Both the position numbers and the translations under genes were made by a program. From Candidatus Omnitrophota bacterium (lineage in GTDB: Bacteria; Omnitrophota; Gorgyraeia; Gygaellales; Profunditerraquicolaceae), in NCBI GenBank assembly GCA_030691865.1, contig JAUYDL010000044.1:1-46670 (forward strand): DNA of 46,670 nt, given 5' to 3'. Below the pieces are notes generated by a model, which saw only the letters and a list, made by a program, of their open reading frames with translations, did not search any database and was not told the origin of the DNA. Below, in pieces: positions 1 to 46,670 of this stretch. Each line of letters begins with the position of its first letter. Position 1 is the first letter of the stretch.

Positions 1-237
1 AGCAGCGCTCATCCAGGCGCCCAGGGCATTCTGGCCATCATTTATATTTACCCAGGCAAATTCACCCCGCAACATTACATCCCCGATAACTTCCCCGGAA
101 TAAACAATTAATTTACCGTCATATTCTTTGGCATTGTTAATTAATTCGCTGCTACTTAAGCTTTGAGAAAAAGCAGCCGTCTGCGGACCAAAAACTAAAA
201 ATAAAATTATTAAGGTTAATGTAAAATTTTTCTTCAT
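1..237 (-). CDS. Partial exported OB-fold-like protein (C-terminus off window)
   Basis: Translated by eye from CAT at 235-237: MKKNFTLTLIILFLVFGPQTAAFSQSLSSSELINNAKEYDGKLIVYSGEVIGDVMLRGEFAWVNINDGQNALGAWMSA; signal-peptide-like N-terminus; open at window edge. Confidence 0.75.
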   Translation of the reverse strand, partial: MKKNFTLTLIILFLVFGPQTAAFSQSLSSSELINNAKEYDGKLIVYSGEVIGDVMLRGEFAWVNINDGQNALGAWMSAA

Positions 238-1736
238 TTCCCTTTAATGCTGGCAAATAAAAACCCAAGAATAGTAAATACTGACATAAACTCCAAGCGG
301 CCAGCCCACATCTGTAATATATAAGTAACCTTTAGCATGGCCGGCATGCCAATATTGGTAATGCCGCAAGATAATCCCACATTAGCTGCGGCAGAGGTAG
401 ACTCAAAAAGTGCCCCTAAAAAAGGATAACCATAAAACATCCCGACCAGTGCGCCTAAGCCATATAAAATTATATAAGCCAGGGTAATCATTAAAGCGCC
501 TCTAACCAACTTATCCTCTAAAAATACCTCTCTGATATGGTGGAACTTCTCAACGACAATTGCCCTCTCCGGCATAATGATTCTTTTGAGGTCCTCTTTA
601 AAGGCTTTAAAAATAATCCCGATGCGCAACATCTTAATTGCCCCGGTAGTTGAACAAACTGCTCCGCCTAGAGCCATAGCCAAAATTACTCCTACTAGTG
701 CCAACTGGTTCCAATCCGTGCCAAACTGCTGAGCATAAATAGTCTGAAAACCAGTCCCGGTGTGGCCGGAGATAAGCTGATAAAATCCCTTACGAAAAAG
801 CATTACTGCCGTCGGATAAATTCCCGTCTGCGCTAAACCCACCGCCACCACAGAAAAAGTAGCAATAATAGTAACAAAAAGGGTCCGCGTTTCAATATTT
901 TTAATCAGCTCCTTACGATTACCCATCCACAAGTGATAATGTAATTTGAAATTAATCGCCCCTAAAACCATAATGATTACGGTAATCACCTCGTAAATAA
1001 TACTATGGTAATAAAGTATATTTTGCGACTGCGGGTTAAATCCTCCGGTATCAAAAGCCGCCATAAATATACAGGCGCCATGAAAGAATGAATTAAGCGG
1101 TTTCATCCCGTTGAATATCCCGGTTAGGCCTAAGGCCAGGGTACCCAAAATCAGATAAACAATGCTTACCAGCCAAATAAACCTGGAGGTATTAATGACA
1201 TTGGGCATAATCTTCTCACCCCGTGCCTCACCCACATACATTTTGAATGCACCGGAGAACCCGCGCATAAAGAAAGAAAGCGCAATCACCACAATCCCCT
1301 GGCCTCCCAAAAACATAATCAGATGCCGCCAAAGGTTATGCGTATAAGAAAGATGATCCAAGTCCTGGACCAAAGCCAGGCCGGTAGTGGCAAATCCGGA
1401 CATTGCGTCAAAACATGCATCTAAAAAGGATTTCCAGTGGCCGCTTAAATATAGTGGAATCGCTCCTAAAATCATTGCCACCACCCAGGACAAACTAACT
1501 ACAATCATACCCTGCATCCAATTTAAATCCTCCTCCGTCTGGCAGATTTTAACTAAGAGTAACCCTAATAAAACAGATATTTCGATACTGATGAAAAAAT
1601 CCAGGGCGGGGTTTATCTCTCCAAAACACAAGGCAATCAAAATCGGAATAGCCATGGTCAAGGCTAATCCCAAAATTATTTTCCCCAGGTAAAAACCAAT
1701 GATCTTTAAATCTTCAAGGCGGGGCTTAAGAATCAT
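234..1736 (-). CDS. trkH: TrkH-family potassium uptake membrane protein
   Basis: 500-aa multi-TM ORF with TrkH-like motifs (MSGFATTGLAL, GGQGIVV, SGHTGTGFQT); next to trkA genes. Confidence 0.92.
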   Translation of the reverse strand: MILKPRLEDLKIIGFYLGKIILGLALTMAIPILIALCFGEINPALDFFISIEISVLLGLLLVKICQTEEDLNWMQGMIVVSLSWVVAMILGAIPLYLSGHWKSFLDACFDAMSGFATTGLALVQDLDHLSYTHNLWRHLIMFLGGQGIVVIALSFFMRGFSGAFKMYVGEARGEKIMPNVINTSRFIWLVSIVYLILGTLALGLTGIFNGMKPLNSFFHGACIFMAAFDTGGFNPQSQNILYYHSIIYEVITVIIMVLGAINFKLHYHLWMGNRKELIKNIETRTLFVTIIATFSVVAVGLAQTGIYPTAVMLFRKGFYQLISGHTGTGFQTIYAQQFGTDWNQLALVGVILAMALGGAVCSTTGAIKMLRIGIIFKAFKEDLKRIIMPERAIVVEKFHHIREVFLEDKLVRGALMITLAYIILYGLGALVGMFYGYPFLGALFESTSAAANVGLSCGITNIGMPAMLKVTYILQMWAGRLEFMSVFTILGFLFASIKGK

Positions 1737-1849
1737 AGCTTAAAATATATTGCCCAACAGATCAAAAACACTGCCAGCATGATAAAACAAACATAGAAAA
1801 TTTCTGCGGTTATCCCGAAGATAATATTTAAGGCAGGTTTAAATCTCAT
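1733..1849 (-). CDS. 38-aa single-TM small protein in trk operon
   Basis: ATG at 1847-1849, MRFKPALNIIFGITAEIFYVCFIMLAVFLICWAIYFKL*, stop overlaps trkH start (ATGA); fills the trkA-trkH gap. Confidence 0.6.
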   Translation of the reverse strand: MRFKPALNIIFGITAEIFYVCFIMLAVFLICWAIYFKL

Positions 1850-1854
1850 GTATT

Positions 1855-2517
1855 TTAAAGCTTCCCGGCTAAAAGATTTAGCAGCTGCGGCTCATTACCG
1901 ATTAAAGTAAGCGCAATAACATCGTCCCCGGGTTTAAGCACCGTATCGCCTTTGGGAAGAATGACCTCTTCTCCCCTGACAATCGAAACCAATACCGCAT
2001 CTTTGGGTAAAGCGATATCTTTTACTTGCCGATTAATCACGGGGGCATCATTCGGAAGATCCACGCGCACAATCGCCAGTTTGCCGCGCTTAAAACTCAT
2101 TAGATTTACGAAATCCGAGAAAGAAACTTCTTCTTCGATAATTTTGGCAATGATCTTGGTGGAATCAACCGGCACATCAATACCTAACTCATTAAAGGTA
2201 TGTTCATTATCCGGATTATTTACCCGGCCCACAGTACGTTGCAGGTTAAATTTTTCTTTAGCCAACTGACAGATAATCATGTTATCTTCATCATCACCGG
2301 TGACCGCGGCTAAAACATCGGCCCGCGAGATCCCGGCTTCCTCCAATATTTTCGGGTCGCAGGCATCGCCATTAACTACCAGGGCATCTAATTCCTTGGC
2401 TAGCTCTTCACAAATCTGGCGGTCTTTATCTACGACACTTACCGTATGCTTACCCTGACAAAGCCTTTTGGCCAGAAAATAACCCACTTTACCTGCGCCG
2501 ACAATTAAAATATACAT
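1855..2517 (-). CDS. trkA: TrkA-type potassium channel/transporter regulatory subunit (NAD-binding, TrkA_C)
   Basis: MYILIVGAGKVGYFLAKRL Rossmann start; TrkA-C-like tail. Confidence 0.9.
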   Translation of the reverse strand: MYILIVGAGKVGYFLAKRLCQGKHTVSVVDKDRQICEELAKELDALVVNGDACDPKILEEAGISRADVLAAVTGDDEDNMIICQLAKEKFNLQRTVGRVNNPDNEHTFNELGIDVPVDSTKIIAKIIEEEVSFSDFVNLMSFKRGKLAIVRVDLPNDAPVINRQVKDIALPKDAVLVSIVRGEEVILPKGDTVLKPGDDVIALTLIGNEPQLLNLLAGKL

Positions 2518-2519
2518 CT

Positions 2520-3173
2520 CTATTTTTCCCCTAAGTGAAACTTTTCCCTGACCCCTTGGAGGCTGGAAACTTTTACTACCCCCATTAAGATGTCTTTATT
2601 TTTTAAAACGGTTTTAGGTTCAGGGATCAGTACTCCCTGCATTCTACGCAAAGCCACGACAATAAAATCTCCCGGGATATTTATATCCTGAATGGTTTTG
2701 CCGACTAGATCATTCTTGGCTTCAATTTCAATAACCCCTAAATCCTTGGATTCAATTAAATAGCTGGAAAATCTGCTCTCAATAATTTTATCTCTGAGCA
2801 TAGCTGAAAAGAGCATTGTGCCGCTGATAATATCCAAACCCAGAGCCGCGTAAATATGGGCACGCTGTGGATCATAAACCCGGGCAAAAACTTTGGGCAC
2901 GCAAAAAATCTTTTTAGCCACCTGGGCACTAATTAAGTTGGTATTATCCCCATTGGTTACTGCGCAAAAAGCATCCGCTTTTTCAATGCCAACCTGTTTT
3001 AGAAGAGCCAGGTCAAAACCATTACCAACCATGGTAAGACCATTAAAAGTATCCCCCAGGCGCTTAAGTGCCTCCTGCGTTTTATCAATGACTACTACAT
3101 CATGGCCTTCGCCGGATAAAAGCTTGGCCAGCTCTGCGCCCACTCTTCCACAACCTACAATAATTACATACAT
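2520..3173 (-). CDS. Second TrkA-family NAD-binding regulatory protein
   Basis: MYVIIVGCGRVGAELAKLLSGEGHDVVVID; tandem paralogue of the preceding ORF. Confidence 0.88.
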   Translation of the reverse strand: MYVIIVGCGRVGAELAKLLSGEGHDVVVIDKTQEALKRLGDTFNGLTMVGNGFDLALLKQVGIEKADAFCAVTNGDNTNLISAQVAKKIFCVPKVFARVYDPQRAHIYAALGLDIISGTMLFSAMLRDKIIESRFSSYLIESKDLGVIEIEAKNDLVGKTIQDINIPGDFIVVALRRMQGVLIPEPKTVLKNKDILMGVVKVSSLQGVREKFHLGEK

Positions 3174-3183
3174 GGATAACCCC

Positions 3184-3531
3184 TTATCCTTTTATTTTTT
3201 CAACCAATTTTTTAAATGCATTATTGTCTCTTACTGCTAAATCCGCCAAAATCTTACGGTCCAGAGTAATCTTGGATTTCTTGAGCCCATTCATAAATAC
3301 GCTATAAGAGATCCCCACCTCTCGGCAAGCTGCGTTAATCCGGGCAATCCAGAGACTGCGGAATTCACGCTTCTTATTCCGGCGATCCCGGTAAGCATAC
3401 CTGAGCGCATGCACCAATACTCTTTTGGCCTGCTGATATTGCTTGCTACGATCACCCCAGAACCCTTTAGCCTGTCTGAGAACCTTCTTCTTTTTTTTAC
3501 GTGTTGCTACACTGTGTTTAGCCTTTGCCAT
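3184..3531 (-). CDS. rplT: 50S ribosomal protein L20
   Basis: [68 protein letters not shown]; start trimmed to MAKAKHS. Confidence 0.97.
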
Positions 3532-3548
3532 TATTATTCTCCTCATTT

Positions 3549-3583
3549 TTCCCCAGCCTCTGGCGGTTGGGGAAAAATGACCC
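3549..3583 (-). promoter_or_regulatory. Hairpin just upstream of rplT SD (possible L20 leader/attenuator)
   Basis: Inverted repeat TTTTTCCCCAGCC / GGTTGGGGAAAAA, directly followed on the minus strand by TGAGGAG and the rplT start. Confidence 0.5.
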
Positions 3584-3622
3584 CGAGCTCCCGCGAGGGG
3601 GAAATGTTATTTTACATAGAAT

Positions 3623-3823
3623 TTACCCATAAGGTAACATAGATTTGATGAATCTTACTTCTTTTTTACCAGCCAGCGTCCTGCGTCTCCTCAAGCTTCT
3701 TATCCTTTTTGTTTTCTTAGACGAAGCTAAATGGCTTTTTCCACCAGGGGAATACTTAACTTTACCTTTTTTGGTAATTTTAAAACGTTTAGCTACCCCG
3801 CGTTTTGTTTTTAACTTTCCCAT
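3623..3823 (-). CDS. rpmI: 50S ribosomal protein L35
   Basis: MGKLKTKRGVAKRFKITKKGKVKYSPGGKSHLASSKKTKRIRSLRR. Confidence 0.96.
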   Translation of the reverse strand: MGKLKTKRGVAKRFKITKKGKVKYSPGGKSHLASSKKTKRIRSLRRRRTLAGKKEVRFIKSMLPYG

Positions 3824-3865
3824 TTAATCTCCTATGTGTGATTATTCTGAAATATTCGCTTTTTT

Positions 3866-3935
3866 AGAGTAGTTAGAATATAGTAGGTAGAATTTAGGGA
3901 AAACCTACATTCTATCTACTACCTACTATCTACTG
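3866..3935. repeat. Imperfect palindrome in infC-rpmI gap
   Basis: TAGTAGGTAG (3881-3890) and CTACCTACTA (3919-3928) within a longer imperfect inverted repeat agtagttag...ctatctact. Confidence 0.6.
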
Positions 3936-3950
3936 GTTCTTTATTATACT

Positions 3951-4457
3951 TCACTTTGGGGCAATTACAAAGGACATAATTCTACCTTCTAGTGACGGTG
4001 TCTTTTCTACCTGCCCATCATTCTGCGTATCAAGAATAAATTTATCTAAAACCTTTCTTCCTAGATCTAAATGTTCCATCTGCCTGCCGCGAAAGAAAAG
4101 GTTAACTTTAACTTTGTCTTTTTTCTTTAAAAAACTTATTACCTGCTTAACCTTGGTTTCGAAATCATGTTCGTCGATATTGGGCTTAAGCCGGATTTCC
4201 TTAAGGCGGCCCTGTTTCTGATGTTTTTTAGATTCACGCTCTTTTTTCTCCAGGTCATATCTAAATTTACTGTACTCAATAATCCGGCAAACCGGCGGAG
4301 CAGCCGCTGGGGCAACCTCCACTAAATCCAACTCATACTGATTGGCAATCTCTAGAGCCCTCTGCACAGACATTACCCCTAACTGGCTTCCATCGTGACC
4401 AATAACCCGAACTTGCGGTGAACTGATTCTGTCGTTAATACGCGTGAACTTTTTTAT
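3951..4457 (-). CDS. infC: Translation initiation factor IF-3, apparent AUA start
   Basis: Frame extends upstream of the tracked ATG (4373) as I-KKFTRINDRISSPQVRVIGHDGSQLGVMSVQRALEIA...; GGAGG 5 nt upstream of ATA at 4455-4457; follows thrS. Confidence 0.9.
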   Translation of the reverse strand: MKKFTRINDRISSPQVRVIGHDGSQLGVMSVQRALEIANQYELDLVEVAPAAAPPVCRIIEYSKFRYDLEKKERESKKHQKQGRLKEIRLKPNIDEHDFETKVKQVISFLKKKDKVKVNLFFRGRQMEHLDLGRKVLDKFILDTQNDGQVEKTPSLEGRIMSFVIAPK

Positions 4458-4472
4458 GGCTTCCTCCCTCTT

Positions 4473-6236
4473 TTATTTATGTTCCTGAATCTGGTTAATT
4501 AAATTCCCTATAAATTCCTCCAAAACAACTGCACCCTGATCCCCGCTTCCTTTTTTACGGACACTCACCTGCTGCTGTTTGACCTCCCGATCCCCTAAAA
4601 TTAAACAATAAGGAATTTTATTTATCTCGGCATTGCGAATCTTTTTATCTAAAGTTTCATTGCGCAGATCCATATCCACGCGGATGTTATGGCTTTCTAA
4701 TTTGGTTTTTACGCCTTGAGCATAAACAAGCACCGTTTCTTTAATCGGAATTAATAAAACTTGTGTCGGGCTTAACCATAAAGGAAGCTCTCCCTTGTAA
4801 TGTTCAATAAGGGCGCCGATAAAACGCTCCAGGCTGCCTAACAAAACCCGATGCAGCATAATCGGCTGCCTTTCTTTACCCGCATCATCAATATAAGCTA
4901 AATTAAATCTTTTGGGAAGAGCGAAATCGCATTGAATAGTCGCGCACTGCCATGTCCTTTTAAGCGCATCTTTCAATTTGATATCAATTTTCGGGCCATA
5001 AAATGCGCCGTCTCCTACATTAACATCATATTTTAACCCTTTTTCTTTTAATGCCGCTTCTAAAGCTTCAGTCGCTCTCTGCCAATCCTCATCCGAACCA
5101 ATAGATTTTTCCGGCCGCGTGCTAAGCTCGATTCCTACCGTGTCAAACCCAAAAACTTTCATGGTATCAAACACAAAATCAATAATTGCCTTAATTTCCT
5201 GGGATAGTTGTTCCGGCAAACAAAAGATATGCGCATCATCTTGAGTAAACCCGCGCACCCGCAATAGCCCATGCAAAACACCAGCTTTTTCCCGGCGATA
5301 AACTGTACCTAGCTCAAACAGGCGTATGGGTAAATCTTTGTAACTTCTGGTTTTTGATTTATAAATCAAAATGTGACCCGGGCAATTCATCGGTCTTAAA
5401 ACAAACTCTCCGCCACGATTCTGGGCGGGCCCGCCAATGTTTTTGGCGGGTTTATCATCCCCTATATTTAAGAAGTACATATTCTCTCGATAATAATCAT
5501 AATGTCCGCTGGTCTTCCAGAGGCCAACATCCATAATATGCGGAGTAATGACCATATCGTAGCCGCGTTTTAGATGCTCCTTTTTTTCATAATCTTCAAT
5601 AATGGTACGTAAAAGCGCTCCCTTGGGATGATAAAAGACTAATCCGGCGCCCGCCTCCTCATGATAAATATCAAAGAACTCCAATGCGGGACCCAGTTTT
5701 CTGTGGTCGCGTAGCTTGACTTCCTCTAAGTTTTTTAAATATTCATCTAATTCTTTTTGGGTCTCAAAACAAGTACCATAAATCCTTTGCAGCATAGGAT
5801 TAGTTTCAATCCCATGCCAATATGCCCCGGCCACCGATAACAATTTAAAAGCCTTAATCTGGCCGGTTGATTTTATATGCGGCCCTCGACAAAGATCTAA
5901 AAAAACTTTGCCGGTTTTATAAATAGAGATTGCTTGGTTCGGTAAAGCTTCGATAAGTTGGACCTTATAATCTTCATTTAATTTCTTAAATAACCCTATG
6001 GCCTTTATTTTGTCTAGCTCCTCACGCAGAAACGGATCATCGCGGGCGATAATTTTCTGCATTATTTTTTCAATTGCTAATAAGTCAGCGTCGGTAAACG
6101 GAGCCTGTTTATCAAAATCATAATAAAAACCATCCTCAATTGCCGGGCCAATGGCTAATTTTGTCTGTGGCCATAGCTCCTTTACCGCTTCGGCCATCAC
6201 GTGAGAACAGGAATGACGTAATACATCTAAATTCAT
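4473..6236 (-). CDS. thrS: Threonyl-tRNA synthetase, no N-terminal TGS domain
   Basis: MNLDVLRHSCSHVMAEAVKELWP..., class II motifs (RPMNCPGHILIYK, RVRGFTQDDAHIFC); 587 aa. Confidence 0.95.
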   Translation of the reverse strand: MNLDVLRHSCSHVMAEAVKELWPQTKLAIGPAIEDGFYYDFDKQAPFTDADLLAIEKIMQKIIARDDPFLREELDKIKAIGLFKKLNEDYKVQLIEALPNQAISIYKTGKVFLDLCRGPHIKSTGQIKAFKLLSVAGAYWHGIETNPMLQRIYGTCFETQKELDEYLKNLEEVKLRDHRKLGPALEFFDIYHEEAGAGLVFYHPKGALLRTIIEDYEKKEHLKRGYDMVITPHIMDVGLWKTSGHYDYYRENMYFLNIGDDKPAKNIGGPAQNRGGEFVLRPMNCPGHILIYKSKTRSYKDLPIRLFELGTVYRREKAGVLHGLLRVRGFTQDDAHIFCLPEQLSQEIKAIIDFVFDTMKVFGFDTVGIELSTRPEKSIGSDEDWQRATEALEAALKEKGLKYDVNVGDGAFYGPKIDIKLKDALKRTWQCATIQCDFALPKRFNLAYIDDAGKERQPIMLHRVLLGSLERFIGALIEHYKGELPLWLSPTQVLLIPIKETVLVYAQGVKTKLESHNIRVDMDLRNETLDKKIRNAEINKIPYCLILGDREVKQQQVSVRKKGSGDQGAVVLEEFIGNLINQIQEHK

Positions 6237-6695
6237 TTATCTTGCCTTCTGCTTACGACGCAAATTTGCTAAATCAACAAGGTCAGTGCGCCGGTTGGCT
6301 TTCTTCTTGGAATCTATGAGTTCGTTTATTCCTATAATATTGACCTTTGAGTTGTCTAACTTGATAATCCGCCTGTGTTTCCACGCCATGCTGAAATCTA
6401 TCCCCGCAACACCCATTATTATATCTACCCTGACAGGCTCAACCCCTATCTGATAAACTAAAGTCCTTCTAGTAAAATCTTTGAAGCTAATGCCTCTTAA
6501 GGGCGCGCCGAATTCTTTCAACGCCGTATAGACCCTTTTGGCATTTTCAATTTCAGGGTCAACCCAGACATCCAAATCTTTTGTATAGCGGGGCTCAGCG
6601 TAATATGCAACCGCATAGGCCCCTATGATTAAATACTTTGCCTTATGCCTGTTTAAGGTTCTCAGCAGATCTTTGTAATCTAAAGGTGCGAGCAT
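6237..6695 (-). CDS. Nucleotidyltransferase-fold protein (DUF6036/AbiEii-like)
   Basis: YLIIGAYAVAYYAEPRYTKDLDVWVDP: GG-like/DxD NTase motif. Confidence 0.75.
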   Translation of the reverse strand: MLAPLDYKDLLRTLNRHKAKYLIIGAYAVAYYAEPRYTKDLDVWVDPEIENAKRVYTALKEFGAPLRGISFKDFTRRTLVYQIGVEPVRVDIIMGVAGIDFSMAWKHRRIIKLDNSKVNIIGINELIDSKKKANRRTDLVDLANLRRKQKAR

Positions 6696-6846
6696 TTATC
6701 TTCTTTCCTTTTAGTTTATAAAAATCCTTAAGCATACCAAAGGTTGCCTTAAAACGGCTGCCTGCGCTTTGCGCTTGCCAGAATTCAATATCAAAATTCC
6801 GGCCTGCTTTAGAAATAGGCGTTATTCTTTCCCATATTCTTTTCAT
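6643..6846 (-). CDS. Small partner protein of the NTase ORF
   Basis: 67 aa (MKRIWERITPISKAGRNFDIEFWQAQSAGSRFKATFGMLKDFYKLKGKK), overlaps the NTase start. Confidence 0.6.
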   Translation of the reverse strand: MKRIWERITPISKAGRNFDIEFWQAQSAGSRFKATFGMLKDFYKLKGKKINARTFRLQRSAENLKQA

Positions 6847-6853
6847 CTTTATC

Positions 6854-6930
6854 TGGTGGGCCCAAGTGGACTTGAACCACTGACCTTTGCGATGTCAACG
6901 CAACGCTCTAACCAACTGAGCTATGAGCCC
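6854..6930 (-). tRNA. tRNA-Val (GAC), CCA encoded
   Basis: gggctcatagctcagttggttagagcgttgcgttgacatcgcaaaggtcagtggttcaagtccacttgggcccacca; loop TTGACAT. Confidence 0.95.
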
Positions 6931-6977
6931 GAATTAATTTATGAGCCCGAATAAACTTTTCAATCAATTTATTCTAG

Positions 6978-7061
6978 TGCCGGAGGAGGGAATCGAACCC
7001 TCATGCCCTTGCGGACGGCGGATTTTAAGTCCGCATCGTATACCAGTTTCGACACCCCGGC
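6978..7061 (-). tRNA. tRNA-Leu (TAA), CCA not encoded
   Basis: gccggggtgtcgaaactgg...cggacttaaaatccg...ggttcgattccctcctccggca; long variable arm. Confidence 0.93.
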
Positions 7062-7070
7062 AACTAAATT

Positions 7071-7730
7071 TTAATTAAAAACTGTTTTGCTTTGAGTCCA
7101 ACCCTTATATGAGCCAAGGCACTCTTGGGCTAATTTTATTTTTCTATCCAAACCAAGACAATTCTTATAATAACAATGCTTAGCAATTTCTTTCGCAGCC
7201 ATTTTGCCATACTTCAATACCCAAAGGTTCTCTGCGTTTTTATGTACCTTACCGCGAATTTTTAATAACGGTTCTACCACATCACTTAACCAATCAATAA
7301 ATTCTTTGGAGCCAGAAAAAATTCTCAAGCTCCACTGCTCTCCACTATTAGAAGGATGCACCCATCGGCGAATACATCCATCACCATCAATTAAACCCCG
7401 TAAAAAATCACAAAAGTTTTCCTTTGGAATATTTAAACTTTTAAGAGACAGTGATTTATTTGGCGTCAAACCGACAGATAACAAAAATTCATAAAAACTT
7501 ATATTCGCAATTTGCAAATGGTATGCTTGATTAATCCTGCCCTTATTTTTCATGCCTATTTTATTGACTAAATTAAAAGTTAATTTAATTTTCTCTAAAA
7601 ATTCTGCATCTTTTGAAGTTATATCAATATGTCTGCCGTCTTTAGATAAACACCCATCACTAGTAATCAACCCCACCAGATACCAAAGATTGAGCCCTTT
7701 AATGTGTAATTCTTTTCTATGCGCTGGCAT
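7071..7730 (-). CDS. Free-standing LAGLIDADG homing endonuclease
   Basis: Two LAGLIDADG motifs: YLVGLITSDGC and FLRGLIDGDGC; lies between tRNA-Leu and tRNA-Cys. Confidence 0.88.
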   Translation of the reverse strand: MPAHRKELHIKGLNLWYLVGLITSDGCLSKDGRHIDITSKDAEFLEKIKLTFNLVNKIGMKNKGRINQAYHLQIANISFYEFLLSVGLTPNKSLSLKSLNIPKENFCDFLRGLIDGDGCIRRWVHPSNSGEQWSLRIFSGSKEFIDWLSDVVEPLLKIRGKVHKNAENLWVLKYGKMAAKEIAKHCYYKNCLGLDRKIKLAQECLGSYKGWTQSKTVFN

Positions 7731-7736
7731 TTTTAT

Positions 7737-7811
7737 TGGAGGCGCGGAGCGGATTCGAACCGCTGAATAGCGGTTTTGCAGACCGCTGCCTTGCCACTTG
7801 GCTACCGCGCC
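7737..7811 (-). tRNA. tRNA-Cys (GCA), CCA encoded
   Basis: ggcgcggtagccaagtggcaaggcagcggtctgcaaaaccgctattcagcggttcgaatccgctccgcgcctcca. Confidence 0.95.
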
Positions 7812-7817
7812 AGAATC

Positions 7818-8363
7818 TCACAATAATTTTTTAACTTCTTTTACAATCTCAACAGTCTCTGCCAAACAACCTACCCCCACTACCCCGCAAGCCAGCAAAC
7901 CTTTACGCGGCAGAATAAATTTATAACCGCAAGATTTTAATTTCGCAATATTGCTCTGTGTAATTTTATGATTATACATATTCTCATTCATCGCCGGAGC
8001 AATTAAGACCTTAGCCTTGCTTGCACAAACCGTACAGCTTAAAAGATCGTCACAGATTCCGGCGGCAAGTTTCGCAATAATATTAGCGGTTGCCGGAGCA
8101 ATTAAAATTAAATCCGCTTTGGCCGCCAGAGCGACATGGTCAATATCCCAGGTATCCTGCGCATCAAATATTCCGCCGGAATAAACCCGGTTACCGCTTA
8201 AACTCTGGAAAACAATCGGCTTAATTAATTCCTGCGCTTCTTTAGTCATCACCACATGCACTGCCAACCCGCATTCTCTAAGCCTACGGATAAGGCCACA
8301 GGCCTTATAAATAGCAATGCTGGCAGTTATACCTAAGATAATATTTTTTTCGGCTTTTTTCAT
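7818..8363 (-). CDS. Flavoprotein, phosphopantothenoylcysteine decarboxylase (CoaC-like, no CoaB domain)
   Basis: NIILGITASIAIYKACGLIRRL..., LIAPATANIIAKLAAGICDDLLS, APAMNENMY motif. Confidence 0.9.
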   Translation of the reverse strand: MKKAEKNIILGITASIAIYKACGLIRRLRECGLAVHVVMTKEAQELIKPIVFQSLSGNRVYSGGIFDAQDTWDIDHVALAAKADLILIAPATANIIAKLAAGICDDLLSCTVCASKAKVLIAPAMNENMYNHKITQSNIAKLKSCGYKFILPRKGLLACGVVGVGCLAETVEIVKEVKKLL

Positions 8364-8572
8364 TACTCTTTTGCCTTGGCTTTCCTGGCCTCAATTTTAC
8401 CGGCAGCAATTTCATGTAAGGCTACGGTCGAGGGTTTTACCGAAGCATCATCAGCCACTAATTTCGGCTGGCCTTCGGCAATCTCTAAAGCCCTTTTAGC
8501 AGCCAAAATTACCAGTTTATAAATTGACCCCATACTTTTATCTAAAAGTTTCTCTCTACCCTGATAATCCAT
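8363..8572 (-). CDS. rpoZ: RNA polymerase omega subunit
   Basis: 69 aa; YKLVILAAKRALEIAEGQPKLV...; adjacent to gmk and coaC. Confidence 0.85.
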   Translation of the reverse strand: MDYQGREKLLDKSMGSIYKLVILAAKRALEIAEGQPKLVADDASVKPSTVALHEIAAGKIEARKAKAKE

Positions 8573-8594
8573 CTTTTACCCCCGGTGTAATATG

Positions 8595-9278
8595 TTAAGC
8601 GCTGCTTTCCTGCAAAAAAATACTTTTTAATTCTTTAAGTGCCACCGGCAAATTTTGATTCAAAATACAGTAGTCAAATTTCTCGGCTGCCTGAAGCTCT
8701 CTACGTGCCAGCAGCATGCGCTGCGCTACTTCCTGCTGATTAGTGCGGCGGCAACGATTTTGGATCCTCTCCTTAAGCACGCTCAGCGCAGGCGGTAAAA
8801 CAAAAATCGTTACTGTATTATTAGGATATATTTTTTTAAGAATCCTGGCGCCCTTAAGGTCTAGGCATAAACCAACGTTCTTTGCGCCTTTAAGCTGCTT
8901 TTCCAAAGGCTCCTTAGGCGTTCCGTAATAATAGCCCAAATACCTGGTCCATTCAAGAATTTTTTTCGCTTTTAACAAGCGCCTAAACTCCTTTGGTGTG
9001 ACAAAAAAATACTCCTTGGCCTCTCTTTCTTTCGAACGCTTTGGCCGCGTAGTAATAGAGCAGGATTTTACTAATAATTTCCCGATTTTCTTATCTTGAA
9101 TTAAGCTGGTCAAAAGGGTGGTTTTGCCTGAGCCGGATGGCCCACTGATCACAAAAATTTTACCTTGGCTTTGCCTAGAGGAAGGCAAACCACTGCTCTC
9201 TAGCTTGTGGCTTTGGCTATTGGAAGCCAAACCATTGTTCTCCAACTTAAGCTTATTTTGTATTTTAGCGGCTTTCAC
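8595..9278 (-). CDS. gmk: Guanylate kinase with repetitive N-terminal extension
   Basis: GKIFVISGPSGSGKTTLLTSLI, TTRPKRSKEREAKEYFFVT. Confidence 0.94.
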   Translation of the reverse strand: MKAAKIQNKLKLENNGLASNSQSHKLESSGLPSSRQSQGKIFVISGPSGSGKTTLLTSLIQDKKIGKLLVKSCSITTRPKRSKEREAKEYFFVTPKEFRRLLKAKKILEWTRYLGYYYGTPKEPLEKQLKGAKNVGLCLDLKGARILKKIYPNNTVTIFVLPPALSVLKERIQNRCRRTNQQEVAQRMLLARRELQAAEKFDYCILNQNLPVALKELKSIFLQESSA

Positions 9279-10114
9279 TACTCGATATTTTGCACCTGTT
9301 CGCGGATCTTCTCAATCTGGCTTTTCATTTCTACGGCACGGCCGGAAATAATCAGGTCAAATGATTTGGCGGCCAAGGTGTTGGCCTCCCGCTGCATCTC
9401 CTGGGTAATAAAATCCAGCTCCTTACCCACTGCACCGCCCTGGGCAATCTTATGCTGAAAATTATTTATATGAAAATACAGGCGGTCTGTCTCCTCAGCA
9501 ATATCTGCACCTTTTAAAAAAGCCAAACGCTCCTCCTCCACTTCAATCTTTTTAAGTCTATTTTTTACCGCCACCACAAAACGCCGTTTAATAAAAACTA
9601 AACCTTTCTTCAGCAGGGTGCTTCTTTTTTTTAACAAACCTGCCAGGGCTCGACCTTCTTTCTGGCGCGCTATTAATAAACTCGTAAGTGCCTGTAAAAA
9701 AACAGGTTTAAGCTGCTCCCAAATATGTTCTCCTATCGGTTTATCTTCCTTGAGTGACAAAATCCCCGGCAAGCGAATTAATGAATCCAGGCTTAAACCA
9801 TCATTAATTTTAAACTCCTTCTTGACGCTATTAAGTTCATGTAAATAATTCTTTAGCAGTTTACGGTTAACAAAAATCCCCTGGGCAAGTTGCCCTTTTA
9901 TGTTTATCGCGCAATAAATTCTTCCTCTTTTAATTCTACCCTCAATTTCTTTCTTCAGTTTATCCTCTAAAGAAAGCAGTCCTTCCGGTAAATGAAAAAC
10001 ACTTTCAGAAAATTTATGATTAGTGCATCTTAACTCCACACTGATTCTGCCAATAGAGCTAACCTCAGCCTCATAGCAACCAAAACCCGTCATACTATTA
10101 ATTATGTTTTTCAT
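9278..10114 (-). CDS. yicC: YicC family protein
   Basis: NSMTGFGCYEAEV... and C-terminal DFITQEMQREANTLAAKSFDLIISGRAVEMKSQIEKIREQVQNIE. Confidence 0.93.
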   Translation of the reverse strand: MKNIINSMTGFGCYEAEVSSIGRISVELRCTNHKFSESVFHLPEGLLSLEDKLKKEIEGRIKRGRIYCAINIKGQLAQGIFVNRKLLKNYLHELNSVKKEFKINDGLSLDSLIRLPGILSLKEDKPIGEHIWEQLKPVFLQALTSLLIARQKEGRALAGLLKKRSTLLKKGLVFIKRRFVVAVKNRLKKIEVEEERLAFLKGADIAEETDRLYFHINNFQHKIAQGGAVGKELDFITQEMQREANTLAAKSFDLIISGRAVEMKSQIEKIREQVQNIE

Positions 10115-10620
10115 TTATCAGCCCAAACCTTGCTTGGAAATTTTTTTTGCACCACATCTTTTGTCGCGTAAAGATCGACGATAATTTCATTAGGCGCAAA
10201 CCAAAGCTTAATCTCTCTTTCCGCTTCAGAAGCATTAGATGAAACATGGACTACGTTTTCATAAACGCCACTAGTGGTAATCCGGCCATAAGAACCCCGG
10301 ATCGAGGTCGGCTCCGCCTCCTCAGGGTTGGTGGCTCCGGCTAAATCCCGGCATTTAGTTATGGCATCATTGCCCCAATAAACCAAAGCCATAACTTTCT
10401 TGCGGTCATGTAAATCTCCCTGCAAATATTTAATAATCTCGCCAAAGAAGGGCTTATCTTTTAAGTGCTTATAATGTTCTTCAGCAAATGCCTTAGATAC
10501 GCGAACCATTTTTGCCGCCACAATTTCAAGCTTGGTCTCAGATAAGCGCGTAAGGATGTTGCCGGTTAGTGATTTTTTTAACCCATCGGGTTTAATTAAA
10601 ATTAAAACTGCCTGGCCCAT
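10111..10620 (-). CDS. ndk: Nucleoside diphosphate kinase (long variant)
   Basis: LILIKPDGLKKSLTGNIL..., ENVVHVSSNASEAEREIKLWF. Confidence 0.9.
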   Translation of the reverse strand: MGQAVLILIKPDGLKKSLTGNILTRLSETKLEIVAAKMVRVSKAFAEEHYKHLKDKPFFGEIIKYLQGDLHDRKKVMALVYWGNDAITKCRDLAGATNPEEAEPTSIRGSYGRITTSGVYENVVHVSSNASEAEREIKLWFAPNEIIVDLYATKDVVQKKFPSKVWADK

Positions 10621-10631
10621 TATTTATTTTC

Positions 10632-10683
10632 CTCCTTGTCTACCAAGACAACACCCACGCAATTCCGCTAAGCGCGGGGTGCC
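10632..10683 (-). promoter_or_regulatory. Two-hairpin leader motif copy B (ndk leader)
   Basis: minus: GGGCACCCCGCGC-TTAGCGGAATT-GCGTGGGTGT-TGTCT-TGGT-AGACA-AGGAG, then ndk ATG; overlaps parB stop. Confidence 0.85.
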
Positions 10684-11531
10684 CCTTTAATAACGTTAAC
10701 TATGCGCTGAAGATCTTCGGGAGAATAAAATTCGATATTAATGTGCCCGCGTTTTTTTCTTTTACTAATCCTCACCTTAGTAGCTAAGGCATGTTGCAAT
10801 TGCTCCTCTAAAATTACCACTAGCGGTTCACGCTGGCCCTGGCCGATATTGCGTTTTGTAGATTTGGGCCGGCCAGTCTTAATTAAACTTTCCAGTTCAC
10901 GCACAGAAAGACCTTTGGTAATAATATCCTGCGCCAATCTACGCTGCTGGTTCGCATCGTCAATTTCAAGTAAGGTGCGGCCATGCGCAAAACTGATGCG
11001 GCCTTTTTTCATCTCCTGTTGGATTTCATGCGGGAGTTTAAGTAGACGCAAGGTATTTGTAATTGTAACTCTGGCCTTTCCTAAAACTTCACTTATCTTT
11101 TCTTGAGTAACTTGAAATTTGTCCATCAGGTGTTGATAAGCATGAGCTTCTTCAATAGGATTCAAATCTTCTCTTTGGATATTCTCAATTAAAGCCAATT
11201 CTAAAGAATCTTGATCCGAAACATCACGCACAATAATCGGTATCTCTTTGAGCCCCAAAGAGTTAGCAGCGCGAAGCCTCCGCTCTCCTGCAATAAGCTC
11301 ATAATTGTCCCCTTTGCGCCTAACTAAAAGTGGCTGAATAACCCCTTTTTCTTTAATAGATTGCGCTAGCTCTTCAATGCTTTGTTGATCAAAATCTTCG
11401 CGAGGCTGGAAAGGGTTGGGTTTTATTTGTTCAGACTGGACATAAACAATCTCTTCTTTGCGATTCTTGCTCTCCAAAACCTTTTCTGGAATTAATGCGC
11501 TAAGGCCTTTTCCTAATGCTCTTCTTTCCAT
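10668..11531 (-). CDS. parB: Chromosome partitioning protein ParB
   Basis: MERRALGKGLSALIPEK..., IKPNPFQPREDFDQQSIEELAQSIKEKGVIQPLLVRR, ELIAGERRLRAA. Confidence 0.96.
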   Translation of the reverse strand: MERRALGKGLSALIPEKVLESKNRKEEIVYVQSEQIKPNPFQPREDFDQQSIEELAQSIKEKGVIQPLLVRRKGDNYELIAGERRLRAANSLGLKEIPIIVRDVSDQDSLELALIENIQREDLNPIEEAHAYQHLMDKFQVTQEKISEVLGKARVTITNTLRLLKLPHEIQQEMKKGRISFAHGRTLLEIDDANQQRRLAQDIITKGLSVRELESLIKTGRPKSTKRNIGQGQREPLVVILEEQLQHALATKVRISKRKKRGHINIEFYSPEDLQRIVNVIKGAPRA

Positions 11532-11538
11532 TAAACCT

Positions 11539-11590
11539 CTCCTTGTCTACCTAGACAACACCGGCGCAATTCCGCTTAGCGCCGTGTGTC
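11539..11590 (-). promoter_or_regulatory. Two-hairpin leader motif copy A (parB leader)
   Basis: minus: ACACACGGCGC-TAAGCGGAATT-GCGCCGGTGT-TGTCT-AGGT-AGACA-AGGAG, then parB ATG. Confidence 0.85.
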
Positions 11591-12376
11591 TTATGGAATT
11601 CTGGAACTCATATTAATATCTAAACCTAAAATCTCTTTACTTAGCTCTGCGTACTTTTGCGCTCCGAGAGAATCTCGATCATATAAAGATATTGGTTTGC
11701 CAAAACTCGGAGCCTCAGTTAAACGGATATTTCTCGGAATGACTGTATTATAAACTTTATCTTTAAAATGATTGCGCGCTTCTTGAATAACTTCTTTGGT
11801 AAGATTAGTACGAAAATCCGCCATGGTTAAGAGCAACCCTTCAATGTCCAAGGCAGGATTAAGATTATCTTTCACAAGTCTAATGGTATGATGCAGTTGC
11901 GTCAATCCTTCCAATGCATAATATTCACATTGTACAGGAATAATTACTGAATCAGCAGCACATAAACAATTAATAGTAAGTAATCCCAATGATGGCGGGG
12001 AATCAATAATCATAAAATCATAATTATCTTTTTCAAGTTGCAAAGCCCTCTTTAACCTATACTCTCGGCCTAATGCTCCGACTAACTCCACCTCAGCCCC
12101 GGTTAAATCCAGATTAGAAGGAGCAAGCATAAGATTATCAATCGCGGTTTTCTGTAAAATATCGACAAGCTTTGCTTCTTCAAGTAGAATATGATAAGTA
12201 CTTTTTTGGATATCGTGTTTATTTACTCCAATACCGCTAGTAGCGTTAGCCTGAGGATCTAAATCTATAAGCATAACCTTCTTACCTGCCATAGCCAGGT
12301 AAGCTGCCAGGTTAATTGAGGTAGTAGTTTTACCTACTCCCCCTTTCTGATTGCAGATTGCAATTATTTTACCCAT
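11591..12376 (-). CDS. parA: Chromosome partitioning ATPase ParA/Soj
   Basis: MGKIIAICNQKGGVGKTTTSINLAAYLA deviant Walker A. Confidence 0.96.
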   Translation of the reverse strand: MGKIIAICNQKGGVGKTTTSINLAAYLAMAGKKVMLIDLDPQANATSGIGVNKHDIQKSTYHILLEEAKLVDILQKTAIDNLMLAPSNLDLTGAEVELVGALGREYRLKRALQLEKDNYDFMIIDSPPSLGLLTINCLCAADSVIIPVQCEYYALEGLTQLHHTIRLVKDNLNPALDIEGLLLTMADFRTNLTKEVIQEARNHFKDKVYNTVIPRNIRLTEAPSFGKPISLYDRDSLGAQKYAELSKEILGLDINMSSRIP

Positions 12377-12825
12377 CTTTTTTTGTGTATTTTAAAAGCT
12401 CGGCTTTGTAAGTTTAGAATAGAAAGCTTTCCTGCTAACTCACTGAGATGATCATAATTTATATTTCGATAATTATCTCTTTTATAGATAACCATTTCGC
12501 GCCAGACCTTATAGGCTTCATATTTCTTTTTGCTCTGCAATGGGTATTTGTTAAAGTGCTCGACGATCTTTTGCAGCTCGGAATTCTTAGTTACTCTATA
12601 ATATGCGTATGGTTTTGAGAACCCGCTTTTAGGGGCACCATTTGATTCTTTGCCTCTATATATTTGCCCAACTCCACCGAAGAAATTATGTATTTCTTCG
12701 ACTATCTGGCGATTGTCTTCCCTTTGTTTAATTGAAAAATATATACCGAATGAACCTCCTGCTCTAGAGTAAGTAAAAGCCGCTTCTCCATCAGCAAATC
12801 CGGTTACGTACCAAGAATCTAACAT
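12364..12825 (-). CDS. LAGLIDADG-type homing endonuclease (single clear motif)
   Basis: SWYVTGFADGEAAFTYS...FGIYFSIKQREDN...; 3' end overlaps parA start by 13 nt. Confidence 0.82.
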   Translation of the reverse strand: MLDSWYVTGFADGEAAFTYSRAGGSFGIYFSIKQREDNRQIVEEIHNFFGGVGQIYRGKESNGAPKSGFSKPYAYYRVTKNSELQKIVEHFNKYPLQSKKKYEAYKVWREMVIYKRDNYRNINYDHLSELAGKLSILNLQSRAFKIHKKRWVK

Positions 12826-12854
12826 TTCTATCTCGTAAGTGTTCCAGTTGTAAC

Positions 12855-12870
12855 TTTTCCACGCGGAACA
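12855..12870. promoter_or_regulatory. Candidate parS site
   Basis: TTTTCCACGCGGAACA, 14/16 match to the parS variant TGTTCCACGTGGAACA, upstream of the parA/HEG genes. Confidence 0.6.
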
Positions 12871-12921
12871 TTGTAAACTTCTTAAACTTATTATCCTAAA
12901 ATATGCTGTCTTGTCAAGCAG

Positions 12922-13113
12922 TTATTTGCTTTCAATCACGCTTACGCGCACCTTGGCTGGCTTAGCCCCAGCCATACCAAAAAGCCCCTTTTTCTCCTCA
13001 GATAAACTCTCAATTTTTACGCGATTGCGCGGGAGTTTTAGTTCTTGCAACGCTTTTTCAATAGCCTCTTCAACTGTCTTACCCTCTACTTCCACATATT
13101 TTACTTTTTTCAT
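12922..13113 (-). CDS. Stand-alone Jag_N-domain protein (no KH/R3H)
   Basis: MKKVKYVEVEGKTVEEAIEKALQELKLPRNRVKIESLSEEKKGLFGMAGAKPAKVRV; immediately downstream of yidC. Confidence 0.82.
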   Translation of the reverse strand: MKKVKYVEVEGKTVEEAIEKALQELKLPRNRVKIESLSEEKKGLFGMAGAKPAKVRVSVIESK

Positions 13114-14639
13114 TTTTGTCTATTAATACGAAATTGGTAGCAGAGCATGAACAAGCTATTAACAAACCAATAAAGCACTAACCCTGATGGCATATGATAG
13201 AAAATTACCCCAAACATAATCGGCATAATAATCGACATCATCTGTTGCTGCTGAGCAGCCTCCCCGGTTGCTTTGGCCATAGAAATCTTTTGTTGCATAA
13301 ACATACCGATAGCCATTAAAATTGGCAAAATATTTACCTGATTACCCAAAAATGGTATTGAATTTTTGAAAATAAAGGCTTTGTCCGGCGAAGAAAGATC
13401 TTTAATCCATAGGAAATGCGCTCCTCTTAAAGCCACTGAGCGGATTAAGGCCTGATAAAGAGCAAAAAATATGGGCATCTGCAATAAAAGCGGCAAACAA
13501 CCACCAAGCGGGTTAACTTTATGCTCCTTATAAAGTTCCATTATTTCCTTATTTAATTTTTGTGGATTATCTTTGAGCTCTTTACGTAAAGCTTCAATTT
13601 TTGGCTGTAAAATCTGCATCTCTTTCATTGAGCGCATTTGCTTTATTGAAAGAGGAAAAAGTAGAAAATACACGGCAATACTTAATATAATAATTGCTAA
13701 TCCCCAATTATGCACTAAACTATAGAAAAATCCCAATAATTGTAAAAGCAACTGCGCAATAAAATCAAAAGTGCCGAAATAAATAATCGCTGTCCATTCT
13801 GGTTTAGCATTACTTATTATCTTTAAGTCTTGAGGGCCCAAATAGATACGAAATGAATGTCCAATCTGAGCACCGGGCTTTAAATTGGTTTCACTCATAA
13901 ATAAGCCTACTTCAGATTCATGGGGCGTAATTTTCTTAATGTAAGCACTGGTCGCCATATTGACGGGTTCAACAATAGTACAAAAATACTGATCACGCAG
14001 GCCAATAAATTTTACATCCGAACTACTAAAATCTTTTCCCGCGGAAAGATGCATGGTTTTTTCTTTATTGCCAAGAAAAATATCCTGATATCGCGATTGC
14101 GTATTTTTTGCAGATAAATCCAACCGGCCTAAAACTAATTGCGGATTGAGTAATAAAGGAGAGGGGGATAAATTTTGTATCTGTACCTCTAACTCTATGA
14201 TATAACTATTGTTAGGAATAATAAATTTCTTAATAATACGTTTATTTTGATCTTCATAAACAAATGAAATGGAATCTTTGGTTACTCTGTGCTGCTTAAA
14301 AGAAAGGTTGCCATCAGTAAGAAAACCTATTTTAAGTGGTAAACGATGTTCAAGGCCGTCTTTAAAAACTACCTCTACAATTGCCGCCATAATCGGATTG
14401 AAAATTATTTCTCGGCTATCTTGAGTAAATTTTACCGTCTCCGTGGCAAAATCTACAGACGGCGGCATTATCGCTGAGGGCATTACAGTAGAAGGTATTT
14501 CCTGTTGGAATGTTACTAATTGGGATTTATTGGCTATAACCACTTTATTATCAACTAGTTGTGGCTTAGGGGCTAAAGCGGACCAGCTTAATAACACCAA
14601 AAGTGATAAAGCAATCGCTAAAACTAAACGTTTTTCCAT
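13110..14639 (-). CDS. yidC: Membrane protein insertase YidC
   Basis: MEKRLVLAIALSLLVLLSWS..., NWGLAIIILSIAVYFLLFPLSIKQMRSMKEMQ, NPLGGCLPLLLQMPIFFALYQALI. Confidence 0.96.
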   Translation of the reverse strand: MEKRLVLAIALSLLVLLSWSALAPKPQLVDNKVVIANKSQLVTFQQEIPSTVMPSAIMPPSVDFATETVKFTQDSREIIFNPIMAAIVEVVFKDGLEHRLPLKIGFLTDGNLSFKQHRVTKDSISFVYEDQNKRIIKKFIIPNNSYIIELEVQIQNLSPSPLLLNPQLVLGRLDLSAKNTQSRYQDIFLGNKEKTMHLSAGKDFSSSDVKFIGLRDQYFCTIVEPVNMATSAYIKKITPHESEVGLFMSETNLKPGAQIGHSFRIYLGPQDLKIISNAKPEWTAIIYFGTFDFIAQLLLQLLGFFYSLVHNWGLAIIILSIAVYFLLFPLSIKQMRSMKEMQILQPKIEALRKELKDNPQKLNKEIMELYKEHKVNPLGGCLPLLLQMPIFFALYQALIRSVALRGAHFLWIKDLSSPDKAFIFKNSIPFLGNQVNILPILMAIGMFMQQKISMAKATGEAAQQQQMMSIIMPIMFGVIFYHMPSGLVLYWFVNSLFMLCYQFRINRQK

Positions 14640-14644
14640 AGATT

Positions 14645-14845
14645 TTATATCAAGGGGTCATAACCTGACTTGCCAGAAAACGGATGACAGTGCGCTATTC
14701 TGATTAGCCCCTTACATACTCCTTTAATGAATCCGTATTTTAAAATTGCCTGTTTTGTATATTCAGAACAACCCGGTTCGAAGCGACAACCTGCCGGAAT
14801 ACATGGCCTTAAATATTTTTGATATACCGCGATTAGTTTAAGCAT
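14645..14845 (-). CDS. yidD: YidD membrane protein insertion efficiency factor
   Basis: MLKLIAVYQKYLRPCIPAGCRFEPGCSEYTKQAILKYGFIKG...; ATG start preferred over the tracked TTG at 14869. Confidence 0.9.
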   Translation of the reverse strand: MLKLIAVYQKYLRPCIPAGCRFEPGCSEYTKQAILKYGFIKGVCKGLIRIAHCHPFSGKSGYDPLI

Positions 14846-14859
14846 TAAGTTTGCCGGGG

Positions 14860-14997
14860 TCAAATGCAAAGCTTTTTTCTTCCCTTCATCCGTCGACGTG
14901 CCAGAAGCTTACGCCCGGACTTAGTGGCCATTTTACTGCGGAATCCATGGTGCCTCTTGCCCACAATATTTGATGGCGTCTTTAAATTTTTTTTCAT
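14860..14997 (-). CDS. rpmH: 50S ribosomal protein L34
   Basis: Translated by eye: [45 protein letters not shown]; absent from ORF track. Confidence 0.93.
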
Positions 14998-15090
14998 TTC
15001 AAGATCTCCCTTTTTGTCCCCTGAGGTTCTCTACGAAAGCAGGTCAGAGGGGTGTGAAAATCATCCACAATTTATGAAAGTAATTCGTGA

Positions 15091-15119
15091 ATTGTAACAC
15101 ACATTTATGCAGTGGTCAA
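15091..15119 (-). promoter_or_regulatory. Putative rpmH promoter
   Basis: minus: TTGACC-17 bp-TACAAT. Confidence 0.55.
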
Positions 15120-15127
15120 GTTTTTTA

Positions 15128-15155
15128 TTGACGCCTGTGAATATTGCTGTATAAT
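15128..15155 (+). promoter_or_regulatory. Putative dnaA promoter P1
   Basis: TTGACG-16 bp-TATAAT. Confidence 0.55.
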
Positions 15156-15227
15156 AATTGACGTTTATCTTTTTACTTGCTCCGCTAGAACCCTTATGAT
15201 ATTCTATACAAACGTATCTAACGGGGC

Positions 15228-15255
15228 TTGCAAGGTTTTTAGTCTTTGTTATAAT
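15228..15255 (+). promoter_or_regulatory. Putative dnaA promoter P2
   Basis: TTGCAA-16 bp-TATAAT. Confidence 0.45.
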
Positions 15256-15424
15256 AGCTATATTTAGCGAAACCAGGTCCAGAGTTTTATCCACAGATTT
15301 ATACAAGCTGTGCATAAACTGTTAATTCTGTGATTCACTCTATAAACCCGGATAAGCTTCCCTGGTTAATATGTTTTCATAGGATAAACTCCGTCAGGAT
15401 AAGGGCTTTTTGAGGAATTTCAAT

Positions 15425-15474
15425 GCACCCGACGCTAATTGGTATTGCGTCGGTGTTGTCCTAGTGGACAAGGA
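15425..15474 (+). promoter_or_regulatory. Two-hairpin leader motif copy C (dnaA leader)
   Basis: GCACCCGACGC-TAATTGGTATT-GCGTCGGTGT-TGTCC-TAGT-GGACA-AGGA, then dnaA ATG at 15481. Confidence 0.85.
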
Positions 15475-15480
15475 ATGATA

Positions 15481-16818
15481 ATGTTGGAGTTAACTAAAAA
15501 TTGGGAAGAGGTACTGAGTGATTTAAAGATTAAGCTGGGAGAAACTACCTACGCTACCTGGATAGCGCCGCTTAAGTTCTCTAGTCAAGATAACCAGAGC
15601 ATAAACCTGGGGGCGCCGGATCAATTTTTTAAAGACTGGGTAGAAAAACACTACCTAGGAGTTATCCAAGAAACCTTAAAACTCAGAGGCCTGGATAATC
15701 TGTTAGTAAATTTGGTTGTCAATAGTACCCCGGACAATCCAGTTGTTCTGGATACTCCACCCGCAGCAAATATAAAGAGCTTACCCGGGGCGGGTTTTAT
15801 TAATCTTAACTCGCGTTATACATTTGAAAACTTTGTGGTGGGTGGAGCAAACCGGCATGCTCATGCTTATTCACTGGCCGTAGCTAATGCCCCGGCCAAA
15901 ACATATAATCCCCTATTTATTTACGGTGGCGTAGGCTTAGGTAAGACACATCTCATTCAAGCTATTTGTCACCAAATTAAAAATAACTTCCCCCCGGAGG
16001 TAAAAATATGTTATGTTTCAAGCGAAAAATTTACTAACGAACTAATTGATGCTATTGTGCATCGTTCTACTTCGGCTTTCCGCCAAAAATACCGGAATCT
16101 TGATGTTTTAGTTATTGATGATATCCATTTTATCGCCGGTAAGGAATCTACGCAGGAAGAATTTTTCCACACTTTTAACACCCTATATGACGCACATAAA
16201 CAGATTGTGTTTTCTTCAGACCGGCCGCCTAAAGAAATCACTAATTTACAAGAAAGATTGGTTTCGCGTTTTGGTTGGGGATTAGCCACAGATATCCAAC
16301 CTCCGGATTTAGAGACTCGGGTGGCGATTCTTAAGAAAAAAATTGAGCGCGAACCGGTTAATGTTCCCGATGAAGTAATTTTTTTTATTGCTCAATTAAT
16401 TAAAACTAATATCCGCGAATTAGAAGGGGCTTTAATCCGGACGATTGCTTATTCTTTATTGGAAGAGGCCCCCGTTACTTTGCAGCTTACTAAAGAAGTA
16501 CTTAAAGACCTGCTTAAGGAACCGACTAAACTTATCACCATAGATTTTATTCAGCGTTGCGTAGTCGAAGAGTTTGGAATTTCCTTGCAAGATCTAAAAA
16601 CTAAACGGCGCAATAAACAAATAGTATTCCCGCGGCAAATTGCCATGTATTTAAGCAGGGAGTTGACGGAGTTATCTTTACCGGAAATTGGGGAGCTTTT
16701 TGGCGGTAAAGACCATACTACGGTTTTACATTCTTATAAAAAAATTAAGGAAGACTTATGTAATAATCCGGATTTAAAAGAAAGGGTAGATAAAGTTATT
16801 CAAGTTATTAAACAGTAA
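15481..16818 (+). CDS. dnaA: Chromosomal replication initiator DnaA
   Basis: MLELTKNWEEVLSDLKIKLGETTYATWIAPL..., FIYGGVGLGKTHLIQAI, GGKDHTTVLHSYKKI; start trimmed to ATG 15481. Confidence 0.97.
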   Translation: MLELTKNWEEVLSDLKIKLGETTYATWIAPLKFSSQDNQSINLGAPDQFFKDWVEKHYLGVIQETLKLRGLDNLLVNLVVNSTPDNPVVLDTPPAANIKSLPGAGFINLNSRYTFENFVVGGANRHAHAYSLAVANAPAKTYNPLFIYGGVGLGKTHLIQAICHQIKNNFPPEVKICYVSSEKFTNELIDAIVHRSTSAFRQKYRNLDVLVIDDIHFIAGKESTQEEFFHTFNTLYDAHKQIVFSSDRPPKEITNLQERLVSRFGWGLATDIQPPDLETRVAILKKKIEREPVNVPDEVIFFIAQLIKTNIRELEGALIRTIAYSLLEEAPVTLQLTKEVLKDLLKEPTKLITIDFIQRCVVEEFGISLQDLKTKRRNKQIVFPRQIAMYLSRELTELSLPEIGELFGGKDHTTVLHSYKKIKEDLCNNPDLKERVDKVIQVIKQ

Positions 16819-16947
16819 TTCCCAGGTTGCGCGCTTGTGCTTTTTTTTGTAAATCTTTTAAATATAGTATATTATATACTTGTACACAACAACGGCCCCA
16901 CATTATGACTACTACGGTTTTAAGTTTTTATATATATATAAATAGTA

Positions 16948-16999
16948 GACACCCCGCGCTGATTGGAATTGCGCGGGTGTTATCTAAGTAGATAAGGAG
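16948..16999 (+). promoter_or_regulatory. Two-hairpin leader motif copy D (dnaN leader)
   Basis: GACACCCCGCGC-TGATTGGAATT-GCGCGGGTGT-TATCT-AAGT-AGATA-AGGAG, then dnaN ATG. Confidence 0.85.
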
Positions 17000-17007
17000 A
17001 AATTAAA

Positions 17008-18099
17008 ATGAAGTTTAAAGTAGAAAAGGCTAATTTAATTAATGCTATTCAAACCGTACAAAATGTCATTACCACAAAATCCGCCCTACCTATTCTTTCT
17101 AATATCTTAATGGAAGCCCAAACAGGTACTCTAAAGTTAACCGCTACAGATTTAGATATAGGAATAACCTGTGTAATCCCTGTGGATATTCAAGAAGCAG
17201 GCGCCATTACTGTCCCTGCTAAGAGATTTAGTGATATTGTTAAAGAATTTCCTTTAGAGGTTATTAGTGTTGCCACCAAGAAAAACAACCAGGTCACCAT
17301 TGATTCAGATATGTGCCAATTTAAGATTATGGGGTTAATTAAAGAAGAGTTTCCTAAACTACCCGAGTTTAAAGATCAAAAAGTGATTAAGATCGACCAG
17401 GGGGTTTTTAAGCAGATGTTGTCCTTAACTGCTTTTGCGGTATCTTTGGATGAGACACGTTATGTTTTAAATGGGATTCTTTTTAAAATAAGTAAAAACC
17501 TGTTAACCTTAGTATCTACTGATGGCAAAAGGCTGGCCGTGGCAGAGAGGAAATTAACTATAGAATCAGATGTAGAGATAAGCATGATTGTTCCGCTTAA
17601 AACAATTCAGGAATTGAATCGTAACCTTAAAGATGAGGGTGAGCTATCGTTGGTGGTGAGTAGTAATCAGGCGCTTTTTGATCTGGGTAGTGTGGGGATC
17701 GTTTCGCGTTTAATCGAAGGAGAGTTTCCGGACTATAAACAAGTTGTTCCGGCGCCTTCAGAAAATAAGATGAAGGTAGTGCGTAGTCAATTCTTATTAG
17801 CGGTAAAAAGGGCAGCGCTCCTGGCTACGCCGGATTACCAGGCGGTTAAACTGGAGGTCTTTAAGAATAAATTGGTAATTTCTAAATCTACGCCGGATGT
17901 GGGAGAGTCTCATGAAGAATTGGCGGTAGAGTACCAGGGTAAGGAGTTGGTGATTGGCTTTAACCCCATTTATTTAATCGATATTTTAAAGAACCTGAAT
18001 GAAGAAACGGTCAATTTAGAGTTGACCGATGGAGAGAAGCCCGGGGTTATCCGGATTAGCGGTTATGTCTACATAGTTTTACCTATGCGCCTTAATTAA
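17008..18099 (+). CDS. dnaN: DNA polymerase III beta clamp
   Basis: MKFKVEKANLINAIQTVQNVITTKSALPILSNILMEA...IRISGYVYIVLPMRLN. Confidence 0.96.
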   Translation: MKFKVEKANLINAIQTVQNVITTKSALPILSNILMEAQTGTLKLTATDLDIGITCVIPVDIQEAGAITVPAKRFSDIVKEFPLEVISVATKKNNQVTIDSDMCQFKIMGLIKEEFPKLPEFKDQKVIKIDQGVFKQMLSLTAFAVSLDETRYVLNGILFKISKNLLTLVSTDGKRLAVAERKLTIESDVEISMIVPLKTIQELNRNLKDEGELSLVVSSNQALFDLGSVGIVSRLIEGEFPDYKQVVPAPSENKMKVVRSQFLLAVKRAALLATPDYQAVKLEVFKNKLVISKSTPDVGESHEELAVEYQGKELVIGFNPIYLIDILKNLNEETVNLELTDGEKPGVIRISGYVYIVLPMRLN

Positions 18100-18103
18100 G
18101 AGC

Positions 18104-22131
<4,028 letters not shown>

Positions 22132-22157
22132 TATTTAGAACTTAGAGTTTTAAAATT

Positions 22158-25100
22158 ATGTATACCCGCAACGAAAAAATAATTCAGGTTTATATTGAGG
22201 ATGAGGTTAAGGATTCTTATCTAAATTACGCCATGAGCGTAATTGTCGGACGCGCCCTGCCGGATGTGCGTGATGGCCTCAAACCCGTACACCGTCGCAT
22301 TCTTTATGCGATGCAGGATCTGGGATTAGAGTATCCTAAACCTTTTAAAAAATCTGCGCGCATCGTGGGTGAGTGTTTTGTAAAAGACACCCTTGTTTTG
22401 ACCGGTAAAGGCCTTTTACCGATACAGGACATAGCGATAGGGGACCGTGTTTTTACGCAAAGCAACTTAAGTAAGGCCGCTGCTCTTTATGAAATGCCCT
22501 CAAGGCCATTGTTAAGGGTGTGTCTTGAAAACGGCTCTTCCAATATCGTTACTCCTTCCCAAAAATTCAAAATTTTTAATAAGGATTTAAACTACGAGTG
22601 GAAAGAAGCTAGCGCTCTTAGTAAAGAGGATTACATTGTAATTAAATGCGATTATCCCGTAATAGAAAATTATGTTGATTTGGGGTTTTGCGTCGGGCGT
22701 CGCATTAAATTTAATGAAAACATCGCTTATCTGTTAGGCCTGTTTTTATCTGATGGTTGGATAGAGAAAAAAAGTGGGCGGCTTTGTTTTTATTCAAATA
22801 GCAGGGAAACGATAGAAAGAATTTTTAATATATTAAAAGTAGAATTTGAGTATATGCCTACGATTGAAACAATTAATTATACCTATCAAAAAGCGGAAGG
22901 AAACGTTAAGAATACCGGCTATCAGATACGCATTAATAGGCAGGTTATCAATGGATTTTTAAGTGAGAAATTTAACTTAGATAACGTGTGGGCATATACA
23001 AAGACAATGCCCCGGCAAGTATTTGTATCCCCTGCTTCGGTGATATTTGCTTTGGTTTCAGGCTTAATAGACGGCGACGGCAGCATCCACGCCAATAGAA
23101 ATGTTATTCATTATGGCTCAATTTCCGAATCACTTATAAATAAAATACAGTTGTTATTGCAGCACCAAAACATTTTAGGATATCGATATTATGATGAACC
23201 CAAAGGTACTCATGTAGTGGATGGTAGGCCAGTTACGGGTAGATATGGGTTTTATGGTTTAGAATTTCGGGGCCAATACGCGTTATTATTATCTTCACGG
23301 CTAGATCTCGCCAATAAGAATAAAAAAGCGCGGCTTGAGGCAATGCTTGTCAAAAGACAAAGGGATTGTTGGTCTGATATAGATATTATTCCTTTCGCGG
23401 CAGAAAAAATATTTGAAGAATTAAGTAGGCATCATTTAGGCGCGGGGTGGTATCAGGATTCCCACGGCGGCAAATTCAGAATGGGTATAAAGTATCAAAG
23501 CGGATGTAAAATTAGATACTCAGCAGAGCTGAAGGAAAAACCCTTAAGAATATCTCAGATTGTAGGTTGGGGCATTCTAGATAAGCTCAGGAAAATAGAT
23601 TCGCCGCTAGGGAACTTGATAGATTCTATTATCGAAGACCGCCTTTCTTTGGTAAAAGTGGAATCTGTTGAATTGGCGCCCGCGGAGAAAACTTACGATA
23701 TTCAAGTAGAAAATGAACATGAATTTATTGCCAATGGAATGGTGTCACATAATTGTCTGGGAAAATACCACCCTCACGGAGACATCGCCCTTTACGATAC
23801 GCTGGTAAGAATGGCGCAGGATTTTTCCCTGCGTTATCCGTTAGTTCAAGGCCAGGGAAATTTTGGATCTGTCGACGGGGATTCACCTGCGGCTCAAAGA
23901 TATACTGAGGCTCGTCTGGCGGCGATATCCAACGAGATGCTTGGCGATATTGATAAGAATACGGTTAATTTCGGGCCGAATTTCGACGCCTCATTAAAAG
24001 AGCCCCTGCTTTTACCGGCGACCCTGCCTAATCTTTTGGTTAATGGTTCAAGCGGCATTGCTGTAGGCATGGCCACCAATATCCCGCCGCATAATTTAAA
24101 TGAAGTTTGCGAGGCAATTATTTATCTGCTGGATCACCCTGAGGCAGAAATTAAAGACCTTATGCGGTATATTAAGGGGCCGGATTTTCCTACCGGCGGA
24201 TTAATTTGCGGTAAATCCGGGATTAAGGATGCGTATATGACCGGCCGGGGTAAGCTCCTGGTGCGGGCCAGGGCAATCGTGGAGCACCAGAAGAACGGTA
24301 AAGATTTAATTATTTTCACTGAGATTCCTTATCAGGTTCAAAAGTCCGGACTGATTGAGTCAATTGCCAGTTTAGTGGATGATAAAAAAATCGAAGGCAT
24401 ATCCGATATTCGCGACGAGTCCGATAAAGAAGGTATGCGCATCGTCGTTGAGCTTAAGCGAGATACCGAATCTCAGATTGTTTTAAATCAGCTTTTTAAG
24501 CATACGCAATTAGAAAATACCTTTGGGATTATTATGCTGGCCTTGGTGGATAACCGGCCAAAAGTTTTAAATTTACGCCAGGTATTAGATTGTTATATTG
24601 AACATCGCAGAGTCGTTATCCGCAGGCGCACGCAGTTTGAATTAGACAAAGCCCTAAAGCGCGCGCATATCTTAGAAGGTTTAAAAATTGCGCTTAAATT
24701 TATTGACCGGATTATTAAAGTGATTAAGACCTCCAAGAGTGTGGAAGCGGCCAAGCTAAATTTAATGAAGGAGTTTGAGCTTTCTGAGCTTCAGTCGCAG
24801 GCCATCTTAGAAATGCAGCTGCAGCGCCTTACGGCTCTGGAGCGCGATAAACTTGATGCCGAGTATGCTGAGCTCCTCAAGAAGATCCAATTATGTCAGG
24901 CGATTTTAGCCTCTCTTAAAAAGATCGAAGCAATTATTAAGGAAGAGTTGCAGGATTTAATGAAAAAATATGGGGATACACGCCGCACGGATATTGTGGG
25001 AGAGGCAGAGGAACTGGAAATTGAAGATTTAATTGCACAAGAGGATGTAGTGGTCACTATCAGCCACGGCGGTTATATTAAGCGCTTGCCGGTAAGTTCG

Positions 25101-25970
25101 TATCGTAAACAAAAGCGCGGAGGAACCGGGGCAACGGGGGCGGAATTAAAAGAAGAAGATTTTAGCGAGCATCTTTTTGTGGCCTCCACCAAAGATTACC
25201 TGCTTATTTTTACGGATAAAGGACAAGTGCATTGGCTGAAGGTTTATGAAATTCCTCAGGCTAGCCGCATATCTAAGGGAAAAGCCATTGTTAATCTTGT
25301 GCAGATGGAGCAGTCAGCCAGGGTGAGTTCAACTATCCCCGTCAAAGAGTTTTCCTCAGATAAATATTTGGTCATGGTCACTAAGTTGGGCCAAATCAAA
25401 AAGACTAAACTTGACGCATACGGCAATCCGCGCAAGGGCGGAATTATCGGGATTACTTTAGATAAACTGGATGCGCTGATTGGCGTAGAGATGACCGATG
25501 GAAAACAAGAGTTGCTCATTGGAACCCGCCAAGGAAAGGCCATAAGATTCTCTGAAGAAAAAGTGCGCCAAATGGGCAGGGGCGCGCGTGGGGTGCGGGC
25601 AATATCTTTGGCTAAAAAAGATGAAGTTATTGATATGGTGGTTCCGCAAAAGGCTTCTACTATTCTGACCGTGACCGAGCTGGGTTTTGCCAAACGTACC
25701 ACCATTAATGAATACCGGCTAACCAGCCGCGGTGGTAAAGGGGTAATCAATATTAAAGTTACCGATAAAAACGGTCAGGCAGTAAATCTAAAAACCGTAA
25801 GTGATAAAGATGAACTTATGGTCATTACTCAGAACGGAATATTCCTGCGCTGTGCGATAAAAGATATCCGTGAAACGGGCCGTTCATCGCAAGGGGTACG
25901 TTTAATTAAGTTGCAGGATAAAGATCGAGTTTCCTGTGTTGCTCCGGTAATTGCGGAGGAGGAAGAATAA
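22158..25970 (+). CDS. gyrA: DNA gyrase subunit A precursor with intein
   Basis: [34 protein letters not shown]; extein interrupted at ARIVGE|C...[12 protein letters not shown]. Confidence 0.95.
22374..23753 (+). mobile_element. GyrA intein (460 aa) with LAGLIDADG endonuclease
   Basis: Starts [30 protein letters not shown] and [11 protein letters not shown]; ends [21 protein letters not shown]. Confidence 0.94.
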
Positions 25971-25975
25971 GACCC

Positions 25976-26050
25976 GACCCTGTCGTCTAGCCTGGTCTAG
26001 GACAAGAGCTTTTCAAGCTCTCGACACGGGTTCAAATCCCGTCAGGGTCA
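25976..26050 (+). tRNA. tRNA-Glu (TTC)
   Basis: gaccctgtcgtctagcctggtctaggacaagagcttttcaagctctcgacacgggttcaaatcccgtcagggtca; loop TTTTCAA. Confidence 0.93.
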
Positions 26051-26086
26051 TTAAATCAATAAAGTATTTATCCCATCTCGCAAGAT

Positions 26087-26118
26087 GTGTCAAAATTATT
26101 TTGCGATAATTTTGACAC
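26087..26118. repeat. Perfect 13-bp inverted repeat upstream of glmS
   Basis: GTGTCAAAATTAT-TTTGCG-ATAATTTTGACAC. Confidence 0.8.
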
Positions 26119-26140
26119 GCTCGACGGGATTTCGCTAAAT

Positions 26141-26167
26141 GGACTTGCCTAGCGGCAAGTCCAGGAG
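26141..26167 (+). promoter_or_regulatory. 9-bp hairpin abutting glmS SD
   Basis: GGACTTGCC-TAGC-GGCAAGTCC-AGGAG, glmS ATG at 26176. Confidence 0.6.
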
Positions 26168-26175
26168 TGTGCTTA

Positions 26176-28014
26176 ATGTGTGGAATAGTCGGATATATCG
26201 GTGAAAGAGAAGCACAGCCTGTTCTTTTAGCCGGTTTAAAGCGCCTGGAATATCGCGGTTATGATTCAAGCGGCATAGCCTTAATCCTCCCAAAGAAAAA
26301 TAGTATAGGAATAAGAAAATCCCCCGGAAAAATTAGCGCGTTAGAAAAATTAGTTAAAAATAAGCCTCTTAGCGGCGTAGTTGGTATTGCGCATGTACGC
26401 TGGGCCACCCACGGAGCACCTAATCAAGTTAATGCCCATCCTCATTTAGATTGTAAAGGCGAAATTGCCTTAGTACACAATGGGATTATTGAGAATTATG
26501 AACCCCTTAAAGCCCAGCTGATAAAAGAAGGCCACGTATTTCGCAGCCAGACGGATACCGAAGTAATTGTGCATTTAATTGAGAAGTTTTATAAAAATGT
26601 TCCACTTGAGGATGCAGTGCGCAAAGCCTTAAAATTAGTTATCGGCTCTTTTGCCATTGCGGTTATCGCTAAGCATGAGCCGGAAAAGCTCGTTGGCGCA
26701 CGCTCAGGCAGTCCTCTGATAGCTGGGATAGGAAAAAACGAGAATTTTCTTGCTTCGGATGCCCCGGCTATTCTTGAATATACCAAAGATATTATTTTTC
26801 TCGATGAGAATGAAATGGTAATTTTAGGCAAAGAGAGCCTTAAAATAACCGATTTTGACGGCAGAACCATTTTTAAAAAACCGGTACGCATAAATTGGGA
26901 TATAGCGCAGGCGCAAAAAAATGGCTTTAAACATTTTATGCTCAAAGAAATCAATGAACAGCCCAAGATTTTGGAGAATATATTAAATACGAGGATAGAT
27001 AAAGAAGCCGGCAAGGTAATCTTTAAGGAGCAAAATGTCTCCGAAGAAAAACTAAAAAGTATTAAAGATATTTTTATTGTTGCCTGTGGCACAGCTTATC
27101 ATGCGGGCCTGGTGGGTAAGTATGTTTTAGAGTCAATTTGTGCCGTCCCGGCGCAAATTGATGTCTCAAGCGAATTCAGATACCGTGATCTTTTAATCGG
27201 GCCGGATACTTTAGTTATTGCCATAAGCCAGTCTGGAGAGACGGCAGATACTCTTGCCGGAGTACGGGAGGCGCGTAAGCGCGGCGCATCCGTGATTTCA
27301 ATTTGTAATGTTTTAGGTTCTACTTTAATCCGGGAATCCGACGGCGTAATCTATACTCACGCAGGGCCGGAAATCGGAGTCGCCTCAACAAAAGCATACA
27401 CCGCACAGCTGATTGCCTTGTATTTATTCGCACTCTATCTGGTAAGGATAAGGGGCGTCTTGCCCGTTCAGAAAATCAGCAAATACCTTGATGAATTACT
27501 TAAGGCCCCAAAACAGATAGAGAGCATCCTAAAAAATCAGGATGATATCGCCCGGCTTGCCCGGCGGCACTCGCATTTCGGTTCATTTCTGTATCTGGGA
27601 AGAAACATAAATTATCCCTCGGCTTTAGAAGGAGCCTTGAAACTAAAAGAGATCTCTTATATTCCGGCTGAAGGGTATGCGGCCGGAGAGATGAAGCATG
27701 GGCCGATTGCTTTAATTGATGAATATCGGGCGGTGGTTTGTATTGCGCCCGGCTCCAAGGTTTATGAAAAGATGATTTCTAATATTCAAGAGATTCGTTC
27801 CCGTAAAGGAAAAGTTATTGCCATTGCCACCGCAGGCGATCAAGAGATTAAAGAATTAACCCGGGAAGTAATTTATATCCCCAAAATAGAGGAAATATTT
27901 TCTCCGCTTTTAGTGGTTCTGCCGTTACAGTTGATGGCCTATCATATTGCTGTCAAGCGCGGCTGTGATGTGGATCAGCCACGCAATTTAGCCAAGTCAG
28001 TAACCGTTGAATAA
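26176..28014 (+). CDS. glmS: Glutamine-fructose-6-phosphate aminotransferase
   Basis: MCGIVGYIGEREAQPVLLAGLKRLEYRGYDSSGIA...; start chosen so Cys follows Met; ends NLAKSVTVE. Confidence 0.97.
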   Translation: MCGIVGYIGEREAQPVLLAGLKRLEYRGYDSSGIALILPKKNSIGIRKSPGKISALEKLVKNKPLSGVVGIAHVRWATHGAPNQVNAHPHLDCKGEIALVHNGIIENYEPLKAQLIKEGHVFRSQTDTEVIVHLIEKFYKNVPLEDAVRKALKLVIGSFAIAVIAKHEPEKLVGARSGSPLIAGIGKNENFLASDAPAILEYTKDIIFLDENEMVILGKESLKITDFDGRTIFKKPVRINWDIAQAQKNGFKHFMLKEINEQPKILENILNTRIDKEAGKVIFKEQNVSEEKLKSIKDIFIVACGTAYHAGLVGKYVLESICAVPAQIDVSSEFRYRDLLIGPDTLVIAISQSGETADTLAGVREARKRGASVISICNVLGSTLIRESDGVIYTHAGPEIGVASTKAYTAQLIALYLFALYLVRIRGVLPVQKISKYLDELLKAPKQIESILKNQDDIARLARRHSHFGSFLYLGRNINYPSALEGALKLKEISYIPAEGYAAGEMKHGPIALIDEYRAVVCIAPGSKVYEKMISNIQEIRSRKGKVIAIATAGDQEIKELTREVIYIPKIEEIFSPLLVVLPLQLMAYHIAVKRGCDVDQPRNLAKSVTVE

Positions 28015-28015
28015 A

Positions 28016-28079
28016 AAAGGGGACGTCCTGTTAGGGGACACCCTTTGTCAAGGGTCTCCCCTTTTGGCACGTCCCCTTT
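28016..28079. repeat. GGGGACGT-type palindromic repeat (REP-like)
   Basis: AAAGGGGACGT...ACGTCCCCTTT outer arms with inner AGGGGACACCCTT/AAGGGTCTCCCCT. Confidence 0.75.
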
Positions 28080-28089
28080 AACCTTTACT

Positions 28090-28743
28090 ATGCTATATAT
28101 AGTTGCTACCCCAATCGGTAACTTAAAAGACTGCACACATAGGGCAATCGAGGTTTTAAAAAGCGTAGATTTAATTGCCTGTGAAGATACGCGGCACACT
28201 AAAATTTTACTTGGGCATTATGAGATTAAAACTCCCACGACCAGCTTTTTTCAGCACAACCGGTTTACCAAGGGCGAGTATTTACTGGGTTTATTAAAAG
28301 CAGGGAAAAATATTGCTTTGGTTTCGGATGCCGGCACCCCGGGAATCCTGGATCCCGGATATAATTTAATTAATCTGGCGATAAAAAATAACCTGGAGAT
28401 GACTTTTATTCCCGGGGCTACGGCTTTTGTTAATGCTTTGGTGCTTTCGGGAAAACCAGCTCATGAATTTTATTTTGGCGGATTTCTGCCTAATCGAACT
28501 GGCGCGCGTAGAAATCAGCTGGAAAAATTACAGAAACTCGGTTGCACCTTGGTTCTTTATGAATCCTGCCATAGAATTTTGGCTAGCTTGGAGGATATCG
28601 GGTTGGTTTTTGGGGATAAAGAAATTACGGTAGCCAGGGAGTTAACTAAGAAATTTGAGGAAATCCTGCGCGCTAATCCTAAAATCATTCAAGAAAAGCT
28701 CAGCGCAAATAAGCCTCGCGGTGAGTTTGTAATCGTAATTTAG
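28090..28743 (+). CDS. rsmI: 16S rRNA 2'-O-methyltransferase RsmI
   Basis: MLYIVATPIGNLKDCTHRAIEVLKSVDLIACEDTRHTKILL; start trimmed to 28090. Confidence 0.95.
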   Translation: MLYIVATPIGNLKDCTHRAIEVLKSVDLIACEDTRHTKILLGHYEIKTPTTSFFQHNRFTKGEYLLGLLKAGKNIALVSDAGTPGILDPGYNLINLAIKNNLEMTFIPGATAFVNALVLSGKPAHEFYFGGFLPNRTGARRNQLEKLQKLGCTLVLYESCHRILASLEDIGLVFGDKEITVARELTKKFEEILRANPKIIQEKLSANKPRGEFVIVI

Positions 28744-28745
28744 CC

Positions 28746-28773
28746 TTGACAAAGAGAGAGCAGATGATATACT
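28746..28773 (+). promoter_or_regulatory. Promoter of pyr operon
   Basis: TTGACA-16 bp-TATACT. Confidence 0.7.
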
Positions 28774-28785
28774 TAGGTAAAGTTA

Positions 28786-28819
28786 ACCTTTAAGCTCGGC
28801 TCAGAGAAGCTGGTAAGGT
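28786..28819 (+). promoter_or_regulatory. PyrR-binding loop (pyr attenuator)
   Basis: ACCTTTAAGCTCGGCTCAGAGAAGCTGGTAAGGT stem-loop with CAGAGA loop, as in PyrR anti-antiterminators. Confidence 0.75.
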
Positions 28820-28853
28820 GAAAAAATGAATAAAATAGAGTTGCAAAATATGA

Positions 28854-29503
<650 letters not shown>

Positions 29504-29504
<1 letters not shown>

Positions 29505-30436
29505 TGCTTTGGACCAAGAAGGATCTTTTAGGCCTTGAATATTTAACGCCAAGCGAGATTGAGCTTATTTTAGATACGGCGGAATCTTTTAAAGAGGTCT
29601 CTACGCGTGAGATTAAAAAAGTTCCTGCTTTACGCGGCAAAACCGCAGTTAATCTTTTTTATGAGCCGTCCACGCGCACCCGCGTATCTTTTGAGGTGGC
29701 CGCTAAAAGGCTTTCTGCCGACGTAATTAATATTGCCACCGAAACTTCCAGTGTGCGCAAGGGGGAGACTTTAATTGATACCGGTAAAAATATTCAGGCG
29801 CTTAAAGCCGACATTATTATTATGCGGCATAACTGTTCGGGTGCAGCCAATATGCTTGCCCGCGCTTTAGATATTAGCGTGGTGAACGCCGGAGACGGTT
29901 GGCATGAGCATCCTACTCAGGCCCTGCTGGACATTTTTACCTTAAAAGAAAAATTGGGGAAAATTAAAGGTTTAAATGTAGCGATTGTTGGTGATATTGC
30001 GCATTCTCGGGTTGCGCGTTCCAATATTTGGGGTCTGACTAAATTAGGGGCCAAGGTTACCTTATGCGCTCCGGAGATGCTGCTTCCGCCAGGTATAGAA
30101 ATAACCGGGGCCAAGACATCTAGTAATATTGACGAAGTTTTGAAAAATGCTGATGCGGTTAATGTTTTAAGGATGCAGTTTGAGCGAGATGAAGATGCGG
30201 CATTTCCCGAGCAGTTGGATTATTTTAAGAAATTTGGCATTACGGAGGAAAGATTAGCTCAGGCTAAAAAAGATATTCTGGTGATGCATCCTGGCCCGAT
30301 AAACCGGGGAATTGAAATGTCCAGCGGGGTGGCCGACGGAACTAATTCAGTGATCTTGGAGCAGGTAACCAATGGTATCGCGGTAAGAATGGCGGTCTTA
30401 TTTTTAGTCAGCCAGGCAAAGGAAGCAAAACAATGA
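29504..30436 (+). CDS. pyrB: Aspartate carbamoyltransferase catalytic subunit
   Basis: FYEPSTRTRVSFEVAAKRL, HPTQALLDIFTL, MHPGPINRGIEM. Confidence 0.96.
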
Positions 30437-31707
30437 GTATACTGATAAAAAATGGCAGGGTCATTGATCCGGCCAATAAAATTGATACTGTTTTGGATAT
30501 TTTTATCCAGGACAATAAAATATCCAGAGTTGCTAAAGATATCCAAGTTCAGGCTGAAACTATAATTGATGCCGGTAATAAAATTGTTGCTCCGGGCATT
30601 GTGGATATGCATGTGCATTTACGGGAACCCGGCAGGGAAGATAAGGAAACTATTGCCAGCGCTACAGCGGCTGCGGCTAAAGGCGGGGTAACTACTGTTT
30701 TGGCGATGCCCAATACCCAGCCGGCGATGGATTGCCCAAAGAGCGTGGAATTATTGCAGGGTATAATTAACAAAAATGCCAAAATTAATGTGCAGATTTG
30801 TGGTACGATTACTAAAGGCCGTTTGGGCCAAGAGCTTAGCGATATCGCGGCCCTTAAGAAAATTGGGGTTTGTGCTCTCAGTGATGATGGATGTTCTGTG
30901 GACAATGATGCGCTGATGCTGAAGGCACTAAAACAAGCAAAACCAGCCGGGCTTTTAATGATTTGCCACTGCGAGGATAAAAAACTTTCCGGAAAAGGAG
31001 TAATTAATTTAGGTTTTAATTCTACACGGCTGGGATTGCGCGGCATATCTAATGCCTCAGAATATAAGAGGGTCCAGCGGGATATTGGGTTAGCAGAGCA
31101 ATCCGGTTGCCCGGTGCATATTGCCCACGTCAGTTGCCGGGAATCCGTAGAGATAATTGCTCAGGCTAAGAAAAAAGGTATTTTGGTAACAAGCGAAACC
31201 GCTCCGCATTATTTTGCCCTTACCGAAGATGAGCTTTTAGAATATGACACCAATATGAAAATGAATCCTCCCTTAAGGAGCAAAGAAGATCTGGCGGCGA
31301 TAAAACAGGGATTAAAGGACGGCATTATTGATGCTATCGCCTCGGATCATGCTCCGCATACCGAAAATGAAAAAGATATTGAGTTTGAACGCGCAGAGTT
31401 TGGAGTGGTGGGGCTGGAAACCGAGCTTTCCGTGAGCATAACGGAATTAATAAATAAACAGGTCCTGGATTGGCCGGGGTTAATCCAGAAGCTTTGTTTA
31501 AATCCTGCACGGATATTAGGACTAGACAGAGGAAGATTAACCGCAGGCAGCTTTGCGGATGTTGTGATAATTTCTGATCAACCATCCTGGATAGTGGATA
31601 AACCAGCGCTGGTTTCTAAATCTAAGAATTCTGCTTTCCTGGGCCGCTCCTTAAAGGGGTTGGTGGATTACACAATCTGCAATGGAACAATAGTCTATCA
31701 AAGGTAG
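30433..31707 (+). CDS. pyrC: Dihydroorotase
   Basis: IVAPGIVDMHVHLREPGREDKETI, IASDHAPHTENEK. Confidence 0.96.
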   Translation: MSILIKNGRVIDPANKIDTVLDIFIQDNKISRVAKDIQVQAETIIDAGNKIVAPGIVDMHVHLREPGREDKETIASATAAAAKGGVTTVLAMPNTQPAMDCPKSVELLQGIINKNAKINVQICGTITKGRLGQELSDIAALKKIGVCALSDDGCSVDNDALMLKALKQAKPAGLLMICHCEDKKLSGKGVINLGFNSTRLGLRGISNASEYKRVQRDIGLAEQSGCPVHIAHVSCRESVEIIAQAKKKGILVTSETAPHYFALTEDELLEYDTNMKMNPPLRSKEDLAAIKQGLKDGIIDAIASDHAPHTENEKDIEFERAEFGVVGLETELSVSITELINKQVLDWPGLIQKLCLNPARILGLDRGRLTAGSFADVVIISDQPSWIVDKPALVSKSKNSAFLGRSLKGLVDYTICNGTIVYQR

Positions 31708-31709
31708 AT

Positions 31710-34190
31710 ATGGAATTTATCGCTGATTTTCATATTCATTCTAAATACTCTCGGGCCACCAGCCGCGATATGGATGTTATACATTTGGCGCAATGGGCAA
31801 AATTAAAAGGTATAAACTTAATGGGTACCGGTGATTTTACTCATCATTTGTGGTTGGAGGAATTAAAGCATACTCTACAAGATTGCGGCAATGGTTTATT
31901 TAAACACGCCGATGTTTATTTTATGCTTACCGCGGAAATCAGCAGTATTTATTCTAAGGGGGGCAAGGGGTATCGTATCCACAATCTTATTTTTGCTCCT
32001 TCTTTTTCCGTCGTAGACAAGATTAATAGTGCTCTTTCTCGACGGGGTGCAAATTTATCCAGCGACGGCCGGCCTATCATTGGCCTGCCTGCCGCGGAGC
32101 TTGCGCGGATTGTATTTGATATTGATGAAAATAATGTAATAGTCCCTGCACATTGTCTTCTGCCGGGTAGTTTTGTGCATACCTTAAAAGGAATGAAGGC
32201 CATTGAAGATATTTCTAAAAAGGATTACGTTTATACTCATAAAATGCGTTTTAAAAAAGTAACCAAATCATTGCAAAGAGGATATCAGGGAGATATTTTG
32301 CATATAAAACCATATTATTTTAGAAAAGGCATGAAGGCTACTCTTGAACACCCATTTTATATAATAAAAACACATAAAAATTGCCTATCAAGAGGCAGTT
32401 TTTGTATGCCGAATTGTTCCCAATTGAAAGATAAAGGTTGTAAGCGTAGATACTTTAATCAATATTATCCAGAATGGGTCCAGGCAAAAGATGTAGAAAT
32501 AAACGATATTATGGTTTTTCCGAGATTTAATGAAAAAACTAAAAACAAGAAAAGCATTAAGATTAATCAGTTAATTTCAGGTGAGCTAATTTCTAAAGAC
32601 GAGAAAATTGCTTATAAGGGCAGCAGAACAACTTTTATAAATAATACTATCAAGATTACCAAGGATTTCTGTAGGTTGATAGGGTATTTTGTTTCTGAAG
32701 GGTATACGAATAGCAGGGATTGCGTTTCATTTTGTTTCTCAAGAGAAGAAGATGAATATATAAATGATGTTATTATCCTAATGAAAAAAGTGTTTGGGGT
32801 TGAGTTATCAAAAACGCAGACAAAAAATAATGTAAATGGTATAGAGCTGATTTTCTATTCTAAGATTTTATGTACGTTGTTCAGTAAGTTATTTTATACA
32901 AATATTAAAGTAAAAAAAGCTCACTCAAAGGTTTTGCCTAATTGGATGTTGGAATTACCTTTAAAGAAGCAAGTGGAAATTATAGTAGGATGGTGGCGAG
33001 GAGATAAAGGTTATACTGTATCAGAACCATTAATGAATCAAGCCAAAGTTTTATTTTTAAGATTAGGTATAATTCCTTCAATCGGAAGAGATCCTATAGA
33101 TAAGCATAAAATGCGTGGGAAGCATTTTATAAAAGGAAGGGAAATTTTAGCCAAACATGACATTTTTCATTTTAATAACCTTTCTTTTTTTGAAGATAAA
33201 TTTAATTTGCTTAAAGAAGATGAGTTTAAAAAGTTTAAAACCAAATCCGCAGGCAGGCATGGCTGGATAGATAGAAACTATGCATATTTACCAGTAAAAA
33301 ACATCATAAAAGAAAAATATCAAGGTAAAGTTTATAATTTGGAAGTAAAAGACGATAATTCTTATGTTTGCGATTTTGCAGTGGTTCATAATTGCTGGAC
33401 TCCTTGGTTTAGCCTGTTTGGTTCGATGTCTGGATTTGACAGAATCGAAGATTGTTTTGAAGAGCAGACTCCAAAGATATTTGCACTTGAGACCGGGCTT
33501 AGTTCGGACCCTGGGATGAATTGGCGTCTAAGCGCCCTGGATAGGTTTACCTTAATTTCTAATAGCGATGCGCATTCGCCGCAGAAAATAGGCCGGGAGG
33601 CCAATGTTTTTAATTGTGAGTTGGATTACAAAACTATCCGCGAGGTTTTGAAAACCAAAGATAAGAAAAGATTCTTATATACCATTGAATTTTTTCCTGA
33701 AGAAGGTAAATATCATTTTGATGGTCATAGGCTTTGTGGTTTCCGTTGGTCACCTCAAGAGACTAAACAACACAACGGAAAATGCTCTAAGTGCGGCAAA
33801 TCCGTTACTGTCGGCGTGGTTAATCGGGTTGAGAAACTAGCCGATCGCCCAGAAGGATTTAAACCGGATAACGCAATTCCTTTTAAGAATTTAATTCCAT
33901 TTGCCGAGATAATTGCTGAAGTAAGGGGTGTGGGCAAAGCTTCTATAAATGTAGAAAGAGACTATAACAGTTATTTAGCCAAATTTGGAACAGAGTTTAA
34001 TATTCTGCTTAAAGCTTCAAAAGAGGAGCTGCTTAAAAGCCTGCCTCCTAAAGTTGTCGAGGGTGTTTTGCGCATGCGCGCAGGCAAGGTTAATATTAAA
34101 GCGGGCTTTGACGGTGAATATGGAATAATCTCTATATTTGACGATAATGAGCAGCAGGAGAAAAGCGAGCAGCAGCTAAGTTTATTTTAA
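31710..34190 (+). CDS. EndoQ-like PHP-domain DNA endonuclease with intein
   Basis: FIADFHIHSKYSRATSRDM, extein VPAH|CWTPWFSLFGSMSGFD, zinc motif GKCSKCGKSVTVGVVNRVEKLADRP. Confidence 0.85.
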   Translation: MEFIADFHIHSKYSRATSRDMDVIHLAQWAKLKGINLMGTGDFTHHLWLEELKHTLQDCGNGLFKHADVYFMLTAEISSIYSKGGKGYRIHNLIFAPSFSVVDKINSALSRRGANLSSDGRPIIGLPAAELARIVFDIDENNVIVPAHCLLPGSFVHTLKGMKAIEDISKKDYVYTHKMRFKKVTKSLQRGYQGDILHIKPYYFRKGMKATLEHPFYIIKTHKNCLSRGSFCMPNCSQLKDKGCKRRYFNQYYPEWVQAKDVEINDIMVFPRFNEKTKNKKSIKINQLISGELISKDEKIAYKGSRTTFINNTIKITKDFCRLIGYFVSEGYTNSRDCVSFCFSREEDEYINDVIILMKKVFGVELSKTQTKNNVNGIELIFYSKILCTLFSKLFYTNIKVKKAHSKVLPNWMLELPLKKQVEIIVGWWRGDKGYTVSEPLMNQAKVLFLRLGIIPSIGRDPIDKHKMRGKHFIKGREILAKHDIFHFNNLSFFEDKFNLLKEDEFKKFKTKSAGRHGWIDRNYAYLPVKNIIKEKYQGKVYNLEVKDDNSYVCDFAVVHNCWTPWFSLFGSMSGFDRIEDCFEEQTPKIFALETGLSSDPGMNWRLSALDRFTLISNSDAHSPQKIGREANVFNCELDYKTIREVLKTKDKKRFLYTIEFFPEEGKYHFDGHRLCGFRWSPQETKQHNGKCSKCGKSVTVGVVNRVEKLADRPEGFKPDNAIPFKNLIPFAEIIAEVRGVGKASINVERDYNSYLAKFGTEFNILLKASKEELLKSLPPKVVEGVLRMRAGKVNIKAGFDGEYGIISIFDDNEQQEKSEQQLSLF
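32154..33392 (+). mobile_element. Intein (413 aa) in the EndoQ-like protein, LAGLIDADG-like
   Basis: Starts CLLPGSFVHTLKGMKAIEDI, block B TLEHPFYI, LIGYFVSEGYT, ends VYNLEVKDDNSYVCDFAVVHN|C. Confidence 0.92.
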
Positions 34191-34191
34191 C

Positions 34192-34263
34192 GCCCCTGTA
34201 GCGCAATGGATAGCGCACTAGCCTCCGAAGCTAGTGGTACAGGTTCGACTCCTGTCAGGGGCA
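34192..34263 (+). tRNA. tRNA-Arg (CCG)
   Basis: gcccctgtagcgcaatggatagcgcactagcctccgaagctagtggtacaggttcgactcctgtcaggggca. Confidence 0.94.
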
Positions 34264-34416
34264 AAATACGGCAATAATGCCAAAGTGGCTCATAAGCCCA
34301 TAATTTAGGCATAAAATCAGTTAAAGTGGTTTATATATTCATTTTTATAGGTTTAAATATAATAAAAGTGGAGTAAAAATTATAAATGGAATCATGAAAA
34401 TAGGAGTAATTTCATT

Positions 34417-35493
34417 ATGAAAGCAATCTTATTTTTAGAGGATGGTAAAAGTTTTAATGGAGAGAGTGACCTTGGCGCAGAGTGCTTAGGGGAAGTAATT
34501 ATTAATACTGCGGTGGTAGGATACCAGGAGATGATTACGGATCCGGCTAACGCCGAGAAAATTTTGGTATTTACTTATCCCTTAATTGGCAATTATGGGT
34601 GTGCTCCCAAATTCAGTGAATCAACAAAAGTTTGGGTGAGCGGTTTGGTGATGAAGGAAAAAAGCAAGATGTATTCCAACTGGCAGGCTAAGTCAAGTTT
34701 AGATGATTTTCTTAATGACAATAAAACATTGGCAATTTACAACCTGGATACACGAACCTTGACCGTGCACCTAAGGGAAAAAGGCCCGCTAGTAGGAATA
34801 ATTTCTACCAGTGAATTTGATCCTAAAAAGTTATCAGAAAAAATAAAAGAATTTAAGAGCCGGCCTGCAAAAAGCTTGCTGCCGTTTGTATCAACTCAAA
34901 AAATGCGGACTTTGGGTAAGCCAAAGGGTAAGAAAATTGCGGTTTTAGATTTAGGAGCGACTTTGGGCCTCATTAGGCAATTAGAAGCATTAGGTTTTTC
35001 TCTGGCGGTGTTTCCTTATAATGCTAGCGCCAAGCAAATTTTAGCCATCAAGCCCAAAGGTTTAGTGCTCTCCAGCGGCCCGGAAAATGATTGCGGTTTA
35101 GAAACTGTAGCGCAGAATATAAAACCTCTGATTGGAAAGCTGCCTATACTGGGGGTGGCCACAGGATGCCAGGTTTTAGCCACCTCTTTAGGCGCACAAC
35201 TGGCCCGCTTAAAGCTTGGGCACCGAGGAGTAAATTATCCGATCGCCAGGCCAGGCACCTTTAAAGGTGAAATTACCGCTCAGAATCACGGATATGTCAT
35301 TGATAATAATTCATTGCGTAAAATAAAAGAAATAAAAGTAACTGCCTATAATTTAAATGATCATACGATAGAGGAAATCGAAAGCAAGAAATTAAAGATC
35401 ATCGCAGTTGCGTATAATCCCGTAAGCGCGGGTTTTAATCAAGCCAACGCAATATTAATAAAATTTAGCAAACTATTAAGCACCCGGCGCTAA
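34417..35493 (+). CDS. carA: Carbamoyl-phosphate synthase small subunit
   Basis: MKAILFLEDGKSFNGESDLGAECLGEVIINTAVVGYQEMITDP; class-I amidotransferase region GVATGCQVLA. Confidence 0.94.
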   Translation: MKAILFLEDGKSFNGESDLGAECLGEVIINTAVVGYQEMITDPANAEKILVFTYPLIGNYGCAPKFSESTKVWVSGLVMKEKSKMYSNWQAKSSLDDFLNDNKTLAIYNLDTRTLTVHLREKGPLVGIISTSEFDPKKLSEKIKEFKSRPAKSLLPFVSTQKMRTLGKPKGKKIAVLDLGATLGLIRQLEALGFSLAVFPYNASAKQILAIKPKGLVLSSGPENDCGLETVAQNIKPLIGKLPILGVATGCQVLATSLGAQLARLKLGHRGVNYPIARPGTFKGEITAQNHGYVIDNNSLRKIKEIKVTAYNLNDHTIEEIESKKLKIIAVAYNPVSAGFNQANAILIKFSKLLSTRR

Positions 35494-35529
35494 TTGGAAT
35501 TGCGCCGGTGTGTGTCTGTACACAAGGAG
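35480..35529 (+). promoter_or_regulatory. Two-hairpin leader motif copy E (carB leader)
   Basis: GCACCCGGCGC-TAATTGGAATT-GCGCCGGTG-TGTGT-CTGT-ACACA-AGGAG, then carB ATG; contains carA stop. Confidence 0.85.
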
Positions 35530-35535
35530 ATAAAG

Positions 35536-38500
35536 ATGCCCAGACGCAAAGATTTTAAGAAGGTTTTAATGATTGGCTCCGGGCCGATAGTTATTGGCCA
35601 GGCATGTGAATTTGATTATTCCGGGAGCCAGGCCTGTAAAGCCTTGAGAGAGGAAGGTTATTTTACAATTTTGGTAAACTCTAATCCGGCAACCATTATG
35701 ACTGATCCGGGAATGGCTGATGTGACTTATATCGAACCCCTGAATGTTGATGTCTTAACCAAGATCATCGCCAAGGAAAGACCGGAGGCGCTCTTGCCCA
35801 CTCTCGGCGGGCAAACGGCATTAAATCTGGCTTTTTTTCTAATGAAGCAAGGGGTACTTAAAAAATACGGGGTAGAATCTATCGGCGCATCGGTAGATGC
35901 TATTGCCTGCGCTGAAGACCGGAACCTTTTTAAGCAAGCGATGCAGGAGATCGGCGTGGATATGCCTAAAAGCGGTATAGCCAGATCGGTTAAAGAAGGT
36001 ATGAAAATAGGTTTAGAGATCGGTTTTCCTTTGATCTTGCGGCCGGCTTATTGTTTAGGCGGAAGCGGCGGCGGGATCGTTTATAATAAAGAAGAACTGG
36101 AGATGCTGTTATTTAAAGGAATCCAGACCAGCCCGGTACATCAGGTGTTGGTTGAGCAATCAGTTTTAGGCTGGAAAGAGATTGAATTTGAGGTAATGCG
36201 CGATTGCGCGGATAATGTAATTATAATCACCTCTATGGAAAACATTGATCCGATGGGGGTGCATACCGGAGATAGCATTGTGGTGGCTCCTGCCCAGACG
36301 CTTACCCCCCAGGAGTACACTGACTTTGTTTATCTTTGCAAAAAGATTATTCGTAAGATCGGCATCTCCGGCGGCGGAGCCAATATTCAGTTTGGCCAGA
36401 ATCCGGACAACGGAAAGATTGTGATTATCGAAGTTAACCCCAGGCTCTCGCGTTCCTCAGCCCTGGCCTCTAAAGCCACGGGATTCCCGATTGCTCGAGT
36501 AGCGACCAAATTAGCCGTAGGTTTAACTTTACCGGAAGTAATGAACCAGGTCACCGGTAAAACTACCTCATTTTTTGAGCCGACAATAGATTATTGCGTG
36601 TTTAAAATTTGCCGATTTACTTTCGAAAAGTTTCCTCATGCTGAAAAGATATTGAATACTTCGATGAAGGCGGTAGGAGAGGCAATGTCTATCGGCAGAA
36701 ATTTTAAGGAGGCCTTGCAAAAAGGAATGCGTTCGCTAGAAATTAAACGCTTTGGCTTTGGCGCAGACGGTAAAGATAAAATTACCGACGCCATGCTTAA
36801 AAATCCGAATGCTTCTTTGCTTAAGCAGATTAAAGATAAGATTCGTATCCCCAATGATGAAAGGCTATTTTATTTAAGGTACGCATTAAAGGCGGGTTTA
36901 AGTATCGATGAAATTTTTGCACTTAGCCGCATCGACCGCTGGTTTCTGCATAATATGCAACAGCTGGTAGAACTAGAGGAGGAAATTAAACAATATAGAA
37001 ATGAGTTGGTAGAGGATGAACCGAAGATGCCGGTTGAATTATTAGCGCAAGCCAAGGCCGACGGGTTTTCTGATATCCAGCTCGCTTTTCTTTTGAATAC
37101 CAAAGAGGTAAAGGTGAAACAGCTACGCAAAAAAAGCAGCGTAAAAGCCGCGTATAAATTAGTGGATACTTGCGCCGGAGAATTTAATGCTCAGCAACCC
37201 TATTTTTATTCAACGCAAGAGACCAAAGATGAGGCCAGGCCAAGCAAGAATAAAAAAGTGGTAATCTTAGGAGGCGGCCCGAATAGAATTGGCCAAGGTA
37301 TTGAGTTTGATTATTGCTGTTGCCATGCTGCCTATGCGCTTAAAGAAGAAGGGGTAGACAGTGTTATGGTTAATTGTAATCCGGAGACGGTTTCCACGGA
37401 CTATGATACTTCCGACCGGCTCTATTTTGAACCGCTGACCTTTGAAGATATCATGAATATTATTGAAGTGGAGAAACCCTTAGGTGTCATTGTGCAGTTT
37501 GGAGGGCAAACCCCGATTAATCTGGCGGTGGCTCTGCGTCAGGCAGGAGTAAATATTTTAGGCACCAGCTCCGAAAGCATTGATATTGCCGAAGACCGCA
37601 AGCGTTTTAAACAGATGGTTGATAAGTTAGGGCTCTTGCAGCCAAACAGCGGAACGGTTTTTACTTTTGCCGAGGCGCAAAAGGTCGCCAGTAATATTGG
37701 CTATCCGGTATTAGTCAGGCCGTCATATGTTTTAGGCGGTCGGGCAATGGAGATTGTCTATGATCAGGAGTTATTGGAAAGGTTTATTCAGGAGGCCGCT
37801 GAGGTTTCCGGTGAGCATCCGATACTGATTGATAAATTCCTGGAAGATGCCATTGAAGTGGATGTGGATTTAATCGGGGATGGTGAAACTTTTGTTATCG
37901 GCGGGATTATGGAACATATCGAACAGGCAGGAGTGCATTCAGGAGACGCGGCGATGTCTCTACCTACATATACATTGAGCCCGGATATTTTGAAAAAACT
38001 AAGAGAGGCTTCCTACCGGTTAGCCAAAGAGTTGCATATTATTGGTTTAATGAATGTGCAGTACGCAGTTAAAGACGGAAAGGTCTATGTGTTAGAGGTT
38101 AACCCGCGCGCCTCCCGTACCGTGCCTTTAGTTTCTAAAGTTATCGGAGTACCCTTAGCCAAGCTGGCCACTAAAGTCATGCTGGGCCGGAAATTAAAAG
38201 ATCTAAGGTTTACCGAAGAAATAATCCCGCCGTATGTAGCGGTGAAGGAATCCGTATTTCCTTTTAACCGTTTTCCGGGGGTAGATGTAATGTTGGGCCC
38301 GGAGATGAAATCCACCGGCGAGGTGATGGGAATTGATATGGATTTTGCCAGCGCCTATATTAAAAGTCAGATTGCTGCAGGCCAAAAAGTTCCCAAAAAT
38401 GGCAATGTCTTTATCTCGGTACATGATCAGGATAAAAGAGATATAGTGTTTATCGCCAAAAAATTCAAGGATCTGGGTTTTAACATTTTTGCTTCCAGCG

Positions 38501-38820
38501 GCACAGCTTCAGTTTTAGAGAAGAATAATATATCCGCTAAAGTTCTGCCTAAAATTAGCGAAGGACGGCCAAATATCCTGGATTTAATGAAGGATGGTAA
38601 GATTCAGATGGTAATTAATACTCCGTCAGGAAGAATACCGCGTCAGGATGAAGTAAAAATCCGTTCGCAGGTCATTTTATACAATATACCTTACACTACG
38701 ACTATCTCCGGTGCCCAGGCCACTGTTAATGGTATTGAGGTGCTGGTAAAGAAAGATTTGAACGTTAAGTCATTACAGGATTATCATAAAAAAATCAAAA
38801 ATGGAAAAAATAAATATTAG
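35536..38820 (+). CDS. carB: Carbamoyl-phosphate synthase large subunit
   Basis: [37 protein letters not shown]; start trimmed to ATG 35536. Confidence 0.97.
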
Positions 38821-39214
38821 AACAGCCAAAAGAGTAGATTTAATAGACATTACTGACCAGATACAAAATATCGTGGCTAAGAGTAAGGTTAAGGACGGGA
38901 TTTGTTTTCTTTTCTGTCCGCATACTACAGCCGGTTTGACTATTAATGAGAATGCCGACCCGCAAGTCAAGCGTGATATTATCAATACCTTAAACAAAGT
39001 CGTGCCGGAGAATGCTGGCTATTCCCATACTGAAGGGAATGCCGACAGCCACATAAAATCCTCTCTCTTCGGTTCTTCGCTAACCGTTTTTATTGAGGAT
39101 AGCCAATTGGCATTCGGGACTTGGCAGGGGATATATTTTTGCGAAGGTGATGGCCCGCGCTCAAGAGAGGTGTGGGTTAAAATAATTCAAAATTCAAATG
39201 TAGGAAAAAATTAA
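38801..39214 (+). CDS. yjbQ: YjbQ family (UPF0047) protein
   Basis: [70 protein letters not shown]. Confidence 0.92.
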
Positions 39215-39219
39215 AATTT

Positions 39220-39738
39220 ATGCCGCCAAAAGCAGTAAAGACAATAAGAGATTTAATTTATTGGGAATATGCAAAATTAATTTCTGGTTCTGCCGGTTTT
39301 GGAAGAAAACAGTTCCCTTTTGTTATGAGAAAATTTATTGAATTAAAAAAGGGAATTATCAAGTGGTCAGATATTTTAAGAGAAGATTTAAAGACCGATA
39401 AAAATGAATGTGTCTATTGTGGTAGCAAGCAAGCTTTAAGCAACGATCATATAGTACCAAAAAGAGAATGTCATTTTAAGGAAATCCACAATATTGTAAC
39501 ATCCTGTAGTAGATGTAATTCTTCGAAAGGAGACAAAGACCTGATAGAATGGTATGGTCTAGAGAGAAGATATGGAATTCCTAGGATAGTGATGGGAAAA
39601 TATTTAAAAATGATATATATTTGCCATGAACGTAGAGGCACCTTAGATAAAGGGGATATAAATAAAGATGGGTTATTAAATGTTTTGGATTTAGGAGCTA
39701 TTTTTAAGGAAGAATGTATTAAAAATGGGCGATACTAA
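39220..39738 (+). CDS. HNH endonuclease with C-terminal EF-hand/dockerin-like segment
   Basis: CVYCGSKQALSNDHIVPKREC...NIVTSCSRCNSSKGDKDL; C-terminal DINKDGLLNVLDLGAIF. Confidence 0.85.
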   Translation: MPPKAVKTIRDLIYWEYAKLISGSAGFGRKQFPFVMRKFIELKKGIIKWSDILREDLKTDKNECVYCGSKQALSNDHIVPKRECHFKEIHNIVTSCSRCNSSKGDKDLIEWYGLERRYGIPRIVMGKYLKMIYICHERRGTLDKGDINKDGLLNVLDLGAIFKEECIKNGRY

Positions 39739-40384
39739 GACAGAAACAGATAACTTAGTTCAATTAAAGAAGCTATATAAAATAAGAAGGCAGGAGATAT
39801 TAAAACGTTTAGGACATTTTAAAAAAGTTTGGAATAAAAATGATAAAAAAATTTTTTCAGAATTATGTTTTTGCATTTTAACTCCGCAATCCAAAGCAAT
39901 GGTTTGTAATGAAATAATAAATAAATTAATAAGAAACCAGCTTCTATTTAAAGGAAACATAAATAATATTATGCCCTATCTTAAAAAAGCAAGATTTTAT
40001 AAAAACAAATCAAAGTATATTATTGAGGCAAGGGAATTTTTTAAAAATAGCGATAATATTAGAATAAAAGATAAATTAGATGTTAAAAATATTATAACTA
40101 CACGGGATTGGTTGGTAGAAAACATAAAAGGTATTGGGTATAAAGAAGCAAGCCACTTCTTAAGAAACATTGGCTTTGGAGAAAATCTGGCTATTTTAGA
40201 TATCCATATCTTAAAAAATTTAAAGAAATTTGGCATTACCAAGAAGCCGCCAAAATCTATTACAAAGAAGATATATTTGGATATCGAAAATAAATTTCGG
40301 GAATTTTCTATTAAAATAAAAATTCCTCTAGCGCATTTAGATTTGCTTTTTTGGAGTATGGAAACAGGCAAAATATTCAAATGA
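39725..40384 (+). CDS. Ogg2-type N-glycosylase/DNA lyase
   Basis: KIFSELCFCILTPQSKA..., VENIKGIGYKEASHFLRNIGFGENLAILDIHILKNL (HhH + catalytic D), LDLLFWSMETGKIFK. Confidence 0.87.
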   Translation: MGDTKTETDNLVQLKKLYKIRRQEILKRLGHFKKVWNKNDKKIFSELCFCILTPQSKAMVCNEIINKLIRNQLLFKGNINNIMPYLKKARFYKNKSKYIIEAREFFKNSDNIRIKDKLDVKNIITTRDWLVENIKGIGYKEASHFLRNIGFGENLAILDIHILKNLKKFGITKKPPKSITKKIYLDIENKFREFSIKIKIPLAHLDLLFWSMETGKIFK

Positions 40385-40394
40385 GGAGGTAAAG

Positions 40395-40616
40395 ATAGAC
40401 AGAATCCAAAAAGAAATTATGCTTAAAGAGATCAAAAGCTTCAAACAGATAAGTCGAGAATACAACTATAGGAATATAGACGAGTTAATCGGTCATTATA
40501 TTGAAGAAGGCATAATTAATTCTAAAGAAGAATTAAGCAAAACAGTTATTTTAATTAAAAATAAGTTGGGAATAAATATTAATATGACAAACTTCAAAGA
40601 CTGTTGGAGTAATTAA
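40395..40616 (+). CDS. Small hypothetical protein (possible AUA start; tracked ATG at 40419)
   Basis: IDRIQKEIMLKEIKSFKQISREYNYRNIDELIGHYIEEG...; AGGAGG 5 nt upstream of ATA 40395. Confidence 0.5.
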   Translation: MDRIQKEIMLKEIKSFKQISREYNYRNIDELIGHYIEEGIINSKEELSKTVILIKNKLGININMTNFKDCWSN

Positions 40617-40627
40617 ATTTAAATATT

Positions 40628-41266
40628 ATGTCTAAAGATATAGATAAAATATTGATTTTGCTTAAAAAAGAGTATCCCCAAGCAAAAATTGCTTTGAATT
40701 TTACTAATCCTTTAGAAATTCTGGTTTCAACAATACTTTCTGCGCAGTGTACAGATGCAAGGGTAAATTTAGTAACCAAGACTCTTTTTAAAAAATATAG
40801 GACTGTTGAGGATTATGCAAAAGCAAATATAAAAACTTTTGAACAAGAGATTCATTCAACGGGGTTTTATCATAACAAAGCAAAAAATATTATAGCGACA
40901 GCTCAAAAAATATTAAAAGATTTTAAAGGTAAGGTTCCAGATTCTATGGATAAATTAATACAATTACCGGGCGTAGCAAGGAAAACCGCTAATATAGTGC
41001 TTCTTAATGGGTTTAGAAAAGTAGAGGGGATAGCAGTTGACACCCATGTGCGACGGTTGAGCCAGAGATTGAGTCTCAGTAAAAATGATGACCCAAATAA
41101 AATTGAACAGGATTTAATGAAATTATTAGATAGGAAAGAATGGGGGAATTTTAGTCATCTCTTAATTGAACATGGAAGAAAAATTTGTATCGCTAAAAAA
41201 CCAAAATGTTTAAAATGCATATTACAAAATTTATGCCCCTCTAAGGAAATTTTTTATCCAAAATAA
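40628..41266 (+). CDS. nth: Endonuclease III
   Basis: LSAQCTDARVNLVTKTLF, LPGVARKTANIVLLNGF, VDTHVRRLSQRL, FeS cluster C-x6-C-x2-C-x5-C. Confidence 0.96.
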   Translation: MSKDIDKILILLKKEYPQAKIALNFTNPLEILVSTILSAQCTDARVNLVTKTLFKKYRTVEDYAKANIKTFEQEIHSTGFYHNKAKNIIATAQKILKDFKGKVPDSMDKLIQLPGVARKTANIVLLNGFRKVEGIAVDTHVRRLSQRLSLSKNDDPNKIEQDLMKLLDRKEWGNFSHLLIEHGRKICIAKKPKCLKCILQNLCPSKEIFYPK

Positions 41267-41269
41267 AAC

Positions 41270-41977
41270 ATGAAAAGGCGTCTTAAAATAAATGGGTTCA
41301 TTATGGCTTGCGCTGCTCTAGTGATAGCATTTTTCCCCAGATTTTTCCTGCGGGTTTATTCCGGAGGTATCCGGGAAGAGATTTTAGAGGCCTTGGGTTT
41401 TGCGCTCATTCTTTTGGGGCAAATCATTCGAGTCTCAGCGCGAGGATATAAAGCAGAGCATTCCCAGGATAGCCAGGCATTAATCCAGGGGGGGCCTTAT
41501 CAGGTGGTACGCAACCCGATGTATTTAGGGATATTTTTAATTGGCCTGGGAGTAGTATTAGCGATATTCAGGTGGTGGGCAGTAGTAGTTTTTATTATAG
41601 TTTTTATTATTCGCTATATTTTACTTATTTATAAGGAGGAAAAAAAGCTTTGTGCAATGTTTTTGCAGGCCTATCCGGAATATTGCCGAAAAGTCCCCCG
41701 TATTTTTCCTTCATTATCCAGCATAATCAATTTAGATGTTATTGAATATCTGCCGATAAAAATAATCTGGTTTAAAAAAGAAATTGGTTCAATCTTAACG
41801 CTTCTTTTGCTTACTTTGCTGGTAGAGTCTTGGGAGGATATTGCCGAAGAAGGATTTAGGGTTTATCTTCAACAATCCATGTGGATATTTTTAACCTTTG
41901 CTTTATTCATAATTTTTGTAATTTTACTTAGTAAGCGGACAAACAAAAAAGATGAGCATAGCGCAGATAAAAGCTAA
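41270..41977 (+). CDS. Isoprenylcysteine carboxyl methyltransferase-like membrane protein
   Basis: GGPYQVVRNPMYLGIFLIGLGV...EEKKLCAMFLQAYPEYCRKVPRIFP. Confidence 0.85.
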   Translation: MKRRLKINGFIMACAALVIAFFPRFFLRVYSGGIREEILEALGFALILLGQIIRVSARGYKAEHSQDSQALIQGGPYQVVRNPMYLGIFLIGLGVVLAIFRWWAVVVFIIVFIIRYILLIYKEEKKLCAMFLQAYPEYCRKVPRIFPSLSSIINLDVIEYLPIKIIWFKKEIGSILTLLLLTLLVESWEDIAEEGFRVYLQQSMWIFLTFALFIIFVILLSKRTNKKDEHSADKS

Positions 41978-42728
41978 AATAATTTCTAACCAAAGGCTGA
42001 ATGGGAATTATGGGCATTTAGAATTTGAGTCTGGCCTAATTGCCAAACATGCTGTTGCGGGCCAATTTGTGAATATCAGGGTTGCAGATGCTCTTGAGCC
42101 ATTGTTGAGGAGGCCCATGAGTATCCATGGGGTCAAAGCCTCAAAAGTGAAAATTATTTATGAAATTCTCGGGAAAGGCACGCAGATTCTCTTGACAAGA
42201 AAACCCGGTGAATTTTTGGATATTATTGGCCCGTTGGGTAATGGTTTTAATTATCCGCGCCTGGCCAAATCTACGCAGGCAACAAATATTTTGATTGCCG
42301 GAGGCATGGGGGTTGCGCCGCTGATTTTTTTGGCTGAAAAGTTAAAATTAAGCAAGCCCCTGGTTTTAATTGGAGCCAGGACAAAGAAACAGATTCTTTG
42401 CCTGCAGGAATTTAAGGCCCTGGGTTGTACGCTCAAATTAGCTACTGATGATGGTTCCGTTGGATTTAAGGGCAGGGTTACGGATTTGTTAAGGATTGTC
42501 CTGGAGCAGACTAAGCCTTTGGGTTTATTCTCTTGCGGACCGCATCCGATGTTAAAAACTGTTGCCCAGATTGCTCATGAAAATAAAATTCCTGCCCAGC
42601 TTTCTCTGGAGGAGCATATGGCTTGTGGGATTGGGGCATGTCTAGGCTGTGAAGTTTTGACTAAGACTGGCTATAAAAGTGTTTGTAAAGATGGCCCGGT
42701 TTTTTCCAGTGAGGAATTAATATGGTAA
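41952..42728 (+). CDS. pyrK: Dihydroorotate dehydrogenase electron transfer subunit
   Basis: LLRRPMSIHGV, GGMGVAPLIFLAEKL, LSLEEHMACGIGACLGCEV. Confidence 0.93.
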   Translation: MSIAQIKAKIISNQRLNGNYGHLEFESGLIAKHAVAGQFVNIRVADALEPLLRRPMSIHGVKASKVKIIYEILGKGTQILLTRKPGEFLDIIGPLGNGFNYPRLAKSTQATNILIAGGMGVAPLIFLAEKLKLSKPLVLIGARTKKQILCLQEFKALGCTLKLATDDGSVGFKGRVTDLLRIVLEQTKPLGLFSCGPHPMLKTVAQIAHENKIPAQLSLEEHMACGIGACLGCEVLTKTGYKSVCKDGPVFSSEELIW

Positions 42729-43657
42729 AGCAAAAGAAACCAAATTTAAGTGTAAAAATAGGAAACCTGGATTTAAAAAATCCGATTATGGTAGCTTCCG
42801 GTACATTCGGTTATGCAGAGGAGTTTGAGGATTTAATAGATTTAAGAAAGCTGGGAGCAATTGTTACTAAGACTATTACTCTTAAGGGCCGTCAGGGAAA
42901 TCTTCCTCCCCGCACTTGCGAAACTCCTGCCGGCATGCTTAATTCTATTGGTCTGGAAAATCCCGGTATAGATAAATTTATCCGAGAAAAACTTCCTTTT
43001 CTTAAGAAGCTGGGTATTCCGGTGATTGTAAGTATTGCCGCCGAAGAAACTCCCGATGAATTTGTCATTCTAGTTAAAAGATTAGATCAAATTCCCGAAA
43101 TATCCGCAATCGAATTAAATATATCCTGTCCTAATCTGCAGAAGGATAAACTAATTTCTCAGGACGCTAAAGCTACCTTTGAATTAGTCAGCGCAGTACG
43201 CAAGTTTACAGAAAAATGTTTAATTACTAAGTTGTCGCCTAATGTGACTTCGATTACACAGATAGCCCTGGCTGCCCAGAGCGCAGGGGCCGATGCGTTG
43301 GCTTTAATTAATACGCTTGGCGGTATGAGCATAGATGTAAATAAACGCACTCCTAAATTAGGTGCCTGGGTCGGTGGTTTAAGCGGACCGGCAATCAGGC
43401 CGGTAGCGGTGAAGATGGTTTGGGAGGCGTATAATAAGATTAAGATTCCCATTATTGGTATGGGTGGTATAATGGATACCGAAAGTGCTTTGGAGTTTTT
43501 TATTGCCGGAGCCACGGCGGTCAGCGTGGGGACGGCAAATTTTGTTGACCCCCAAGCGAGCCTGGAGATTATCGCCGGGCTACAACAGTATATGATGGAT
43601 AATAATATGCAGAATTTAAGCAGTCTTACCGGAAGATTAAAAGCATGCAAAGATTAA
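42722..43657 (+). CDS. pyrD: Dihydroorotate dehydrogenase (class 1B)
   Basis: NPIMVASGTFGYAEEF, ELNISCPNLQ, ALINTLGGMSIDVNKRTPKLG. Confidence 0.95.
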   Translation: MVKQKKPNLSVKIGNLDLKNPIMVASGTFGYAEEFEDLIDLRKLGAIVTKTITLKGRQGNLPPRTCETPAGMLNSIGLENPGIDKFIREKLPFLKKLGIPVIVSIAAEETPDEFVILVKRLDQIPEISAIELNISCPNLQKDKLISQDAKATFELVSAVRKFTEKCLITKLSPNVTSITQIALAAQSAGADALALINTLGGMSIDVNKRTPKLGAWVGGLSGPAIRPVAVKMVWEAYNKIKIPIIGMGGIMDTESALEFFIAGATAVSVGTANFVDPQASLEIIAGLQQYMMDNNMQNLSSLTGRLKACKD

Positions 43658-44406
43658 GTAATCCTGAGATTATACTTGCCTTAGATGTAGATACACTGGA
43701 GGAAGCGAAACATTTTGTCGATTTGCTTTATCCCAAGATAAAGTTATTTAAGATTGGAAGTCAATTATTTACTGCATGTGGTCCAGAGGTAGTAAAGATG
43801 GTAGGGGATAAAGGTGGAAAGGTTTTTTTAGATTTAAAATTTCATGATATTCCTAATACAGTATATTATTCGATTGGCACTGGTTCTACAATATGCATTG
43901 CTCCTCACCAAGTAAACATAGGTAGAGAAATAAAAGATGATATTGTCTTCCCTGTATTTATGATGACGGTTCATATAAAAGGTGGTCGAGCAATGCTAGA
44001 TGCTGCCGCAAAAGGAGCTGCTGAAAAAGCCAAGGAGCTGGGTATCGAGAAGCCATTTATTGTAGGAGTAACGCGTTTAACCAGCGAGAAAGATAACGTT
44101 GATACATTGAAAGAAGTTCTTCAGGCAGCCCAACTTGCTAAGGATTCAGGATTAGATGGTGTCGTTTGTTCAGCGCTTGAAGCCGAGGAAGTAAGAAAAG
44201 TGTATGGAGAACATTTTATTATTGTTACTCCAGGGATAAGACCGGATAAAGCTGTTACGGATGATCAAAAGCGCACAGCCACGGTAAAAGAAGCAGTAAA
44301 GGCAGGGAGTAATTTTTTAGTGATCGGCCGGCCGATTTTAAAGGCACCTGATCCGTTATTACAAACAGAAGAACTGTTAGGAGATTTATATGGCGCAGGA
44401 AATTAA
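43645..44406 (+). CDS. pyrF: Orotidine-5'-phosphate decarboxylase with internal insertion
   Basis: IILALDVDTLEEAKHFVD, VFLDLKFHDIPNTV, IIVTPGIRPD. Confidence 0.92.
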   Translation: MQRLSNPEIILALDVDTLEEAKHFVDLLYPKIKLFKIGSQLFTACGPEVVKMVGDKGGKVFLDLKFHDIPNTVYYSIGTGSTICIAPHQVNIGREIKDDIVFPVFMMTVHIKGGRAMLDAAAKGAAEKAKELGIEKPFIVGVTRLTSEKDNVDTLKEVLQAAQLAKDSGLDGVVCSALEAEEVRKVYGEHFIIVTPGIRPDKAVTDDQKRTATVKEAVKAGSNFLVIGRPILKAPDPLLQTEELLGDLYGAGN

Positions 44407-44992
44407 AGATTTAATCGCTAAGATCCAGCAGGAAGGAATTCAGGCAGCCGAAGAGCAAGCTGCGCAGATAAAAGCTGAAGCTGAACGAGGCTCTTTGAAA
44501 ATAATTTCAGAGGCAAAAATCCAAGCCCAAAGGATTATTGAGCAGGCAAATAACCAGGCAAGAAAGTTAGATGATTCTACTCAAGCTGCTTTAAAGCAGG
44601 CGGGCCGGGATCTGTTGATTAGTTTAAGGCAAGAGATTATTTCCATGCTGGATCGGTTAATTAAGCTGGACCTGCGGCAGGTTTTGACTGCTGAAGAATT
44701 ATCGGGAATTATCGCCACTTTAATTAAAAATGCCCCGCTTTCTTTAGGGTCGCAGATCATTGTTTCTTTAAATAAACAGGATAAGGATAAGTTAGAGCAA
44801 GGATTCTTAAGGAAATTAGTAGAAGCAACGAAAAAACCAATAGTTTTAAAATCCGCGGATGGAATCGATAGCGGATTTGTCATTAGTTTTGATGCCGGTA
44901 AATCTATTTTCGATTTTAGCGGCCAAGCCCTGAGTGATTATATCTGCGGCCGCTTCAGGCCGGAACTAAACAAAATTTTAAACCCCGGATAA
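44390..44992 (+). CDS. V-type ATP synthase subunit E
   Basis: Coiled-coil MAQEIKDLIAKIQQEGIQAAEEQAAQIKAEAERGSLKIISEAKIQAQRIIEQ; upstream of V-ATPase A. Confidence 0.85.
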   Translation: MAQEIKDLIAKIQQEGIQAAEEQAAQIKAEAERGSLKIISEAKIQAQRIIEQANNQARKLDDSTQAALKQAGRDLLISLRQEIISMLDRLIKLDLRQVLTAEELSGIIATLIKNAPLSLGSQIIVSLNKQDKDKLEQGFLRKLVEATKKPIVLKSADGIDSGFVISFDAGKSIFDFSGQALSDYICGRFRPELNKILNPG

Positions 44993-45517
44993 ATGCCTGC
45001 TTATTATACATACTTGATCTCTAGTTTACCGCTGCTAAATTTTTCTGCTAAACTGCCGTTTAGCTTAGAAGATTTTTTTACCAAATGTAAGAATTTAATA
45101 CCGGAAAAAGAATTCGAAATTTTACGAAGGGTTTGCGAGCAAGATATTTGTTCTTTAGCTACTCAGAGTATCGACAGCTTAAAACAATGGGCTAATTTCG
45201 AGATAGCCCTAAGAAATGAGTTGGTACGCGCCAGAGCCGGGCGAAAAAAAATCGATCCTTTAAAATTCCTGCGTCTTCCGGATTCGCCGCAGGCCGAAAT
45301 TAACCATCTGGCTATGGCTGCTTATCGCAGCATTTCGATATTGGAAGGGGAGAAGATTTTGGATCAGGCCAGATGGAATTTCCTGGAAGCTTTAAGTTTG
45401 GGTCATTATTTTGATTTTGATCATCTATTAGTTTATGGGTTAAAACTTAAGATTCTGGAGCGCTGGGATGAAATACAAAAAGCAGATAAAGAACATTTGT
45501 TGAACGCAGTAGTTTAA
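44993..45517 (+). CDS. DUF2764 V-ATPase-associated protein
   Basis: MPAYYTYLISSLPLLNFSAKLPFSLEDFF; context between subunits E and A. Confidence 0.8.
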   Translation: MPAYYTYLISSLPLLNFSAKLPFSLEDFFTKCKNLIPEKEFEILRRVCEQDICSLATQSIDSLKQWANFEIALRNELVRARAGRKKIDPLKFLRLPDSPQAEINHLAMAAYRSISILEGEKILDQARWNFLEALSLGHYFDFDHLLVYGLKLKILERWDEIQKADKEHLLNAVV

Positions 45518-45524
45518 AAAACAA

Positions 45525-45578
45525 GGGGACGGTTCTATTTTTCCCCGAGTTTAATTCTAGAAAAATAGAACCGTCCCC
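45525..45578. repeat. GGGGACGGTTCT palindromic repeat, perfect 18-bp arms (REP-like)
   Basis: GGGGACGGTTCTATTTTT ... AAAAATAGAACCGTCCCC. Confidence 0.9.
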
Positions 45579-45595
45579 GTTATTCTAAATTTACT

Positions 45596-46670
45596 ATGGA
45601 AAAAATAAGAACCGGAAAAGTAATTAAAGTCAATGCCAATATGGTTACCGCCCAGGTTGACGGGCAAATCATTCAAAATGAAGTAGCTTATATTATTCAT
45701 GGACAGGAGCGCCTAAAAGCCGAAGTGATCCGCGTGCGCCAGAACCTGGCTGAGATGCAGGTTTATGAAAGTACCCAAGGTTTAAAGGCCGGAGACGTTG
45801 TGGAGTTTAGTAACGAACTTTTTTCCGTAGAGCTTGGTCCCGGGTTATTAGGTCAGATCTTCGATGGCCTGCAGAACCCTCTTCCGGCATTAGCCAAAAA
45901 ATGCGGTTTTTTTCTTAAACGGGGAGTTTATCTTAAGGCCTTGGCCGAGGAAACGCAGTGGGATTTTACGCCTCTGGTCGAGCCGGGCGATAAAGTTTTA
46001 GCGGGCAGCTGGTTAGGTTTTGTGCCTGAAAAAATTTTTAAACATTATATTATGGCTCCTTTTGCACTTTGCGGCAGCTTAGAAGTGGTAAACATTGCCT
46101 CTCCGGGTAAGTATAATTTAAAACAGGTAATTGCCCGGCTTAGAGATAGCGCCGGAGGATTGCATGATGTCTTTTTGCAGCAGATCTGGCCGGTAAAGAT
46201 ACCCATTGGCGCCTATGCGGAAAAATTAAGGCCGACTGAGCCGTTAGTTACAAAAATACGCTTAATTGATTCATTGTTTCCGGTTAACCGCGGGGGGACA
46301 TATTGTATCCCCGGTCCATTTGGGGCGGGAAAAACTGTTTTACAGCAATTAGTCAGCCGGCACGCGGAAGTGGATATTGTTATTATTGCCGCTTGTGGAG
46401 AGCGCGCCGGAGAAGTTGTAGAAACACTAAAAACTTTTCCGGAATTATTGGACCCGCGTACGCATAAGCCTTTAATTGATCGCACCGTTATTATTTGTAA
46501 TACCAGCTCCATGCCAGTGGCTGCCCGTGAATCCAGTGTTTATACGGCCGTAACCATCGCGGACTATTATCGCCAGATGGGATTAAATATTTTATTGCTG
46601 GCGGATTCAACTTCGCGCTGGGCCCAGGCGATGCGCGAAATGAGCGGCCGTTTAGAAGAGATCCCCGGTG
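45596..46670 (+). CDS. atpA: V-type ATP synthase subunit A (partial, runs off window)
   Basis: Translated by eye: MEKIRTGKVIKVNANMVTAQV..., Walker A GPFGAGKTVLQQLVSRH, ADSTSRWAQAMREMSGRLEEIPG. Confidence 0.93.
   Translation, partial: MEKIRTGKVIKVNANMVTAQVDGQIIQNEVAYIIHGQERLKAEVIRVRQNLAEMQVYESTQGLKAGDVVEFSNELFSVELGPGLLGQIFDGLQNPLPALAKKCGFFLKRGVYLKALAEETQWDFTPLVEPGDKVLAGSWLGFVPEKIFKHYIMAPFALCGSLEVVNIASPGKYNLKQVIARLRDSAGGLHDVFLQQIWPVKIPIGAYAEKLRPTEPLVTKIRLIDSLFPVNRGGTYCIPGPFGAGKTVLQQLVSRHAEVDIVIIAACGERAGEVVETLKTFPELLDPRTHKPLIDRTVIICNTSSMPVAARESSVYTAVTIADYYRQMGLNILLLADSTSRWAQAMREMSGRLEEIPG

Follow-up and report, generated by a model that had tools for sequence, protein, structure and literature searches.

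Where does translation of infC, the gene for initiation factor IF3, begin in Candidatus Omnitrophota? We examined this question at a locus within a 46,670-nucleotide stretch of DNA (hereafter the window) from a Candidatus Omnitrophota metagenome-assembled draft genome of 1.22 Mb in 78 contigs, which is ~92% complete and carries one infC. The nearest matches to its IF3 come from Candidatus Omnitrophota MAGs, at 99% identity. The window has the gene order thrS-infC-rpmI-rplT (Table 1), and thrS adjoins infC in 141 of the 150 loci compared. An Rfam scan of the window returned tRNAs only and no L20 leader. We also observed, in the gap between infC and rpmI (window positions 3875-3934), a long imperfect hairpin that has 23-nt arms, folds with a z-score of −3.7 and matches nothing in Rfam; it could be a regulatory element for rpmI-rplT or a repeat element.

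Table 1. Features of the infC locus and of a second gene with an AUA start (positions refer to the window unless a contig is given)
Feature	Coordinates	Strand	Evidence and remarks
infC (IF3, 168 aa from ATA)	3951..4457	minus	IF3_N + IF3_C (Pfam), TIGR00168; stop TGA 3951-3953
infC ATA, putative start codon	4455..4457	minus	sole well-placed start between in-frame stop and conserved N-terminus
infC Shine-Dalgarno GGGAGG	4463..4468	minus	read directly; 5 nt spacing to ATA
First in-frame ATG of infC	4371..4373	minus	inside IF3_N; ORF list compared with Pfam match
thrS	4473..6236	minus	TIGR00418, 714.9 bits; its TAA closes the infC frame
rpmI (L35)	3623..3823	minus	Pfam Ribosomal_L35p; downstream operon gene
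rplT (L20)	3184..3546	minus	Pfam Ribosomal_L20; ORF as listed, MAKAK start slightly inside; downstream operon gene
rsfS (ribosome silencing factor)	G000 contig C4:415-768 (L250), outside window		TIGR00090, E = 2.7e−25

The original prediction held that the conserved N-terminus of IF3 is encoded 5′ of the first in-frame ATG and that an ATA preceded by a Shine-Dalgarno (SD) sequence is the only well-placed initiator. A re-reading of the sequence confirmed its infC coordinates, codon and SD spacing, and both parts of the claim held. From the thrS stop, the codons run TAA, AAG AGG GAG GAA GCC, ATA, and then AAA AAG TTC ACG CGT ATT AAC GAC AGA ATC. The thrS TAA (4473-4475) lies in the infC frame with only five codons between it and the ATA, and an ATG, GTG or TTG start further upstream is therefore impossible; direct reading found none of these codons from this stop to the conserved RIND motif. 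The NCBIfam infC model TIGR00168 matches residues 5-168 of the ATA-started product (205 bits, E = 6.6e−61), as expected of a full-length IF3, and the Pfam IF3_N match spans residues 7-75 (E = 3e−29). When the product is aligned with a solved bacterial IF3 (5me0_Y), chain residue 5 pairs with query residue 6, so that the ATA falls where the initiator Met has been removed from that chain. No RNA structure masking the infC start was found (fold z = 0.57).

Three other start sites could be proposed for IF3, namely the ATT of the RIN motif, the internal ATG at 4373 and, in some relatives, a GTG further upstream. The ATG opens a clean 140-aa ORF, as a standard gene finder would call it, but this ORF loses 28 residues of IF3 and its start would cut into IF3_N. 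The Ile codon of RIN is free to vary and often encodes Val or Thr in relatives. To survey canonical codons upstream of infC, we used 78 distinct family sequences, obtained with a slightly different duplicate filter from that of the start-codon count below. No canonical codon precedes the start in 30 of them, and in 40 the sole canonical codon is an in-frame GTG three codons upstream (−9); the remaining 8 have other canonical candidates, mostly distant. This GTG is not a plausible start because it sits inside the SD sequence (AGGTG), and it is missing from the window genome. A further observation against upstream starts is a TAG directly 5′ of the infC ATT in one order-mate. Taken together, we consider any of these alternative starts very improbable.

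We mapped the infC start position by tblastn over fetched loci and then removed duplicates. At the family level, the mapping gave 105 ATA and 7 ATT loci before duplicate removal, and 73 ATA, 7 ATT and no ATC among 80 distinct genes, in line with the rare start that the original prediction had proposed looking for in relatives. The start codon is conserved in the family beyond the drift of Ile codons: at six conserved internal Ile positions in these genes, ATT occurs 201 times, ATC 182 times and ATA 56 times (chi-square 224 for start versus internal codons, a value that does not convert to a true probability, as the sequences are related). A purine-rich SD-like motif stands 4-9 nt before the start in every distinct infC relative. 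Although the window comes from a metagenome-assembled draft in 78 contigs, where an ATG might have been misread or misassembled as ATA, the same codon occurs at the same position in independent assemblies of many species. This conservation argues against both chance and sequencing error and refutes the latter, to which we attach practically no probability. A start of infC at AUA is thus strongly supported by the anatomy of the gene and the family-wide comparison.

Outside the family, order-mates have 6 ATA, 9 ATT and 1 ATC at the infC start, and the rest of the class has 31 ATT and 7 ATC among 40 genes. Other Omnitrophota classes have a shifted infC N-terminus and mixed starts, including canonical TTG. 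A Bacillota sample yielded 17 ATT, 8 ATC and 2 ATA among 30, and the E. coli control, read by the same procedure, gave ATT. Given AUH codons across the class and in Bacillota, and the predominance of ATA in the family, the comparison indicates that a third-base near-cognate AUH start of infC is widespread and that this Omnitrophota family has fixed the AUA form. Two loci (L195, L200) carry an ATG two codons 5′ of the AUH position and look like reversions.

What might such a start do? The explanation that we favor, and regard as very probable, is that the AUA-started infC is under feedback by IF3 through a start codon that IF3 itself rejects. The AUA would be read with fMet by the ordinary initiator tRNA, whose anticodon CAU mismatches at the third base, and the strong SD sequence would hold the start in place. 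IF3 destabilizes initiation complexes at start codons other than AUG, GUG and UUG, so that infC would be repressed when IF3 is high and relieved when IF3 is low. This would be the known infC loop with AUA replacing the AUU of E. coli. We infer this autocontrol by homology: gene, operon order and class of start codon all match those of E. coli, and the start codon has been conserved while other Ile codons drifted. We rejected a reassignment of AUA as unnecessary, since the codon is used in the usual way for Ile inside genes. In vitro, IF3 excludes weak third-base pairs and tolerates non-Watson-Crick pairs there (PMC10158994). At the C-domain positions checked for codon discrimination (E. coli numbering), the window protein keeps R131, R133 and R168 but has Lys for R99, R112 and R147, Ser for R116 and Phe for R129, changes in basic residues that could alter the strength of codon discrimination.

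Alternatively, the sole role of the AUA could be to hold IF3 at a low level or couple infC to thrS translation, with no IF3 feedback. Weak starts do lower output, as AUA and AUU reporters in S. aureus give ~10% of AUG (PMC13009471), and the position of the infC SD, immediately after the thrS stop, would allow translational coupling. However, infC encodes the very factor that rejects codons of this kind, and AUH starts are conserved within the class and between phyla. In E. coli, infC starts with AUU and is repressed by IF3 (PMC5472188), and the AUU is required for autocontrol, a change to AUG abolishing it according to Butler 1987 as cited in that paper. An effect on output or coupling alone thus seems unlikely, and IF3 feedback remains our preferred reading.

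In the initiator tRNA, the three G:C pairs of the anticodon stem have been described as highly conserved and monitored by IF3 (PMC7949028). The draft assembly of the window genome yielded no initiator tRNA; the features below were read in relatives. In five relatives, the initiator tRNA has anticodon CAU and C1:A72, with A29:U41 replacing G29:C41; its anticodon stem reads A29:U41, G30:C40 and G31:C39 (five loci) and not three G:C. None of the ten genomes examined contains the canonical initiator 13-mer GGGCTCATAACCC. Since A29:U41 also occurs in two genomes with AUU-started infC (G102, G080), the variant does not explain the choice of AUA. The elongator-type tRNA-Met(CAT) at three loci, among them G000 C65:19405-19480, has a D-loop with ..TGATA.. 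and the T-loop TTTAAAT, which suggests A19:U56 replacing the near-universal G19:C56; another tRNA (L358) has G19 with C56.

We also searched for other AUA starts in the genome. Genome-wide, an SD sequence precedes 2.6% of ATA codons, against 10.5% of ATG codons and ~2% of codons of most other kinds. As there is no genome-wide excess of SD-preceded ATA codons, AUA is not a general start. Two ATA candidates from this SD scan, L283 (minus strand, 3593) and L313 (plus strand, 2138), were rejected, a later ATG opening a typical N-terminus in each. Of the 1.22 Mb genome, 955 kb was scanned by coding potential for ORFs with a coding or homologous part preceding the first canonical codon. Only infC and rsfS emerged as genes with clear family homology starting 5′ of that codon; the remaining ORFs had a plausible downstream ATG or, by eye, looked broken or spurious.

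The rsfS of the window genome (G000) has no canonical codon from its upstream stop to residue 37. Its ATA lies 7 nt downstream of AGGAG and falls, in an ungapped alignment, at the TTG that starts rsfS in E. coli. Across 70 family genomes, the rsfS start position holds ATA in 63, ATC in 4, ACA in 2 and ACT in 1, and 62 of the 70 have no canonical codon upstream. In one of the ACA cases (L426), an ATA lies one codon before the start position, and in two family genomes a TAA stands directly 5′ of the rsfS ATA. The SD sequences of rsfS are weaker and more variable than those of infC, and none of the listed motifs was present in nine loci. Since ATA also dominates one of the internal Ile columns of rsfS, the argument for this gene depends not on codon bias but on the absence of canonical starts and on where the stops lie. 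Two rsfS loci (L446, L449) have an ATG two codons 5′ of the AUH position and are, like the two infC loci above, apparent reversions. We found no relevant literature on unusual start codons in Omnitrophota or in rsfS, and the putative AUA start of rsfS is apparently unreported.

RsfS and IF3 both block ribosomal subunit joining, which makes a shared IF3-sensitive control of the two genes attractive. It is conceivable, though we lean slightly against it, that IF3 and RsfS, both with a fixed AUA start in this family, form an IF3-sensitive regulon in which low IF3 would let both rise. Within such a regulon, rsfS would add a new natural gene with an AUA start, and it may have been tuned in concert with the initiator tRNA altered in relatives. 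If IF3 does hold rsfS through its AUA, rare starts would link two factors that oppose subunit association.

These data extend the rare-start design of infC to an uncultured phylum, in which AUA is fixed at the family level and AUU or AUC is found in sister groups. Such a family and its sisters form a natural set of variants in which to ask what favors one near-cognate codon over another. Gene finders limited to ATG, GTG and TTG are expected to truncate IF3 in these genomes and to truncate RsfS or miss it altogether.

Near-cognate starts of this kind have several precedents. The infC of E. coli shares with that of the window the order thrS-infC-rpmI-rplT, a third-base near-cognate start and a strong SD sequence, but uses AUU and not AUA, and its control is proven whereas that in the window genome is inferred. 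An AUA start of infC has been described before: in S. aureus it was mapped by Ribo-Ret (retapamulin ribosome profiling), and autoregulation was proposed (PMC13009471). Staphylococcus aureus likewise combines the AUA codon with an SD sequence but belongs to another phylum, while in Omnitrophota AUA is conserved throughout an entire uncultured family whose relatives have AUU and AUC. In Streptomyces, infC starts with ATC, and sigR, with a GTC start, is also repressed by IF3 (PMC5472188). These are rare starts under IF3 control with codons that differ from the AUA of the window, and sigR demonstrates that such a link to IF3 is not confined to infC; sigR, however, encodes a sigma factor, whereas the Omnitrophota rsfS encodes a ribosome factor whose control by IF3 is hypothetical. 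Finally, ccpN of S. aureus, also AUA-started (PMC13009471), and pcnB of E. coli (AUU) have conserved near-cognate starts described as limiting expression (PMC13009471 and its reference 73) but, unlike infC, do not encode translation factors and form no feedback loop.
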